NCBI RefSeq assembly: GCF_014644415.1
Contig: NZ_BMKQ01000001.1
Coordinates: 2,865,217-2,929,216, forward strand
Direction: 5' to 3'
Source: Marmoricola endophyticus
GTDB taxonomy: Bacteria; Actinomycetota; Actinomycetes; Propionibacteriales; Nocardioidaceae
DNA: 64,000 nt
This document shows, piece by piece, positions 1-64,000 of this stretch. Below the pieces are notes generated by a model. The model searched no databases and was not told the origin of the DNA. It was given only the letters and a program-made list of their open reading frames with translations. The translations under genes were made by a program, and so were the position numbers. Numbering within the stretch: position 1 is the stretch's first letter; each line of letters begins with the position of its first letter.

Positions 1-222
1 ACCGCGAGCCGCGAACGTGTCTTCGCGGTCGTCGACGCCGCCTTCGCCCAGCGGCGCAAGGCGCTGCGACCCGCGCTGCGCGACCTGGCCGGCTCGGCCG
101 AGGTGGCCGAGGCGGCACTGCGTGGCGCCGGGATCGACCCGATGACGCGCGGCGAGCGGCTCGACGTGACCGAGTTCGCCCGGCTGGCCGAGTCCCTCGA
201 CGCGACGCTGGACGCGGCATGA
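1..222 (+). CDS. rsmA: 16S rRNA dimethyladenosine transferase RsmA/KsgA, C-terminal fragment
   Basis: The window opens inside this gene; the last 73 codons are readable in frame from base 1 and end in TGA at 220-222. The visible part matches the small helical C-terminal domain of KsgA: a FAQRRK motif near the start, a [11 protein letters not shown] segment and a final FARLAE helix. RsmA dimethylates two adjacent adenines in the 3' end of 16S rRNA during 30S maturation. The catalytic Rossmann domain lies outside the window. The stop overlaps the next start (ATGA), so it is translationally coupled to ispE, the usual actinobacterial order. Confidence 0.88.
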
Positions 223-1120
223 GCGGCCTGACCGTCCGCGCAGCGGCGAAGATCAACCTCCACCTCGGGGTCGGGAGGGTGCGCGAGGACGGCTTCCACC
301 CGTTGGCGACGCTCTACCAGGCGGTCGGGATCTACGACGACGTCACCGTCACCGACGCTCCGCGCTGGGACCTCGACGTCCGCTGCCACGAGCGGATCGA
401 CGGCTCGGAGGTGCCGCGCGGCACCGACAACGTCGCGGTGCGGGCCGGGCGGATGCTGACCGAGCACCACGGCGTGCGCCGCGCCGCGGCGATCCGGATC
501 GAGAAGCAGATCCCGGTCGCGGCCGGGCTGGCCGGCGGCAGCGCGGACGCCGCCGCGACGCTGCTCGCGCTGGACCGGCTCTGGCAGCTCGAGACCTCCG
601 ACGAGGACCTGCTCGCGCTCGCCGCGCGGCTGGGCAGCGACGTGCCGTTCGCGCTCGTCGGCGGGAGCGCGACCGGCCACGGTCGCGGCGAGGTCGTCGA
701 GCGGGTGGAGGACAACGGGACCTGGTGGTGGGTCGCGGTCGAGTCCGACATCGGGCTCTCTACCCCGGCGGTCTACGCGGAGCTCGACCGTGCCGGCGGT
801 GGGGACCCCGCCCCCGAGGTGCCGGAGCCGCTCCTCGCCGCGCTGCGCTCCGGGGACGCCGACGCGCTGGCCGCGGCGGTCGGCAACGACCTGGCCGCGC
901 CGGCGCTGCAGCTGCGGCCGGACCTGCGCGAGGTGCTCGACGCCGGCGTCGCGGCCGGCGCGCTGACGGGGCTGCTGTCCGGCTCCGGACCGACCTGCCT
1001 GTTCCTGTGCCGCGACGGCGACCACGCGATCGACGTACGACGCCGGCTGACCGAGGCCGGCCACGAGCGGGTCCAGGCGACGACGGGGCCCGTGGCGGGC
1101 GCGCACGAGGTGTCGTACTG

Positions 1121-1121
<1 letters not shown>
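219..1121 (+). CDS. ispE: 4-diphosphocytidyl-2-C-methyl-D-erythritol kinase
   Basis: IspE phosphorylates the 2-hydroxyl of CDP-methylerythritol in the non-mevalonate isoprenoid pathway, in the cytoplasm. The 300-residue product has the family length. The N-terminal [12 protein letters not shown] strand carries the catalytic Lys, and the GHMP-kinase ATP loop [14 protein letters not shown] spans about residues 99-112. A late LSGSGPTCL motif (GHMP motif 3) precedes the C-terminus. The ATG overlaps the rsmA stop, and the TGA overlaps the ATG of the following ABC-F gene (ATGA/TGATG style), so three genes form one coupled unit. Nothing unusual in the reading frame. Confidence 0.95.
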
Positions 1122-2914
<1,793 letters not shown>

Positions 2915-2923
2915 CCGCCCTCT

Positions 2924-3080
2924 CCGCGAGACGTCGCGTACACGCGACGTCTCGCGGGGCCGGGTCGCGAGGCGGCCCGTACACGCGACGTCCCGCGGGG
3001 CCGGGTCGCGAGGCGGCCCGTACACGCGACGTCTCGCGGGGCCGGGTCGCGAGGCGGCCCGTACACGCGACGTCTCGCGG
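2924..3080. repeat. Palindrome plus tandem 41-bp repeat between convergent genes
   Basis: A perfect 34-bp inverted repeat (16-bp arms, 2-bp centre) at 2924-2957 is followed by a 41-bp unit repeated in tandem: 2941-2981, 2982-3022, 3023-3063 and a partial copy 3064-3080. The copies differ at one base. Each unit contains CGCGACGTCTCGCG and a second short hairpin (GGGCCG...CGGCCC). It sits between the ABC-F gene and the convergent MarR gene, so a bidirectional terminator is plausible; there is no T-tract. Confidence 0.85.
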
Positions 3081-3082
3081 GG

Positions 3083-3574
3083 TCAGCGCTCGCCCAGGGG
3101 CCCCATCAGCGTCTTCAGCAGTCCGGCCAGGCGTACCCGGTCGGGCTCGGGCAGCGACGCCAGCAGCTCACGCTCGGAGTCGATCAGCGCCTCGAAGGCG
3201 GCGTCGACGGCCGTCTTGCCGTCGGCCGTGAGTCGTACGAGCACGCCGCGGCGGTCCGCCGGGTCGGCCTCGCGGACGACGAGACCGCGGGCGGCCAGCC
3301 GGTCGACTCGGTTGGTCATGGTCCCGCTGGTCACGAGGGTCTCGACGAGCAGCTTGCCGGGCGAGAGCTCGTACGGCACACCGGCGCGTCGAAGCGCCGC
3401 GAGCACGTCGAACTCCCACGGCTCGATCCGGTGCGCGGTGAAGGCCTGCCGGCGTGCGCGGTCCAGCAGGCGGGAGAGACGGGAGATCCGGCTGAACACC
3501 TCGACCGGTCCCAGGTCCAGGTCGGCCCGTTCCCGCTGCCACGCAGCGACCAGCGCGTCGACCTCGTCCTCCAC
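3083..3574 (-). CDS. MarR family transcriptional regulator
   Basis: A 163-residue winged-helix repressor of the MarR family. The N-terminal helices supply the dimer interface, the segment VLAALRRAG...SGTMTNRVDRLAARGLV (about 58-115) is the helix-turn-helix, and ADPADRRGVLVRLT is the typical DRR wing. It faces the methyltransferase gene across about 65 bp that hold a perfect MarR-type palindrome. The start is a GTG at 3574; TAGGCT on the minus strand lies 6 bp upstream, so the message may be leaderless. The natural ligand cannot be inferred. The likely target is the divergent tam gene and itself. Confidence 0.88.
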   Translation of the reverse strand: MEDEVDALVAAWQRERADLDLGPVEVFSRISRLSRLLDRARRQAFTAHRIEPWEFDVLAALRRAGVPYELSPGKLLVETLVTSGTMTNRVDRLAARGLVVREADPADRRGVLVRLTADGKTAVDAAFEALIDSERELLASLPEPDRVRLAGLLKTLMGPLGER

Positions 3575-3580
3575 AACGCC

Positions 3581-3586
3581 AGCCTA
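3581..3586 (-). promoter_or_regulatory. Putative leaderless -10 element of the MarR gene
   Basis: TAGGCT on the minus strand, 6 nt before the GTG at 3574, with no Shine-Dalgarno between. It fits the pattern seen before many genes in the window. Confidence 0.45.
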
Positions 3587-3601
3587 GGCCACGAGTCGAG
3601 A

Positions 3602-3617
3602 ATCTTGACATCAAGAT
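3602..3617. promoter_or_regulatory. MarR-type operator
   Basis: ATCTTGA-CA-TCAAGAT is a perfect inverted repeat with 7-bp arms and a 2-bp centre, the classic TTGA/TCAA half-site layout of MarR regulators. It overlaps the putative -35 (TTGACA, 3605-3610) of the tam gene, so binding of the adjacent MarR protein would be expected to block tam transcription. Confidence 0.75.
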
Positions 3618-3633
3618 AAAGTCGCCGCAGGAT
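3605..3633 (+). promoter_or_regulatory. Putative tam promoter, leaderless
   Basis: TTGACA (3605-3610), a 17-bp spacer and CAGGAT (3628-3633) form a good sigma-70-type promoter; the ATG at 3640 follows the -10 by 6 nt, so transcription would begin at or next to the start codon. The MarR operator covers the -35. Confidence 0.6.
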
Positions 3634-3639
3634 CGACCC

Positions 3640-4419
3640 ATGGCCGCCGACTGGGACCCCGCCCGCTACCTCACCTACGCCGACGACCGGGGGCGACCGT
3701 TCGTCGAGATGCTCGCCCGCGTCCGTGCGAGCGCGCCGCGAGCCGTGGTCGACCTGGGCTGCGGTCCGGGGAACCTCACCGGTCTGCTCGCACAGCGCTG
3801 GCCCGACGCGGACGTCACCGGCATCGACTCCTCCCCGGCGATGATCGAGAAGGCACGAGCGTTGGGCGACGGCGTGCGCTACGAGGTCGGCGACGTGCGG
3901 GAGTGGAACCCCGACGACCGCGTCGACGTCGTCGTCACCAACGCCACGCTGCAGTGGGTCCCCGACCACCTCGACCTGGTCCGTGGCCTGGTCGCACGGG
4001 TGGCTCCTGACGGTTGGTTCGCGATGCAGGTCCCCGGCAACTTCGACGAGCCGAGCCACACCGTGCGCCTCGAGTTGGAGCGCGAGCGCCCGTACCGCGA
4101 GCACCTGCGCGACCTCGCCCGCCCCGGCTCGTACGACGCGCCGACGTACGCCGACGCCGTCCGGCCGCTCGCCGACGTGGTCGACGCGTGGGAGACGACG
4201 TACCTCCACGTCCTCGACGCCACCACCGACCCCGACCCGGTCTTCACCTGGATCTCGGCGACCAGCGCACGCCCGGCACTGGGGGCGCTGGAGCCCGAGC
4301 CGGAGCTGCGGGCACGGTTCGTCGCAGAGCTGAAGGAGCGGTTGCGCGAGGCGTACCCACCGGCCGAGGGGCGCGTCGTCATGCCGTTCCGGCGCGTGTT
4401 CTGCGTCGTGGGCCGCTGA
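3640..4419 (+). CDS. tam: Trans-aconitate 2-methyltransferase
   Basis: A 259-residue class I SAM-dependent methyltransferase. Motif I VVDLGCGPGN lies at about residues 36-45, followed by GIDSSPAMIEKAR (acidic SAM-ribose site) and TNATLQWVPDH, which together with the WDPARYLTYADDR N-terminus is characteristic of Tam. Tam methylates trans-aconitate, a spontaneous by-product of the citrate cycle that inhibits aconitase; it acts in the cytoplasm. It is divergent from a MarR repressor whose operator overlaps its promoter, so expression is probably inducible. The substrate is inferred from family resemblance only. Confidence 0.82.
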   Translation: MAADWDPARYLTYADDRGRPFVEMLARVRASAPRAVVDLGCGPGNLTGLLAQRWPDADVTGIDSSPAMIEKARALGDGVRYEVGDVREWNPDDRVDVVVTNATLQWVPDHLDLVRGLVARVAPDGWFAMQVPGNFDEPSHTVRLELERERPYREHLRDLARPGSYDAPTYADAVRPLADVVDAWETTYLHVLDATTDPDPVFTWISATSARPALGALEPEPELRARFVAELKERLREAYPPAEGRVVMPFRRVFCVVGR

Positions 4420-4420
4420 G

Positions 4421-4795
4421 GTGCGGCTGCACCACGTGCAGGTCTCCTGCCCGCCAGGGGGCGAGGAGGCCGCGCGTGCCTTCTGGGTCGGGTGCCTGGG
4501 GATGACCGAGGTGCCCAAGCCCGACGCGCTGGCCGGTCGTGGGGGCTGCTGGTTCCGCTCGTACGACTACACCGGCACGGTCACTGCCGAGATCCATGTC
4601 GGTGTCGAGGACCCGATGACGCCGGCCCGCAAGGCGCACCCGGCGCTCGTGGTGGACGACCTCGACGTCGCTGCCAACGCGTTGCGCAGCGCGGGCCACC
4701 CGGTCGACGACTCCGAGCGCGACACCTTCCCGGGGTTCGTCCGGCTGCACACCGTCGACCCCCACGGCAACCGCGTGGAGCTGCTCGCGAGGTGA
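4421..4795 (+). CDS. VOC (glyoxalase/bleomycin-resistance fold) protein
   Basis: A 124-residue single-module VOC protein. MRLHHVQVSCPPGGEEAARAF at the N-terminus and DPHGNRVELL at the C-terminus are the paired beta-alpha-beta-beta-beta edges of the fold, with His and Glu positions that bind metal in glyoxalase-like enzymes. The GTG start lies 1 bp after the tam stop, so it is the second gene of a tam operon and shares its MarR control. The substrate is unknown. Confidence 0.8.
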   Translation: MRLHHVQVSCPPGGEEAARAFWVGCLGMTEVPKPDALAGRGGCWFRSYDYTGTVTAEIHVGVEDPMTPARKAHPALVVDDLDVAANALRSAGHPVDDSERDTFPGFVRLHTVDPHGNRVELLAR

Positions 4796-4930
4796 GTCAC
4801 GGCTCCGGCCGGCCGCGCCGGCCTTCGCCGCCGCGGTGCGCGACCAGCGTCGGGACAGCCCGACGTTGAGCCGGGCGGGCACCGAGCCCGGCGCGCCGTC
4901 ACGGTGGCACTGTGCGACGCCTGCGTCCGA

Positions 4931-4965
4931 GCCCGGGGCGAGCCGCGGACGGCTCGGCCCCGGGC
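4931..4965 (-). terminator. Hairpin downstream of the LPXTG gene
   Basis: GCCCGGGGCGAGCC (4931-4944) pairs with GGCTCGGCCCCGGGC (4951-4965) with one bulged base and a short loop, 15 bp past the stop of the minus-strand surface gene. No T-tract. The 184-bp gap 4796-4979 otherwise holds only a short GC-rich palindrome near 4807-4823. Confidence 0.5.
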
Positions 4966-4979
4966 GTCGAACAGCCGGT

Positions 4980-7085
4980 TCAGCCGCGTCGCGGTCGCCG
5001 CCGCAGCAGAGACAGCCCCCCGATCAGCATCCCGAGGGCCAGGAGCAGCAGGTACGCCGTCGAGGCCGGTGCGCCGGTCTGGGGCAGCACGCCGGTCGTA
5101 GGACCGGCCGTCGGGGTCGCTGAGGAACCCGTCGTGCTCGAGGAGACGGTCGCCGCTCCGGTGCTACCGGTCCGGGTGGTGTCGACGGCGGTCACGATGG
5201 TCCCGGATCCGTCGCCGGGGTTGCCGTCGCCGGGGTTGCCGTCGCCGGGGTTGTCACCGCCGGGGTTGTCACCACCCGGGTTGTCACTGCCGGGGTTGTC
5301 ACCGCCGGGGTCGTCGCCACCGGTGGTCCCGCCGCCATTGGTGTTGCCGTCGCCGATGACGGTGATCTGGGTGCCGGAGGTGTCGATGGGGATGATGCCG
5401 CCGGTGTCGATCTGGTTGCCGGAGCCGGTGCCGTCGGTGCCCGAGGTGGTGCTTCCGCCGGTGGTGCCGGTGCCAGTGTCGCTGCCGGTGGTGGTGCCGC
5501 CACCGGCGTTGGTGTTGCCGTCGCCGATGACGGTGATCTGGTTGCCGGAGGTGTCGACGGGCGCGACGTTGCCGAGTCCGATCTGGTTGCCGGAGCCGGT
5601 GCTGTCGGTACCGTCGGTGGCACTCGTACCAGTGTTGCCGGTGTTGCCGGTGCCGCTGGTGGCCGCGCTGTCGCCGGTGCTGGTGTTGCCGTCGCCGATG
5701 ACGGTGATCTGGTTGCCGCTGGCGTCGACGGGCAGCACGTTGCCGAGCCCGACCTGGTTGCCACCGAGGGTGCTGTCGGTGCCGTCGGTGGTGCCGGTGC
5801 TCGTCCCGGAGCTGCCCGGGTTGGAGCCGCCGGTGCTGGTGCCGCCGGTGCTGGTGTTGCCGTCGCCGATGACGGTCACCTGGTTGCCCGAGGCGTCGAC
5901 GGGCGCGACGTTGCCGAGTCCGATCTGGTTGCCGGAGCCGGTGCCGTCGGTACCGTCGGTGACACTCGTCTCAGTGTTGCCGGTGTTGCCGGTGCCGCTG
6001 GTGGCCGTGCTGTCGCCGGTGCTGGTGTTGCCGTCGCCGATGACGGTGATCTGGTTGCCGCTGGCGTCGACGGGCAGCACGTTGCCGAGCCCGACCTGGT
6101 TGCCGGAGCCGGTGCCGTCGGTTCCCGACGTGGTGCCCCCGCCGGTGGTGCCGGTGCTGGTCCCGGAGGTGCCCGGGTTGGTGCCGCCGGCGTTGGTGTT
6201 GCCGTCGCCGAGGACGGTGATCTGGTTGCCCGAGGCGTCGACGGGCGCGACGTTGCCGAGCCCGACCTGGTTGCCGGAGCCGGTGCCGTCGGTACCGTCG
6301 GTGGTGCCCGCAACGGTGTTGGCGGAACCGTCGTCGCCGGCCGTGCCGGTGCCCTTCGGCTCGGCCTTGTTGCCGTCGCCGATGACGGTCACCTGGTTGC
6401 CCGAGGCGTCGACGGGCGCGACGTTGCCGAGCCCGACCTGGTTGCCGGAGCCCGCGCCGTCGGTGCCGTCGGTGGTGCCCGCAACGGTGTTGGCGGAACC
6501 GTCGTCGCCGGCCGTGCCGGTGCCCTTCGGCTCGGCCTTGTTGCCGTCGCCGATGACGGTCACCTGGTTGTCGCTGGCGTCGACCGAACCGACGTTGCCG
6601 GTGCCGGCCTGGTTGCCGCCGAGCGCGCTGTCGTCCCCGGAGGTCGTGCGGTTGTCACCGGAACCGTCACTGCTGTCCGTGCCGCCGGTGCTCTTCGGCT
6701 CTACCTTGTTGTGGTCGCCGAGGACGGTGACCTGGTTGTCGCTCGCGTCGGCCGAGCCGACGTTGCCGGTGCTGGCCTGGTTGCCGCCGAGCAGGCTGTG
6801 GTCGCCCGAGGTGGTGTCGGCGGGGTCCGGGGAGCTGCTGGTGCCGCTCGTGGAACCGCCCTTGTTGGTGTTGTGGTCGCCCAGGACGGTGACCTGGTTG
6901 CCGGAGGCGCCCACCGAACCGAGGTTGCCGGTGCCGGCCTGGTTGCCGCTGACCACAGCGTGGTCACCGTTTGTGGAGGACCCCTGGTCCTCCGCTGAAG
7001 CAGTGCTGGCGAGCACGACGCCGAGGAGCAGGAAGCCCCCGGTGACGCCGAGCGAGCACAGCACACGGGTCATCCATGTACGCAT
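4980..7085 (-). CDS. Chaplin-like repeat surface protein with LPXTG sorting signal
   Basis: A 701-residue exported protein. Residues 1-31 are a signal peptide ending ASA; the body has ten copies of a 50-60-residue unit, each with GNQ-x-GxGN-x-PVDASGNQVTVIGDGN-like core and a variable Gly/Thr/Ser/Asp-rich linker. The last core is followed by a NPGDG-type repeat linker, a Ser/Thr stalk, LPQTG at about 667, a hydrophobic helix and a RRRPRRG tail, the sortase signal. The cores resemble the chaplin domain (GNQ...CGNSVNVIG) but lack Cys. The start at 7085 is chosen because AAGGAG precedes it; an ATG 78 bp further upstream lacks one and has no signal peptide. It likely lies on the cell wall as a fibrous or amyloid-forming coat. 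No sortase gene is in the window. Confidence 0.85.
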   Translation of the reverse strand: MRTWMTRVLCSLGVTGGFLLLGVVLASTASAEDQGSSTNGDHAVVSGNQAGTGNLGSVGASGNQVTVLGDHNTNKGGSTSGTSSSPDPADTTSGDHSLLGGNQASTGNVGSADASDNQVTVLGDHNKVEPKSTGGTDSSDGSGDNRTTSGDDSALGGNQAGTGNVGSVDASDNQVTVIGDGNKAEPKGTGTAGDDGSANTVAGTTDGTDGAGSGNQVGLGNVAPVDASGNQVTVIGDGNKAEPKGTGTAGDDGSANTVAGTTDGTDGTGSGNQVGLGNVAPVDASGNQITVLGDGNTNAGGTNPGTSGTSTGTTGGGTTSGTDGTGSGNQVGLGNVLPVDASGNQITVIGDGNTSTGDSTATSGTGNTGNTETSVTDGTDGTGSGNQIGLGNVAPVDASGNQVTVIGDGNTSTGGTSTGGSNPGSSGTSTGTTDGTDSTLGGNQVGLGNVLPVDASGNQITVIGDGNTSTGDSAATSGTGNTGNTGTSATDGTDSTGSGNQIGLGNVAPVDTSGNQITVIGDGNTNAGGGTTTGSDTGTGTTGGSTTSGTDGTGSGNQIDTGGIIPIDTSGTQITVIGDGNTNGGGTTGGDDPGGDNPGSDNPGGDNPGGDNPGDGNPGDGNPGDGSGTIVTAVDTTRTGSTGAATVSSSTTGSSATPTAGPTTGVLPQTGAPASTAYLLLLALGMLIGGLSLLRRRPRRG

Positions 7086-7111
7086 GTTCTTCTCCTTGAG
7101 GTGGGTGAGAT

Positions 7112-7130
7112 TCGCGGCGGTGCGCCGCGA
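7112..7130 (-). promoter_or_regulatory. Intergenic hairpin between the two surface genes
   Basis: TCGCGGCG-GTG-CGCCGCGA is a perfect 8-bp stem with a 3-nt loop in the 79-bp gap between the two secreted-protein genes. There is no T-tract after it; it could attenuate, or stabilise the upstream message. Confidence 0.45.
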
Positions 7131-7164
7131 TCGGCGTGGCGCGTTCAGCAGCGCCCGCCGCACC

Positions 7165-10798
<3,634 letters not shown>

Positions 10799-10808
10799 CC
10801 CACCGCGA

Positions 10809-10837
10809 GGGCCCGCGACCACCCCGGTCGCGGGCCC
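10809..10837 (+). terminator. katG terminator hairpin
   Basis: GGGCCCGCGACC (10809-10820) pairs perfectly with GGTCGCGGGCCC (10826-10837) across a 5-nt loop, 10 bp after the katG stop. No U-tract, as is common at this GC content. Confidence 0.65.
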
Positions 10838-10873
10838 GCCCGCGTCGCGACCCGGCGGCGTCCGGCGGGTGGT

Positions 10874-11195
10874 GGTCTCGACGTCCTCCCTCGCTGGCGC
10901 TCGGTCGGGCTCGACCACCGGTGGTCGAGCAGCGAGCGTCAGCGAGCGCGTCGAGACCTGGCGAAGTCTGGCGGGTCGGGGCCTCGACGTCCCTTCGTCG
11001 CTGCTCAGGACGTCGCATGCCGCGCTGGCGCTCGGTCAGGCTCGACCACCGGTGGTCGAGCAGCGAGCGTCAGCGAGCGTGTCGAGACCCGGCGACGTCT
11101 GGCGGGTCGGGGCCTCGACGTCCGCCCTCGCTGGCGCTCGGTCGGGCTCGACCACCGGTGGTCGAGCAGCGAGCGTCAGCGAGCGCGTCGAGACC
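10874..11195. repeat. Three copies of a long palindromic repeat (REP-like family A)
   Basis: Copies at about 10874-10958, 10981-11089 and 11112-11195. Each is an imperfect palindrome running from TCGACG at the left to CGTCGAGACC at the right, centred on a perfect 22-bp palindrome with CCACCGGTGG in the middle (10909-10930, 11040-11061, 11146-11167). Relatives lie at 28524-28640, 33646-33729 and 53182-53366. The 491-bp gap 10799-11289 has no credible gene; it holds the katG hairpin, these copies and the approach to the tRNA. Confidence 0.85.
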
Positions 11196-11289
11196 CGGCG
11201 ACGCGGGCGCCGTCGGTGACCTCGGTCGATGGAGTCCGCTCCGCCGCGGGGGTGGTGGACGACTCGGCGATACCCTCGACCCGCACCGA

Positions 11290-11368
11290 TCCCCGGTTGG
11301 TCTGCCGGCAGGGCCCGCCTGACTTTGAATCAGGACAAGCGACGTAGGTTCGACTCCTACCCGGGGAG
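11290..11368 (+). tRNA. tRNA-Gln (anticodon TTG), atypical
   Basis: A 7-bp acceptor stem (TCCCCGG with CCGGGGA), anticodon arm CCTGA-CTTTGAA-TCAGG and T arm GTAGG-TTCGACT-CCTAC are all perfect. Anticodon is TTG at 11325-11327, reading CAA. The D arm is unusual: GGTC/GGCC stem with a 9-nt loop lacking A14, two unpaired bases before the anticodon stem, and a 9-nt variable region. CCA is not encoded. It may be a divergent, mobile or decayed tRNA rather than the main tRNA-Gln. Confidence 0.7.
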
Positions 11369-11531
11369 CTCGCCCGCGTCTGCCCGGGGTCACCGCCCGG
11401 TCGGTGCCCGTGCCCGACCGGCTGCTGCGCATTTGTGCGGCGCGTGATCGTGACCTGCGCGAGTCGCGACACCAGGTCCGAGGTTTTGGTGGGATCAGGT
11501 CTCCATCTCGGACCCATGAGGAGACAACTCA

Positions 11532-13130
11532 ATGAACGCTGCATCACGTACCGCCGCATCCCGGCGTCGCGCGATCGTCGGTCTGACCTCGGCGATGACC
11601 CTCGCCGCCGCCGGACTCGCACTGGCTTCACCATCGTCGGCCGACGACGCGGGGCAGGCTCAGCAGTCCGCCAACGAGCGCGGCGTGGTCACCAGCGTGC
11701 GCGCCACGACGTCCGCGCCGATCGCACGCCCGGCGTCCTCGGACGACGCGTCGGCGGCGCGCGGCTACGCCAAGCGCTACGCCGAGCGGTTCGGCGTCGG
11801 TGCCGGCAGCGTGCGGCTGGACAAGCTGGTCGAGGTTCCCGGCGGCACGATCGCCCGGTTCCAGCAGTACCTCGACGACAAGCCGGTGCTCGGTGGCCAG
11901 CTGTCGGTCCAGCTCGACTCCGCCGGCGCGCTGTACGGCGTCAACGGCCGGCTGAGCCCGACCAGGGCCCGCACGGGCACTGCCAAGGTCGCTGCGCGAA
12001 CGGCGGCGAGCAAGGCGACCGACCTGCTCACCCGCGGGGCGAAGGCGCCGGCGTCGGCCCCCAAGGCGGCCACCCGGCTCAGCTGGTACGACGCGGCGCT
12101 CTACGCCAACCGGCCCTCGACGGGCGACCTGACGCTCGCGTACCGCGTGGACCTCACCCCGACCTCCTTCGACACCGACGGCGGCACGGTGATCGTGGAC
12201 GCGACGAGCGGGAAGACGCTGCTCACGCAGTCGGACCGGCGAGACGCGCTCAAGCGCAGCATCTGCGACGCGAACAACACCCGGGTCGCGGACTCCGCCT
12301 ACTGCCAGAGGCCGGTACGCACCGAGGGGCAGGCCGCGACCGGCAACACCGACGTCGACAGCGCGTACAACCAGTTCGGCTCCTCGTCCTCGTACTACAG
12401 CAGCCGCTTCGGCTACGACCTCACCACCAAGATCGGCGGTGCCGTCGGTTCCCCGACGCTGCGGGCGATCACTCGCGCCTGCATCACCGGTGAGCAGTGC
12501 CCGGGCTCGCAGAACGCGTTCTGGAACGGCTACGGGATGGTCTTCGGTCAGGGGTTCACCACCGCCGACGACGTCGTCACCCACGAGCTCGCCCACGGCG
12601 TCACCGAGCACACCAACGGGCTGAACTACTCCTACGAGTCCGGTGCGATCAACGAGTCGATGTCGGACGTCTTCGGCGAGTTCGAGGACCTCGCCGACGG
12701 CACCGGCAACGACTCCAGCGCGGCGCGCTGGAAGCTCGGCGAGGACCTGCCCTCCTCGATCGGCGTGATCCGCGACATGAAGAACCCGCCCGCCTACAAC
12801 CAGCCCGACCGCACCGGGAGCTCGCTGTACTACCGCGGCAGCGCTGACAACGGCGGCGTGCACTACAACTCCGGCGTCGGCAACAAGGCGGCGTACCTCA
12901 TCACCGACGGCGGCAGCTTCAACGGCCAGACCATCACCGGGCTGGGGCAGGCCAAGGCCGAGCAGCTGTACTGGCGGACCCAGGCGGCGCTCACCAGCTC
13001 CGCCGACTACGCCGAGCTCGGTGCCCAGCTGAACACCTCCTGCGCGGCGATGGCCTCGCAGGGCACCGCCGGCATCACCACCACGAACTGCGCCCAGGTC
13101 AAGAAGGTGGTGACCGCCACCCAGATGTGA
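11532..13130 (+). CDS. Secreted M4 (thermolysin-like) metalloprotease
   Basis: A 532-residue extracellular zinc protease precursor. Signal peptide ends near residue 37 (SSA-DDA), followed by an FTP/PepSY-type propeptide to about residue 230 and the M4 catalytic domain. HELAH at 351-355 gives two zinc His and the catalytic Glu; the third ligand is Glu375 in NESMSDVFGE, 20 residues later as in thermolysin. A late GGVHYNSGVGNKAAYLI segment carries the catalytic His. GAGGAGA precedes the ATG by 6 bp. It is a single gene closed by a strong hairpin. Confidence 0.93.
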   Translation: MNAASRTAASRRRAIVGLTSAMTLAAAGLALASPSSADDAGQAQQSANERGVVTSVRATTSAPIARPASSDDASAARGYAKRYAERFGVGAGSVRLDKLVEVPGGTIARFQQYLDDKPVLGGQLSVQLDSAGALYGVNGRLSPTRARTGTAKVAARTAASKATDLLTRGAKAPASAPKAATRLSWYDAALYANRPSTGDLTLAYRVDLTPTSFDTDGGTVIVDATSGKTLLTQSDRRDALKRSICDANNTRVADSAYCQRPVRTEGQAATGNTDVDSAYNQFGSSSSYYSSRFGYDLTTKIGGAVGSPTLRAITRACITGEQCPGSQNAFWNGYGMVFGQGFTTADDVVTHELAHGVTEHTNGLNYSYESGAINESMSDVFGEFEDLADGTGNDSSAARWKLGEDLPSSIGVIRDMKNPPAYNQPDRTGSSLYYRGSADNGGVHYNSGVGNKAAYLITDGGSFNGQTITGLGQAKAEQLYWRTQAALTSSADYAELGAQLNTSCAAMASQGTAGITTTNCAQVKKVVTATQM

Positions 13131-13148
13131 CCTCGAGACGCTGCACCT

Positions 13149-13196
13149 CGGCGACGGGGCGGTGGGGCCGTCACGGTCCCCACCGCCCCGTCGCCG
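13149..13196 (+). terminator. Terminator hairpin after the metalloprotease
   Basis: A perfect 19-bp stem, 13149-13167 pairing with 13178-13196, with a 10-nt loop, 18 bp after the stop codon. No U-tract. Confidence 0.7.
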
Positions 13197-13329
13197 CACG
13201 TCGGGGGAGGGGACGTAGGTTCGAGCACCGGGGAGCCGTCCTCGAGCGGGGACGCCCCGCGCGCTCGACCACCCCGTGTCCTCCGGGGTCGACCGGCTCC
13301 TGCCCGACCACGTACGCAAGGAGAGACCG

Positions 13330-14058
13330 GTGCCGGACACCCGCACGGTGATGGTGGTGCCGACCTTCAACGAGGTGGAGAACCTGCGCGCCGTGGCCGA
13401 GCGGCTGCGTCGGGCCCAGCCCGAGGTCGACCTGCTGGTGGTCGACGACGGGTCCCCGGACGGTACGGGCGAGCTCGCCGACGCCCTCGCGGCGGAGGAT
13501 CCCCGGGTCTCGGTGCTGCACCGCCGCGCGAAGGCGGGCCTCGGCGCGGCGTACGTCCACGGGTTCACCGTGGCGCTGGACGCCGGCTACGACCTGATCG
13601 GGGAGATGGACGCCGACGGGTCCCACCAGCCCGAGCAGCTGGGCCGGCTGCTCGCGGAGATGCCGGCGGCCGACCTGGCGATCGGCTCGCGGTGGGTGCC
13701 CGGCGGCAGCATCGTCGACTGGCCCGCGCGCCGTGAGCTGCTCTCGCGAGGAGGGAACCTCTACACCCGGGCGCTGCTGGGCATCGCGGTCCGCGACGCG
13801 ACCGCGGGGTTCCGGGTCTTCCGCCGCGAGACCCTGGAGCGGGTGGCCCTGGACACGGTGGTCTCGACGGGCTACGTCTTCCAGGCCGAGCTGGCCTATC
13901 GCGCCGTCCGCGCGGGGCTGAGGGTGGTCGAGGTGCCGATCGACTTCGTCGAGCGCGAGCGGGGGCAGTCCAAGATGACGCCCCGGGTCGCCGCGGAGTC
14001 GCTGTGGCGGGTCACCCGGTGGGGACTCGCTCAGCGCCTCAGACGAAGCCGTCCGTGA
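13330..14058 (+). CDS. Polyprenol monophosphomannose synthase-like glycosyltransferase (GT2)
   Basis: A 242-residue GT-A fold GT2 enzyme. VVPTFNEVENL at the N-terminus, VVDDGSPDGT, and the metal-binding DAD at about 94-96 in GEMDADGSHQP are the hallmarks of dolichol-phosphate-mannose synthase/Ppm1, which moves mannose from GDP-mannose to polyprenol phosphate at the inner membrane face. There is no membrane domain, so it is the catalytic part only; in mycobacteria the partner is an N-acyltransferase-like membrane protein. The GTG at 13330 is preferred because AAGGAGAG lies 5-12 bp before it. Its 3' end overlaps the convergent NUDIX gene by 20 bp. Confidence 0.85.
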   Translation: MPDTRTVMVVPTFNEVENLRAVAERLRRAQPEVDLLVVDDGSPDGTGELADALAAEDPRVSVLHRRAKAGLGAAYVHGFTVALDAGYDLIGEMDADGSHQPEQLGRLLAEMPAADLAIGSRWVPGGSIVDWPARRELLSRGGNLYTRALLGIAVRDATAGFRVFRRETLERVALDTVVSTGYVFQAELAYRAVRAGLRVVEVPIDFVERERGQSKMTPRVAAESLWRVTRWGLAQRLRRSRP

Positions 14059-14530
14059 CCAGCGCCGTGGTGCCGTCCCACGCCAGCGCCCGCTCGATCC
14101 GCTCGCGCATCCGCGGCGCCAGTGCGGTGAGGTCGTCCAGCGGCCACCAGCGCACCTCGCTCGACTCGTCGTCGCCGACCGCGGGCTCGCCGCTCACCCA
14201 CACGCACCGGAAGGTGTGGTCGAGGTAGCGCGCTCGGTCGCCGTTGTCGTACGTCACCTCGTCCACCACCCCCACCGCGACCAGACCGACGACGCGGATC
14301 TCGACGCACGCCTCCTCGGCGGCCTCCCGCACGGCGGTGACGGCCGGGTGCTCGCCCGGGTCGACGATGCCCGTGACGGGGGTCCAGGCGCCGTTGTCCG
14401 ACCGGCGGACGAGCAGGACCCGGGTGGGCTCGGTGTCGTCGTCGAGGACGACCGCGGTGGTCCCGGGCAGCCACAGCTCGGTGTGCTCGACGTGACGGCG
14501 GAGGTCGGCGACGTACGGCGGGATCGGCAC
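14039..14530 (-). CDS. NUDIX hydrolase
   Basis: About 163 residues with the NUDIX fold. The box reads G-X5-E-X7-REAAEEACV: all catalytic acidic residues are present, but the usual Gly near its end is Cys. The family cleaves nucleoside diphosphates linked to another group. The GTG at 14530 is a best guess; an upstream start is open in frame but would run toward the neighbouring divergent gene. The 3' end overlaps the mannosyltransferase gene. Substrate unknown. Confidence 0.75.
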   Translation of the reverse strand: MPIPPYVADLRRHVEHTELWLPGTTAVVLDDDTEPTRVLLVRRSDNGAWTPVTGIVDPGEHPAVTAVREAAEEACVEIRVVGLVAVGVVDEVTYDNGDRARYLDHTFRCVWVSGEPAVGDDESSEVRWWPLDDLTALAPRMRERIERALAWDGTTALVTDGFV

Positions 14531-14600
14531 CCGCTCATCCCAGCACGCCGGGCTCCGGCGTGGCAGGGTGACCTCGCACCTACTGACTCGGAGGACACCC

Positions 14601-15011
14601 ATGGCCCGTGACGACGGACTCGACGCCGGAGCCGTGCCCGGTGTGGCGGCGCTGGACCCCGACGCCGTGCAGCGGCTGATCGACCTCGGTCGGCTCGTGC
14701 ACATCCCGGTCGGCTGGTCGCCGATCCGGGCCGACGAGCCTGCGGACAAGGCGTACCTCCTCCTCGAGGGGTCCGTCGAGGCGGTCGACGGCGACGTCGT
14801 CCTCGCCGAGCTGGGGGCAGGCGAGTTCGTCGGCGAGATGGGCCTGGTCGGCAAGACGCTGCGCTCGGCCCGCGTGACCGTGGTCCAGCCCGTGCTCGCG
14901 ATCGCCTGGCCGCGCGCGGACTTCCAGCGGCTGCGTGAGGAGATCCCCGACTTCGACCGGCTGGTCACCGAGACCACCGACCGGCGCCGCGAGGAGAACC
15001 AGGCGCGCTGA
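14601..15011 (+). CDS. Cyclic-nucleotide-binding-domain-like protein
   Basis: A 136-residue protein consisting of one double-psi/jelly-roll cNMP-binding-like domain: LLLEGSVEAVDGDVVLAELGAGEFVGEMGLVG matches the Crp core, including the GEMG turn of the phosphate-binding cassette. It has no DNA-binding domain, so it is not a Crp-type regulator by itself. GGAGG lies 6 bp before the ATG. It may sense a nucleotide or be an orphan module; ligand and partner are unknown. Confidence 0.7.
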   Translation: MARDDGLDAGAVPGVAALDPDAVQRLIDLGRLVHIPVGWSPIRADEPADKAYLLLEGSVEAVDGDVVLAELGAGEFVGEMGLVGKTLRSARVTVVQPVLAIAWPRADFQRLREEIPDFDRLVTETTDRRREENQAR

Positions 15012-15032
15012 CCCCGCCAGACGGGTGGAGGC

Positions 15033-16136
15033 TCAGCGCACCTCGACGGGGATCCGCGGCCACGCCGTGTTGGCGTAGCCCTTCGGGTTCCACAGGTGTG
15101 CCGGGTCGCTCGGTTGCTGTGCGCCGGTGTCGTCCCAGGCCCGTGCCACGACGGTCCGTCGCCCCGCAGTGACCGGCAACCGCACCCGCCACCGCCGCCA
15201 GGCCCACGGGCCGAGGTCGTTGAGCAGCTCGGCCTGGGTCCACGTCGCGCCGTCGACACAGACGTCCACGCGTGCGACGGCGCGGTGCTCGGCGGCCAGC
15301 GCGTAGCCCTCCACCAGCAGGTCGCCGGAGGGGACGAGGTCTCCGGCCTGGGGCGAGAGGATGTCGCAGTTCAGGGCCCACGGACCCAGCGAGATGCCGT
15401 CGCCGGGTCCCGCGGCGTCGGGGTCCGACTCGGGCGGCAGCACACGGTAGGCCGTCGCCTGGAAGTAGTTCTCCGACGGCTCGGGCTGGACGCGGACCTG
15501 CTCGACCCACTTGACGCTGCGCGCACCGACGTAGCCGGGGACGACCACGCGGACCGGGCCGCCGTGCAGCGCCGGCAGGGGGACGTCGTTCATCCTCCAC
15601 GCGAGCAACGTCTCGGGGGCCCGGGCCTTCGTCATCGGCACCGACGACCCGTAGCCGCTCGCAGGGTCGGGGATCGTGGACACGTCGGGCGCCGAGAACG
15701 CGACGTGTCCCTCGAGCGGCGCACCCACCGCCGCCAGCACGTCGCCGAGGCGGACACCGGTCCACCGTGCGGTGCCGATCGCTCGCCGCCAGGGGTCCTC
15801 GCCCGGGATCTCGCGCACCTCGACCAGGTCGGCCCTGCGGTTGCCCGCGCACTGCATCGTCGCGGTCACCGTGTGCTGGTCGAAGCCCGCTGCGAGCTCG
15901 TCGAGGGAGTAGGACGTGCCCTCGACGTCGAGTCGCCACTCGTGCGCATCGATCTCGGGGACCGGTCCGTGGTTGCGGCTGTAGAAGGCGTCCTGCCTGG
16001 TCAGGCCCGGGTCGGCGAGCGCCGCGGCAGGCGGTTCGGCGTTGAACGGTGACTGCTCGTGGACCGTGGTCCCGAGACGCTTCCCGTGGGAGGGGATGCA
16101 CATGCACTGACCGGTGTCCGGGTCGGTCCCGACCAT
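15033..16136 (-). CDS. Molybdopterin-dependent sulfite-oxidase-family oxidoreductase
   Basis: A 367-residue enzyme of the sulfite oxidase family. The N-terminal Moco domain has the molybdenum-ligating Cys96 in MQCAGNRR, preceded by EWRLDVEG and followed by GVRLGDVL; the VPGYVGARSVKWV motif marks the end of the Moco domain, and the C-terminal 120 residues form the Ig-like dimerisation domain (VARAWDDTGAQQP). There is no haem domain and no Tat signal, so it appears cytoplasmic, with electrons going to an unknown acceptor. Early Cys residues in QCMCIPSHG are odd. It is divergent from glmU. Confidence 0.88.
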   Translation of the reverse strand: MVGTDPDTGQCMCIPSHGKRLGTTVHEQSPFNAEPPAAALADPGLTRQDAFYSRNHGPVPEIDAHEWRLDVEGTSYSLDELAAGFDQHTVTATMQCAGNRRADLVEVREIPGEDPWRRAIGTARWTGVRLGDVLAAVGAPLEGHVAFSAPDVSTIPDPASGYGSSVPMTKARAPETLLAWRMNDVPLPALHGGPVRVVVPGYVGARSVKWVEQVRVQPEPSENYFQATAYRVLPPESDPDAAGPGDGISLGPWALNCDILSPQAGDLVPSGDLLVEGYALAAEHRAVARVDVCVDGATWTQAELLNDLGPWAWRRWRVRLPVTAGRRTVVARAWDDTGAQQPSDPAHLWNPKGYANTAWPRIPVEVR

Positions 16137-16141
16137 GCCTC

Positions 16142-16167
16142 CCGATCGATGGCCTATGTTCGATCGG
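16142..16167. promoter_or_regulatory. Inverted repeat over the putative glmU -10
   Basis: CCGATCGA (16142-16149) and TCGATCGG (16160-16167) are perfect 8-bp arms with a 10-bp spacer. The spacer and arm contain TATGTT (16155-16160), a credible -10 for glmU. It lies in the 71-bp gap between glmU and the sulfite-oxidase-like gene. Confidence 0.5.
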
Positions 16168-16207
16168 AGCCCCGCGCGGCACCGAGAGCACAGACCGAAG
16201 GAGCCCG

Positions 16208-17671
16208 ATGCCTGACCTGACCGTGATCGTCCTCGCCGCCGGCGGCGGCACCCGGATGAAGTCGAAGACCGCGAAGGTGCTGCACCCGGTCGCCGGGCGG
16301 AGCATGGTCGGGCACGTGCTCAACGCCGTCGCGGCCGTGCGCCCGACCCGGGTCGTCGCCGTGGTCGGTCACCAGCGCGAGGCGGTCTCTGCGCACATCG
16401 CCCAGCTGATGCCGGAGGTGGTGCTGGCGGTGCAGGAGACCCAGGACGGCACCGCGCACGCCGTCAGCACCGCGATGCGGGCGGCCGGCGAGACCACGGG
16501 CACGGTGCTCGTGACGTACGCCGACACCCCGCTGCTGGAGGGTGCCAACCTGCGCGCCTTCGCCGAGGACCACACCGCCTCGGGTCGGGCGATGAGCATC
16601 CTGTCCGGCGAGCTGGCCGACCCGACGGGGTACGGGCGGATCGTGCGCGGCGCGGACGGCTCGGTCGAGTCCATCGTCGAGGAGAAGGACGCGACGCCCG
16701 CACAGCGGGCACTGCGCGAGATCAACTCCGGGATCGTGGCCTTCGACGCCGGGTTCCTCGCCGACGCGCTGCCGCGGATCGGCAACGACAACGCGAAGCG
16801 GGAGTACTACCTCACCGACACGGTCGCCCTGGCTCGCGCGGCCGGCGAGCGGGTCGACGCGTTCCGTCTCGACGACGTCTCGCAGACCCTCGGCGCCAAC
16901 GACCGTGCTCAGCTCGCTGCCCTCGGGCGCGTGCTCAACGACCGGATCGTCAGCCGCTGGATGGCCGAGGGGGTCACCGTGATGGACCCGGCGACCACCT
17001 GGGTCGAGGCCGACGTGAGCCTCGCGCCCGACGTGACGCTGCTGCCCGGCGTCCAGCTCCTCGGCGCCTGCGCGATCGCCGAGGACGCGGTCATCGGACC
17101 GGACTGCACCCTGGAGGACACCGAGGTCGGCGCCGGCGCGAGGGTCGTCCGTACGCACGGCCAGCTCGCGGTGGTCGGCGCCGGGGCGAGCGTCGGCCCG
17201 TGGTCGTATCTGCGACCCGGCGCCCGGCTGGAGGAGGGCGCCAAGGCCGGCGCGTTCGTCGAGGTCAAGAACTCCACCATCGGTGCGGGCGCGAAGGTCC
17301 CCCACCTGTCGTACGTCGGCGACGCCGACATCGGCGAGGGCACGAACATCGGGGCCGGCGCGATCTTCGCCAACTACGACGGCGTGGTGAAGAACCGGTC
17401 GGTGATCGGGCGCCAGGTGAAGACCGGCGTGCACAACAGCTTCGTGGCACCGGTCCACGTCGGGGACGGTGCCGTGACCGGCGCCGGGACCGTCGTACGA
17501 CGCGACGTGCCGCCCGGCGCACTGGCCGTCAGCGGCGGTCCGCAGCGCCACGTCGAGGGGTGGGTGTTCCGCAAGCGGGCGGGTACCCCCGCGGCGGAGG
17601 CCGCCGCGGCGGCGGCGCCGACGCCGGACCCGGGTGGGCCGGACGCCGCCGAGGGTGGAGAATCCTCGTAG
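16208..17671 (+). CDS. glmU: Bifunctional GlmU (UDP-GlcNAc pyrophosphorylase / glucosamine-1-phosphate acetyltransferase)
   Basis: A 487-residue bifunctional enzyme making UDP-GlcNAc for peptidoglycan and mycothiol. The N-terminal uridyltransferase has LAAGGGTRMKSKTAKVLH (nucleotide and Lys contacts) at about 9-26; the C-terminal left-handed beta-helix carries hexapeptide repeats and the acetyltransferase NYDGVVK motif. A 25-residue Ala/Pro-rich tail follows the last helix. AAGGAG precedes the ATG by 5 bp, excluding the longer upstream frame. It leads the run glmU-prs-rplY-pth, the conserved actinobacterial order, and shares a palindrome-bearing promoter gap with the divergent oxidoreductase. 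Confidence 0.96.
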   Translation: MPDLTVIVLAAGGGTRMKSKTAKVLHPVAGRSMVGHVLNAVAAVRPTRVVAVVGHQREAVSAHIAQLMPEVVLAVQETQDGTAHAVSTAMRAAGETTGTVLVTYADTPLLEGANLRAFAEDHTASGRAMSILSGELADPTGYGRIVRGADGSVESIVEEKDATPAQRALREINSGIVAFDAGFLADALPRIGNDNAKREYYLTDTVALARAAGERVDAFRLDDVSQTLGANDRAQLAALGRVLNDRIVSRWMAEGVTVMDPATTWVEADVSLAPDVTLLPGVQLLGACAIAEDAVIGPDCTLEDTEVGAGARVVRTHGQLAVVGAGASVGPWSYLRPGARLEEGAKAGAFVEVKNSTIGAGAKVPHLSYVGDADIGEGTNIGAGAIFANYDGVVKNRSVIGRQVKTGVHNSFVAPVHVGDGAVTGAGTVVRRDVPPGALAVSGGPQRHVEGWVFRKRAGTPAAEAAAAAAPTPDPGGPDAAEGGESS

Positions 17672-17702
17672 TCCTCGCACCCGGCACCAGGGAGACACGC
17701 CC

Positions 17703-18683
17703 GTGAGCGGCATGAAGCGGACCACCGAGAAGAACCTCATGGTCTTCAGCGGTCGGGCACACCTCGACCTGGCCGAGGAGGTCGCCCAGCAGCTCGGCAC
17801 CGGGCTCGTCCCCACGGCGGCGTACGAGTTCGCCAACTCGGAGATCTACGTCCGCTACGAGGAGTCCGTGCGCGGCTCCGACGCGTTCGTGATCCAGTGC
17901 CACACCGCGCCGGTCAACGAGTGGATCATGGAGCACCTGATCATGGTCGACGCGCTGAAGCGGGCGTCGGCCAAGCGGATCACGGTGGTGATGCCGTTCT
18001 ACGGCTATGCCCGCCAGGACAAGAAGCACCGCGGCCGGGAGCCGATCTCCGCGCGGCTGATGGCCGACCTGTTCAAGACCGCGGGCGCCGACCGGCTGAT
18101 CTCGGTCGACCTGCACGCCGACCAGATCCAGGGCTTCTTCGACGGACCCGTCGACCACCTGATGGCGCTGCCGATCCTGGCCGACTACGTCAAGGAGAAG
18201 TACGGCGACCAGCAGCTCGCTGTGGTCTCGCCCGACGCGGGGCGGATCAAGGTCGCCGAGCGCTGGTCGGCCCGGCTCGGTGGCGTCCCGCTGGCGTTCA
18301 TCCACAAGTCGCGGCGCACCGACCGGCCCAACGAGACAGTCGCCAACCGGGTGGTCGGCGACGTCCAGGGCCGGATCTGCGTGCTGGTCGACGACATGAT
18401 CGACACGGCGGGCACCATCACCAAGGCCACGGAGGCGCTGATGGCCGACGGCGCCGCCGGGGTCATCATCGCCGCCACCCACCCCATCCTCTCCGGCCCC
18501 GCCGTGGACCGGCTGAAGAACTCCTCGGCGACCGAGGTCGTGGTCACCAACACGCTGCCCCTCTCGGACGAGCAGCGCTTCGACAAGCTCACCTGCCTCT
18601 CCATCGCTCCGCTGATCTCCCGGGCGATCAAGGAGGTCTTCGAGGACGGCTCGGTGACCTCGATGTTCGACGGCAACGCCTGA
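17703..18683 (+). CDS. prs: Ribose-phosphate pyrophosphokinase (PRPP synthetase)
   Basis: A 326-residue enzyme that transfers pyrophosphate from ATP to ribose 5-phosphate, giving PRPP for nucleotides, His, Trp and NAD. FANSEIYVRYEESVRG, YGYARQDKKHRGREPISARLMADL (flexible loop) and DLHADQIQGFF are the signature motifs; VLVDDMIDTAGTI near residue 230 is the PRPP loop. GTG at 17703 follows GGGAG by 8 bp; an ATG 9 bp later is an alternative. It is 31 bp downstream of glmU in the same operon. Confidence 0.96.
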   Translation: MSGMKRTTEKNLMVFSGRAHLDLAEEVAQQLGTGLVPTAAYEFANSEIYVRYEESVRGSDAFVIQCHTAPVNEWIMEHLIMVDALKRASAKRITVVMPFYGYARQDKKHRGREPISARLMADLFKTAGADRLISVDLHADQIQGFFDGPVDHLMALPILADYVKEKYGDQQLAVVSPDAGRIKVAERWSARLGGVPLAFIHKSRRTDRPNETVANRVVGDVQGRICVLVDDMIDTAGTITKATEALMADGAAGVIIAATHPILSGPAVDRLKNSSATEVVVTNTLPLSDEQRFDKLTCLSIAPLISRAIKEVFEDGSVTSMFDGNA

Positions 18684-18737
18684 CGCCGTCCGGCGGGCTG
18701 AGGCAGGCCCGGGTTTCGTCGTACCGGGCGGGACCGT

Positions 18738-18743
18738 TAGAGT
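18738..18743 (+). promoter_or_regulatory. Possible rplY -10 element
   Basis: TAGAGT, about 200 bp before the rplY start; a weak TTTCGT lies 18 bp upstream. It would give a long leader that includes the hairpin at 18816-18847. Confidence 0.3.
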
Positions 18744-18815
18744 TCTCGGGTTGCCTCGGCGAGGGAGCGAGCCCCACCAGGGAGCTCCGTGATCGACGTG
18801 GCCGGTTGCTCACTC

Positions 18816-18847
18816 GATGCACCGCGCCCGTTCGAGCGCGGTGCATC
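18816..18847 (+). ncRNA. Stable hairpin in the rplY leader
   Basis: GATGCACCGCGC (18816-18827) pairs perfectly with GCGCGGTGCATC (18836-18847) across an 8-nt loop, about 100 bp before the rplY start, in a 262-bp gap. It has no T-tract and is not directly after prs, so a structured leader is as likely as a terminator. Confidence 0.45.
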
Positions 18848-18945
18848 TCGCATCTCGGCCACCGATCAACCACGGGGCGACCACCGACCACCAGCACACC
18901 CCGCTGGACACCGACCGACCACGAGTACGTCTGCGAAGGATTGCG

Positions 18946-19641
18946 ATGCCCGAGAACAAGACCGAGACCATCAAGGCCGAGACCCGTACCGAGTTCGGCA
19001 AGGGCGCCGCCCGCCGGATCCGCCGCGACGAGAAGGTGCCCGCGGTCGTCTACGGCGCCGGCAACGCGCCCTCGCACCTGACGCTGCCCGGCCACGACGT
19101 GATGATGGCGATCAAGAACGGCGGCTCCAACGCGCTGCTCTACCTCGACATCGAGGGCAAGGAGGTGCTGGCCCTGACCAAGCAGGTCCAGGCCGACCCG
19201 ATCAAGGGCTTCCTCGAGCACATCGACTTCGTCGAGGTCAAGCGTGGCCAGAAGGTCACCGTCGACGTCCCCGTCCACCTGACCGGCGAGGCCAAGCCCG
19301 ACGCCCTGGTGGTCACGGAGAACACCACGATCTCGCTCGAGGCCGAGGCGACGCACATCCCCGAGTACATCGAGCTCTCCATCGAGGGCGCCGAGGTCGG
19401 CACCCTGGTCCAGGCCTCCGAGCTCGTCCTGCCCGAGGGCGCGACGCTGCTCGACGACGACGAGATGCTGATCGTCAACGTCACGCACGCCCCGACCGCC
19501 GAGGAGCTCGAGGAGGAGCTGGAGGAGGCCGAGGCCGAGGCCGGCATCGAGCGCGAGGAGTCCGACGAGGACGCCGAGGGCGACGACGCCGCTGCCGAGG
19601 GCGACTCCGACTCCGACTCCGAGGACTCCGACGAGGAGTGA
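18946..19641 (+). CDS. rplY: 50S ribosomal protein L25/general stress protein Ctc
   Basis: A 231-residue TL5/CTC-type L25 that binds 5S rRNA. The N-terminal L25 domain (about 1-95) begins [19 protein letters not shown] and includes LYLDIEG; the C-terminal beta domain (about 100-185) includes [11 protein letters not shown]; a 45-residue highly acidic Glu/Asp/Ser tail follows. The ATG with GAAGGA 5 bp upstream is preferred to the longer frame. Its stop overlaps the GTG of pth. The long leader with a 12-bp hairpin suggests regulation at the RNA level. Confidence 0.95.
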
Positions 19642-20264
19642 GCTCGTCCGTACCTGAGCAGGACCCCGGGACGACGCGTCCCGGGGTCTGGCTCGTCGTG
19701 GGCCTGGGCAACCCCGGCCCGAGGTACGCCGACACGCGCCACAACGTCGGCTACCTCGTCTGCGACGAGCTGGCCCGGCGGATGGGCGGTGGGTTCCGCG
19801 CCCACAAGTCCGGACGGGCCGACGTGGTCGAGGGCCGCCTGACGCCGCCGGGCACGCCGGGGCCGCGCGTGGTGCTGGCCCGGCCGAGGGCGTTCATGAA
19901 CGAGCTCGGCGGACCGGTCAAGGCACTGGCGACGTTCTACAAGGTCCCGGTGCAGGCCGTCGTCGCGGTCCACGACGAGCTCGACATCCCGTTCGGTGCG
20001 CTGCGCGTGAAGCAGGGTGGCGGCAACGGCGGTCACAACGGGCTGAAGTCGATGCAGGGCTCGCTCGGCTCACCGGACTTCTTCCGCGTGCGCTGCGGGA
20101 TCGGCCGTCCGCCCGGCCGGCAGGACCCTGCCGACTTCGTGCTCGGCGCGTGGAGCAAGGTCGAGCGCAAGGAGCTCCCGTTCGAGGTCGACCGTGCGGC
20201 CGACGCGGTCGAGTCGCTGCTCGACGTCGGGCTCCCGCTCACCCAGACCCGCTTCAACGGCTAG
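19638..20264 (+). CDS. pth: Peptidyl-tRNA hydrolase
   Basis: A 208-residue enzyme that frees tRNA from stalled peptidyl-tRNA. [20 protein letters not shown] (about 20-39) contains the conserved Asn25 and the catalytic His35; FMNELGGPV and HDELDIPFG carry the other active-site residues. The GTG start overlaps the rplY TGA (GTGA), so the two are coupled. It has a 15-residue N-terminal extension before the first beta strand. It ends 2 bp before the convergent NAD-kinase-like gene. Confidence 0.96.
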
Positions 20265-20266
20265 TC

Positions 20267-21145
20267 TCAGCCGACGACGAGCCGCAGGTGTCGCTCCGAC
20301 GCGCCGACGGTGACCTGCTGGCCCCAGGTGAGGTCGAGCCGGTCGTCCTCGATGCCGTCGCCGAAGCAGACCAGGCGCTCGGACTCGACCCGCAGGCGCA
20401 GCGTCGTACCCGCGGCGAGCAGGCCCTCCGTGGCGGTCGTCGCGGTGGCCGGCGACGGCCAGGCCTCGCGGACGAACCAGGCCAGGTCCGGCGCGGTCGG
20501 GGCCGGCAGCACCAGCGAGCTGTGCCGCTCCAGCCACAGCGACCGGCACCAGCCGGTCGCGCCGGTGCCGCTGGCGACCACCAGCCCGGACGACGCCTGG
20601 TGCTCGGCCGCACCCGCGTCGAGCTCGTAGCGCGCGGTCTGGTGGCTGGGGTGGCCGACGTACACCTCGTTGAGGGCGTGCAGCTCCTGCCCGTCGTCGG
20701 TCAGCGCGCGGACCATGGTGTGCTCGGCCACGGCGCCGGGGTGGTGCAGGAGGTCGGCGACCGCCTCGGCGCGGTGGGGTACGAGCACCCCGACGCTGCG
20801 CCCGGGCGAGGAGTCGACACCGATCACCGGCTGCCCGGCGAGGTACTTCGCCACGTTGGCCACCAGCCCGTCCTGGCCCACGCTGACCACGACGTCGTCG
20901 TCGGCGAACAGGAAGCGCGACAGGTCGCCCCGCTCGACGCGCCCGCGCCGCCAGTCCACGGGGATCGCCGCCTCGACGGAGCGCAGGGCGGCCTGCTGGG
21001 CCTCGTACCTCTCCTCGACCTCGGCCAGGTCGCGCCCGCGCGTGGAGAGGAAGAACCGGGCCTGCCCGCGCGTGCCGTGGCGCTCCAGGAGCTCCTCGAG
21101 CTCGGTGCGCCGGTGCACCACGACCACGCGCGGAGCCAGGCTCAT
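20267..21145 (-). CDS. NAD-kinase-fold protein
   Basis: A 292-residue protein of the NAD-kinase/diacylglycerol-kinase-like fold. [19 protein letters not shown] (about 84-102) matches the GGDGT loop but with GQDG; LNEVYVG (158-164) matches the NE substrate motif; [15 protein letters not shown] (185-199) matches the SDGxxxSTPTGSTAY motif. The first Gly-to-Gln change and the missing Thr make canonical NAD kinase activity uncertain. The ATG overlaps the SPFH stop, so the two are coupled, and the NrtR-type regulator across the promoter suggests a role in NAD or ADP-ribose metabolism. This is inference from fold and context. Confidence 0.7.
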
Positions 21146-22110
21146 CGCGCGCCTCCGGCCAGCCGGGCCAGCACCGGGGTGAGCAGCTCGGGGGTCAGCG
21201 TCAGGTTGTCGATGTCCGGCAGGTGACCGGCGAGCTCCTGCGCGGCCAGCGCCCACAGCACCTCTGCCGGCACGTCGGCGTACGCCGCCAGCCGTGCGGA
21301 CTGCGCCGCCGCCTCCGCGTCGCCGAGGGTGCGCGTGCGGTCCGCCTCCGCGCCGGCGCGCACCTTGTCGGCCGCGGCGGCCTCCTCGGCCTCGCGCCGC
21401 GCGTTGGCGCCACGCCGGTCGACCAGCTCCGCCTCGCGCCGGGCGAGCTCGACCTTGGTGGCCAGCTCGTTCTGCGAGATCGCGCGCTCGCGCTCGACCG
21501 CGGTGGCCCGGCGCTCGTACGTCGCCCGGTCGGCCTCGCCCTGCACCCGCTCCCGGGTCGGGGTCTGCAGCGCCCGCTCGACGTCGGACTCGGGTCGCAC
21601 CGCGACGATGCGTACGTCGATCACCTCCAGCCCGGTCTCGGTCAGCCGCGGGTCGGCGGTCAGGGTCTCCATCGCGGTGCCGCGCAGCTGCTCGACGCCG
21701 GTGGTCAGCGCCTCCTCGAGCCGCATGGTCGCCACCAGCTGCAGCGCACTCTGCTGGAGGGTGCCGGTGAGCAGCGCCGCGATCTGCTCGAGCGGGGTCC
21801 CGCGCCAGCGACCGGTCCGCGGGTCGAGCGAGAAGTCGAGCCGCTGCGCGGCGGCCGCCGGCTCGGCGACGCGGTACGTGAGCGCCGACTGGACGGTCAC
21901 GTCCTGGAAGTCCGCCGTCAGCGCGTGGAAGAGCAGCGGCAGCTCGCGGTCCTCGACGGGGACCTCGGCCAGAGCGGCGCTGAGCGGGCGGAACCAGAAG
22001 GACACCCCGCGTCCCTCGTGCCGCACCCGACCCCGGGCCAGGTGCTGGACGTACACGCTGCCGGTGCTGCGCAGGTGCTTCACGAACGGGTAGCCGGTGA
22101 TGTCAGCCAT
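21142..22110 (-). CDS. SPFH/Band-7 domain protein
   Basis: A 322-residue protein of the SPFH (stomatin/prohibitin/flotillin) family. A beta-rich Band-7 domain covers about 15-180 and is followed by a long Ala/Glu/Arg-rich coiled coil (180-280; [24 protein letters not shown]) and a C-terminal tail. There is no N-terminal membrane helix, unlike most stomatins. AAGGAG lies 6 bp before the ATG. It heads a two-gene operon with the NAD-kinase-like gene, and two palindromes lie in the gap to the divergent NrtR-type gene. The coupling of an SPFH scaffold with a NAD-kinase fold is uncommon in my knowledge. Confidence 0.8.
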
Positions 22111-22128
22111 GAGCTTCTCCTTTGTTGT

Positions 22129-22141
22129 CGTCAGTTAGACG
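22129..22141. promoter_or_regulatory. NrtR-type operator 1
   Basis: CGTCAGTTAGACG, an imperfect palindrome with CGTC/GACG arms, 19 bp before the SPFH start. It matches operator 2 in spacing and arms, with centres 34 bp apart. Confidence 0.55.
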
Positions 22142-22162
22142 ATAAGCGATCTCCGGAGTAAT

Positions 22163-22175
22163 CGTCAAGTTGACG
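22163..22175. promoter_or_regulatory. NrtR-type operator 2
   Basis: CGTCAAGTTGACG, a perfect 6-bp-arm palindrome with one central base. It lies just upstream of the -10 (22185-22190) of the NrtR-type gene, where the -35 would be, and so fits autoregulation. Confidence 0.65.
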
Positions 22176-22184
22176 ACAATCACG

Positions 22185-22190
22185 TAGGCT
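22185..22190 (+). promoter_or_regulatory. Putative leaderless -10 of the NrtR-type gene
   Basis: TAGGCT 6 nt before the GTG at 22197; no Shine-Dalgarno. Confidence 0.5.
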
Positions 22191-22196
22191 GGCCGG

Positions 22197-22877
22197 GTGA
22201 GTGAACCCGTTCCCGTCCTGCTGACCGTCGACCTGGTGGTGCTCAGCGTGCGCGCCGACGACCTGCAGGTGCTGCTCGTACGCCGCGGCATCGAGCCGTA
22301 CGCCGACGCCTGGGCGCTGCCCGGCGGGTTCGTCCTCGACGGCGAGGACCTGCCGGACGCCGCGGCACGCGAGCTGGCGGAGGAGACCGGCTTCGACCGG
22401 GCACGTGTCCACGTCGAGCAGCTGGCGACGTACGGCGCTGCGACCCGCGACCCGCGTGGGCGGGTGGTCACCGTCGCCCACCTCGCGCTGGTGTCGGACC
22501 CGGGCGAGCCGCGCGGCGGCAGCGACGCCGCGGAGGCCGCATGGGTCCCGGTGCGCGAGGTGCCCGGCCGCGAGCTCGCCTTCGACCACGAGCGGATCCT
22601 CGCCGACGGGATCGAGCGCGCCCGCGCGAAGCTGGAGTACTCCGCTCTCGGTGCGGCGCTCCTGGGCAGCCCGTTCACCGTCGCCGAGCTGCGCCGGGTC
22701 TACGAGATCGTCTGGGGCGAGTCGCTGGACCCGCGGAACTTCCACCGCAAGGTCACCGGCGTCGCCGGCTTCCTCGAGCCGACCGGGGAGACGCGGACCG
22801 AGCGCGGTCGCCCGGCGGCGCTCTTCACCGCCGGTCCGGCCGGCGTCCTCCACCCGCCGATCACCCGGCAGCGCTGA
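22197..22877 (+). CDS. NrtR-type NUDIX transcriptional regulator
   Basis: A 226-residue two-domain protein: N-terminal NUDIX domain (about 1-140) and C-terminal winged helix (150-226; SPFTVAELRRVYEIVWGESLDPRNFHRKV). NrtR proteins repress NAD-related genes and sense ADP-ribose. The NUDIX box at 44-66 (G-X5-E-X7-RELAEETGF) is canonical, whereas it is often degenerate in NrtR, so it may also hydrolyse its effector. It is divergent from the SPFH/NAD-kinase-like operon across 86 bp with two matching palindromes. Assignment as the regulator of that operon is inferred. Confidence 0.85.
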   Translation: MSEPVPVLLTVDLVVLSVRADDLQVLLVRRGIEPYADAWALPGGFVLDGEDLPDAAARELAEETGFDRARVHVEQLATYGAATRDPRGRVVTVAHLALVSDPGEPRGGSDAAEAAWVPVREVPGRELAFDHERILADGIERARAKLEYSALGAALLGSPFTVAELRRVYEIVWGESLDPRNFHRKVTGVAGFLEPTGETRTERGRPAALFTAGPAGVLHPPITRQR

Positions 22878-23151
22878 GTCGGGACGTGGACCGACGTACC
22901 GGTCCTTCGAGCGCCAGAAGACGCGACATCTCCGTCTCCTCGCAAGCGGGCGGTACGTCCGACTACGCGTGTGGACAACCCTGAGCCGGCCACGGATCAG
23001 CGGCAGACTGGTGACCGTGGAGCTCAGTGAGGTGATGGTCCGGCGGATCCTCGAGCTCGTCGTCGCCGGACGTACCCCACCCGGCCTCCGGGTCGACCGG
23101 GCCGGGTGAGACCGCGGTTCGCCACCCGTTGGGTACGCCCGGCTACGGACC
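22878..23151. other. Intergenic region without a clear gene
   Basis: 274 bp between the NrtR-type and AKR genes. The only open stretch of note is a 32-codon frame from GTG 23011 to TGA 23109 with hydrophobic and Arg residues (ELSEVMVRRILELVVAGRTP); it has no ribosome site and I do not call it. Confidence 0.4.
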
Positions 23152-24156
23152 TCAGGCGATGCGGGTCTTCGGTGACGCGGTCTTGGTCGGGTCGGTCTCG
23201 GGCAGGTCGCCGAGCACCTCGTCGATCCTCGCGAGGACGTCTGCCCCCAGTGCCACGCCGGCCGCGCCGACGTTGTCGGTGACCTGCTCGGGGCGGGACG
23301 CGCCGATGATCGCCCCGGCGACGTTGTCGTTGGCCAGGGTCCACGCGACGGCGAGCTGGGCCATCGACAGGCCGAGGTCGGAGGCGATCGGCTCCAGACC
23401 CTGCACGGCCGTGAGCGTCTCGTCGTTCAGGAAGCGCTTGATCATGTCCGCGCCGCCCTTCTCGTCGGTCGCGCGGCTGCCGGCCGGCGGCTGCTCGCCG
23501 GGCTTGTACTTCCCGGTCAGCACGCCCTGCGCGATCGGCGACCAGACGATCTGGGAGACGCCGAGCTCGCGGGAGGCCGGCTCGACCTCGTCCTCGATGA
23601 CCCGCCACAGCATGGAGTACTGCGGCTGGTTGGAGATCAGCCCGATCCCCAGCTCGCGCGCCAGCGCGTGCCCACGCCGGAGCTGGTCGGCGGTCCACTC
23701 GGACACGCCGATGTAGTGCGCCTTGCCGGAGCCGACGACGTCGGCGAAGGCCTGCATCGTCTCCTCCAGCGGCGTCTCGTGGTCGAAGCGGTGCGCCTGG
23801 TAGAGGTCGACGTAGTCGGTCTGCAGCCGGTCCAGCGAGTTGTCGATCGACTCCATGATGTGCTTGCGCGAGAGGCCGGTGTCGTTGTGCCCGCCGGGGC
23901 CGGTGGGGAAGTAGACCTTCGTGAAGATCTCCAGCGACTCGCGCCGCTCGCCCTTCAGTGCTTCGCCGAGCACCGTCTCCGCGGCGCCGTTGGCGTACAC
24001 GTCCGCGGTGTCGAAGGTGCTCACGCCGGCATCGAGGGCGGCGCGTACGCACGCCGTGGCCGCGTCGTTCTCGACCTGCGAGCCGTGGGTCAGCCAGTTG
24101 CCGTAGATGATCTCCGAGATCTTCATCCCGCTGTTGCCGAGGTACCTGTGCTCCAT
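23152..24156 (-). CDS. Aldo/keto reductase (Kv-beta-like)
   Basis: A 334-residue TIM-barrel NADPH-dependent oxidoreductase. The tetrad is visible: Asp and Tyr in FDTADVYANGAAE (about 49-61), Lys in IFTKVYF and His in YQAHRFD. GASRPEQVTDNV near residue 286 is the cofactor phosphate site. Its ATG starts 6 bp after a minus-strand TAGGGT that overlaps the -10 of the divergent IMPase gene, so both appear leaderless and share a promoter core. The substrate (aldehyde or ketone) is unknown. Confidence 0.9.
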   Translation of the reverse strand: MEHRYLGNSGMKISEIIYGNWLTHGSQVENDAATACVRAALDAGVSTFDTADVYANGAAETVLGEALKGERRESLEIFTKVYFPTGPGGHNDTGLSRKHIMESIDNSLDRLQTDYVDLYQAHRFDHETPLEETMQAFADVVGSGKAHYIGVSEWTADQLRRGHALARELGIGLISNQPQYSMLWRVIEDEVEPASRELGVSQIVWSPIAQGVLTGKYKPGEQPPAGSRATDEKGGADMIKRFLNDETLTAVQGLEPIASDLGLSMAQLAVAWTLANDNVAGAIIGASRPEQVTDNVGAAGVALGADVLARIDEVLGDLPETDPTKTASPKTRIA

Positions 24157-24162
24157 GTCGTC

Positions 24163-24172
24163 ACCCTAGGCT
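24163..24172. promoter_or_regulatory. Bidirectional leaderless promoter core
   Basis: ACCCTAGGCT reads TAGGCT on the plus strand (24167-24172, 8 nt before the IMPase ATG) and TAGGGT on the minus strand (24168-24163, 6 nt before the AKR ATG). The two -10 hexamers share the TA of a CTAG centre. Confidence 0.55.
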
Positions 24173-24180
24173 TGACGTCC

Positions 24181-24969
24181 ATGAGCGACTTCCTGCCCTC
24201 CACCCCGGCCCCCGAGGGCGCCGACGACCACGTGATGGCGGCCTGGCTGGCCACGGCGGCGGGCGAGCTGCTGGTGGACGTACGCCGTGGCGGGCTCGAG
24301 GGCAAGGAGCTCAAGGACGCCGGCGACGCCGCCTCGCACGAGCTGCTGATGGAGCTGCTCGCCCAGCACCGTCCCGACGACGCGGTGCTCTCCGAGGAGG
24401 GTCCTCAAGGGGGAGTCGTCAAGGACAGGCTGTCCGCCGACCGCGTGTGGATCGTCGACCCCGTCGACGGCACCCGCGAGTTCTCCGAGCCGCCCCGCGA
24501 CGACTGGGCGATCCACGTCGCGCTGTGGGAGCGCGGCGAGCTGGTCGCCGGCGCCGTCGCGCAGCCGGGGCTGGGGGAGACGTTCTCGACCGGGCACCCG
24601 CCCGTGGTGCCTCCGCGGGCCGAGGGCCCCGTCCGGATCGTCGCCTCGCGCTCGCGCCCGCCGGCCTTCGTGCACGCGCTCGTCGAGCACCTCGGGGGCG
24701 AGCTGGTCCCGATGGGGTCCGCTGGTGCGAAGGTCATCTCCGTGGCGCGCGACGTCTCCGACGCGTACGTCCACGCCGGCGGGCAGTACGAGTGGGACTC
24801 CGCGGCCCCCGTCGCGGTCGCCCGCGCCGCCGGCCTGCACACCTCCCGCATCGACGGCAGCCCGCTGGTCTACAACCAGGAGGACGTCTGGCTGCCGGAC
24901 CTGGTCGTCTGCCGACCGGAGTACGCCGAGCGGATCCTCGCCTTCCTCGCCGAACACGGGACGGACTGA
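24181..24969 (+). CDS. Inositol-monophosphatase-family phosphatase, CysQ-like
   Basis: A 262-residue metal-dependent phosphatase. SEEGPQ (first metal Glu), WIVDPVDGTREF (about 88-99, metal Asp residues) and QYEWDSAAPVAVARAAG near residue 202 are the IMPase family signatures; the DxDGTREF form and overall length suit 3'(2'),5'-bisphosphate nucleotidase CysQ, which recycles PAP from sulfate assimilation. The start is the ATG at 24181, 8 nt after a TAGGCT; the longer upstream frame is a shadow of the AKR gene. Inositol phosphatase activity is possible too. Confidence 0.85.
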   Translation: MSDFLPSTPAPEGADDHVMAAWLATAAGELLVDVRRGGLEGKELKDAGDAASHELLMELLAQHRPDDAVLSEEGPQGGVVKDRLSADRVWIVDPVDGTREFSEPPRDDWAIHVALWERGELVAGAVAQPGLGETFSTGHPPVVPPRAEGPVRIVASRSRPPAFVHALVEHLGGELVPMGSAGAKVISVARDVSDAYVHAGGQYEWDSAAPVAVARAAGLHTSRIDGSPLVYNQEDVWLPDLVVCRPEYAERILAFLAEHGTD

Positions 24970-24993
24970 GCCGGCCGGAGGCACAGTTCTCCC

Positions 24994-25425
24994 ATGGCCG
25001 AGCGGACGCGGGGACCGGCGTTCTGCTGGCTGGTGCCCGGCTTCGCCGTCTCGGGCGGGCCCGGGGTCGCGGGCGGTCTCGTGCCGGACCGCGCCGTGCC
25101 CGCGGTGTGCCTGCTTCTCGGCCTGGCCGCCGGTGCCGCGTGGTACGCCCTCTACCCGCGCCCGCTGGCGCGACGGCTGACCTTCCTCGTCATGGTCTAC
25201 CTGACGACCACCGGCTACGCCGTGGTCGCGAACCTCGTCGGGGCCGGTGCGTGGTCCTTCGCCCCGGGCGAGGAGGACGGCGGTGAAGAGGTGCTCGTCG
25301 CCTTCGGCGTCGTGTGCGCGCTGGTGCTGGCCGAGCGCTGGCACCACGCCCGTACCGACTTCCGCGACGAGACCCGGCGGCTGCGAGAGCGGGACGGTGC
25401 AACGCCCGAGGAGTCGGTCTCCTAG
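24994..25425 (+). CDS. Small integral membrane protein, unknown function
   Basis: A 143-residue protein with about three hydrophobic segments (near 10-30, 36-52 and 60-83) plus a fourth at about 98-112, ending in a charged tail (HHARTDFRDETRRLRERD). No family recognised. CACAGT lies 6 nt before the ATG, weakly fitting the leaderless pattern. It lies between the IMPase and HAD genes on the same strand. Confidence 0.6.
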   Translation: MAERTRGPAFCWLVPGFAVSGGPGVAGGLVPDRAVPAVCLLLGLAAGAAWYALYPRPLARRLTFLVMVYLTTTGYAVVANLVGAGAWSFAPGEEDGGEEVLVAFGVVCALVLAERWHHARTDFRDETRRLRERDGATPEESVS

Positions 25426-25428
25426 GCT
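25423..25428 (+). promoter_or_regulatory. Putative leaderless -10 of the HAD gene
   Basis: TAGGCT 6 nt before the GTG at 25435; its TAG is also the stop codon of the upstream membrane protein gene. Confidence 0.45.
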
Positions 25429-25434
25429 CCTCCC

Positions 25435-26061
25435 GTGCCGGAGTCCGACGTACGACCACTGCCCCGCGCGGTCCTCTGGGACGCCGACGGGGTGCTGCAG
25501 AGCGGGCCGGAACGGGTGCCGCGGCTGCTCAGCGCCGGGCTGCCCGCCGGGGTCGGCGAGGCGCTGGCCGAGGACCTGTGGACGTCGGCGTGGGACGACG
25601 CCGTGGCCGGACGGTGGGACATGGTCGAGCACGTCGAGGCGACGATCCGCGCCCACGGGCTCGACGACCACCGCGAGGTGCTGCTCGCCACCTGGGAGCA
25701 GGTCGAGACCCTGCCGGACTCGCTGGAGGTGCTCGCCCGGGTGCGCGCCCAGGTGCCCTGCTACCTCGCCACGAACCAGGACACGCTGCGGATGCGCACC
25801 ATGCAGCAGATGGGGTACGACGAGCTCGCCGACGGCGTCTTCTACTCCTGCGCGGTCGGTGCCGCCAAGCCCGACCCGGTGTTCTTCGAGCGGGTGGCGG
25901 ACGCGCTCGGCGAGGATCCCGGGGACCTGCTGTTCGTCGACGACATGGCCGAGAACGTCGCCGCCGCCCGCGCGGTCGGCCTGCACGCCGAGCAGTGGCA
26001 CTTCACCGACGGTGTCGAGGCGCTGCGGGTGACGCTCGCGGAGCACGGTATCCGCGCCTGA
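25435..26061 (+). CDS. HAD-superfamily hydrolase
   Basis: A 208-residue HAD-like phosphatase. Motif I is LWDADGVLQSG (DxDGV, about 14-24), motif II LATNQD, motif III Lys in GAAKPDPVFF and motif IV FVDDMAENVAAAR. A small helical cap lies between motifs I and II, as in subfamily IA (epoxide hydrolase N-terminal/beta-phosphoglucomutase-like). No specific substrate can be read. It is followed by an element made of nested palindromes. Confidence 0.87.
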   Translation: MPESDVRPLPRAVLWDADGVLQSGPERVPRLLSAGLPAGVGEALAEDLWTSAWDDAVAGRWDMVEHVEATIRAHGLDDHREVLLATWEQVETLPDSLEVLARVRAQVPCYLATNQDTLRMRTMQQMGYDELADGVFYSCAVGAAKPDPVFFERVADALGEDPGDLLFVDDMAENVAAARAVGLHAEQWHFTDGVEALRVTLAEHGIRA

Positions 26062-26105
26062 GCGGGGGCGCGGGGCCTGGTGGGTGGCGTCCCCTGCGGC
26101 TTCAT

Positions 26106-26221
26106 CACGGTATGCAGACGAAATCGCACTTCCCACGACGAGTACACCGTGGGAAGTGCCGGCCCGTCGTGGGGAGTACGTTCGCGCGTCCGGTTCGCCC
26201 GAGGTGTCCCTGCATACCGTG
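26106..26221. repeat. Nested palindromic element between convergent genes
   Basis: The outer arms CACGGTATGCAG (26106-26117) and CTGCATACCGTG (26210-26221) are perfect 12-bp inverted repeats; an inner hairpin GCACTTCCCACG (26126-26137) pairs with CGTGGGAAGTGC (26148-26159). The element fills the gap between the HAD gene and the convergent LysE gene. It could terminate both, or be a small foldback element. Confidence 0.75.
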
Positions 26222-26251
26222 GGGAACCCGCGACGCCGAGTGTGGTCCGGC

Positions 26252-26872
26252 TCAGGCCTCCGCCGCGAGACCGACCGCGAAGCCGAGCATCGCGGTGCCG
26301 GCGACACCCTCGACGCTGCGTCGTACCCGCGGCCGGGCGAGCGCGTCGGCGGCGTAGCCGGCCAGCCAGATGATGCCCAGCAGCACCACAGCGCCGACGA
26401 CCATCAGGGTCAGCGCGTACGTCATCAGCAGCGGCCAGCCGGCACCGGCCCCGACGAACTGCGGCAGCACGGCCAGGTTGAAGGCCAGCACCTTGGGGTT
26501 GGTGATGTTGCACAGGAACCCCTGCCGGACGGCCTGCCAGGTGCCGCGGCCGCGCCGCGGCCCGGCCAGCGAGATCGGGGTCAGGTCCCGGGAGAGCGCG
26601 GTCCGCAGCGCCTGCACGCCGATCCAGGTCAGGTACGCGACGCCCGCCCACCGGATCACCGCGAACAGCGTCTCCGACTGCTCCAGCACGGCGCCCAGCC
26701 CGGTCGCGGCCAGCGCCCCCTGGACGGTGTTCGCCGCCGCGATCCCGGCGCAGGTCAGCAGCCCCCGCCGGCGTCCGCTGACCAGCGTCGCGCGCAGCGT
26801 GAGGAAGCTGTCGGGCCCCGGCGCCACGGCGAGCAGGGTGGCCAGCGCCACGAAGGTGAGGTACGACGTCAC
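26252..26872 (-). CDS. LysE/RhtB-family amino-acid exporter
   Basis: A 206-residue membrane protein with six hydrophobic segments and the family signatures APGPDSFLTLRATLVSGRRRGL near the N-terminus, WIGVQALR, and GFLCNITNPKVLAF (about 115-130). LysE/RhtB proteins export amino acids or similar metabolites. The GTG at 26872 gives the family length; longer frames upstream are shadows. TACGCT lies 7 nt before it on the minus strand. The exported substrate is unknown. Confidence 0.9.
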   Translation of the reverse strand: MTSYLTFVALATLLAVAPGPDSFLTLRATLVSGRRRGLLTCAGIAAANTVQGALAATGLGAVLEQSETLFAVIRWAGVAYLTWIGVQALRTALSRDLTPISLAGPRRGRGTWQAVRQGFLCNITNPKVLAFNLAVLPQFVGAGAGWPLLMTYALTLMVVGAVVLLGIIWLAGYAADALARPRVRRSVEGVAGTAMLGFAVGLAAEA

Positions 26873-26879
26873 GCACGCC

Positions 26880-26885
26880 AGCGTA
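26880..26885 (-). promoter_or_regulatory. Putative leaderless -10 of the LysE-family gene
   Basis: TACGCT on the minus strand, 7 nt before the GTG at 26872. Confidence 0.45.
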
Positions 26886-26935
26886 GGGCCGGAACCCGGG
26901 TGCGGAGGGTGCGTTCCACCAGCGAGACTGGGCCC

Positions 26936-27568
26936 GTGGACCTCGACGCCCTCCCCACCCTCACCAGCCCCGACGAGCTCGCCGCCTTCGGGGTGCCCCA
27001 GCCGCGAGTGCGCGACAAGGTGCTCCCCTCCCTTCTGCCGGTCCACGAGCAGTTCCTCGCCGTCGCGCCGCTGGTGCTGATCGGGACCTCCGACGCAGAA
27101 GGGCGCCTCGACGTCTCACCCAAGGGCGACCCCGACCGGGTCGCCCACGTGCTCGACCAGCACACCCTGGTGATCCCGGAGCGGCCGGGCAACAGGCGCA
27201 TGGACGGCTTCCACAACCTCCTCCTCGACCCGCACATCGGGCTGCTGTTCGTGGTCCCGGGCCGTGGGGACACGCTGCGGGTCAACGGCACCGCCCGCCT
27301 GGTCACCGACGGCCCGTTCTTCGACGACCTCGTCGTGGGTGGACACCGGCCCGCGGTGGCGACGGTGGTGGAGATCGAGGAGGTCTTCTACCACTGCCCG
27401 AAGGCCTTCATGCGCTCGCGCGCCTGGTCCCCAGAGACCTGGCGGCCGGACGCGGTGCCGTCGTACGCCGACATCGCGAAGCTGCTCTGGCGCGCCGGCG
27501 ACGACCCCGCCGAGGTCGACGCCCACTACGCGCCCGCGGCGTACGAGTCCGAGCTGTACCGCGCCTGA
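26936..27568 (+). CDS. Pyridoxamine-5'-phosphate-oxidase-like FMN-binding protein
   Basis: A 210-residue split-barrel flavin protein of the MSMEG_1061-like group: LIGTSDAEGRLDVSPKGDP (about 48-66) and VIPERPGNRRMDGFHNLLLDPHIGLLFVVPG (about 80-110), then TLRVNGTARLV and VFYHCPKAFMRS. These proteins bind FMN or F420 and reduce small substrates; the exact reaction is unknown. It is divergent from the LysE-family exporter. The GTG at 26936 has GAGACT 6 nt upstream and no ribosome site. Confidence 0.82.
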   Translation: MDLDALPTLTSPDELAAFGVPQPRVRDKVLPSLLPVHEQFLAVAPLVLIGTSDAEGRLDVSPKGDPDRVAHVLDQHTLVIPERPGNRRMDGFHNLLLDPHIGLLFVVPGRGDTLRVNGTARLVTDGPFFDDLVVGGHRPAVATVVEIEEVFYHCPKAFMRSRAWSPETWRPDAVPSYADIAKLLWRAGDDPAEVDAHYAPAAYESELYRA

Positions 27569-27601
27569 GCGGTCGTTCAACACCCGTTCACCGGGGCTGG
27601 C

Positions 27602-27607
27602 TAGCGT
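27602..27607 (+). promoter_or_regulatory. Putative leaderless -10 of ppk2
   Basis: TAGCGT, 7 nt before the GTG at 27615, without Shine-Dalgarno. Confidence 0.5.
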
Positions 27608-27614
27608 CCCGACC

Positions 27615-28505
27615 GTGCTGACTGACGTACGCGAGTACATCGACGCCCTGGGAGTGGACGGACACCGGATCGGGGAGGACCACGACGACGACCCCGAGCT
27701 GCTCGACGCCTCCGGGCGCGCGGTCGACACCTGGCGCGAGAACTACCCGTACGACGAGCGCCTGGACCGCCGCGACTACGACGAGCAGAAGTACCTCCTC
27801 CAGGTCGAGCTGCTGAAGTTCCAGAACTGGGCCACCGAGACCGGCCAGAAGACCGTCGTGCTCTTCGAGGGGCGCGACGCCGCTGGCAAGGGCGGCACGA
27901 TCAAGCGGTTCATGGAGCACCTCAACCCGCGCTACGCCCGGGTGGTCGCGCTGAGCAAGCCGACGGAGCGGGAGGCCGAGCAGTGGTACTTCCAGCGCTA
28001 CGTCAAGCACCTGCCGACCGCCGGCGAGACGGTCCTGTTCGACCGCAGCTGGTACAACCGAGGCGGCGTCGAGCGGGTCATGGACTTCACCGGCGAGGCC
28101 GACTACCAGCTCTTCATGGACCAGACGCCGGTCTTCGAGAAGATGCTCGTCGACGCCGGGATCCACCTGACCAAGCTGTGGTTCTCGGTCACGCGGTCCG
28201 AGCAGCGGACCCGCTTCATCATCCGCCAGGTCGACCCCGTGCGGCAGTGGAAGCTCTCGCCGATCGATCTGCAGTCGCTGGACAAGTGGGGCGACTACAC
28301 CGCGGCGAAGGAGGAGATGTTCCGGCGCACCGACACCGCGTGGGCGCCGTGGACGACGATCAAGTCCAACGACAAGAAGCGTGCCCGGCTCAGCGCGATG
28401 CGGTTCTTCCTCTCCCAGTTCGAGTACGACGACAAGTCGCCGGACATCGTCGGCGTCCCCGACCCACAGCTGGTCCGGCGCGGCATCGAGGCCGTCGGCG
28501 ACTGA
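27615..28505 (+). CDS. ppk2: Polyphosphate kinase 2
   Basis: A 296-residue class I PPK2. Walker A GRDAAGKGG is at 86-94, Walker B DRSWYNRGG near 144-152 and the lid motif VRQWKLSPID follows. PPK2 phosphorylates nucleoside diphosphates with polyphosphate. The N-terminal 50 residues are acidic. The gene is monocistronic-looking and ends in a copy of the long palindromic family. The GTG at 27615 is supported by a TAGCGT 7 nt upstream. Confidence 0.95.
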   Translation: MLTDVREYIDALGVDGHRIGEDHDDDPELLDASGRAVDTWRENYPYDERLDRRDYDEQKYLLQVELLKFQNWATETGQKTVVLFEGRDAAGKGGTIKRFMEHLNPRYARVVALSKPTEREAEQWYFQRYVKHLPTAGETVLFDRSWYNRGGVERVMDFTGEADYQLFMDQTPVFEKMLVDAGIHLTKLWFSVTRSEQRTRFIIRQVDPVRQWKLSPIDLQSLDKWGDYTAAKEEMFRRTDTAWAPWTTIKSNDKKRARLSAMRFFLSQFEYDDKSPDIVGVPDPQLVRRGIEAVGD

Positions 28506-28523
28506 CGGTCTGTTGGCCGGTGG

Positions 28524-28640
28524 GGTCTCGACGCGCTCGCTGGCGCTCGCTGCTCGACCACCCGGTGCGCTCGCTGGCTGGACCGCCGTCGCCCGGAGGT
28601 GGTCGAGCCGACCGAGCTCTGCGAGGGAGACGTCGAGACC
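28524..28640. repeat. REP-like family A copy between ppk2 and ligD polymerase
   Basis: A diverged palindrome: GGTCTCGACG (28524) ... GCTCGACCACC and GGTGGTCGAGC ... ACGTCGAGACC (28640). It shares arms with the copies near 10.9 kb and 53.2 kb. Confidence 0.75.
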
Positions 28641-28663
28641 CCTCGAGAGGCACAATCGCAGGC

Positions 28664-29584
28664 GTGGCCAGTCCCTTCGTCGAGGTCGCGGTCGACGACC
28701 GCGTCGTCAAGGTGACCAACCCGGACCGCGTCTACTTCCCGGCGCGGGGGGAGACCAAGCTCGACCTGGTGGAGTACTACCTCGCCGTCGGCGACGGGAT
28801 CGTCAACGCGCTGCGGGAGCGGCCGTGCATGATGCACCGCTTCCCGACCGGCGTCACCGGGGAGAAGGTGCACCAGAAGCGGCTGCCCGGAGGAGCACCG
28901 GACTGGGTCGAGACCGTCGAGGTCTTCTTCCCGCGCTGGAAGCGCACCGCCGACGAGCTCTGCGTGACCGAGCGGGCGCAGGTGATCTGGGCGGTGCAGA
29001 TGTCGACCGTGGAGCTGCACCCGTGGAACAGCCGCCGCGACCACGTCGAGCAGCCGGACGAGTGGCGCATCGACCTCGACCCGGGCGAGACGTGCCCGTG
29101 GTCCCGGGTGCAGCGGGTCGCCGGGGTGGTGCACGAGGTGCTCGACGAGCTGGGAGCGGTCGGCTGGCCGAAGACGTCGGGCGGGACCGGGCTGCACGTC
29201 TACGTACGGGTCCCGCCCGCGCACGGCTTCGCCGACGTACGACGTGCCGCGCTGGCCTTCGCTCGCGAGGTCGAGCGGCGCGCGCCCGACGACGTGACGA
29301 CGACCTGGTGGCGCAAGGACCGCGACCCCTCGAAGCTCTTCATCGACTACAACCAGAACGCGCGCGACCACACGATCGCGGCGGCGTACTCCGTGCGCGG
29401 CAACCCGATCGGCACCGTCTCCACCCCCGTCCGCTGGGACGAGGTGGACGACTGCGAGCCCGACGACTTCACGATCGCCAGCGTTCCCGGACGGTACGCC
29501 GCCCTCGGCGACCTGCACGCCGGCATCGACGACGCGGTCTTCGACCTCGCTCCGCTGCTGGAGTGGGCCGACCGCGACGGGTAG
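28664..29584 (+). CDS. LigD-type polymerase/primase domain protein, stand-alone
   Basis: A 306-residue archaeo-eukaryotic primase-fold polymerase like the PolDom of LigD used in non-homologous end joining. VTNPDRVYFPARGETKLDLVEYY opens it; WRIDLDPGETCPW holds the catalytic Asp pair, STVELHPW and SGGTGLHVYVRVPP complete the nucleotide site, and SKLFIDYNQNARDHT closes it. Neither the ligase nor the nuclease domain is present and no ku gene is in the window. The TAG stop is the first base triplet of a palindromic 59-bp element. Confidence 0.92.
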   Translation: MASPFVEVAVDDRVVKVTNPDRVYFPARGETKLDLVEYYLAVGDGIVNALRERPCMMHRFPTGVTGEKVHQKRLPGGAPDWVETVEVFFPRWKRTADELCVTERAQVIWAVQMSTVELHPWNSRRDHVEQPDEWRIDLDPGETCPWSRVQRVAGVVHEVLDELGAVGWPKTSGGTGLHVYVRVPPAHGFADVRRAALAFAREVERRAPDDVTTTWWRKDRDPSKLFIDYNQNARDHTIAAAYSVRGNPIGTVSTPVRWDEVDDCEPDDFTIASVPGRYAALGDLHAGIDDAVFDLAPLLEWADRDG

Positions 29585-29642
29585 TCCAGGACGTTCTCGT
29601 GGCCGATCGGCCGTTTCGGCCGCGAGAACGTCAGGGACTACC
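29580..29642. repeat. Family B palindromic element, copy 1 (59-bp core 29582-29640)
   Basis: TAGTCCAGGACGTTCTCG (29582-29599) and CGAGAACGTCAGGGACTA (29623-29640) pair except for an internal AG/AG mismatch two bases wide; flanking GG/CC extend the stem. The centre holds GGCCGATCGGCCG-type inverted sequence. The left tip is the stop codon of the LigD-type gene, the right tip that of gtrA. Confidence 0.85.
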
Positions 29643-30045
29643 GACCCGGCGGGAAGATCACCCGGCTGCCCAGGAACGACAGCGGGGCCGTGACGAGGAT
29701 GACGCCGCCGGAGAGGTGGCGCGGCAGCCCCAGGGCCAGCGCGATCTGCAGGGCGAGCAGGCCGACGAGGAAGACGGCGACGTACAGCGCGCCGAACTTC
29801 ACCGCCCTCGAGCCCGTCAGCCGGGCCTTGAAGACCACCTTGCTGATCAACCAGGTCGCGGTGACCAGCCCGACCGCATAGGCGATGACGTACGCCGCCC
29901 GCGGGTCGATCACCGTCGCCAGGCCCGAGGTCAGGCCGGCGGTGAGCAGCGCGTTGCCCGCGCCGGCGACGCCGAAGCGCAGCAGCTGACCCAGTGCGCG
30001 CCGCTGGGCGGGGGAGACGAGGGGTCGCTGCGGCACAGCCCGCAA
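29638..30045 (-). CDS. GtrA family membrane protein
   Basis: A 135-residue protein with four transmembrane segments (about 22-42, 48-68, 82-102, 108-128). LLRFGVAGAGNALLTAGL opens the GtrA domain and KFGALYVAVFLVGLLAL is typical of its third segment. GtrA-like proteins are thought to flip or hand over polyprenol-linked sugars for wall glycan synthesis. Its TAG stop comes from the right tip of the 59-bp element. No partner glycosyltransferase adjoins it. Confidence 0.82.
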   Translation of the reverse strand: MRAVPQRPLVSPAQRRALGQLLRFGVAGAGNALLTAGLTSGLATVIDPRAAYVIAYAVGLVTATWLISKVVFKARLTGSRAVKFGALYVAVFLVGLLALQIALALGLPRHLSGGVILVTAPLSFLGSRVIFPPGR

Positions 30046-30103
30046 CGATAGGCGGTGGGCAGAACCACCTCTGGAAGGGTTACCCGGAAGTAGGTGTGAC
30101 GCG

Positions 30104-30109
30104 TAGTCT
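30104..30109 (+). promoter_or_regulatory. Putative leaderless -10 of the ALDH gene
   Basis: TAGTCT, 7 nt before the ATG at 30117, without Shine-Dalgarno; TTACCC lies 18 bp upstream as a weak -35. Confidence 0.45.
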
Positions 30110-30116
30110 CGCCAAC

Positions 30117-31727
30117 ATGAGTCTGTCTCCGGAGCACCCGAGCATCACCGGCCCCTCCGACCCCGAGGTCGACCCCCGAGCGTCGTACGCGCTCGAGCCG
30201 GACATGGTCGAGGCTCTGACCGACCGGATCATCGCCACCAGCGGGCGCACCGTGCCGTCGTACACCCCGATCACGGGTCAGCCGGTCGCGAACATCCCGC
30301 AGTCGACGCAGGCCGACGTCGCCGAGGCGTACGACCGCGCCCGCCGCGCCCAAGCGGCCTGGGCGCGTACGTCGCTGGACCACCGCCAGTCGGTGCTGCT
30401 CCGGCTGCACGACCTGGTCCTGGACCGCCAGGAGGAGATCATCGACCTGGTCTGCTGGGAGACCGGCAAGGCCCGCAAGCACGCGTACGACGAGGTGCTG
30501 CACGTCGCCCTGACCGCGCGCTACTACGGCCGCACCGCCCACCGCCACCTCGACCCCGAGCGGCGTCCCGGCGTCGTGCCGGGCCTGACCCGGATCGACG
30601 TCAACCACGTCCCCAAGGGTGTCGTCGGGATCATCGCGCCCTGGAACTACCCGTTCACCCTCGCGGTCTGCGACGGCCTGCCGGCGCTGCTCGCCGGCAA
30701 CGCCGTGGTGACCAAGCCCGACGCGCAGACCATGCTCACCGGTCTGCTCGGCGCGCAGCTGCTCGAGGAGGCGGGCTTCCCGCGCGAGCTGTGGAACGTC
30801 GTCGCCGGTCCCGGCCGTGAGCTGGGCACGCCGATGATCGAGCGCTCGGACTACGTCTGCTTCACCGGCTCGACCGCCACCGGCAAGATCATCGCGGCGC
30901 AGTGCGCCGAGCAGCTGATCGGCTGCAGCCTCGAGCTGGGCGGCAAGAACCCGGTCCTCGTGCTGCGCGACGCCGACGTCGACCGCGCCGCTGAGGGTGC
31001 CGTACGCGCCTCGTTCTCCAACTCCGGTCAGCTGTGCGTCTCGACCGAGCGCCTCTTCGTCGCCGACCAGGTCTACGACCGCTTCGTCGAGCGCTTCGTG
31101 GCCCGTACCGAGGCGATGCGGCTGCGCAACGGCCTGGGCTGGGACAACGACATGGGCACCCTGATCTCCCAGGACCAGCTCGACACCGTCACCGCGCACG
31201 TGGAGGACGCCGTCGACAAGGGTGCGCGGGTCCTCGCCGGCGGCCGGGCCCGCCCCGACCTCGGGCGGTTCTACTACGAGCCCACCATCCTCGAGGGCGT
31301 CACGCCGGACATGACCTGCTTCGGCGAGGAGACCTTCGGCCCGGTGATCTCGGTCTACCGCTTCCACGACGAGGCGGACGCGGTCAGCCGCGCGAACGAG
31401 GGCGAGTACGGCCTCAACGCCTCGATCTACTCCCGCGACACCGCCCGCGCCCGCCAGCTGGCCTCCCAGATCAAGTGCGGCACGGTCAACGTCAACGAGG
31501 CGTTCGCGGCGACCTTCGCCAGCATCGACTCCCCGATGGGCGGCATGCGCCAGTCCGGGATGGGCCGACGCCAGGGTGCCGAGGGCGTCCACCGCTACAC
31601 CGAGTCGCAGTCGGTGGCGACGCAGCGGCTGCTGCGGTTCGCCCCGGTGCTGGGCATGAGCGACGAGATGTACGCCAAGGTGATGACCGCCAACCTGCGC
31701 CTGATGAAGAAGCTCGGTCGCGCATGA
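30117..31727 (+). CDS. Aldehyde dehydrogenase, succinate-semialdehyde-dehydrogenase-like
   Basis: A 536-residue NAD(P)-dependent aldehyde dehydrogenase. IIAPWNYPF, CFTGSTATGK (cofactor site), LELGGKNP (general base Glu) and GQLCVSTER with catalytic Cys307 are all present; FGEETFGPV and NEGEYGLNAS close the domain. SSADH is the closest functional guess. The ATG 7 nt after TAGTCT is chosen over a longer frame. Its stop overlaps the ATG of the GMC oxidoreductase, so the two are coupled and may act in sequence. Confidence 0.92.
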   Translation: MSLSPEHPSITGPSDPEVDPRASYALEPDMVEALTDRIIATSGRTVPSYTPITGQPVANIPQSTQADVAEAYDRARRAQAAWARTSLDHRQSVLLRLHDLVLDRQEEIIDLVCWETGKARKHAYDEVLHVALTARYYGRTAHRHLDPERRPGVVPGLTRIDVNHVPKGVVGIIAPWNYPFTLAVCDGLPALLAGNAVVTKPDAQTMLTGLLGAQLLEEAGFPRELWNVVAGPGRELGTPMIERSDYVCFTGSTATGKIIAAQCAEQLIGCSLELGGKNPVLVLRDADVDRAAEGAVRASFSNSGQLCVSTERLFVADQVYDRFVERFVARTEAMRLRNGLGWDNDMGTLISQDQLDTVTAHVEDAVDKGARVLAGGRARPDLGRFYYEPTILEGVTPDMTCFGEETFGPVISVYRFHDEADAVSRANEGEYGLNASIYSRDTARARQLASQIKCGTVNVNEAFAATFASIDSPMGGMRQSGMGRRQGAEGVHRYTESQSVATQRLLRFAPVLGMSDEMYAKVMTANLRLMKKLGRA

Positions 31728-33457
31728 GCTCCACGTACGACGTCGACGTCCTCGTCATCGGCTCGGGCTTCGGCGGCTCGGTCAGTGCGCTGCGCCTGGT
31801 CGAGAAGGGCTACTCGGTCGCCGTGCTCGAGGCGGGCAAGCGCTTCGCCGACGAGGACTTCGCGGACACCTCGTGGGACCTGAAGAACTACCTGTTCCGG
31901 CCCGAGGTCGGCTGCTACGGCATCCAGCGGATCGACGCCCTGCGGGACTGCCTGATCCTCTCGGGTGCCGGCGTCGGCGGTGGGTCGCTGGTCTACGCCA
32001 ACACGCTGTACGAGCCTCTCGCGCCGTTCTACACCGACCCGTCCTGGTCGCACATCGCCGACTGGAAGAGCGAGCTGGCGCCGTACTACGCCCAGGCGAA
32101 GCGGATGCTGGGTGTCGTCGAGTACCCCCACTTCACGCCCGCCGACGAGGTGATGAAGCAGACCGCCGACGAGCTCGGAGTCGGCGACACCTTCCACCCG
32201 ACCCCGGTCGGGGTGTTCTTCGGCGGCCCGAACAACGACGGCGACGGGCTCGACCCGGACCACGAGGTCGCCGACCCGTACTTCGGAGGCGCCGGTCCCG
32301 ACCGCAACCCGTGCCGCAACTGCGGGGAGTGCATGACCGGGTGCCGGCACAACGCCAAGAACACCCTGGCCAAGAACTACCTGTACCTCGCCGAGTCGAT
32401 GGGTGCGCGGATCTTCCCGCTGACGACCGTCACGCGGGTCCGCCCCGACGCCACGGGCGGCTACGAGGTGAGCGCGCGGTTCACCAAGTCGAAGCGGCCG
32501 GGAGCGGGATCGAAGGTCGTCTTCCGGGCCGAGCAGGTGATCCTCTCGGCCTCGGCGCTGGGCACCCAGCGGCTGCTGTTCTCCGCTCGGGAGCGCGGGG
32601 ACCTGCCGCACCTCAGCGACCGTCTCGGAGAGCTGTCGCGCACCAACTCCGAGTCGATCCTGGGCGCGATCTCCGACCGCAAGGACGTCGACTACACCGA
32701 GGGTGTCGCGATCACGTCCTCCTTCCACCCCGACGAGCACACCCACATCGAGCCGTGCCGCTACGGCAAGGGCTCCAACGCGATCTCGCTGCTGCAGACC
32801 GTGCTCACCGACGGCGACGGACCCGGCCCGCGCTGGGGCACCTGGCTCAAGGAGCTGTGGAAGCAGCGGAGCAAGGTCGGCTCGTTCTACGACCTCAAGC
32901 ACTGGTCGGAGCGCACCGTCATCGCACTGGTGATGCAGACGATCGACAACTCCATCACCGTCTACGCCAAGAAGAACCGCCTCACCGGCCGCCGCCACCT
33001 GACGTCGCGCCAGGGTCACGGCGTGCCGAACCCGACCTGGATCCCGATCGCCAACCGCGCCGTGCGGATCATGGCCCGGATCGTCGGCGGCACTCCTGGC
33101 GGCACCATCGGCGAGCCGTTCAACATGCCGCTGACCGCCCACTTCATCGGCGGCTGCACGATCGGCGACTCCGTGGAGACCGGCGTCATCGACCCGTACC
33201 ACCGGGTCTACGGCCACCCCGGTCTGCACGTCGTGGACGGCTCGGCGATCTCGGCCAACCTCGGCGTCAACCCGTCGTTGACGATCACCGCCCAGTCCGA
33301 GCGTGCCCTCGCGATGTGGCCGAACAAGGGCCAGGTCGACCCTCGGCCCGCGCTCGGCACGAGGTACGAGCGGGTCGAGCCGGTGGCGCCGAAGCAGCCG
33401 GCGGTGCCCGCTGACGCCCCCGGGGCGCTCCGGCTGCCGATCGTCGGCGTGTCCTGA
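31724..33457 (+). CDS. GMC-family FAD oxidoreductase, cholesterol-oxidase-like
   Basis: A 577-residue flavoprotein. FAD-binding VIGSGFGGSVSA (Gly13/15/18) opens it; a Cys-rich patch PCRNCGECMTGC (Cys197, 200, 203, 207) and FIGGCTIGDS then VVDGSAISANLGVNPSLTITA form the GMC C-terminal domain with its catalytic region. It resembles mycobacterial ChoD, which also sits near gua genes. It is coupled to the ALDH gene, suggesting an alcohol-to-acid or sterol-side pathway. Activity on sterols is unproven. Confidence 0.85.
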   Translation: MSSTYDVDVLVIGSGFGGSVSALRLVEKGYSVAVLEAGKRFADEDFADTSWDLKNYLFRPEVGCYGIQRIDALRDCLILSGAGVGGGSLVYANTLYEPLAPFYTDPSWSHIADWKSELAPYYAQAKRMLGVVEYPHFTPADEVMKQTADELGVGDTFHPTPVGVFFGGPNNDGDGLDPDHEVADPYFGGAGPDRNPCRNCGECMTGCRHNAKNTLAKNYLYLAESMGARIFPLTTVTRVRPDATGGYEVSARFTKSKRPGAGSKVVFRAEQVILSASALGTQRLLFSARERGDLPHLSDRLGELSRTNSESILGAISDRKDVDYTEGVAITSSFHPDEHTHIEPCRYGKGSNAISLLQTVLTDGDGPGPRWGTWLKELWKQRSKVGSFYDLKHWSERTVIALVMQTIDNSITVYAKKNRLTGRRHLTSRQGHGVPNPTWIPIANRAVRIMARIVGGTPGGTIGEPFNMPLTAHFIGGCTIGDSVETGVIDPYHRVYGHPGLHVVDGSAISANLGVNPSLTITAQSERALAMWPNKGQVDPRPALGTRYERVEPVAPKQPAVPADAPGALRLPIVGVS

Positions 33458-33684
33458 GATCGGCCGAAATCTGTCATGCGCGACGCGTAACCCGCTCCGG
33501 GTCGGCTCGTTGAGGCACATGGAACCAGCGCACGGGTTCCACCGTCCGCGGTTCGTGGACATGCCAGGAGTCGACCACCCTCCCTCCCCGGTCGGCTCCT
33601 GGTGTGTACCTCGGGCCGCGGACCTGTTTTTCGCGCCAGGCAGGCGGTCGAGCCCGAAGAGCGCCAGCAACGCGGTGTCCTCAA
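33458..33684. other. Intergenic region upstream of guaA, no gene seen
   Basis: This 5' part of a 310-bp gap holds small hairpins (GGAACC...GGGTTCC near 33520-33540, CAGGAGTCGACC...GGTCGGCTCCTG near 33566-33602) and a TTTTT stretch near 33628. No credible coding frame. The rest of the gap is the repeat and the guaA promoter. Confidence 0.5.
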
Positions 33685-33729
33685 GGTGGTCGAGCCCGAG
33701 GAGCGCCAGCGACGAGGACGTCGAGACCC
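33646..33729. repeat. Partial family A repeat, two half-copies
   Basis: GGTGGTCGAGCCCGAGGAGCG...ACGTCGAGACC (33685-33729) is a right half of the family A palindrome; a similar but diverged half precedes it from about 33646. No left arm is present. Confidence 0.65.
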
Positions 33730-33754
33730 GGTGAGTCGCGCGCCGGCCGCCACC

Positions 33755-33760
33755 TAGGAT
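33755..33760 (+). promoter_or_regulatory. Putative leaderless -10 of guaA
   Basis: TAGGAT, 7 nt before the GTG at 33768. The rule supports 33768 over the GTG 6 bp upstream. Confidence 0.45.
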
Positions 33761-33767
33761 CGTGCCC

Positions 33768-35327
33768 GTGACCGACCACGACCTCGTCCTCGTCGTCGAC
33801 TTCGGCGCGCAGTACGCCCAGCTCATCGCCCGTCGCGTCCGCGAGGCGAAGGTCTACTCCGAGATCGTGCCGCACGACATGCCGGTCGCGGAGATGCTCG
33901 CGCGGGAGCCGAAGGCGATCATCCTGTCCGGAGGCCCGTCGTCGGTCTACGAGCGGGGCGCGCCGGCCATCGACCCGGGCCTGGTCGACGCCGACGTCCC
34001 CGTCTTCGGCATCTGCTACGGCTTCATGGCCATGGCACAGGCGCTGGGCGGCACGGTGTCGCGCACCGGGCAGCGCGAGTACGGGCGTACCCGCGTCTCC
34101 GTCCTCGAGCCCGGCACCCTCCTCGACGGAGTGCCCGGCGAGCTCGTCTCCTGGATGTCGCACGGCGACGAGGTGACCGCGGCTCCGGCCGGGTTCACCG
34201 TCAACGCCCGGTCGCCGCGCGCCACCGTGGCGGCCTTCGAGGACGTCGACCGCCGCCTGGCCGGGGTGCAGTGGCACCCCGAGGTGATGCACTCCGAGCA
34301 CGGCCAGGCGGTGCTCGAGCACTTCCTGCACGACATCGCCGGGTGCCAGCCGACCTGGACGATGGTCAACATCGTCGAGGAGCAGGTGGAGGCGATCCAG
34401 GCCGCGATCGGCCCCGCGGGCCGGGCGATCTGCGGGCTCTCCGGCGGCGTCGACTCCGCCGTCGCCGCCGCGCTCGTGCAGCGCGCCATCGGCGACCGGC
34501 TGACCTGCGTGTACGTCGACCACGGCCTGATGCGCCAGGGCGAGACGGAGCAGATCGAGCGGGACTTCGTCGCCGCCACCGGTGCCGACCTCGTCGTGGT
34601 CGACGCCGAGGAGCGGTTCCTCTCCGCGCTGGCCGGGGTCGTCGAGCCCGAGGAGAAGCGCAAGATCATCGGGCGCGAGTTCATCCGCGTCTTCGAGCAG
34701 GCGCAGGCCGACGTCGTCGCCAGGGAGCCCGGCGCGGTCGACTTCCTCGTCCAGGGGACGCTGTACCCCGACGTGGTGGAGTCCGGGGGCGGCACCGGCG
34801 CCTCGACGATCAAGTCGCACCACAACGTCGGCGGCCTGCCCGACGACATCGAGTTCACCCTCGTGGAGCCGCTGCGGACGCTGTTCAAGGACGAGGTCCG
34901 CCTCGTCGGCGAGCAGCTCGGGCTGCCTGCGGACATCGTCTGGCGCCACCCGTTCCCCGGCCCCGGCCTGGGCATCCGGATCATCGGCGCCGTCGACCGC
35001 GAGCGCCTGGACATCCTGCGCGCCGCCGACGCGATCGCCCGCGAGGAGCTGACCCGAGCCGGGCTCGACCGCGGCATCTGGCAGTTCCCGGTCGTGCTGC
35101 TCGCCGACGTACGCTCCGTCGGCGTCCAGGGCGACGGGCGCACGTACGGTCACCCCGTCGTCCTGCGCCCCGTCACCTCCGAGGACGCGATGACCGCCGA
35201 CTGGGCGCGTGTGCCGTACGAGGTCCTCGAGACCATCTCCACCCGGATCACCAACGAGGTCGACGAGATCAACCGGGTCACCCTCGACATCACCTCCAAG
35301 CCCCCCGGCACGATCGAGTGGGAGTGA
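33768..35327 (+). CDS. guaA: GMP synthase (glutamine-hydrolysing)
   Basis: A 519-residue enzyme converting XMP to GMP. The N-terminal glutamine amidotransferase has nucleophile Cys83 in [11 protein letters not shown] and the His/Glu pair in [11 protein letters not shown]; the ATP pyrophosphatase domain begins with [14 protein letters not shown]; the C-terminal dimerisation domain ends [24 protein letters not shown]. Two in-frame GTG codons 6 bp apart are possible starts; the -10 spacing favours 33768. The stop overlaps the GTG of a GNAT gene. Confidence 0.96.
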
Positions 35328-35785
35328 GCACTCCCGTCCTGCGCCCGGCCAACATCTCCGACGCGCCGGCGCTGGTCGAGCTCTGGGCGCGGGCGGGGGA
35401 GAACCGTGCGCGACCCACGGACCGTGACGACCTCGTCGTACGACTCCTCGAGCGCGACCCGGACGCGGTGATCCTGGCCGAGGTCGACGGCCGCCTCGTC
35501 GGCACGGTCGTCGCCGTCTGGGACGGCTGGCGCGCCCACCTCTACCGCCTCGCCGTCGACCCCGACCTGCGCGGGCAGGGGATCGCACGGCGCCTGCTCG
35601 ACGCCGCGGAGGAACGGCTGCGCGCCCTCGGAGCCGAGCGGATCGACGCGATGGTGCTCGACGACAACGAGGCGGGCCGGGCGCTGTGGTCGGCGGCCGG
35701 CTTCGCGCCGCAGCCCGACTGGTCACGCTGGGTGAAGCCGGTGGCCGGCGACCCACCGCGCCGCGGGCGACGTTGCGACCCCTGA
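35324..35785 (+). CDS. GNAT acetyltransferase
   Basis: A 153-residue GCN5-related N-acetyltransferase. [26 protein letters not shown] (about 70-95) holds the acetyl-CoA pyrophosphate loop (RGQGIA), followed by [13 protein letters not shown]. Coupled to guaA by a GTGA overlap. Its last residues and stop codon are encoded by the left arm of a 49-bp palindrome, which may have replaced the original C-terminus. The substrate is unknown. Confidence 0.85.
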
Positions 35786-35814
35786 CCGCCCACACGAGGG
35801 GCGCGAACGTCGCC
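35766..35814. repeat. Family C palindromic element, copy 1 (49 bp)
   Basis: Left arm GGCGACGTTGCGACCCCT (35766-35783) and right arm AGGGGCGCGAACGTCGCC (35797-35814) pair except for a four-base internal mismatch. The stop codon of the GNAT gene (35783-35785) starts at the end of the left arm. It matches copy 2 in length and tips. Confidence 0.8.
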
Positions 35815-35873
35815 GGCTCACCGGCTGTGGATCGTGCACACGGGATCCGAGCACTTCTCGCCACGGTGGGCCC

Positions 35874-36906
35874 GTGCAACGAACCGTCGGACCGTTCAGC
35901 CACAGTGTCGTGGTGCCGGTCAGGGTCGCCGCTGACGGCAGCGTCGGGCCCTCGGCGAAGGCCGTGCGCGGCCCGGGCTGGCGGCGCACGAGTCGAGGAC
36001 TCTACGTGCGGTCCACGACCGAGCGGTCGCCCGAGCAACGAGCTGTCGAGGCGTCCGTGCTCGTGCCGGGCGGCGGTGCGCTCACCGGCTGGGCCGCGCT
36101 CCGGTGGTACGGCGGGCGCTGGTTCGACGGCACCACAGACGGCGGCCGAACCGAGACTCCGGTCAGCGTTTCCGGGTGCCTGCCTGCGGCCGCAGCGGGG
36201 CATCACGGTCTGCCGGACGTGGCTGCGCCCCGACGTACGACGGTCTGCGCCTCACGGCCCCGGCGCTCGCGGCCGCGTTCGCCGTACGTCGGCCAGCGTC
36301 GCTGGTGGAGGGCGTCGTGGCTGCGGACATGGTGGCCTTCTCGAACCTCGCCTCGATCGAGGAGCTGGTCGCCGCTCTGGACGACCGTCCCGGGGCCAGG
36401 GCAACGCGCAGGCGAGTCGCGCGCTCGCTCTGGCCCACGAGAACTCGTGGTCGCCGATGGAGACCCGGCTGCGGCTGGTCTGGCGGCTGGTCGCCGGGCT
36501 GCCCCCGCTCTCGGTCAACGCGCCGGTCTTCGACCTCGACGGCCGTCACCTCGGCACGCCGGACCTGCTCGACGTCGAGGCCGGGTTGGCCGTCGAGCAC
36601 GACGGCGCCGAGCACCACGGCGGCACACGTCGGCTCGTGGACAGCCGGCGGGAGGACGGGCTGCGCGAGGCAGGGCTGTCGTACCTCACGGTCCTGGGTG
36701 CCGAGCTGCACGACCACGCGCGACTCGCCGAGCGTCTCCGCCGTGCGCGGACCCGAGCGATGGCGGCGCGCCCGTCACCGTGCTGGACCGCCGAGCCGCC
36801 AGCGGGGTGGGTGCACCTCGACAGCGTCGCCAGCCGGCGACGTTCGCGCCCCTGGCCGGACCGTCGAGGGGCAGGAACGTCGCCGTACGTCTCATCGGCC
36901 CGGTGA
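35874..36906 (+). pseudogene. DUF559-like (AbiEi-type N-terminus) protein, frameshifted
   Basis: Homologous-looking protein segments lie in three frames in order: frame of 35874 to about 36170 (RTSRGLYVRSTT...LTGWAALRWYGG), a short stretch in the frame of base 36178 (RPQRGITVCRTWLRPD), the frame of 36104 from about 36235 to 36420 (APTYDGLRLTAPALAAAFAV...IEELVAALD) and back to the former frame from about 36425 (AHENSWSPMETRLRLVWRL...DLLDVEAGLAVEHDGAEHHGG). At least three frameshifts are needed, so the gene is dead or the sequence has errors. The C-terminal half resembles the DUF559/Vsr-like endonuclease fold. Copies of a 49-bp palindrome lie on each side, the second inside its extended end. 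Confidence 0.75.
36836..36884. repeat. Family C palindromic element, copy 2 (49 bp)
   Basis: Left arm GGCGACGTTCGCGCCCCT (36836-36853) and right arm AGGGGCAGGAACGTCGCC (36867-36884). It equals copy 1 in length and tips with a different loop, and lies 8 bp before the stop of the convergent acyl-CoA dehydrogenase. Confidence 0.85.
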
Positions 36907-38259
36907 GGCCAGCCTGCCGCCGAGCTCGAGGAGGGCCCCGGGCGCCTTCTCGGCCATCTTGAGGAACACCTCGCCGGCGCGCGCCCGGGCCAGCGAGCCG
37001 TGCCCGAAGCGGCGGCTCAGCCCGTCGTGGTCTCCGGGCAGGTGGTGGTGCAGCGGCCCCTCGGCGGTCGCGCCGGGGAGGGTGCGGCCGATGACCATGC
37101 GCTGGATCTCGCTGGTGCCCTCGAAGATCGTGTAGAGCTTGGCGTCGCGGTACCACTTCTCCACCGGGTGGTCGTCGACGTACCCCCAACCACCGAGGAC
37201 CTGGACCGCCTGCTCGGTGGCGCGTACGGCGACCTCGGACGCCTTCAGCTTCGACATCGACCCCTCGCTCATGCGGAACGGCACGCCGGAGGCGGCCATC
37301 CACGACGCACGCCAGCACAGCAGTCGCGCGGCGTCGATGTCGGCGCCGATGTCGGCCAGCGGGAAGGCGACGCCCTGGTTGTCGATGATGGGGCCGCCGA
37401 AGGCCTCGCGCTCGGCGGCGTACTGGCAGGCGTACTCGAACGCCGCCCGGGCCACGCCGAGCGCCATCGCGGCGACCATCGGCCGGGTCTGCTCGAAGGT
37501 GCCCAGTGCTCCCGACCGCGTCTCACCGCCCTCGCGTGCCTTGGCCAGCTTGTGCTCGAGCTTGTCGACGCCGCCGAGGAGGTTCTCGCCCGGGATCCGG
37601 CAGCCCTCGAAGGCGAGCTCGGCGGTGTGCGAGGCCCGGTGGCCGAGCTTGGTGAGCTTGCGGACCTGCGTCATCCCCGGCGTGTTCTTGGGTACGACGA
37701 ACAGCGCCTGCCCCTTGGTGCCCAGGTCCGGGTCGACGACGGCGTTGACGATGGTGACGTCGGCGATGCCGCCGTTGCCGATCCAGATCTTGGTGCCGTC
37801 GAGCACCCAGTCGTCACCGTCGCGGACCGCGCGGGTCTGCAGGTGGGCGACGTCGGACCCGCCCTGGGGCTCCGAGACCGCGAGCGCGGCGAGCTTGATG
37901 TCGCCCGGCGTGCCGAACATCTCCGGCGCCCACTGCGCGATCTGGTCCGGCGTCCCGGCCTGGTTGAGCGAGGACAGCGCCAGCGCGGGGAGCACGATGG
38001 TCAGCCCGATCCCCGCACAGCCCCAGAAGATCTCCTCCAGGAACAGCGGAAGCGACAGCCCGGTCGGGTCGGCGATCAGGTCGGCGTAAAACAGCGCGTT
38101 GTAGAACCCCTGGCCGGCCGCCTCGTCGACGATGTCCCAGGGACACTCCTCGAGCTTGTCGTACTTCGCCGAGACCGGACGGATCACGTCCTCGGCGAAC
38201 GTGTGCGCTCGTCGCACCAGCTCGTGCTGCGCGCCGGTCAGGGTGAGCTCGAACGTCAT
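36892..38259 (-). CDS. Acyl-CoA dehydrogenase
   Basis: A 455-residue FAD acyl-CoA dehydrogenase. AALAVSEPQGGSDVAHLQT (about 125-143) is the first family signature, GTKIWIGNGGIADV the second, and QVLGGWGYVDDHPVEKWYRDAKLYTIFEGTSEIQRMVIGR (about 345-385) the C-terminal FAD site with the catalytic Glu in FEGTSEIQ. A C-terminal extension of about 60 residues follows. GGAGG precedes the ATG. The acyl chain preference is unknown. Confidence 0.92.
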   Translation of the reverse strand: MTFELTLTGAQHELVRRAHTFAEDVIRPVSAKYDKLEECPWDIVDEAAGQGFYNALFYADLIADPTGLSLPLFLEEIFWGCAGIGLTIVLPALALSSLNQAGTPDQIAQWAPEMFGTPGDIKLAALAVSEPQGGSDVAHLQTRAVRDGDDWVLDGTKIWIGNGGIADVTIVNAVVDPDLGTKGQALFVVPKNTPGMTQVRKLTKLGHRASHTAELAFEGCRIPGENLLGGVDKLEHKLAKAREGGETRSGALGTFEQTRPMVAAMALGVARAAFEYACQYAAEREAFGGPIIDNQGVAFPLADIGADIDAARLLCWRASWMAASGVPFRMSEGSMSKLKASEVAVRATEQAVQVLGGWGYVDDHPVEKWYRDAKLYTIFEGTSEIQRMVIGRTLPGATAEGPLHHHLPGDHDGLSRRFGHGSLARARAGEVFLKMAEKAPGALLELGGRLASPGR

Positions 38260-38325
38260 GCGGACCTCCGGATCGACCAGGTGCCGTGAGAGTACGCTCG
38301 TGCACTCCCCGGCCGTGGCACCAGG

Positions 38326-38538
38326 TCAGTCGGTGCCGAGGACCGAAGCGACGGAGACCTCGCCGTGCTCGTCGATCGCGGCGACCAGGGCAGCGACCTC
38401 CTGCTCTGTCACCTCGAGGTCCGTCTCGCCGAACGCCTCCCGCAGCTCCTTGTCGAGCGTGCTCTCCGGTGCGGCGTCCTGGTACGACGAGACGCGGTCG
38501 ACGACGGCCTGCATGGCTTCTGCGCGATCGGTGTCCAT
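38326..38538 (-). CDS. Small acidic hypothetical protein
   Basis: A 70-residue frame: MDTDRAEAMQAVVDRV... with many Asp/Glu (LDKELREAFGETDLEVTEQEVAALV). It is probably helical. The ATG at 38538 is the best internal start; the ribosome site is weak. It lies between the acyl-CoA dehydrogenase and SDR genes on the same strand. No family recognised. Confidence 0.45.
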   Translation of the reverse strand: MDTDRAEAMQAVVDRVSSYQDAAPESTLDKELREAFGETDLEVTEQEVAALVAAIDEHGEVSVASVLGTD

Positions 38539-38617
38539 GCCGGCGTCGTACCCCGTCGGCGCAGGCCGCACCCCGCCCGCCGGGGTGGTCTGCTCACGAC
38601 CGGCCGCGATGGTGCGC

Positions 38618-39283
38618 TCAGTCGCTGGAGACCTGTACCCGGAACGTGTCGCGCTCGGTGTGCAGCGCCCACAGCTTCTCGGCGAGGACGTCGGGGTCCT
38701 TCTCGTCGTCGCCCTCGACGATCGCGCCGCCGATGATCAGCTGGCCGACGTAGATGCCCTCCTCGCCGAGCACCTCGTGCAGCAGCTCGGCGTAGGCCGC
38801 CTGCCCGGCGAAGGCCACCGACGTCCCCGTCACGTTGCGGCCGGGCTTGACCGCGGATCCGCCGTTGACGAAGAGGATCGAGCCCTTGTTCTCGCCGAGG
38901 AAGCGCATCCCGGGCACGACCGCGTGCACCGCGGCGACCGGGCCGTAGATGGAGAACTCGACGGGGCCCTTCAGGTCGTCCGGCATCGTCTCGAGGACGG
39001 GCCGCATGAAGTCCTTCTGCGGCAGCGGGGAGTACTGCACGACCTCGACCGGGCCGAGCTCGTTGGTGGCCTGCTCCAGCGCGCGGCTGATCGAGTCGGG
39101 GTCGCGGACGTCGGCGGCGAAGCCCTTCGCCTGCACGCCGTCGGACTCCAGGTCGCTGGCCAGCGCGTCGAGGCGGCCCTGATGGCGCGAGATCAGCGCG
39201 ACCGAGAAGCCCTCCCTGCCGAAGCGTCGGGCCACGGCAGCGCCGAGCCCCTTGCCTGCACCGATGATCGCCAAAGTCGTCAT
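38618..39283 (-). CDS. Short-chain dehydrogenase/reductase
   Basis: A 221-residue Rossmann-fold oxidoreductase. IIGAGKGLGAAVARRFG (about 5-22) is the dinucleotide site; ADVRDPDS and a YxxxK-like region are diverged: the usual Tyr-Lys pair reads AFAGQAAYAELLHEVL, with Tyr present but Lys replaced by Leu. The catalytic function may therefore be altered. The start is the ATG at 39283, 6 codons inside the open frame. It is 28 bp downstream of the phenolic acid decarboxylase gene, so probably in its operon. Confidence 0.75.
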   Translation of the reverse strand: MTTLAIIGAGKGLGAAVARRFGREGFSVALISRHQGRLDALASDLESDGVQAKGFAADVRDPDSISRALEQATNELGPVEVVQYSPLPQKDFMRPVLETMPDDLKGPVEFSIYGPVAAVHAVVPGMRFLGENKGSILFVNGGSAVKPGRNVTGTSVAFAGQAAYAELLHEVLGEEGIYVGQLIIGGAIVEGDDEKDPDVLAEKLWALHTERDTFRVQVSSD

Positions 39284-39311
39284 GCCATGCGCAGCGGGCA
39301 CGGTCGGGCGA

Positions 39312-39851
39312 CTATTCCGAGCGGACCTGATTCCACCCCGTGCGGTGGGCGACGTCGACCGACGGGTCGCTGGGCGGGGCCGCGATCACGGACTCGTCGT
39401 CCCTGCCGACGTGCTCGAAGAGGGTCAGGTACGCGAACTCCGGCACCACCATCACGGGGTACGTCGGTCCCGCGTCGCGGAAGGCGCGCATCTCCTCGAG
39501 GTGCTCGTTCTGGAACAGCACCGTCCGGGATCCGTCCTCCTCGACCCAGTGGGGGAAGAAGATGGTCCCGTGCAGCCGGCGCCGCGACGGCAGCACGTTG
39601 ACGACTACCGAGGTGCCGGTGGGCTCGTGCCAGGAGATCTTGAAGACGTCGTCGTCCAGCGCGACCAGGTCGACCTCCTGGTCCTTCACCCAGCGCCCAC
39701 CGACCATGCCGGAGTGGATGCGGTAGTCGATGGTCGTCGGGTTCTTCACATACATCTCGTACTGCCAGCCGTTGGCGTAGGTGTAGACGAAGCGGTGTCC
39801 GACGATGCCGGACAGGTCCTGGGCGGGGGCGGGGTGCTCGACGCTGGTCAC
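39312..39851 (-). CDS. padC: Phenolic acid decarboxylase
   Basis: A 179-residue protein matching bacterial phenolic acid decarboxylase, which converts ferulic, p-coumaric and caffeic acids into vinyl phenols. [20 protein letters not shown] and [21 protein letters not shown] (about 20-60) are the family core, with the active-site Tyr pair and Arg/Glu, and [12 protein letters not shown] and [13 protein letters not shown] follow. The GTG start is chosen for family length. Placed with an SDR and a flavin stress protein; no PadR-type repressor is nearby. Confidence 0.9.
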
Positions 39852-39874
39852 CCCGCCACCGTCCCACGTCGTGC

Positions 39875-40360
39875 TCAGCCCAGGTCGACGGTGGCGTTGT
39901 CGCCCTCGATCCGCTTGCCGGTGACCTTCGACTTCACGAGGTTCGCCAGCGAGGTGACGGTGCTGCCTCCGGGCGCCGCCCAGTACTCCGCGGTCGCGCC
40001 CTCGACCTCGATCAGCACGTTCTCGGGGTTGTCCGGGCCGCCCTCGAGCCAGGAGGAGGTGAACGAGCTCCACAGCTCCTCCAGCTTCTCGACGTCGTCG
40101 ACGATGCGCGCCGTGCCCGCCACCGAGACCCACGAGCCCTTGTCGTTGTAGGTCACGTTGACGCGCGGGTCGGCCTGCAGCGCTCGTACCTTGTCCGAGG
40201 AGCGTTCCGCGATGAAGCGGATCGTCCCGTCGAACTCGGTCTCCTGGGTCGCCATCGGCTTGCTCACCAGCGCGCCGTCGGGTCCGGCGTACGTCATCAT
40301 CGCCACGCCCGCGCCGCGGATCAGCTCGACCACTCGCTCCTGCTCGCTCTGCTCAGTCAT
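39875..40360 (-). CDS. General-stress-protein-26-like FMN-binding protein
   Basis: A 161-residue pyridoxamine-oxidase-fold protein. [18 protein letters not shown] (about 21-38), [27 protein letters not shown] and AEYWAAPGG are the family landmarks. Such proteins bind flavin and are linked to stress responses. The ATG at 40360 has TAGCGT 7 nt upstream on the minus strand. It is followed by the padC gene 23 bp away. Confidence 0.82.
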
Positions 40361-40367
40361 GGCTCTC

Positions 40368-40373
40368 ACGCTA
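40368..40373 (-). promoter_or_regulatory. Putative leaderless -10 of the stress-protein gene
   Basis: TAGCGT on the minus strand, 7 nt before the ATG at 40360. Confidence 0.5.
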
Positions 40374-40472
40374 GGTGCCGGCGGGAGCGCAGCACCCACC
40401 CGAGCGGGTACGCCCGGTGTGGGGCGCATCCCGCGGAGGTGTGGCCCGGTGGGTGAGGGGTACGTCGGCACC

Positions 40473-41147
40473 ATGAGCCAGGACCCGATTGCCCTGTGGC
40501 GCGGCGTCGTCGTGCGTGTGTGCGACCTCGCGCTGTCGCTGTCCGATCAGGAGGCGCAGCGGTACGTGCCCGCCTGCCCCGACTGGACCGTGCGCGACCT
40601 GCTCGCGCACATGATCGGTCTCGGCGCCGACACCGCCGACGGCAACGAGCCCGACGACCACGACGAGGCGTGGACCCAGGCGCAGGTCGACCGGCGCGCC
40701 GGCGTCCCCCTCGCCGCGCTGGTCGAGGAGTGGCAGGCGCTGGTGCCGCGCCTGAGCGCGTACATGACCGAGCACGGCCCCCGTCCGCTGAACGACGCGG
40801 TGATCCACGAGCAGGACCTTCGAGGCGCCGTGGACCGCCCGGGAGCGCGTGAGACCACCGAGCTGGCGATCGTGCGGGACACGCTGCTCGAGCGGATCGC
40901 GGGACGGGTCGGCGACCTGCCGCCGATCGCGCTGTGCGGCACGGAGCTGGAGTGGGTCTCCCGCGGATCGGTCGAGGACGCGGAGACGGTGCTGGAGGCC
41001 TCGGACTTCGACCTCGCGCGGGCGGCGATGTGCCGTCGTACGCCGGCGGAGCTGCGGGAGTGGACGGTCCGCGGCGACGTGGAGGCGTACCTCGACGCAC
41101 TCGCCCACCTCGGTCCGCTGCCCGAGGCACGTCTCGTCGAACCCTGA
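40473..41147 (+). CDS. Mycothiol-dependent maleylpyruvate-isomerase-family protein
   Basis: A 224-residue DinB-like protein. PDWTVRDLLAHMIGL (about 37-51) with His46 is the metal-binding N-terminal helix; the second His occurs in NDAVIHEQDLRGAV. The family contains mycothiol-dependent maleylpyruvate isomerase and thiol transferases found mainly in actinobacteria. There is a C-terminal MDMPI_C-like domain (LRE WTVRGD region). The substrate is unknown. A strong hairpin follows the stop. Confidence 0.85.
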   Translation: MSQDPIALWRGVVVRVCDLALSLSDQEAQRYVPACPDWTVRDLLAHMIGLGADTADGNEPDDHDEAWTQAQVDRRAGVPLAALVEEWQALVPRLSAYMTEHGPRPLNDAVIHEQDLRGAVDRPGARETTELAIVRDTLLERIAGRVGDLPPIALCGTELEWVSRGSVEDAETVLEASDFDLARAAMCRRTPAELREWTVRGDVEAYLDALAHLGPLPEARLVEP

Positions 41148-41186
41148 CCCGGCGCTCGTGGGTGGCACCCCCACGAGCGCCGGGTC
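41146..41186. terminator. Bidirectional terminator hairpin
   Basis: A perfect 17-bp stem, 41146-41162 with 41170-41186, and a 7-nt loop, starting at the stop of the isomerase-like gene and 8 bp before the stop of the convergent substrate-binding protein gene. Confidence 0.7.
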
Positions 41187-41193
41187 GGCGTCG

Positions 41194-42525
41194 TCAGGAC
41201 TTGTCGGGGATGCCGCTCGAGGGCGGCGCGTCGTCGGCCTGGCCGGAGTCGTCCTCGTCGATGTCGGCGTCACCGACGTCGGTGGTGAGGACCTTCGTGA
41301 CCGGCTCGGACTTTCCGCCCTTCAGGCGCACGATCTGCATCCCCGAGATCCCGAAGTGGCTGTCCTCGCTGTAGCGGAACGGTGCCAGCTGCGGTCCGTC
41401 GGAGTCGGCCATGTCCTCCTCCATCGCCTTGACGAGGCCCTCCCGCGTCGGGTCCGGGCCGGCGTCCTTGAGCGCCTGCACGAACGCGTACGCCTCGGAC
41501 ATGCCGTAGATCCGGTAGTTGGTCAGCTCGCCGTCGCCGCCGTTCTCGTCCCACACCTTCTGCCACAGCTTCACCCAAGGGTTGTCGGCCGCGTCGACGC
41601 CGGGGATGTACTCCGTGGTGAGCACACCGTCGAGCGCCGAGTTCGTGCCCTTGACCGCGCCCTCGGAGAAGCGGGAGAGCAGCGAGCCGACCAGGGCCGG
41701 GTCGGAGCCGATGTTGGAGTAGAACCACTGCGGCGTGAAGTTCAGCTTCTGGGCGGTGAGCTGCGTGAGCGCGGTGTACGACGGGGTGTTGAACGACAGC
41801 ACCAGGTCGGCGCCCTTGGAGGCCAGCGAGCTGACCTGCGGCGCGACGTCGGTGTTGCCCGAGGTGTAGCGCGCGGTCGCGACGATCTGGTCGTCGAGGT
41901 ACTGCCGCACGCCCTTCTCGGAGTCGCGCCCGAGGTCGTCGTCCTGCAGGAACAGACCCACCTTCGCGTCGGGCATGTTCTCCTTCACCCACTGCCCGAT
42001 GATCTTGCCCTCGATCTCGTAGTCGGGCTGCCAGCCGAAGGTGTACGGGTGCTCGTCCGGGTCGTCGCCCCACGCGAGCGCTCCTGAGGAGACGAAGAGG
42101 TCCGGGACCTTCTGCTGGTTGAGGAAGTCGACGACCGCGCTGTGGGTCGGGGTCCCGAGGCCGCCGACCATGGCGAAGATGTTGTCCTTGAGCACCAGCT
42201 CGTTGGTCACGCTGCTGGTGTTGGTCGGGTTGTAGCCGTCGTCGCGGTACGTGTAGTCGATCTTCCGGCCGTCGACGCCACCGTTCGCGTTGACGTAGTC
42301 GAAGTACGCCTTGGCGCCCGTCGGGATCTCGCTGTAGCCGGGGGCGGCCACCCCGGTCAGCGGGAAGTGCGCGCCGACCTTGATCGTGCTGTCGGTGATC
42401 CCCGGGTCGCTGGACCCGCCGCCGTCGGAGGGGCGCGAGCCGCCGCACCCGGCCAGCAGGGCGCCGACCGCGGTCACCGCCACGGCTGTGGTGGCCACCT
42501 TCGGCCATCCGGTCATCGATCTCAT
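41194..42525 (-). CDS. Branched-chain-amino-acid-type ABC transporter substrate-binding lipoprotein
   Basis: A 443-residue lipoprotein. Signal ends at the lipobox LLAGC (Cys27); the mature part opens ITDSTIKVGAHFPLTG and runs through the two lobes of the periplasmic-binding fold type I (Leu/Ile/Val-binding family). It would capture the solute outside the membrane. Its ATG overlaps the end of the permease gene upstream, so it is the last gene of the five-gene operon. It has a 20-residue acidic C-terminal tail. The ligand (branched amino acids, urea, amides) cannot be read from sequence. Confidence 0.9.
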   Translation of the reverse strand: MRSMTGWPKVATTAVAVTAVGALLAGCGGSRPSDGGGSSDPGITDSTIKVGAHFPLTGVAAPGYSEIPTGAKAYFDYVNANGGVDGRKIDYTYRDDGYNPTNTSSVTNELVLKDNIFAMVGGLGTPTHSAVVDFLNQQKVPDLFVSSGALAWGDDPDEHPYTFGWQPDYEIEGKIIGQWVKENMPDAKVGLFLQDDDLGRDSEKGVRQYLDDQIVATARYTSGNTDVAPQVSSLASKGADLVLSFNTPSYTALTQLTAQKLNFTPQWFYSNIGSDPALVGSLLSRFSEGAVKGTNSALDGVLTTEYIPGVDAADNPWVKLWQKVWDENGGDGELTNYRIYGMSEAYAFVQALKDAGPDPTREGLVKAMEEDMADSDGPQLAPFRYSEDSHFGISGMQIVRLKGGKSEPVTKVLTTDVGDADIDEDDSGQADDAPPSSGIPDKS

Positions 42526-43643
42526 CTGCTCATCTCCCCTTGCTGGACGGTGCTTTCGGTGGTCTGGGGGGGCGGCCGCTCGGCCCGGGCCGTACGACGC
42601 GCGCGCAGCGCGCGGACCGCGCCCGCGATGCCCGTGGGGGCGAGCAGGATGACCGCGATCATCACGGCGCCGTACACCAGCGGCGCCAGCTCGGCGGCCC
42701 GCGTCTGGTCCAGGCCGAGGCTCTCGCCGACGTTCGTGGCCAGCTGGGGCAGGTAGCTGAGCAGCCCCGCGCCGATCAGCGCGCCCCACAGGCTGCCCAG
42801 GCCTCCGAGCACGACCGCGGTGAGCAGGGTCAGGCTCAGCGTGAGGGTGTAGCCGCCGGGTGCGGTGAGGCGTACGACCAGCGCCATCACGGCTCCCGCG
42901 AGGCCGGCGCAGGCGGTGCTCACCACGAAGGCCGAGACCCGGGCGCGACCCAGGTGGATGCCGGCCACCTCCGCCGCGACGTCGTCGTCGCGCACGGCCC
43001 GCCACCGGCGTCCGACCCGGCTGCGCGACAGGTTCGCCAGCAGCACGAACGTGACGATCAGGCAGACCCACACCACGTACGACAGGTAGCGGCTCGGCGT
43101 GAGGTCGCGCCCGGTGAAGAAGTAGTCGAGGTCCAGCAGCCACACCGGCACCGGTGGCGCGACGACCCCCAGCCCCTGCTCGCCTCCGAGGGTGTCGCTG
43201 AAGTGCAGGGCGATGCCGGGCACGCCGACGGCCAGCGCCAGGGTCGCGCCGGCGATGTACGGGCCGTGCAGGCGGGCCGCCGCGGCGCCGATCAGCGCGC
43301 CGGCGAGGACCGTCACCAGGGTCGCCACCACCAGCACCCCGAGCAGCGGCACCACCGGGGAGCCGTCGTCGAGGAACAGCGCCGTGGTGTAGGCGCCGAT
43401 CGCCATGAAGGCGCCGTGGCCGAGCGAGAGCTGACCGTTGAGCCCGGTGAGCACGGTCAGCCCGCCCGCGGCGATGCCGAGGTAGCCGAAGGCGGCGAAC
43501 TGCAGGTTGCGGAAGTCGGAGGCGGCCTCGACGTACACGATCACGGCCAGCAGGCCGAGGAGCGCCAGCAGCAGGTGCCGGCTGCCGGTGCCGGACCAGA
43601 CCCGCCGCCAGGCGCGTACGGGCAGGGCGGACGACGTCGCCAT
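42522..43643 (-). CDS. Branched-chain-amino-acid-type ABC permease, LivM-like
   Basis: A 373-residue membrane permease with about ten hydrophobic segments. GLNGQLSLGHGAFMAIGAY (about 68-86) is the LivM/LivH signature; the cytoplasmic EAA-like loop GRRWRAVRDDDVAAEVAG with Arg-rich stretch follows. It overlaps both neighbours by 1-4 bp. It forms the membrane channel with the LivH-like protein. Confidence 0.9.
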   Translation of the reverse strand: MATSSALPVRAWRRVWSGTGSRHLLLALLGLLAVIVYVEAASDFRNLQFAAFGYLGIAAGGLTVLTGLNGQLSLGHGAFMAIGAYTTALFLDDGSPVVPLLGVLVVATLVTVLAGALIGAAAARLHGPYIAGATLALAVGVPGIALHFSDTLGGEQGLGVVAPPVPVWLLDLDYFFTGRDLTPSRYLSYVVWVCLIVTFVLLANLSRSRVGRRWRAVRDDDVAAEVAGIHLGRARVSAFVVSTACAGLAGAVMALVVRLTAPGGYTLTLSLTLLTAVVLGGLGSLWGALIGAGLLSYLPQLATNVGESLGLDQTRAAELAPLVYGAVMIAVILLAPTGIAGAVRALRARRTARAERPPPQTTESTVQQGEMSR

Positions 43644-44521
43644 CAGACCCGCCTCGCCGACGCCGAGGAGAACAGCCCGCCGGGGCGCAGCGTGAGCACC
43701 AGCATGAGGATCACCAAGGAGGCCAGCGTCACCAGCTGGGCGCCGAGGTAGCCGCTGACGTAGCTCAGCGCGAGCCCGAGCAGCAGGCCGCCGACGACGG
43801 CGCCGACGGGGCTGTCCAGCCCGCCGAGCACCGCGGCGACGAAGCCGAAGACCACCACCGAGTCCATGTACGACGGGTAGACCAGCGAGCCGCCCGCGAT
43901 CAGCAGCCCGGCCAGCGAGCCGACGACCGCGGCGAGCGCCCAGCCGATCGTCAGCATCCGGCCGACCGGCACCCCGAGCAGCCGGGACACCTCGGGGTTG
44001 AAGGCCGCTGCCCGCATCCGCAGGCCGAGGTCGGTGAACCGGAAGAGCGCCGCCAGCGCCGCCATCACCACCAGGACGATGACGATCGTGAAGATCCCGA
44101 AGCCGGTGAGCGCGACGTTGAGGTCGCCGACCCGGAAGCCGGAGAGCCCGAACGGCGCCGGGAAGGACTGGTAGTCGTTGCCGAAAACCAGGCCCGCCAC
44201 GGCGTGCAGCACGATGAACAGGCCGAGGGTGAGGATCACGGCGTTGATCTCGGCCTTGCCCTCGACGGGACGTACGAGCACCCGCTCGACCACGGCGCCG
44301 AGCACCAGCCCGGAGACCAGGGCGACCAGGAAGCCGACCCAGTACGGCGCGCCGGCGTCGATCACCTGCAGTGCGACCAGCGTGGTCACCATCGCCATCG
44401 GCGCCTGGGCGAAGTTGACGATCCGGGTGGACCGCCAGATCAGCACCAGCGCGAGCGCGAAGGCGGCGTACACCATCCCGAGCGTGAGCCCGGTCAGCGT
44501 CGTGGACAGCAGCTGTTGCAC
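43643..44521 (-). CDS. Branched-chain-amino-acid-type ABC permease, LivH-like
   Basis: A 292-residue permease with eight or so hydrophobic segments. LTLGMVYAAFALALVLIWRSTRIVNFAQAPMAM (about 12-45) is the LivH N-terminal signature; AVLGGLDSPVGAVVGGLLLGL is near the end. Its last base overlaps the first of the LivM-like gene. Third gene of the operon; the second permease subunit. Confidence 0.9.
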   Translation of the reverse strand: MQQLLSTTLTGLTLGMVYAAFALALVLIWRSTRIVNFAQAPMAMVTTLVALQVIDAGAPYWVGFLVALVSGLVLGAVVERVLVRPVEGKAEINAVILTLGLFIVLHAVAGLVFGNDYQSFPAPFGLSGFRVGDLNVALTGFGIFTIVIVLVVMAALAALFRFTDLGLRMRAAAFNPEVSRLLGVPVGRMLTIGWALAAVVGSLAGLLIAGGSLVYPSYMDSVVVFGFVAAVLGGLDSPVGAVVGGLLLGLALSYVSGYLGAQLVTLASLVILMLVLTLRPGGLFSSASARRV

Positions 44522-44533
44522 GTGTCGTGCCTC

Positions 44534-45276
44534 CTAGAACCCGAGGTAGGCGTGTCGGAGCTGGTCGTCGCCGGCCAGCGTCGCGGCGGACTCGTCGGCG
44601 ACGACCCGACCGAGGCTGAGCACCACGCCCCGGTCGGCGACCGAGAGGGCGCTGCGGGCGTTCTGCTCGACGAGCAGCACCGTGAGGCCCTCGTCGCGGG
44701 CCAGGCCGCCGAGCAGGTCCAGGATCTGGGCGACGATCCGCGGTGCGAGCCCGAGGGACGGCTCGTCGAGCAGCAGCACGGTCGGTGACGCCATCAGGGC
44801 GCGGCCGATCACCAGCATCTGCCGCTCGCCGCCCGAGAGCTGGTGGGCCACGCCGTGGCGCCGCTCGCCGAGGACCTGGAAGAGGTCGAAGACGCGCTCG
44901 AGGGGGACCGGCTCCGTCCCGGTACGACGACCCAGCCCGCCGAGCCGGAGGTTCTCCTCCACGGTCATCTCGGTGATCACGCCGCGCCCCTCGGGGACGT
45001 GGGCGAGGCCGAGGCCGGGCATCCGCTCCGCGGGGGTGCGCGAGAGGTCGTGGCTGCCGAGCGCGACGGTGCCGGAGGTGGCCGGGACCAGCCCGGAGAT
45101 CGTGCGCAGCAGGGTGGTCTTGCCGGCGCCGTTGGCACCCAGCACCGCGGTGATCCGCCCGGACGGCACCGCGAAGGAGACGTCGTCGAGCGCGCGGACG
45201 GCGCCGTACGTCGTGGTGAGGCCGCGGATGTCCAGCGCGGTGCCGGTCTCGCGACCGTCGGTGCTCACGGCGGCGC

Positions 45277-45280
<4 letters not shown>
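44534..45280 (-). CDS. ABC transporter ATPase, LivF-like
   Basis: A 248-residue ABC ATPase. Walker A GANGAGKTT (about 46-54), LSGGERQM signature, LLLDEPSLGLAP Walker B; the LivF-type motif EGRGVITEMTVEENL is clear. The GTG start overlaps the LivG-like stop (GTGA), so coupled. The long upstream frame is a shadow of the LivG gene. It drives uptake with the LivG-like partner. Confidence 0.9.
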
Positions 45281-46071
<791 letters not shown>

Positions 46072-46243
46072 CGGGCCTCCCCGGGGGTCGTGGGTGTCCG
46101 GGCGAGCCCGGTGTGACGTGCACCACTATCGCAACCACCCTTCGGGGTCGGTATGGGCGCAGCGCACAAAGAAGTCCGGGCGCCGCACCCTTTTCGCTGC
46201 CGATCCCTGGTGCCGGTTGTGCTGGCGGTGGGACAGTCCCGTT

Positions 46244-47470
46244 GTGCAGTCCACCCCAGACGACGCCGAGCCCGGCCCGGAGAGCGGTCCGGAGAGCGCC
46301 GACCGGGTGAGCGGGATGCGCCGCGCCTGGGCAGGGCTGCGGGGCAGGGTCGACGCGATCGGCGACGACATCGCACTGACGATGATCGGCAACCACCCGG
46401 CGGCGTACGACCGGCTCGCGCCCGACATCATCGCCGACATCCGCCGCAGCACCCGCGAGCACATCCGGCTCGGGGTGGCCGGTCAGTCGGGCGTCCCCGG
46501 AGCCTCGGAGGAGGCGGTCGACCTGTGGCGCGAGACCGGGCGGCGCCGGGCTCGGCAGGGTGTACCGATGGAGATGGTGATCAACGCCTACACGCTCGGC
46601 ACCCGCACGCTGTGGCAGGCGCTGATGGACTCCGCGCCCGCCGGGCCGGGCGTCGACGACCGGGCGCTCATCGACGCCGGTCAGGCGCTGTGGGCGTCCC
46701 TGGACCCGCAGACCGCGATCATGGTCGAGGCGTACCGACAGGAGAGCGCCCGGATCGAGCGGCAGGACCTCCAGCGCCACCAGAGCGTGCTCGACGGCCT
46801 CGTCGCCGGACGCGGGGCCGACGACGACTTCGCCGCCTCGGCCCGCGACGACCTCGGCATCGTCGCGGAGGCGGCGGTCGCCTGCGTCGTCGCGCCGTAC
46901 GACGGGGACCCGAACCCGCCCGTGACCGCCGAGCACCGGCTGGCGCGCGAGGGCGTGGTGGCTCACTGGCACGTACGCGGCGAGCTGTACTTCGGGCTGG
47001 TCGCCCACCGCGGCACGCCGGCCGACCTGGCCGCGCTGCTCGAGCCGCACGCCACCGGCCGGGTCGGCGTGGCCGAGTCCGTCAAGGGGATCCGCGGGTT
47101 CGCCGTCGCGTTCGCGCTGGCGGCGCGCACCGCGCAGAGCCTGCCGCGGGGGCAGGCGCGGGTCGCCCTGGCCACCGAGCGTCTCCCCGAGCTCCTCCTC
47201 GCCGCCAGTCCCGAGGTCACCGGGCTGGTCGTCGCCGAGTCGGTCGGGCCGCTCCTGGCCATGCCGGCACCGCAGTCCGAGGTGCTGCTGACGACGTTGG
47301 GGGCGGTGCTCGGCTGCGACGGGTCACCCACCCGGGCGGCGGCGCAGCTCTTCTGCCACCGCAACACGGTCATCTACCGGATCAAGCAGATCGAGGAGCT
47401 CACCGGCCGGTCGCTGACGGACCCCGGCGACAAGCTGCTGCTCACGCTCGGGCTGCTCGCGCCCCGCTGA
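46244..47470 (+). CDS. PucR-family transcriptional regulator
   Basis: A 408-residue regulator with C-terminal helix-turn-helix (GSPTRAAAQLFCHRNTVIYRIKQIEELTG, near 345-390), the PucR/CdaR type, and an N-terminal sensor region. It is divergent from the LivGFHMK-like operon across 172 bp, so it probably controls it in response to the transported nutrient. The GTG at 46244 has GACAGT 6 nt upstream and no ribosome site; a downstream GTG at 46307 is an alternative. The inducer is unknown. Confidence 0.85.
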   Translation: MQSTPDDAEPGPESGPESADRVSGMRRAWAGLRGRVDAIGDDIALTMIGNHPAAYDRLAPDIIADIRRSTREHIRLGVAGQSGVPGASEEAVDLWRETGRRRARQGVPMEMVINAYTLGTRTLWQALMDSAPAGPGVDDRALIDAGQALWASLDPQTAIMVEAYRQESARIERQDLQRHQSVLDGLVAGRGADDDFAASARDDLGIVAEAAVACVVAPYDGDPNPPVTAEHRLAREGVVAHWHVRGELYFGLVAHRGTPADLAALLEPHATGRVGVAESVKGIRGFAVAFALAARTAQSLPRGQARVALATERLPELLLAASPEVTGLVVAESVGPLLAMPAPQSEVLLTTLGAVLGCDGSPTRAAAQLFCHRNTVIYRIKQIEELTGRSLTDPGDKLLLTLGLLAPR

Positions 47471-47486
47471 CCCGGCCGTCCACTCC

Positions 47487-48140
47487 TCAGGCCGGGTTGC
47501 CGAGGTTGACCTGGCGACGCGGGCGCCCGCCGGCCTCGATCAGGTCGACCACCCCGAGGGCGTAGTCCTCGGCGGAGATGACCCCTCCGGTGGTCGGCTC
47601 GACGGCGACCTCGTCGCCGAGCTCGTAGCGGCCCAGGATCGCGGTGGGTGCGTGGGCGCCGAAGCCGAGCGGTGGGCTGACGAAGAGCCAGTCGAGACTC
47701 TCCGGCGTCGCGGGCAGGTCCTCGAGCACCAGCGCGGCGCCGGCCAGGACCTCCTCGCGGATCGCCTCCGGCACCTCGCTGACGTCGCTCACGAAGCGGT
47801 CGGCGCCGGGCGCGGGCCGCAACGAGGTGTAGCCGCCCACCACGACGAGGCGGGCCCCGGCCGCGTCGGCGAGGCCGGCGAGGGTGCGGTTGACCTCGCG
47901 GAACGTGGCGGCGAGCGGTCCGCGCGGGGCGAGGGCGGCGACGACGACGTCGGCTCCCTCGACGACCGAGGCCAGCGTCTCGCGATTGGTGGCGTCGCCC
48001 TGGACGTACGTCACGCCGGCCACCGGGGTGCTCGGTGTGGTCCGGCTCAGCCCGGTCACCTGGTGACCGCGGGCCGCGGCCTGCGCAGCGATCGCCGATC
48101 CGGCGTACCCGGTTGCGCCGATGACGGTGAGGCGAGACAT
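47487..48140 (-). CDS. NAD(P)-binding oxidoreductase, atypical SDR
   Basis: A 217-residue NmrA/atypical SDR-like protein. MSRLTVIGATGYAGSAIAAQA (GATGYAG, residues 8-14) is the dinucleotide site; GADVVVAALAPRGPLAATFREVN and ARLVVVGGYTSL resemble the YwnB/flavin-reductase group. It is divergent from a HxlR-type regulator, an arrangement known for redox-responsive pairs. Substrate unknown. Confidence 0.85.
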   Translation of the reverse strand: MSRLTVIGATGYAGSAIAAQAAARGHQVTGLSRTTPSTPVAGVTYVQGDATNRETLASVVEGADVVVAALAPRGPLAATFREVNRTLAGLADAAGARLVVVGGYTSLRPAPGADRFVSDVSEVPEAIREEVLAGAALVLEDLPATPESLDWLFVSPPLGFGAHAPTAILGRYELGDEVAVEPTTGGVISAEDYALGVVDLIEAGGRPRRQVNLGNPA

Positions 48141-48185
48141 GGGTGTTCCTCCTGTGCATGGGGGTGGTGACGGATCGTCACCAGC

Positions 48186-48238
48186 GGTTACCGTACGAGT
48201 CCTGGTATCCGTTGGGAAGTAGGCACTTTGTGGTAACC
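48186..48238. promoter_or_regulatory. Nested inverted repeats at the HxlR/oxidoreductase promoter
   Basis: GGTTACC (48186-48192) and GGTAACC (48232-48238) form an outer inverted repeat; AAGT-AGGC-ACTT (48217-48228) is an inner one of the form bound by HxlR-type repressors. The second arm overlaps the proposed HxlR start. Confidence 0.5.
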
Positions 48239-48616
48239 ATCTCCGACGTCCGGGCGGCAGGCCTCCTGGGCGACCCGTACCGGGCGGACTGCCCCACCCG
48301 TCGCATCCTCGACCGCATCGGCGACCGGTGGACAGTGCTCGTCGTGGTCGCCCTCGCCGACGCCGAGCTGCGCTTCTCCGAGCTGCGCCGCCGGGTCGAG
48401 GGCGTCTCGCAGAAGATGCTGACCCAGACCCTGCGCGGCCTCGAGCGGGACGGGCTGGTGCGTCGGACGGTCCACCCCGAGGTGCCGGTACGCGTGGAGT
48501 ACGACCTCACCGAGGCGGGTCGCACCCTGCTGGTCCCGCTGCAGGCGCTCCAGGAGTGGTCGGTCGAGCACCTGGGTGAGGTCACGGCGTCGCAGGAGGA
48601 GTACGACCGAGCCTGA
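48230..48616 (+). CDS. HxlR-family transcriptional regulator
   Basis: A 128-residue winged-helix protein. YRADCPTRRILDRIGDRWTVLVVVAL with Cys21 is the HxlR N-terminal motif; FSELRRRVEGVSQKMLTQTLRGLERDGLVRR is the DNA-reading helix and wing. A lone conserved Cys near the N-terminus suggests redox sensing, as in YodB/QorR. The GTG at 48230 is chosen; upstream starts (48143, 48158) are open but would lengthen it without homologous-looking sequence. It faces the oxidoreductase gene and probably represses it. Confidence 0.85.
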   Translation: MVTISDVRAAGLLGDPYRADCPTRRILDRIGDRWTVLVVVALADAELRFSELRRRVEGVSQKMLTQTLRGLERDGLVRRTVHPEVPVRVEYDLTEAGRTLLVPLQALQEWSVEHLGEVTASQEEYDRA

Positions 48617-48629
48617 CGCCGCCGCCGGG

Positions 48630-49844
48630 TCAGGTGTGCGAGCGGATCTCGTTCTTCGCCAGCGAGTTCAGGTGCACCTCGTCGGGGCCGTCGGCGAAGC
48701 GCAGCGTGCGGATGCCCGCGAACATCCTGGCCAGCGGGAAGTCCTGCGACAGTCCGCCGCCACCGTGCACCTGCATCGCCCGGTCGAGGATCTCCTGCAC
48801 GATCCGCGGCGTCGCGATCTTGATCGCCTGGATCTCCGAGTGCGCCGCCTTGTTGCCGGCCGTGTCCATCAGCCAGGCCGTCTTGAGCACCAGCAGCCGC
48901 AGCTGCTCGACGGCGACCCGCGCCTCGCCGATCCAGGTGCGGATGACGCCCTGGTCCGAGAGCGGCTTGCCGAACGCCTCGCGCGAGGCGGCCCGCTGGC
49001 ACATCAGCTCGATCGCCCGCTCGGCCACGCCGATGCTGCGCATGCAGTGGTGGATCCGGCCGGGCCCGAGCCGGGCCTGGGCGATGGCGAACCCGCCGCC
49101 CTCCTCGCCGATCACGTTGCTCACCGGCACGCGTACGTCGGTGAAACGCAGCTCGGCGTGCCCGCCGTGGTCGTGGTCGTCGTAGCCGAGGACGTGCATG
49201 CCGCGCACCACCTCCACGCCCGCGGTGTCGCGCGGCACGAGCACCTGGCTCTGCTGACGGTGCCGAGCGGCGTCGGGGTCGGTCTTGCCCATCACGATGA
49301 AGATCTTCGCGTCGGGGTTCATCGCGCCGGTGATCCACCACTTGCGGCCGTTGATGACGTACTCGTCGCCGTCGCGCTCGATCCGCGTCTCGATGTTGGT
49401 GGCGTCGGAGGAGGCGACGTCCGGCTCGGTCATCGCGAACGACGAGCGGATCTCACCCGAGAGCAGCGGCGCGAGCCACTGCTCCTTCTGCTCCGGGGTG
49501 CCGAAGTCGTGCAGCACCTCCATGTTGCCGGTGTCCGGCGCGGCGCAGTTCAGCGCGGCCGGTGCGAGCCCGCCCGAGCGGCCGGTGATCTCGGCGAGCG
49601 GGGCGTACTGGAGGTTGGTCAGGCCCGCGCCCTCCTCGCCGGGCAGGAAGAGGTTCCACAGACCCTGCTTCTTCGCCTCCGCGCGCAGCTCGACGAGGAC
49701 CGGCGTCGCGGTGAACTGCCAGGGGTCGTCCAGGGCGTCGACCTGGTCGTAGAAGAGCTGCTCGTTGGGGTAGACGTGCTCGTCCATGAACGCCTCGAGC
49801 TGTGCTGTCAGCTCGAGGGTGCGGGCGTCGGGGGCGAAGTCCAT
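48630..49844 (-). CDS. Acyl-CoA dehydrogenase
   Basis: A 404-residue FAD acyl-CoA dehydrogenase. [17 protein letters not shown] (about 130-146), GRKWWITGA and a C-terminal [34 protein letters not shown] with the catalytic acid region mark it. It is the last gene of a four-gene unit with two SDRs and a phosphotransferase-like protein; a 9-bp gap separates it from the phosphotransferase. Such sets process unusual acyl chains (ACAD10/11-type). Confidence 0.92.
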
Positions 49845-49853
49845 GGTGTCCTC

Positions 49854-50870
49854 TCAGTTCTCGCGCAGGGCGGCGATGCCGGCCGCGATCAGCGGCTCGG
49901 TGGCCTCGCCGACGGAGTCGAAACCCTCGCCGACCGTCTGGCCGTTGACGTAGCGGTAGTGGATCCCCTCGAGGATCGCGGCGAGCTTGAAGTAGGCCAG
50001 CCCGGTGTGGAAGCCGAAGCCGCCCGACGGCTCGCGTCCGCCGGCGGCGACGTACGTCGAGAGGATCTCGTCCTCGCCGAGGAAGCCTGGGGCGGCGGAG
50101 GCGTCGGCCACGGAGTCACCGCCGGTGAGCGTGGCCAGCTTGTCGTAGACCAGCAGCAGCGCGACGTCGGTGACCGGGTCGCCCAGCGTCGACATCTCCC
50201 AGTCGATGACCGCGCGGACCTCGTCGTCCTCGACCAGCAGGTTGTCCAGGCGGTAGTCGCCGTGCACGATCCCCGGCGGCTGCTCGGGCGGCTCCACCCC
50301 TTCGAGCAGGCCGACCAGCTCGTCCAACCCGGCCAGGTCGCGAGAGTGCGAGGCCTCGACCTGCTTCTTCCAGCGGCGCACCTGGCGGGCGAGGAAACCC
50401 TCGGGTCGGCCGAAGTCGCCGAGCCCGACCGCCTCCGGGTCGACCGCGTGCAGCGCGGCGAGCGTCTGCACCATGCGGGTGGAGATCGTGCGGGTGCGGT
50501 CGGCGCCGAGCTCGGTCAGCTGCGCCGCGGTGCGGTACGGCGTGCCGTCGACCTGCTCCATGACGTAGAACGGTGCGCCCAGCACGGCGTCGTCGGCACA
50601 GGTGGCGACGATCGCGGGCACGGGGACGTCGGTGTCGTGCAGGGCAGCCATCACGGTGTGCTCGCGACCCATGTCGTGCGCGGTGGCCAGCACGTGGCCC
50701 AGCGGAGGACGTCGTACGACCCAGCGGTGCGCGCCGTCGGTGACGCGGTAGGTCAGGTTGGACTTGCCGCCCGCGATCAGCTCGGCGGACAGGTCGCCGT
50801 CGACCTGCGTCCGCTCGGCGAACCACGGGGCGAAGACCTCGAGGTCGAGGCCCTTCGGGGAGTCGCTCAC
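49854..50870 (-). CDS. Aminoglycoside-phosphotransferase-fold kinase (ACAD10/11-like)
   Basis: A 338-residue APH-fold kinase. GGKSNLTYRVTDG (about 32-44) is the nucleotide loop; HGDYRLDNLLVEDDEVRAVIDWEMSTLGDP (about 220-250) holds the catalytic Asp and metal-binding Asp. Next to an acyl-CoA dehydrogenase it resembles the kinase domain of ACAD10/11, proposed to phosphorylate hydroxyacyl-CoA, rather than an antibiotic resistance enzyme. The GTG overlaps the stop of the preceding SDR. Function inferred by context. Confidence 0.85.
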   Translation of the reverse strand: MSDSPKGLDLEVFAPWFAERTQVDGDLSAELIAGGKSNLTYRVTDGAHRWVVRRPPLGHVLATAHDMGREHTVMAALHDTDVPVPAIVATCADDAVLGAPFYVMEQVDGTPYRTAAQLTELGADRTRTISTRMVQTLAALHAVDPEAVGLGDFGRPEGFLARQVRRWKKQVEASHSRDLAGLDELVGLLEGVEPPEQPPGIVHGDYRLDNLLVEDDEVRAVIDWEMSTLGDPVTDVALLLVYDKLATLTGGDSVADASAAPGFLGEDEILSTYVAAGGREPSGGFGFHTGLAYFKLAAILEGIHYRYVNGQTVGEGFDSVGEATEPLIAAGIAALREN

Positions 50871-51640
50871 GCGCCGAACACCTTCCTCTGCAGCTTGCGC
50901 ATCCCGCCGAGCCACCGGTCGGTGTCGGCGGCCCGGGCGGCGTAGTAGCCCGCGACCTCCGGGTGCGGGAGGATCAGGAACGACCCCTCCTCGATCGCGG
51001 CCCACGCCGCGTCCGCGACGTCGGCGGGCTCGATCGCCGCGTCGTGGCTGAGCAGACCCTGCACCGGGCCGCTGCCCTGCAGCATCGCGGTGTTGACGCC
51101 CTGCGGGCAGATCGCGTGCACCGTGACGCCCTGGTCGGCGTACGTGATCGAGAGCCACTCGGCGAAGGCGACGGCGGCGTGCTTGGTGACGGAGTACGGC
51201 GCCGCACCGATCATCGTCAGCAGTCCCGCCGCGCTGGCGGTCACGACGAAGCGGCCCGGCGCGCCCGTCTCCAGCCAACGGGGTACGAGCGCGCGGGCGG
51301 TGCGCACGTGGGCCATCACGTTGACGTCCAGCGAGCGCGCCCAGTCCTCGTCGGAGGCGTCCAGCCCGCCGCCGAGGTCGACGCCGGCGTTGGCGAAGAA
51401 GACGTCGATGCCGCCGAGGTGCTCGAAGGCGGCGTCGACCAGGCCGGCAGCGCCCTGGGTGGTCGAGACGTCACCGGCGTACGACGTCCCGCCGACGGCG
51501 GCCGCCGCGTCCGCAGCGGTCTGCGGGTCGAGGTCGTTGACGAGGACCTGCGCACCCTCGGCCGCGGCCCGCTCGGCCAGCGCCCGGCCGATGCCGCGAC
51601 CGGCGCCGGTGACGACGACGCGAGCGCCCTGCCACTGCAT
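50867..51640 (-). CDS. Short-chain dehydrogenase/reductase
   Basis: A 257-residue classical SDR. TGAGRGIG (about 11-18) binds the cofactor, NAGVD marks beta-4, and the catalytic Ser/Tyr/Lys occur in ASAAG...PYSVTKHA (YSVTK). It is coupled to the upstream SDR (TGATG) and to the downstream kinase (GTGA). It probably oxidises a hydroxyacyl substrate in the same catabolic unit. Confidence 0.92.
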   Translation of the reverse strand: MQWQGARVVVTGAGRGIGRALAERAAAEGAQVLVNDLDPQTAADAAAAVGGTSYAGDVSTTQGAAGLVDAAFEHLGGIDVFFANAGVDLGGGLDASDEDWARSLDVNVMAHVRTARALVPRWLETGAPGRFVVTASAAGLLTMIGAAPYSVTKHAAVAFAEWLSITYADQGVTVHAICPQGVNTAMLQGSGPVQGLLSHDAAIEPADVADAAWAAIEEGSFLILPHPEVAGYYAARAADTDRWLGGMRKLQRKVFGA

Positions 51641-52392
51641 CAGACGCCGCCGGTCAGGGTCACGCCGCCGTCGACGACCAGCGTCTGCCCGGTCATCCAG
51701 GCCGAGTCGGAGGAGGCGAGGAACGCCACGACCGAGCCGATGTCGTCGGGGACGCCGAGCCGCTTGAGCGGGTAGGCCGAGGCGACCTCGTCCTCGCGGC
51801 CGGCGTACAGCGCCTCGGCGAACTTGGTCTTCACCACCGCCGGCGCGACCGCGTTGACGCGCACGTCCGGGCCGAGCTCGACCGCGAGCACCTCGGTGAG
51901 GTGGATCAGCATCGCCTTGCTCGCGCCGTACATCGAGATCCCGGGTGCCGGCCGCAGACCCGCGACGGAGGCGACGTTGACGACCGCGCCGCCGTGCTGG
52001 TCCATCCCGGCCCGGTAGGCCTGCTGGGTCCAGGACAGGGCGCCGAGCGCGTTGACCTCGACGATCTTGCGGGCGGCGTCGAGGTCGATGTCGATCATCG
52101 GGCCGTAGACCGGGTTGATGCCGGCGTTGTTCACGAGGACGTCGACGGGGCCGAACGCCGCTGCCGTACGGGCGATCGCGTCGGCCTGGTGCTCGACGTC
52201 GTCGCCCTTGCCCGCCACGGCGATCGCGTGCTCGGGCCCGCCGAGCTCGGCGACGGCGGCGTCGAGCGCCTCCTGCTTGCGCGCCGTGAGGCACACCTTC
52301 GCGCCGGCGTCGACCAGGCGCTGTGCGATTCCCAGCCCGATGCCACGGCTGGCGCCGGTCACCACGGCCACTCGTCCCTGCAGGTCGACCAC
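51640..52392 (-). CDS. Short-chain dehydrogenase/reductase, FabG-like
   Basis: A 250-residue classical SDR. TGASRGIGLGIA (about 12-23), NNAGIN, catalytic Ser...YGASK (MYGASKAM) and the closing WMTGQTLVVDGGVTLTGG are typical. AGGAG precedes the GTG start at 52392. It heads the SDR-SDR-kinase-acyl-CoA dehydrogenase operon. Confidence 0.92.
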   Translation of the reverse strand: MVDLQGRVAVVTGASRGIGLGIAQRLVDAGAKVCLTARKQEALDAAVAELGGPEHAIAVAGKGDDVEHQADAIARTAAAFGPVDVLVNNAGINPVYGPMIDIDLDAARKIVEVNALGALSWTQQAYRAGMDQHGGAVVNVASVAGLRPAPGISMYGASKAMLIHLTEVLAVELGPDVRVNAVAPAVVKTKFAEALYAGREDEVASAYPLKRLGVPDDIGSVVAFLASSDSAWMTGQTLVVDGGVTLTGGV

Positions 52393-52475
52393 GTGCGCTC
52401 CTACTCGGTTGGTGTGACGGAGGCTACGCCCGGACCGGGGCGCGGCCCACGGCGGCCAGGTGGGAGGCTGCCGGG

Positions 52476-53159
52476 ATGAGCGAGCTGCCTGAGTCCCTGC
52501 GTACGACGACCGTCGCCGTTCTCGGCGGCACCGGCCCCCAGGGCCGCGGCCTGGCGCGGCGCCTGGCGATGGCCGGCGTCCCCGTCGTCCTCGGCAGCCG
52601 GGACGCCACCCGCGGCGAGCAGGCGGCGGAGACGCTGAAGGCGGACGTCGGGGCCGACGCCCCGATCACGGGCTCCGACAACGCCGGCGCGGCGGCGCAG
52701 GGCGACATCGTGCTCGTCGTCGTCCCCTGGGACGGTCACGGCGAGCTGCTGGAGTCCCTGGCCGGCGACCTCGCCGGCAAGGTCGTCGTCGACTGCGTGA
52801 ACCCGCTCGGCTTCGACAAGCAGGGGCCGTACCCGCTCGACGTCGAGGACGGCTCCGCGGCCCAGCAGGCGGCACGGATCCTCACCGACAGCACCGTGGT
52901 CGCGGCCTTCCACAACGTGAGCGCCGTGCTGCTCGAGGACGCATCCGTCGCCGAGGTCCCCACCGACGTCCTCGTCCTCGGCGAGGACCGCGACGCCGTC
53001 GAGCTCGTCTGCGACCTGGCCTCCGTGGTCCCCGGCATGCGCGGCCTGTACGGCGGCCGCCTCCGCAACGCCCACCAGGTCGAGGCCCTCACCGCGAACC
53101 TGATCGCGATCAACCGGCGCTACAAGACCCACGCCGGCGTACGCATCACCGACCTGTAG
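52476..53159 (+). CDS. npdG: NADPH-dependent F420 reductase
   Basis: A 227-residue F420:NADP oxidoreductase. VAVLGGTGPQGRGLARRLAMAG (about 13-34) is the NADP fold; LVVVPWDGH, VVVDCVNPLGFDKQGPYP and AFHNVSAVLLED are landmarks shared with NpdG. It reduces F420 with NADPH for F420-dependent enzymes. GGGAGG lies 9 bp before the ATG. The gene stands alone between the SDR operon and repeat copies. Confidence 0.88.
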   Translation: MSELPESLRTTTVAVLGGTGPQGRGLARRLAMAGVPVVLGSRDATRGEQAAETLKADVGADAPITGSDNAGAAAQGDIVLVVVPWDGHGELLESLAGDLAGKVVVDCVNPLGFDKQGPYPLDVEDGSAAQQAARILTDSTVVAAFHNVSAVLLEDASVAEVPTDVLVLGEDRDAVELVCDLASVVPGMRGLYGGRLRNAHQVEALTANLIAINRRYKTHAGVRITDL

Positions 53160-53181
53160 CGGCTCTCGCGGCGTGCCGGGT

Positions 53182-53366
53182 GGTCTCGTCGTCCCTTCGA
53201 CGCGTTCCCTCGTTCCTCGGTCACTGCTCAGGACATCGCCTCCCTCGCTGCGCTCGGTTCGGGCTCGACCACCTTTTCGCGACACGGGTGGTTGAGCAGC
53301 GAGCGCCAGCGAGCGCGACACGGGTGGTTGAGCAGCGAGCGCCAGCGAGCGCGTCGAAACCACCCC
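53182..53366. repeat. REP-like family A copy with a 36-bp tandem duplication
   Basis: GGTCTCGTCG-type left arm near 53182 and right arms ending GCGTCGAAACCACC near 53366. The right half is duplicated: GCGACACGGGTGGTTGAGCA starts at 53279 and again at 53315, a 36-bp period. Confidence 0.75.
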
Positions 53367-53389
53367 GCGCATCGCGCCGACACGTCCAC

Positions 53390-53395
53390 TAGCGT
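53390..53395 (+). promoter_or_regulatory. Putative leaderless -10 of the crotonase gene
   Basis: TAGCGT, 7 nt before the ATG at 53403. Confidence 0.5.
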
Positions 53396-53402
53396 CACGC
53401 CC

Positions 53403-54167
53403 ATGACCGACGAGGTACGGACCGAGGCCCGCGACGGGGTGCTTCTCATCACGCTGGACCGGCCCGAGGCGCGCAACGCGGTCAACGCCGCGGTGGCGCA
53501 CGGCGTCGCCGAGGCGGTCGAGCGGCTGGAGTCCGAGGACGACCTGCGGGTCGGGGTGCTGACCGGCGCGGGCGGGACCTTCTGCTCGGGGATGGACCTC
53601 AAGGCGTTCATGACCGGTGAGAGCCCGTTCGTCGAGGGTCGCGGCTTCGGCGGGATCACCCGGCGCCCGCCGGCCAAGCCGATGATCGCCGCCGTCGAGG
53701 GGTACGCCGTCGCCGGCGGCTTCGAGCTGGTCCTCGCCTGCGACCTCGTCGTCGCCGGTGCGGGCGCGAAGCTCGGCGTACCCGAGGTCAAGCGCTCGCT
53801 GGTCGCCGCTGCCGGGGCGGCGATCCTGCTGCCCAAGCGGATCCCGCAGGCGGTCGCGATGGAGCTGCTGCTCACCGGTGACCCCGTCGGCGCCGAGCGC
53901 GCCGCCGCGCTCGGCCTGGTCAACCGGGTCGTCGAGGACGGCGCCGCGCTCGACGGCGCCCTCGAGCTGGCCGCCCGGATCGCGGCCAACGGTCCGCTCG
54001 CGGTCGCGGCGACGAAGCAGATCGCGACCGCTACCCACGACTGGTCCAGCGAGCAGGCATGGACCGAGCAGGACCGGCTCACCGCCGCCGTCTTCGGCTC
54101 CGAGGACGCAATGGAGGGCGCCGCCGCCTTCGCCGAGAAGCGCGACCCGGTCTGGAAGGGCCGCTAG
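53403..54167 (+). CDS. Enoyl-CoA hydratase/isomerase (crotonase family)
   Basis: A 254-residue crotonase. LDRPEARNAVNAAVAHG (about 18-34), GTFCSGMDLKAF (oxyanion-hole Gly in the CSGMDL turn) and EGYAVAGGFELVLACDLVVAG (about 100-120) are present; the C-terminal helix carries RLTAAVFGSEDAMEGAAAF. A Glu at the hydratase catalytic site is visible in GVPEVKRSL. The -10 lies 7 nt upstream. Hydratase versus isomerase cannot be decided. Confidence 0.88.
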   Translation: MTDEVRTEARDGVLLITLDRPEARNAVNAAVAHGVAEAVERLESEDDLRVGVLTGAGGTFCSGMDLKAFMTGESPFVEGRGFGGITRRPPAKPMIAAVEGYAVAGGFELVLACDLVVAGAGAKLGVPEVKRSLVAAAGAAILLPKRIPQAVAMELLLTGDPVGAERAAALGLVNRVVEDGAALDGALELAARIAANGPLAVAATKQIATATHDWSSEQAWTEQDRLTAAVFGSEDAMEGAAAFAEKRDPVWKGR

Positions 54168-54173
54168 CGGCGG

Positions 54174-55064
54174 TCAGCCCTGGGTCAGGCGTACGTCGAC
54201 GCGCCGCGGCCCCGCGGCGCGCTCGACCCAGCCGTCCTCCGAGTCCCGCCCAGAGGACCAGCCGAGCCCGTCGAAGGACACCGACGCCACCCCGAGCGAG
54301 TCGGCGTGGGCGACGACGTACTGCGCGACCGCCCAGCCGCGACGCTGGTCCTGCTCGCCCCCGCCGACCGGCACCGCGAGGGAGCGCGGGCCCGTACGGG
54401 AGATCCCGAGCGCGCCGAACGCCGAGATCAGGTCGCTGCGTGCGGCGGACACGGACCCGCCCGACGGCGTGCGGGCCACGCAGGTGAACGCGCCGTCGGA
54501 GGAGTAGCCGGTCAGCGCCGAGGCCAGGGCGCGGGCGTCCTCGGCGTGCGGCTCGTACGCCTCCGGGAAGCCGGAGCGCTGCACCTTCTGGGCGGCCTCG
54601 GTGATCCGCATCGTCTGGTAGCCGTCGACCTTGGCCAGCGCGTCGTAGAAGGCGTTGCTCGCGTAGCGGACGTCGCGCACCTGCTCCGCCGTGCCCCACC
54701 CCTGCGACGGGCGCTGCTGGAACACCCCCAGCGAGTCGCGGTCGCCGTGGTCGAGGTTGCGGATCTTGGACTCCTGGTACGCCGTCGCCAGCGCGATCGA
54801 GACCGCCCGCGCCGGCAGTCCGCGGCGTACCCCGACGGCGGAGATGAGCGTGGCGTTCTCGGCCTGCTCGGGGCTGAGGTCGACCACGGTGCCGCCGACG
54901 CTCGCGGTGCACTGCGGCCGCTTCGGCAGCGGACCGACGCCGTCGCTCCACATCCAGACGCCCGTCCCCACCACGACCGCCACGACGAGCAGCACCACCG
55001 GCCAGCGGCGGGCGCGCCGCTGGCCGGGCTGCGCCAGCGGGGGAGGGGGAGTACGGACGGCCAC
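54174..55064 (-). CDS. Membrane-anchored lysozyme-like protein
   Basis: A 296-residue protein with one N-terminal transmembrane helix (about 21-38) and a secreted domain. NATLISAVGVRRGLPARAVSIALATAYQESKIRNL and GDRDSLGVFQQRPSQGWGTAEQV (about 70-130) resemble the lysozyme/transglycosylase fold with Glu98 in the catalytic position. A C-terminal beta-rich part follows. It may cut peptidoglycan or be a structural relative. It is downstream of dapD on the same strand with 4 bp between. Confidence 0.65.
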   Translation of the reverse strand: MAVRTPPPPLAQPGQRRARRWPVVLLVVAVVVGTGVWMWSDGVGPLPKRPQCTASVGGTVVDLSPEQAENATLISAVGVRRGLPARAVSIALATAYQESKIRNLDHGDRDSLGVFQQRPSQGWGTAEQVRDVRYASNAFYDALAKVDGYQTMRITEAAQKVQRSGFPEAYEPHAEDARALASALTGYSSDGAFTCVARTPSGGSVSAARSDLISAFGALGISRTGPRSLAVPVGGGEQDQRRGWAVAQYVVAHADSLGVASVSFDGLGWSSGRDSEDGWVERAAGPRRVDVRLTQG

Positions 55065-55068
55065 GGCG

Positions 55069-56046
55069 CTAGTTCGCGTGCAGCGCCTCGTTGAGCGCCA
55101 CGCCCTCGCTGCGCCAGGCCACGGCCTCGACCGCGCCCGTGACCGAGTTGCGGCGGAACAGCACGTTGTCGGCGCCCGACAGCGTCGCGGCCTTGACCAG
55201 GCTGCTGGTGCCGTCGGCGGCGTACGTGGTGACCTTGGTGCCGGCGGTGACGTAGCAGCCGGCCTCGACCACGCAGTCGTCGCCCAGCGAGATCCCGAGC
55301 CCGGCGTTGGCGCCGATCAGGCAGCGCTTCCCGACCGAGACGACCTCCTTGCCGCCGCCCGACAGCGTCCCCATGATCGAGGCGCCGCCGCCGACGTCGG
55401 ATCCGTCGTCCACGACCACGCCGCCGGAGATCCGACCCTCGACCATCGAGGCGCCGAGCGTCCCGGCGTTGAAGTTCACGAAGCCCTCGTGCATCACCGT
55501 GGTGCCCTCGGCGAGGTGGGCGCCGAGGCGTACGCGGTCGGCGTCGCCGATGCGTACCCCGGACGGGACGACGTAGTCGACCATCCGGGGGAACTTGTCG
55601 ACGCCGAGCACCGTCACGTGCTGCCCGGCCGTCCGCAGGCGCAGCCGGGTGCGCTCGAAGTCGGGGACGGCGCACGGTCCGGCGCTGGTCCACACCACGT
55701 TGGTGAGCAGCCCGAAGATCCCGTCGAGGTTGATCGTGCGCGGTGCCACCAGCCGGTGCGAGATCAGCTGCAGGCGCAGCCACACCTCGAGGGTGCTCAC
55801 CGGCGCGGACTGCAGGTCCTCGATGCTCACCGTCACGGTCGCGCGACGCACGCCGCGCGCCTCGTCCTCCCCCACGAGCGGCGCGAGGTCGTCGGGGACG
55901 GGTGAGTCGTCGTACGCCCCGAGGAAGGGCACGGGGAACCAGGCGTCCAGCACGGCCCCGTCGGCATCGCCGCCGACGGCGTACGTCGCCACGCCGTGCG
56001 CCCAGGCAGGTCCGGTCACCGGGTCTGTCGCAGTCGAGGAGGTCAC
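55069..56046 (-). CDS. dapD: 2,3,4,5-tetrahydropyridine-2,6-dicarboxylate N-succinyltransferase
   Basis: A 325-residue DapD of the actinobacterial type; it succinylates tetrahydrodipicolinate in the diaminopimelate/lysine route. The N-terminal helical domain is followed by a left-handed beta-helix from about 170 ([33 protein letters not shown]) and [22 protein letters not shown] with the active-site loop. The GTG start at 56046 has TAGGCT 6 nt upstream. dapE lies 1.6 kb away, the same neighbourhood as in mycobacteria. Confidence 0.94.
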
Positions 56047-56052
56047 CGCGCC

Positions 56053-56058
56053 AGCCTA
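56053..56058 (-). promoter_or_regulatory. Putative leaderless -10 of dapD
   Basis: TAGGCT on the minus strand, 6 nt before the GTG at 56046. Confidence 0.5.
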
Positions 56059-56082
56059 CGGATCGGGACCACCCGGAAGGAC

Positions 56083-56088
56083 TAGCGT
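56083..56088 (+). promoter_or_regulatory. Putative leaderless -10 of the VOC gene
   Basis: TAGCGT, 8 nt before the ATG at 56097. Confidence 0.45.
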
Positions 56089-56096
56089 CTCGGGGC

Positions 56097-56783
56097 ATGG
56101 CGCGCTTCAAGGAGCTCTGTCTGGACACCACCGCCGAGGACGGCCGCATCGCGGAGTTCTGGGCCGCGGTGGGCGGTGGGAGGGCCGAGTCGTACACCTC
56201 CACCGAGGTGCCCGACGTCGTGGGCGCCCTCGAGCACCAGAACATCGCGATCTGCCCGGTCCCGGAGGCGAAGACGGCGAAGAACCGGGTCCACCTCGAC
56301 GTCTACGCCCGTGCGGTCGAGGACGTCGTGGCGCTCGGTGCGCGGGTCGACCGTCCGGCCGAGGAGACCGGCTTCGGCTGGACCACGATGCTCGACCCGG
56401 AGGGCAACGAGCTGTGCGTCTTCGTGCGCCCGGACCTCTCAGCGCTTCCGGCCTGGCGCGTGCACGGGATGGGCATCGACTCGGTCGACTCCGCCGCGAT
56501 CGCCCGGTGGTGGGCCGAGGCGCTCGACGCCGAGCTGGTCGACCACACGGCGCACGGCGACGGCTGGTGGACGGTGGAGCACGCCACCCCCGACGACACC
56601 TTCACCTGGGACTTCGCGCCGGTGCCCGAGCCGAAGACGGTGAAGAACCGGCTGCACTGGGACCTCTACGGAACGAAGCAGGAGTTCGTCGACCGCGGCG
56701 CACGGCTGCTGTGGGAGATGCCGCGCTGGACCGTCCTGGCCGACCCCGAGGGCAACGAGTTCTGCGTCTTCCCGGAGCCGTGA
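56097..56783 (+). CDS. Two-module VOC (glyoxalase-like) protein
   Basis: A 228-residue protein made of two similar VOC modules. Each module has FKELCLDT / RVHGMGIDS starts, an AKNRVHLDVYA / VKNRLHWDLYG centre and a DPEGNELCVF / DPEGNEFCVF end. His and Glu residues for metal are visible. This is the CFP32-like duplicated type. The substrate is unknown. It is divergent from dapD. Confidence 0.83.
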   Translation: MARFKELCLDTTAEDGRIAEFWAAVGGGRAESYTSTEVPDVVGALEHQNIAICPVPEAKTAKNRVHLDVYARAVEDVVALGARVDRPAEETGFGWTTMLDPEGNELCVFVRPDLSALPAWRVHGMGIDSVDSAAIARWWAEALDAELVDHTAHGDGWWTVEHATPDDTFTWDFAPVPEPKTVKNRLHWDLYGTKQEFVDRGARLLWEMPRWTVLADPEGNEFCVFPEP

Positions 56784-56838
56784 CCGTGGTCGGCTTCTCG
56801 CGTGCCGACGAGACCCTCATCCGGGGGAGAGAGAACGG

Positions 56839-57540
56839 TCAGGGCAGGACGAGCCCGCGGTCCGCGCGGCCGAGCAGGTCACGAAGCCGGGCGGCGTCGG
56901 CGGGCACTCCTTCGACCTCGCCGACGACCCGGCCGGTCTGGCCGTCGCGGACGTACGCCGCGGTGTACGCCGGCTGCCCGTTCTCGAAGCGCCAGCTCTC
57001 CGCCAGCGAGCCGGCGTCGAGCGCGTCGTAGCCGATGGCGTCGAGGAACGAAGCGGCCCGCTCTTTCGCCTCGGCGTCGTCGCCGGCCACCAGGAGCGTC
57101 GAACGGTCCTCCGCGCCGCTCGGCTGGGCGAGGTCGCCCAGGTGGTCCCACCGGATCCCGCTGAACGTCTTCACGACCCGCGCCCCGGGCGCGTGCTGCT
57201 GCAGCATCGCGCTGGTGGTCGTGCGGTGCTCGTCGAGCTCGGGCACCCGTCCGTCGCGCTCGGGGTAGTAGTTCATCGTGTCCAGCACGACCCGGCCGGA
57301 CAGCAGGTCCGGGTCCAGGTCGCGGTAGCGCGCGAACGGCACCGTCACCAGCACCAGGTCGGCCGCGGCGGCCTCCTGCGCGGTCCCCGCGCGCGCCCGC
57401 GGCCCGAGGTCGGTGACCAGGTCGCGCAACGTGTCCGGCCCGCGCGAGTTGCTCAGCACGACGTCGTACCCGGCCTCCAGCGCCAGGCGTGCGACGGTGC
57501 TGCCGATGTGCCCGGCTCCGAGTGTCCCGAGAGTGCTCAT
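56839..57540 (-). CDS. NADP oxidoreductase, F420-dependent type
   Basis: A 233-residue F420/NADP-oxidoreductase-like protein. TLGAGHIGSTVARLALEAGYDVVLSNSRGP is the NADP fold (GAGHIG); VLDTMNYYPERDGRVPELD and ARVVKTFSGI follow. It belongs to the same fold family as npdG but is diverged; it may be a reductase of another substrate. The start at 57540 is chosen at the ATG directly before the fold. Confidence 0.82.
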   Translation of the reverse strand: MSTLGTLGAGHIGSTVARLALEAGYDVVLSNSRGPDTLRDLVTDLGPRARAGTAQEAAAADLVLVTVPFARYRDLDPDLLSGRVVLDTMNYYPERDGRVPELDEHRTTTSAMLQQHAPGARVVKTFSGIRWDHLGDLAQPSGAEDRSTLLVAGDDAEAKERAASFLDAIGYDALDAGSLAESWRFENGQPAYTAAYVRDGQTGRVVGEVEGVPADAARLRDLLGRADRGLVLP

Positions 57541-57641
57541 GACACGCCAACCGACCGGCACCGCCACCGCTTCCCCGGCGCTGGTCGGCACGCCGTGAGG
57601 AGGCCGCCGCGCGGCACGGGTCCGCCTGGCACCATGACCGC

Positions 57642-58739
57642 GTGAGCACCGAAGCGGGCCCGGACGCCCTCGCCGCCCTGGACCTCGAGCTCGACGTGGT
57701 GTCGCTGACCGAGCAGCTCTGCAACGTCGAGTCGGTCAGCCGGCACGAGCAGCACCTCGCCGATCTCGTGCACGACGTGCTTCTCGCCCAGCCGCACCTG
57801 CGCGTCGAGCGCTCCGGCAACGCGATGGTGGCGCGCACCGAGCTCGGGCGCGACGAGCGGGTCGTCGTCGCGGGCCACCTCGACACCGTGCCGGTCGCGG
57901 GCAACCTCCCGGTCCGCCGCGACGACGAGTTCCTGCACGGCGTGGGCACCTCGGACATGAAGGGCGGCGTCGCGGTCGCGCTGCTGATGGCCGCGCACGT
58001 GCCGGAACCGGTGCGGGACGTGACGTACGTGTTCTACGACTGCGAGGAGATCGAGGCCGAGGCCAACGGGCTGCGCCGGATCGCCGAGGAACACCCGGAG
58101 GTCCTGGCGTGCGACTTCGCGATCCTCATGGAGTCCTCCGACGCCGAGATCGAGGCGGGCTGCCAGGGCACGCTGCGCGTCGAGGTCACGGTCCCCGGGC
58201 AGGCGGCCCACTCCGCGCGCGCCTGGCGCGGCGAGAACGCCGTGCACCGGGCCGGCGAGCTGCTGCAGCGGCTCGCCGACTTCGAGCCCCGTCGACCGGT
58301 CGTCGACGGGCTGGAGTACCACGAGGGCCTCAACGCGGTCCTCATCGAGGGCGGCACCGCGACCAACGTCATCCCGCCCTCGTGCACGCTCACCGTCAAC
58401 TACCGCTTCGCCCCCGACCGCTCCGAGGCGGAGGCGCTGGCGTTCGTGCAGGACTTCTTCGCCGGGTACGACGTCCGCCTCACCGACACCAGCCCGGGGG
58501 CCCGGCCCGGGCTGGACCGCCCGGCGGTGGCGGCCTTCGCCGAGGCGATCGGTGGAGCCGTACGCCCGAAGTACGGCTGGACCGACGTCGCCCGCTTCAG
58601 CACGCTCGGCATCCCGGCGGTGAACTACGGCCCCGGCGACGCGAGCTTCGCGCACCGGGCGGACGAGCGGGTGCCGATCGCGGCCCTGCGCCGCTGCGAG
58701 CGCGCGATGCGCTCCTGGCTGACGGGGGAGGACCGGTGA
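57642..58739 (+). CDS. dapE: Succinyl-diaminopimelate desuccinylase
   Basis: A 365-residue M20 metallo-hydrolase that frees succinate from N-succinyl-diaminopimelate on the lysine/peptidoglycan route. Zn ligands: His79 and Asp81 in GHLDTVPV, Asp105 in GTSDMKGG, and Glu135/136 in DCEEIEAEANGL (catalytic base and ligand). GGTATNVIPPSC and the dimerisation domain follow. CACCAT lies 6 nt before the GTG. Its stop overlaps the LOG gene start. Confidence 0.94.
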   Translation: MSTEAGPDALAALDLELDVVSLTEQLCNVESVSRHEQHLADLVHDVLLAQPHLRVERSGNAMVARTELGRDERVVVAGHLDTVPVAGNLPVRRDDEFLHGVGTSDMKGGVAVALLMAAHVPEPVRDVTYVFYDCEEIEAEANGLRRIAEEHPEVLACDFAILMESSDAEIEAGCQGTLRVEVTVPGQAAHSARAWRGENAVHRAGELLQRLADFEPRRPVVDGLEYHEGLNAVLIEGGTATNVIPPSCTLTVNYRFAPDRSEAEALAFVQDFFAGYDVRLTDTSPGARPGLDRPAVAAFAEAIGGAVRPKYGWTDVARFSTLGIPAVNYGPGDASFAHRADERVPIAALRRCERAMRSWLTGEDR

Positions 58740-59482
58740 CCGAGCGACCACGTCCGGCGAAGGCCAAGGGCCCGACGATCCTGCGCGGCCGTGCGGTCGA
58801 CGGTGCCACCACCGACCAGCGGCTGCTCGACCACACGGGGCCGGCCGACTGGCTGCACGCCGACCCGTGGCGGGTGATGCGGATCCAGGCCGAGTTCGTC
58901 GAGGGCTTCGGTGCGCTGGCCGAGCTGGGCCCGGCGATCGGGGTGTTCGGCTCCGCGCGCACACCGCAGGACGACCCGTCGTACGCCCTGGGCGAGCAGC
59001 TGGGCCGCGCGCTGGTCGAGGCGGGCTTCGCGGTGATCACCGGCGGCGGACCCGGCGCGATGGAGGCGGCCAACAAGGGCGCCTGCGAGGCCGGCGGGGT
59101 CTCGGTCGGGCTCGGCATCGAGCTGCCCTTCGAGTCCGGGCTGAACCCGTGGGTCGACCTCGGCGTCAACTTCCGCTACTTCTTCGCCCGCAAGACGATG
59201 TTCGTGAAGTACTCACGGGGCTTCTGCGTCCTGCCCGGCGGCCTCGGCACGCTGGACGAGATGTTCGAGGCGCTGACGCTGGCGCAGACCGGCAAGGTCA
59301 CCTCCTTCCCGGTGGTGCTGATCGGCGTCGACTACTGGCGCGGGCTGCTGGACTGGCTGCGCGGCCCGGTCGCCGAGAGCGGGCGGATCTGGCCGCGCGA
59401 CCTCGACCTGGTCACGCTGACCGACGACGTCTCCGAGGCCGTGCGGATCATGGTCGAGAACGACGCCGAGGCCCCCTCGTGA
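58736..59482 (+). CDS. LOG-family protein (TIGR00730)
   Basis: A 248-residue Rossmann-type protein. ITGGGPGAMEAANKGA (about 101-116) and PGGLGTLDE (167-175) are the nucleotide-monophosphate phosphoribohydrolase signatures found in cytokinin-activating LOG enzymes. It probably releases a base from a nucleoside monophosphate. The GTG overlaps the dapE stop; the gene follows dapE in M. tuberculosis too. Confidence 0.9.
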   Translation: MTERPRPAKAKGPTILRGRAVDGATTDQRLLDHTGPADWLHADPWRVMRIQAEFVEGFGALAELGPAIGVFGSARTPQDDPSYALGEQLGRALVEAGFAVITGGGPGAMEAANKGACEAGGVSVGLGIELPFESGLNPWVDLGVNFRYFFARKTMFVKYSRGFCVLPGGLGTLDEMFEALTLAQTGKVTSFPVVLIGVDYWRGLLDWLRGPVAESGRIWPRDLDLVTLTDDVSEAVRIMVENDAEAPS

Positions 59483-59805
59483 GCCTGCTCTTCGCCGTCC
59501 TCGTCGTGGTCGTGATCGGTGGCATCGTCGTCGTCGCGGTCGGAGGGGGCGGGGACGCGGTGGCGATGCGCGAGGTGGGCGTCGACCGCTCGGATCTGCG
59601 CCTTCCCGAGGGGCGGCCGCTCACCGCGGCCGACCTGCGCGGCGTCCGGTTCGGCACGGCGCTGCGTGGCTACCGCGCCAGCGACGTCGACGCCGTGCTC
59701 GAGCGGCTGGCCCGGGAGCTGGACGACGCGCGCGGCCCGCAGCCGACCCCGCCGGTCGAGGAGCCGGCACGCTCGCCGTACGAGACCCCGCCCCCGGCCG
59801 GGTAG
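59479..59805 (+). CDS. Small DivIVA-domain membrane protein
   Basis: A 108-residue protein with an N-terminal transmembrane helix (about 3-24) and a DivIVA N-terminal-like motif: VRFGTALRGYRASDVDAVLERLARELDDA (about 55-83), then a Pro-rich tail. DivIVA motifs bind curved membranes at poles and septa. The GTG overlaps the LOG stop. The stop TAG lies 5 bp before the second 59-bp element. Confidence 0.83.
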   Translation: MSLLFAVLVVVVIGGIVVVAVGGGGDAVAMREVGVDRSDLRLPEGRPLTAADLRGVRFGTALRGYRASDVDAVLERLARELDDARGPQPTPPVEEPARSPYETPPPAG

Positions 59806-59808
59806 GCG

Positions 59809-59871
59809 GGTAGTCCAGGACGAATCTGTCGTCCCGTGGCGCTCTCAGCGACGACAACGTCAGGGACTACC
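59809..59871. repeat. Family B palindromic element, copy 2 (59-bp core 59811-59869)
   Basis: TAGTCCAGGACG at the left and CGTCAGGGACTA at the right are identical to copy 1 at 29.6 kb; the 59-bp length is also identical and the same AG/AG mismatch recurs. The centre is different (CTGTCGTC/GACGACAA-type stem). Confidence 0.85.
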
Positions 59872-59874
59872 CGG

Positions 59875-60666
59875 TCAGCGGCCGTGATAGGTGGGCTTCT
59901 CCTTGGCGAGGAACGCGTCGACGGCAGCGCGGTGGTCCTCGGTGGCGCCGGTCTCGTTCATCATCCGTGCCTCGAAGGCCAGCGCCTCGTCGAAGGGGGC
60001 GGAGGCGGCGTGCAGCACCGAGCGGCGGACGGCGCCCAGCGCCCGGGTGGGCCCGTCGGCCAGGCGGCGCGCGAGCGCGGAGACCTCGGCATCGAAGGCG
60101 TCGGTGGGTACGACCGAGGTGGCCAGGCCGAGCGAGAGGGCCTCGGCGGAGTCGATGGTGCGCGGGAAGTACAGCAGCTCCAGCGCCTTGGCCCGTCCCA
60201 CCAGCCGCTGCAGCGTCCACGAGGACCCGGTGTCGCAGGACAGCGCGATGCCGGTGAAGGCGAGGTTGAACCCGGCCGGCTCGGCGAGCACGCGGAGGTC
60301 GGCGGCGAACGCCAGCGAGGCGCCCGCGCCGGCGGCGACGCCGTTGACCGCGGCGACGACCGGCTTGTCCATGGTGGCGAGGGCGAGGACGGTCGGGTTG
60401 TAGTGCGTCTCGACCGTCGAGCCCAGCGAGGAGTCCGGGTCCTTCAGCGACGTGACGTGCTCCTTGAGGTCCTGACCGACGCAGAAGGCGCGGCCGGAGC
60501 CGGTCAGCACCACGCATCGCACTGCGTCGTCGTCGGCGGCCGACGTGACGGCCTCGAGCAGCGCCTCCTTCGTGGCGATGTCGAGCGCGTTCATCGCCTC
60601 GGGCCGCGCCAGCGTGATCGTGCCGATGCCGTCGTGGACCTCGTAGGTCACCGGGGAGTCGCTCAT
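59875..60666 (-). CDS. Enoyl-CoA hydratase/isomerase (crotonase family)
   Basis: A 263-residue crotonase. TLARPEAMNALDIATKEALLEAV, RAFCVGQDLKEHV (oxyanion hole) and AAVNGVAAGAGASLAFAADLRV (about 96-117) are visible; the PaaG/PaaB-like Asp and the C-terminal ATEDHRAAVDAFLAKEKPTYHGR tail suggest a phenylacetate-type enoyl-CoA isomerase. TACAGT lies 6 nt before the ATG on the minus strand. The longer frame upstream is a shadow. Confidence 0.9.
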   Translation of the reverse strand: MSDSPVTYEVHDGIGTITLARPEAMNALDIATKEALLEAVTSAADDDAVRCVVLTGSGRAFCVGQDLKEHVTSLKDPDSSLGSTVETHYNPTVLALATMDKPVVAAVNGVAAGAGASLAFAADLRVLAEPAGFNLAFTGIALSCDTGSSWTLQRLVGRAKALELLYFPRTIDSAEALSLGLATSVVPTDAFDAEVSALARRLADGPTRALGAVRRSVLHAASAPFDEALAFEARMMNETGATEDHRAAVDAFLAKEKPTYHGR

Positions 60667-60672
60667 CGGGTC

Positions 60673-60678
60673 ACTGTA
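60673..60678 (-). promoter_or_regulatory. Putative leaderless -10 of the enoyl-CoA hydratase gene
   Basis: TACAGT on the minus strand, 6 nt before the ATG at 60666. Confidence 0.5.
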
Positions 60679-60797
60679 GGACGGCGCGGACCGGTCGAGT
60701 CGCCGCTGGGGGTGGCATGGGGAATAATGGTCGCGAGCACAGCAGGCGGGCACCCCGCGCGCACGGCGCGACCGCACGGACCAGGAAGAGGTAGACC

Positions 60798-60965
60798 ATG
60801 GCGGCGATGAAGCCACGGACCGGCGACGGCCCGCTCGAAGTCACCAAGGAGGGTCGCGGCATCGTGATGCGTGTTCCTCTGGAGGGCGGAGGCCGCCTCG
60901 TGGTCGAGCTCAAGCCGGACGAGGCCGGTGACCTGGGCAACGCGCTCAAGGACGTGGTCGGCTGA
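60798..60965 (+). CDS. DUF3117 small conserved protein
   Basis: A 55-residue protein, MAAMKPRTGDGPLEVTKEGR..., with GIVMRVPLEGGGRLVVELK and DEAGDLGNALKDVVG. This is the actinobacterial DUF3117 family, which in mycobacteria lies near dapE/tagA/glgA. The function is unknown; it looks like a tiny beta-rich protein. GAAGAGG precedes the ATG. A strong terminator hairpin follows. Confidence 0.9.
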   Translation: MAAMKPRTGDGPLEVTKEGRGIVMRVPLEGGGRLVVELKPDEAGDLGNALKDVVG

Positions 60966-60987
60966 GCGCCGACTCCTCTTCGCCTCC

Positions 60988-61018
60988 GACGGCCCCCGCC
61001 ACCACGGCGGGGGCCGTC
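60988..61018 (+). terminator. Terminator hairpin after DUF3117
   Basis: GACGGCCCCCGCC (60988-61000) pairs perfectly with GGCGGGGGCCGTC (61006-61018), loop ACCAC, 22 bp after the stop. Confidence 0.75.
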
Positions 61019-61019
61019 G

Positions 61020-61262
61020 TGCTCTGTCTCGAGCCGCCTGACCCGGGCACGGCTCTCACCTCTGGCCTGCTGCCCGCCGCCCCTCACGCACGCTGGCTGC
61101 GTTGCGCGAGCTCGACAGGCCGCCGGCCCGCCTTCGCTCCCGCGCCAAGCCACCACCCCACGAGAGCGCTCGCTGCGCTCGCGCTCCCGAAGGGACCCCG
61201 GAGTTGCCAGCGCACGCGCTGGACGACCTTCAGCGGACGGCCAGAGCTCGAGAGCCATGCCC
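61020..61262. other. Intergenic region without a gene
   Basis: Rest of the 309-bp gap before pepA. It holds short GC palindromes near 61155-61190 (AGCGCTCGCTGCGCTCGCGC-like) and no credible coding frame or RNA. Confidence 0.5.
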
Positions 61263-61268
61263 TAGCCT
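61263..61268 (+). promoter_or_regulatory. Putative leaderless -10 of pepA
   Basis: TAGCCT, 6 nt before the GTG at 61275. It supports 61275 over the ATG at 61290. Confidence 0.45.
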
Positions 61269-61274
61269 CGCCAT

Positions 61275-62819
61275 GTGCTCCCTCCGCAGATGCCGACCCC
61301 CGAGATCACGCTCAGCCCGTCGGTCCCGACGCAGCAGGCGGACGTGGCGGTCGTGGCGCTCCCGGTGCTCCGCGACCCCGACGGCGCCGGGCCGACGCTG
61401 GGGCCCGGCTTCGCCGAGCTGCTCGACGAGGTCGACGCCGACGTCTTCGCGGTCCTCGAGCGGGCCGGCGCCACCGGGCGGGCGGGAGAGGTCACCCCGC
61501 TGCCGGCGGCCACGGCGAGCGGCGGGCCGCTCCTGGTCCTCATGGTCGGCGTCGGGAGCGGGCAGCCCGCTGACCTGCGTCGCGCCGGCGCGGTGCTGGT
61601 ACGTCGTACGACGGGGCAGGGCAGGGTCGCGACGTCGATCCCCTCGGTCGGTGACGACGCCGGCCTGCGGGCCTTCGTCGAGGGCGCCGTGCTCGGCTCC
61701 TTCGTCTTCTCCATGCGACGCGACGGACCGGCGGAGCAGCCGCCGAGCGGCCTGGTCGTCACCGCTGACCCGGAGCGGCAGCCGGTCCTCGACCGGGCAC
61801 TGGCGGTCGCCGGGGCCAGCAGGCTCGCGCGGACCCTGGCGACCGTGCCGTCCAACGTGAAGAACCCCCAGTGGTTCGTCGAGGAGGCCACGCGCGAGGC
61901 GGCGCCGCTGGGCCTGGCCACCGAGGTGTGGGACGAGCACCGGCTCGAGGACGAGGGCTTCGGCGGCATCGTCGCGGTCGGTCGCGCCTCGGCGACGCCG
62001 CCGCGCCTGCTGCGGCTGGACTACGTCCCCGAAGGGGTCTCCGGGCGCAAGGCCGCGAAGCTGCCCCACGTCGTCCTGGTCGGGAAGGGGATCACCTTCG
62101 ACACCGGAGGGCTGTCCCTCAAGGGCGGCGAGAACATGAAGAACATGAAGCGCGACATGACCGGCGGCGCGGTCGTGCTCGGGGTGATGACCGCGCTGCG
62201 GGCGGTCGGCTGCCCGATCCGCGTGACCGGTCTGGTCGCGCTGGCCGAGAACGCCGTGGACGGCGACGCCACCCGTCCCGGCGACGTGATCACCCACTAC
62301 GGCGGGCGCACCACCGAGGTGACGAACACCGACGCCGAGGGCCGGTTGGTGATGGCCGACGCCCTGGCGTACGCCGCCGCCGAGCTCGCCCCCGACGCGC
62401 TGGTCGACGTGGCCACGCTCACCGGCGCGGTCAAGGTCGGGCTGGGGCAGCGCCTGGCCGGGCTGTTCACCGACGACGACGCGCTGCACGGGCTGATCCA
62501 CCTGGCCGGTGCGGCCGCGGGAGAGCCGTTCTGGCGGATGCCGTTGGCCGCGGACTACCGCGACAAGCTGAGGAGCGCGGTCGCGGACGCCGACAACGCG
62601 CCCGGCGGGCCGGGCGCGGTGATCGCCGCGCTGTTCCTCGAGCCGTTCACCGGCGGGCTGCCGTGGGCCCACCTGGACATCGCGTCGGTCGGCGACGCGG
62701 CGGACACCGACGCCGAGTGGACCAGCGGGCCGACCGGGTTCGGCGTACGCGCGCTGCTCTACTGGCTGGAGCTGGCCGAGCCGCTGGCCGGCGTACGCAC
62801 CGGTCGCCGGCGCTCCTGA
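61275..62819 (+). CDS. pepA: Leucyl aminopeptidase
   Basis: A 514-residue M17 aminopeptidase that releases N-terminal residues from peptides in the cytoplasm. The N-terminal macro-like domain is diverged; the catalytic domain has VLVGKGITFDTGGLSLK (metal Lys/Asp), MKRDMTGGA and the M17 signature NTDAEGRLVMAD with metal Asp/Glu and catalytic Arg. GTG at 61275 is chosen on -10 spacing; the ATG at 61290 lacks a ribosome site. It forms hexamers in the family. Confidence 0.93.
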   Translation: MLPPQMPTPEITLSPSVPTQQADVAVVALPVLRDPDGAGPTLGPGFAELLDEVDADVFAVLERAGATGRAGEVTPLPAATASGGPLLVLMVGVGSGQPADLRRAGAVLVRRTTGQGRVATSIPSVGDDAGLRAFVEGAVLGSFVFSMRRDGPAEQPPSGLVVTADPERQPVLDRALAVAGASRLARTLATVPSNVKNPQWFVEEATREAAPLGLATEVWDEHRLEDEGFGGIVAVGRASATPPRLLRLDYVPEGVSGRKAAKLPHVVLVGKGITFDTGGLSLKGGENMKNMKRDMTGGAVVLGVMTALRAVGCPIRVTGLVALAENAVDGDATRPGDVITHYGGRTTEVTNTDAEGRLVMADALAYAAAELAPDALVDVATLTGAVKVGLGQRLAGLFTDDDALHGLIHLAGAAAGEPFWRMPLAADYRDKLRSAVADADNAPGGPGAVIAALFLEPFTGGLPWAHLDIASVGDAADTDAEWTSGPTGFGVRALLYWLELAEPLAGVRTGRRRS

Positions 62820-62826
62820 CCGGCCC

Positions 62827-63540
62827 TCACCGGATGCGCGCGGCGTCGATGCGTGTGTAGGTGTCCCGCAGCGCGGAGAGGTGGGAGCGCATCGCCCGCT
62901 CAGCGGCGCGGGCGTCCTGGGCGCGGACCGCGTCGAGGATCCCCTGGTGCTCGTCGGCGACCTTGCGCCAGAACGCGGGCTCGGCCTGGTCGCGCAGGAA
63001 CCGGTCCCGGAGGACCGACAGGACGGGGCTGGTCACCATGTCCATCAGCGGGTTCCCACCGGCCTCGACCAGCAGCCCGTGGAAGGTGATGTTCGCCCAC
63101 CAGCGCTCGACGTTCTGCTCACTGGAGTCGCTGACGACGACGATGGAGGCCTGGAGGCGCTCGAGGTCGGCGTCGGTCCGGTTGCGGGCGGCGCTGGCCG
63201 CCGCCGGCACCTCGAGGTGGGTACGCACCTCGAGCAGCTGGGCGACACTGAGCCGGCTCCGGCTGAGCACCGTCAGCGAGGTCTCGAGGTAGTCGGCGAC
63301 GTCGGCCGGTGTCGGCTCGGCGACGAACGTGCCGCCGGCGACGCCGCGGACCGGGCGCAGCAGCTTCTGCGTGGTGAGCACGCGGATCGCCTCGCGCAGG
63401 GTGTTCCGGCTGACCCCCATCCGGGCGGTGAGCTCGTCTTCCACGGGGAGCCGGTCGCCCGGGCGCAGGTCACCGCGCACGATCATGTCGCGGAGTGCCT
63501 GCGCCACGCGCTCGTACTCCAGCGGGGTGCCGCGGGCCAT
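62827..63540 (-). CDS. GntR/FadR-family transcriptional regulator
   Basis: A 237-residue regulator: N-terminal winged helix (LRPGDRLPVEDELTARMGVSRNTLREAIRVLTTQKLL, about 25-62) and an all-helical FCD ligand domain (85-225). FCD proteins sense organic acids or acyl-CoA. ATG at 63540 with TAGCGT 7 nt upstream. It lies 51 bp from the CoA-ester-lyase gene on the same strand, which may be its target. It also faces pepA end-to-end. Confidence 0.88.
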   Translation of the reverse strand: MARGTPLEYERVAQALRDMIVRGDLRPGDRLPVEDELTARMGVSRNTLREAIRVLTTQKLLRPVRGVAGGTFVAEPTPADVADYLETSLTVLSRSRLSVAQLLEVRTHLEVPAAASAARNRTDADLERLQASIVVVSDSSEQNVERWWANITFHGLLVEAGGNPLMDMVTSPVLSVLRDRFLRDQAEPAFWRKVADEHQGILDAVRAQDARAAERAMRSHLSALRDTYTRIDAARIR

Positions 63541-63547
63541 GGAGGGG

Positions 63548-63553
63548 ACGCTA
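63548..63553 (-). promoter_or_regulatory. Putative leaderless -10 of the GntR gene
   Basis: TAGCGT on the minus strand, 7 nt before the ATG at 63540. Confidence 0.5.
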
Positions 63554-63591
63554 CCGGTCCGTGGCCCGCGGATCGCGCACCGACGTACGCC

Positions 63592-64000
63592 TCAGACCAG
63601 GCCGAGCACGCGGCGGGCGGTACGGATCGTCGCCTCGTCGACCAGCCGGCCGGCGTCGTCGAGGACCGTCCCGTGCCCGCGCTCCTCGGCCTCGGCGAGC
63701 AGCCGCAGGGTGTCCCGGGCCGCGGCGACCTCCTCGGGGGAGGGGGTGAAGGCGTCGTGGACGGTCTCGAGCTGGGCGGGGTGGATGCAGGCCCGGCCGA
63801 AGAACCCCTGCCGGCGGGCGCGCACGGTGCGCTCGCGGAAGAGCGCGGTGTCCTCGACCTCGATCGAGACCGGGGCGACCGGTGGCGCGATCCCGGCCGC
63901 CGAGCTGGCGACGACGACCTGCGCCCGCGCCCAGTCCAGCTCGCGCTCGTCCTCGCCGGGAACGACCCCGAGCTCGGCGCAGAGGTCGTACTCGCCCAGC
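63592..64000 (-). CDS. HpcH/HpaI-type CoA-ester lyase (CitE-like), C-terminal part
   Basis: The window ends within this gene; about 135 C-terminal residues are readable from 63999 down. GEYDLCAELGVVPGEDE, VVASSAAGIAPPVAPVSIEVED and RARRQGFFGRACIHPAQL are the landmarks of citrate-lyase-beta/malyl-CoA lyase TIM barrels (the IHP motif closes the active site). It cleaves or makes CoA esters with a carboxylate. It probably forms a unit with the GntR gene downstream. The N-terminus is outside the window. Confidence 0.85.
   Translation of the reverse strand, partial: LGEYDLCAELGVVPGEDERELDWARAQVVVASSAAGIAPPVAPVSIEVEDTALFRERTVRARRQGFFGRACIHPAQLETVHDAFTPSPEEVAAARDTLRLLAEAEERGHGTVLDDAGRLVDEATIRTARRVLGLV

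Follow-up and report, generated by a model that had tools for sequence, protein, structure and literature searches.

The described systems closest to the one reported here are the REP palindromes and their RAYT genes. PMC3733652 presents REPs as dispersed palindromes at the 3' ends of genes, and PMC2817692 attributes to REP/RAYT a flanked gene, co-evolution, fast evolution of the gene, and a palindrome abundance that matches its presence. The system that we describe in Marmoricola endophyticus and its relatives is alike in having a gene between two palindromes in inverted order, cognate palindromes scattered at the 3' ends of genes, co-evolution of the two, and a gene that changes faster than its neighbours. 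Its protein and its dimensions differ: we predict an AbiEi-like part joined to a Vsr-type nuclease, and the unit measures 59-63 bp, its spacing being near-fixed, whereas REP/RAYT palindromes measure 20-40 bp and have GTAG or CGTC at one end; many copies here carry GTAG at both ends and CGTC inside. A Y1 (HUH) tyrosine transposase (PF01797) was absent from all 24 genomes of the genus and found in 5 of 14 control genomes; as the controls worked, this absence argues that the system is not a REP/RAYT member, and our best reading is a system that resembles REP/RAYT but depends on another enzyme.

Homing endonucleases of the I-Bth0305I/Vsr-like kind would have the predicted nuclease fold in common with this protein, but here we find flanking plus solo palindromes, an AbiEi-like N-terminal part, and neither intron nor intein in the M. 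endophyticus element. AbiEi antitoxins of type IV toxin-antitoxin systems differ as well, since that element comprises one gene, lacks the AbiEii partner, and adds a nuclease part. MITEs are likewise short non-autonomous inverted-repeat elements, but here four empty-site alignments show no clear target duplication, and the centre is hypervariable. Integron attC sites are presumably ruled out, because the order GTT...AAC is reversed in these elements. Taken together, our data suggest a little-known kind of selfish DNA at gene ends. We give a probability of about 0.68 to the reading that the solo palindromes and the flanked gene, here called the master, together form a selfish DNA that settles at gene ends and whose arms are rewritten by the AbiEi/nuclease protein.

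The window, the whole 64,000-nucleotide stretch of M. endophyticus DNA that was analysed, contains two solo elements of this kind (family B; Table 1). A sequence-only reading had described them as palindromes with shared tips, the same AG/AG internal mismatch and unrelated centres, and all of this was confirmed, as was the claim that the left TAG of the first element ends a LigD-type gene and the right TAG ends gtrA. Its length of 59 bp holds when counted from TAGTCC to GGACTA, and both elements are of the same size, but the symmetry runs 2 bp further at each end, making a symmetric unit of 63 bp. Both have the tips GGTAGTCCAGGACG / CGTCAGGGACTACC and the layout GGTAGTCC-AG-GACG...CGTC-AG-GGACTACC. 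At the second element the stops of the neighbouring genes appear to lie a few bases beyond the element and not at its TAGs; its left arm is GACGAATCTG, atypical for its own genome. Matches to the tip pattern with up to 2 mismatches number 32 in the window (13.3 expected), and the 4 exact ones are the tips of these two elements. Folded as single-stranded DNA, the first element gives z-scores of -9.7 and -7.5 and the second -4.1 and -3.4.

Table 1. Features of the window, with positions counted from its first letter.
Feature	Position	Strand	Remarks
Solo palindromic element, family B (the finding)	29580..29642	.	tips GGTAGTCC, GACGTT-bearing arms, variable centre
Second family B element	59809..59871	.	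centre different
TAG within left tip	29582..29584	+	stop codon of LigD primase-polymerase gene
TAG within right tip	29638..29640	-	stop codon of gtrA
LigD primase-polymerase domain gene, element-ended	28676..29584	+	PF21686 E 1.9e-92; 5' bound provisional
gtrA-like gene, element-ended	29638..30045	-	PF04138 E 1.3e-8
Left palindrome, family A	35766..35814	.	core GACGTT-N31-AACGTC at 35769-35811
Decayed relative of flanked nuclease gene	35877..36849	+	three matched pieces: 35877-36167, 36233-36415, 36400-36849
Right palindrome, family A	36835..36885	.	core at 36839-36881

The possibility raised earlier, that only the two window copies exist at sites identical in all relatives, did not hold. A search of the whole genome for the tip pattern recovered 8 copies with both tips exact, and 13 with a looser pattern (TAGTCCNNGAC, 32-42 bases, GTCNNGGACTA); the reversed-pattern controls gave 0. 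Nine of the 13 carry the AG/AG mismatch and 4 the matching CT/AG. The looser pattern is present in 9 of the 24 genomes of the genus, with control counts of 0 in all 24. The core GACGTT-N31-AACGTC has 21 occurrences in the M. endophyticus genome; three other genera of the family, represented by one genome each, have 44, 42 and 22, again against controls of 0. A scan of named genomes, which admitted lengths of 57-59 only, returned at least 118 loci, and among the matches listed the titles were all Nocardioides, Marmoricola, Pimelobacter or Nocardioidaceae. Three loci with a single tip each, L013, L025 and L026, were left out of the elements. Among 53 elements in four genomes, with 54-64 allowed, length was 59 in 45, 60 in 6 and 58 in 2.

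The full element lies outside the window, at C1:1766175-1767363: a 335-aa gene enclosed by two of these palindromes with the same outer tips. The gene sits between genes for an ABC transporter ATPase (pstB-like) and a PHO4 phosphate transporter, both of which stop on the TAG of the flanked element's tips. The flanking palindromes carry CT in the outer arm and AG in the inner arm, before GACGTT. The AG/AG mismatch of most solo copies is the same asymmetry, from which we infer that the solos derive from such a palindrome; most likely these dispersed 63-bp elements are non-autonomous and related to the palindromes on either side of the master gene. A flanked gene occupies the pstB site in several species, and in four of them the flanking DNA is 78-98% identical and the protein 49-68%. 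Matching palindromes on both sides were found at 34 of 60 gene loci. The other 26 do not show such a pair by the finder used; the M. endophyticus element is one of them, its right palindrome being imperfect. Within the class, 183 of 296 sampled genomes (82 of 114 genera) have relatives of the protein, some with quite different flanking palindromes.

The 335-aa protein is predicted to combine an AbiEi-like part with a nuclease fold of the Vsr/I-Bth0305I type, an assignment made on VIA-align Z, by which mitoribosomal chains also score up to 9.3. With the same protein Foldseek gave no match at E 0.001, a PDB sequence search nothing credible, and Pfam and NCBIfam no name (PF18741 at E 0.17 only); among 20 of its relatives, weak matches to DUF559, DUF2726 and MTES_1575 appeared in 3 each. 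A literature search, mostly of open papers and without preprints, returned none linking DUF559 or AbiEi proteins with flanking palindromes, and none treating DUF559 together with palindromes and transposition.

The arms of flanked palindromes differ between species, and solos' arms match those of their own genome's master. In 65 of 89 solos, compared with 15 arm sets, the arms of the own master were strictly best, against 5.9 expected by chance and a maximum of 37 in 10,000 permutations. The 89 solos took in 1 from G014, 5 from G013 and 5 from G011 rather than all counted elements, and named genomes were represented by the matches listed in the scan. For the remaining 24 solos the own master was not strictly closest. 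G011 has two flanked genes, whose arms match none of its 5 solos compared, and in G003 7 of 14 match their own master while 6 others are closer to the arms of its relative G009. The G011 solos whose arms match neither flanked gene (L255-L257, L347, L348, L292, L342) are possibly relics of a lost or changed master. Across 12 masters, arm distance and protein distance showed no correlation (Mantel r 0.12, p 0.19).

Gene presence also goes with the abundance of cognate palindromes. Gene matches of at least 359 bits occur in 8 of 8 genomes that have 6 or more elements, counting those that flank the gene, and in 0 of 16 others, by a cut-off that was set after the fact, a profile (A1) made from proteins found via the same tip, and a tip-limited pattern. 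By that pattern 15 of the 16 have no element and one has 1; 12 of the 16 carry weaker relatives of the gene, some with palindromes invisible to the pattern, such as the flanked gene of G016 with arms TAGTCCGGCAC.

At shared sites the interior changes between species. In 20 of 20 orthologous pairs of occupied sites the arms are less alike (mean 0.56) than the own-genome mean (0.81), and in 19 likeness is under the means of both genomes; centre identity is 0.355, against 0.327 for random pairs. These pairs, 8 solo and 12 at the gene, are not independent, and 61 one-flank pairs were left out. The close relatives G009 and G010 share 8 solo sites occupied in both, 5 of them found only via counterpart sites. 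At all 7 with master-type arms, each copy is closer to its own genome's arms, with interior identity of 0.54-0.60 in six and 0.74 in one (unmatched pairs: mean 0.59, maximum 0.81, n=112); one rewritten pair, L239/L364, still has much of its centre in common. The eighth site, L237/L361, has arms unlike either master and an interior 0.86 identical, an outcome that master-dependent rewriting predicts, at a single control site. Solos with this foreign arm type (TAGTCCCTGAC..CGCCCC), L237/L361 and L252, occur in G009 and G010 and are conserved at the one site.

It is possible that the palindromes are bound by the AbiEi-nuclease in the service of the host, for instance in chromosome organisation or self-marking, and that their arms follow the protein by selection with no mobility. 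Near-fixed spacing, arms that behave as half-sites, and a master at the same chromosomal site in several species would all fit. Against it, whole interiors are changed between flanks that, in three G009/G010 pairs, are 92-96% identical up to the tips or within about 20 bases of them, which is hard to achieve via point mutation. It also sits badly with a ligD gene ended by an element and with the presence and absence of elements between close relatives, and we consider it improbable.

Elements are present or absent between close relatives, and the empty sites that the sequence-only reading had proposed to look for in relatives exist. When 16 sites were queried between G009 and G010, the other genome had an element at 5 and none of this kind at 8, the other 3 being L238, L243 and L252. 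Among the 8 are L268, a possible remnant with a degenerate arm, and L365, which holds another kind of palindrome. Four empty sites aligned in full are short intergenic stretches, in which neither a target duplication nor a target sequence stands out clearly. G003, which is more distant, has an element (L223) at the empty G009 site L260, opposite the occupied L241, so that either loss also happens or there were two gains.

The first window element offers a similar comparison. The ligD end was located in 24 of 24 genomes. In the 11 relatives read, neither TAGTCC nor GGACTA lies within 300 bases of the ligD end, and in all 11 the LigD protein runs on for 9-16 residues, against a stop on the element TAG here, with different sequence beyond it. 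We conclude that this stop came with an insertion or a rearrangement through which ligD lost its tail.

Location was classed with a crude gene caller. Of 149 solos, 120 could be classed, as 57 convergent, 57 co-directional and 6 divergent, and 114 of these lie downstream of at least one gene; the 29 unclassed solos fall inside called frames (20) or at their edges (9). The baseline of 595 junctions divides into 146 convergent, 331 co-directional and 118 divergent. At 171 gene ends, the element TAG is the stop in 32 and a tip-internal TGA in 4.

The excess of convergent and the scarcity of divergent positions, together with stable stems, might be expected of intrinsic bidirectional terminators kept by selection, their likeness within a genome reflecting a preferred terminator sequence. 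The sequence-only reading had gone further, proposing a mobile or gene-conversion-spread terminator. The near-fixed-size cassette with conserved tips and hypervariable centre, mostly at gene ends, stands, and so does the spread, given presence and absence between close relatives and homogenisation within a genome; the terminator part fares worse. No T-run follows the stem, a terminator scan covering loops of 3-8 finds no terminator there, and of the 120 classed copies 57 lie between co-directional genes. Moreover, the arms match the flanks of a nuclease gene, and ligD ends without an element in relatives.

Pairing within elements bears on the same question. Over most of positions 13-23 it is about equal to pairing across elements of the same genome, and it is clearly above this control only at positions 7, 8, 17 and 20, modestly at 17 and 20; central positions 24-36 show no consistent pairing above control. 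With the excess clear at those four positions alone, pairing was rejected as proof of a selected stem. The constraint is thus largely a genome-wide sequence, which also speaks against terminators, and to judge by base pairing the arms resemble a pair of inverted half-sites for recognition, set at a fixed spacing, more than a stem under selection in each copy. Terminators therefore seem unlikely to us as the primary explanation, though termination may be a side effect of the elements.

For the selfish-element reading, we infer an active protein, binding and cutting by it at these sites, and a repair route that follows. The protein would recognise two inverted arms of about 24 bp at a fixed distance, and its nuclease part would cut there or near gene ends. 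Repair or copying would leave a palindrome with the arms currently recognised; elements would thereby come to the 3' ends of genes, and old ones would be rewritten. Copies would track the master's arms, in concerted evolution, while the unrecognised centre would be free to differ and constrained mainly in length. A tentative form of the mechanism, which may well be wrong, is palindrome homing, and it would make the elements a class of mobile DNA of their own: an AbiEi-like/Vsr-type nuclease would cut palindromes of its type, or unoccupied gene ends, which would then be rewritten with its current arms. Palindromes with arms no longer known would drift, as the single foreign-arm pair suggests, and nuclease and arms would chase each other rapidly, so that one set of chromosomal sites is rewritten anew in each species.

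Alternatively, the elements may be ordinary MITEs moved by an unrelated transposase elsewhere, with the AbiEi-nuclease gene as a passenger. The copies are dispersed, and double palindromes of 152 bp look like gene-less elements; the transposase search here covered the Y1 (PF01797) family. A passenger gene would not be expected to have versions in several genera flanked by different but matching palindromes, nor would solos be expected to follow its arms, and we regard this as another improbable account.

If the selfish-element reading is right, the REP/RAYT lifestyle of a resident master enzyme with dispersed palindromes arose again with an unrelated nuclease, and a widespread, poorly annotated actinobacterial protein family gains a role. 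It would also explain species-specific palindromes at gene ends, and naturally matched nucleases and arm sequences would become available for work on changes in DNA recognition. With interiors that differ at sites shared by two close relatives, concerted evolution in bacteria can be tested directly.

Several further palindromes were observed. Double palindromes of 152 bp, in inverted order with a short middle, lie at G000:C1:1628705-1628856 (L009) and 1713412-1713563 (L010) and resemble a full element without the gene. Closely spaced pairs occur in other Nocardioides (L105 7336/7424, L159 6277/6399, L171 821/930). Other, shorter palindromes of the CGGCAGTTTCACCGG or GGTTTCCCAGG types, distinct from the 59-bp kind, accompany related genes or a site (L081, L080, L305, L365). 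Cores similar to family A are also found at G000:C1:1268361 and 3052578. An Rfam search of the window matched tRNA alone. Just ahead of the tRNA at 11290-11368, window positions 10909-11167 hold three identical copies of the perfect 22-bp palindrome GCTCGACCACCGGTGGTCGAGC, at distances of 109 and 84 bp, and overlapping inverted repeats with CGCGAGACGTCGCG-like units cluster at 2924-3080.
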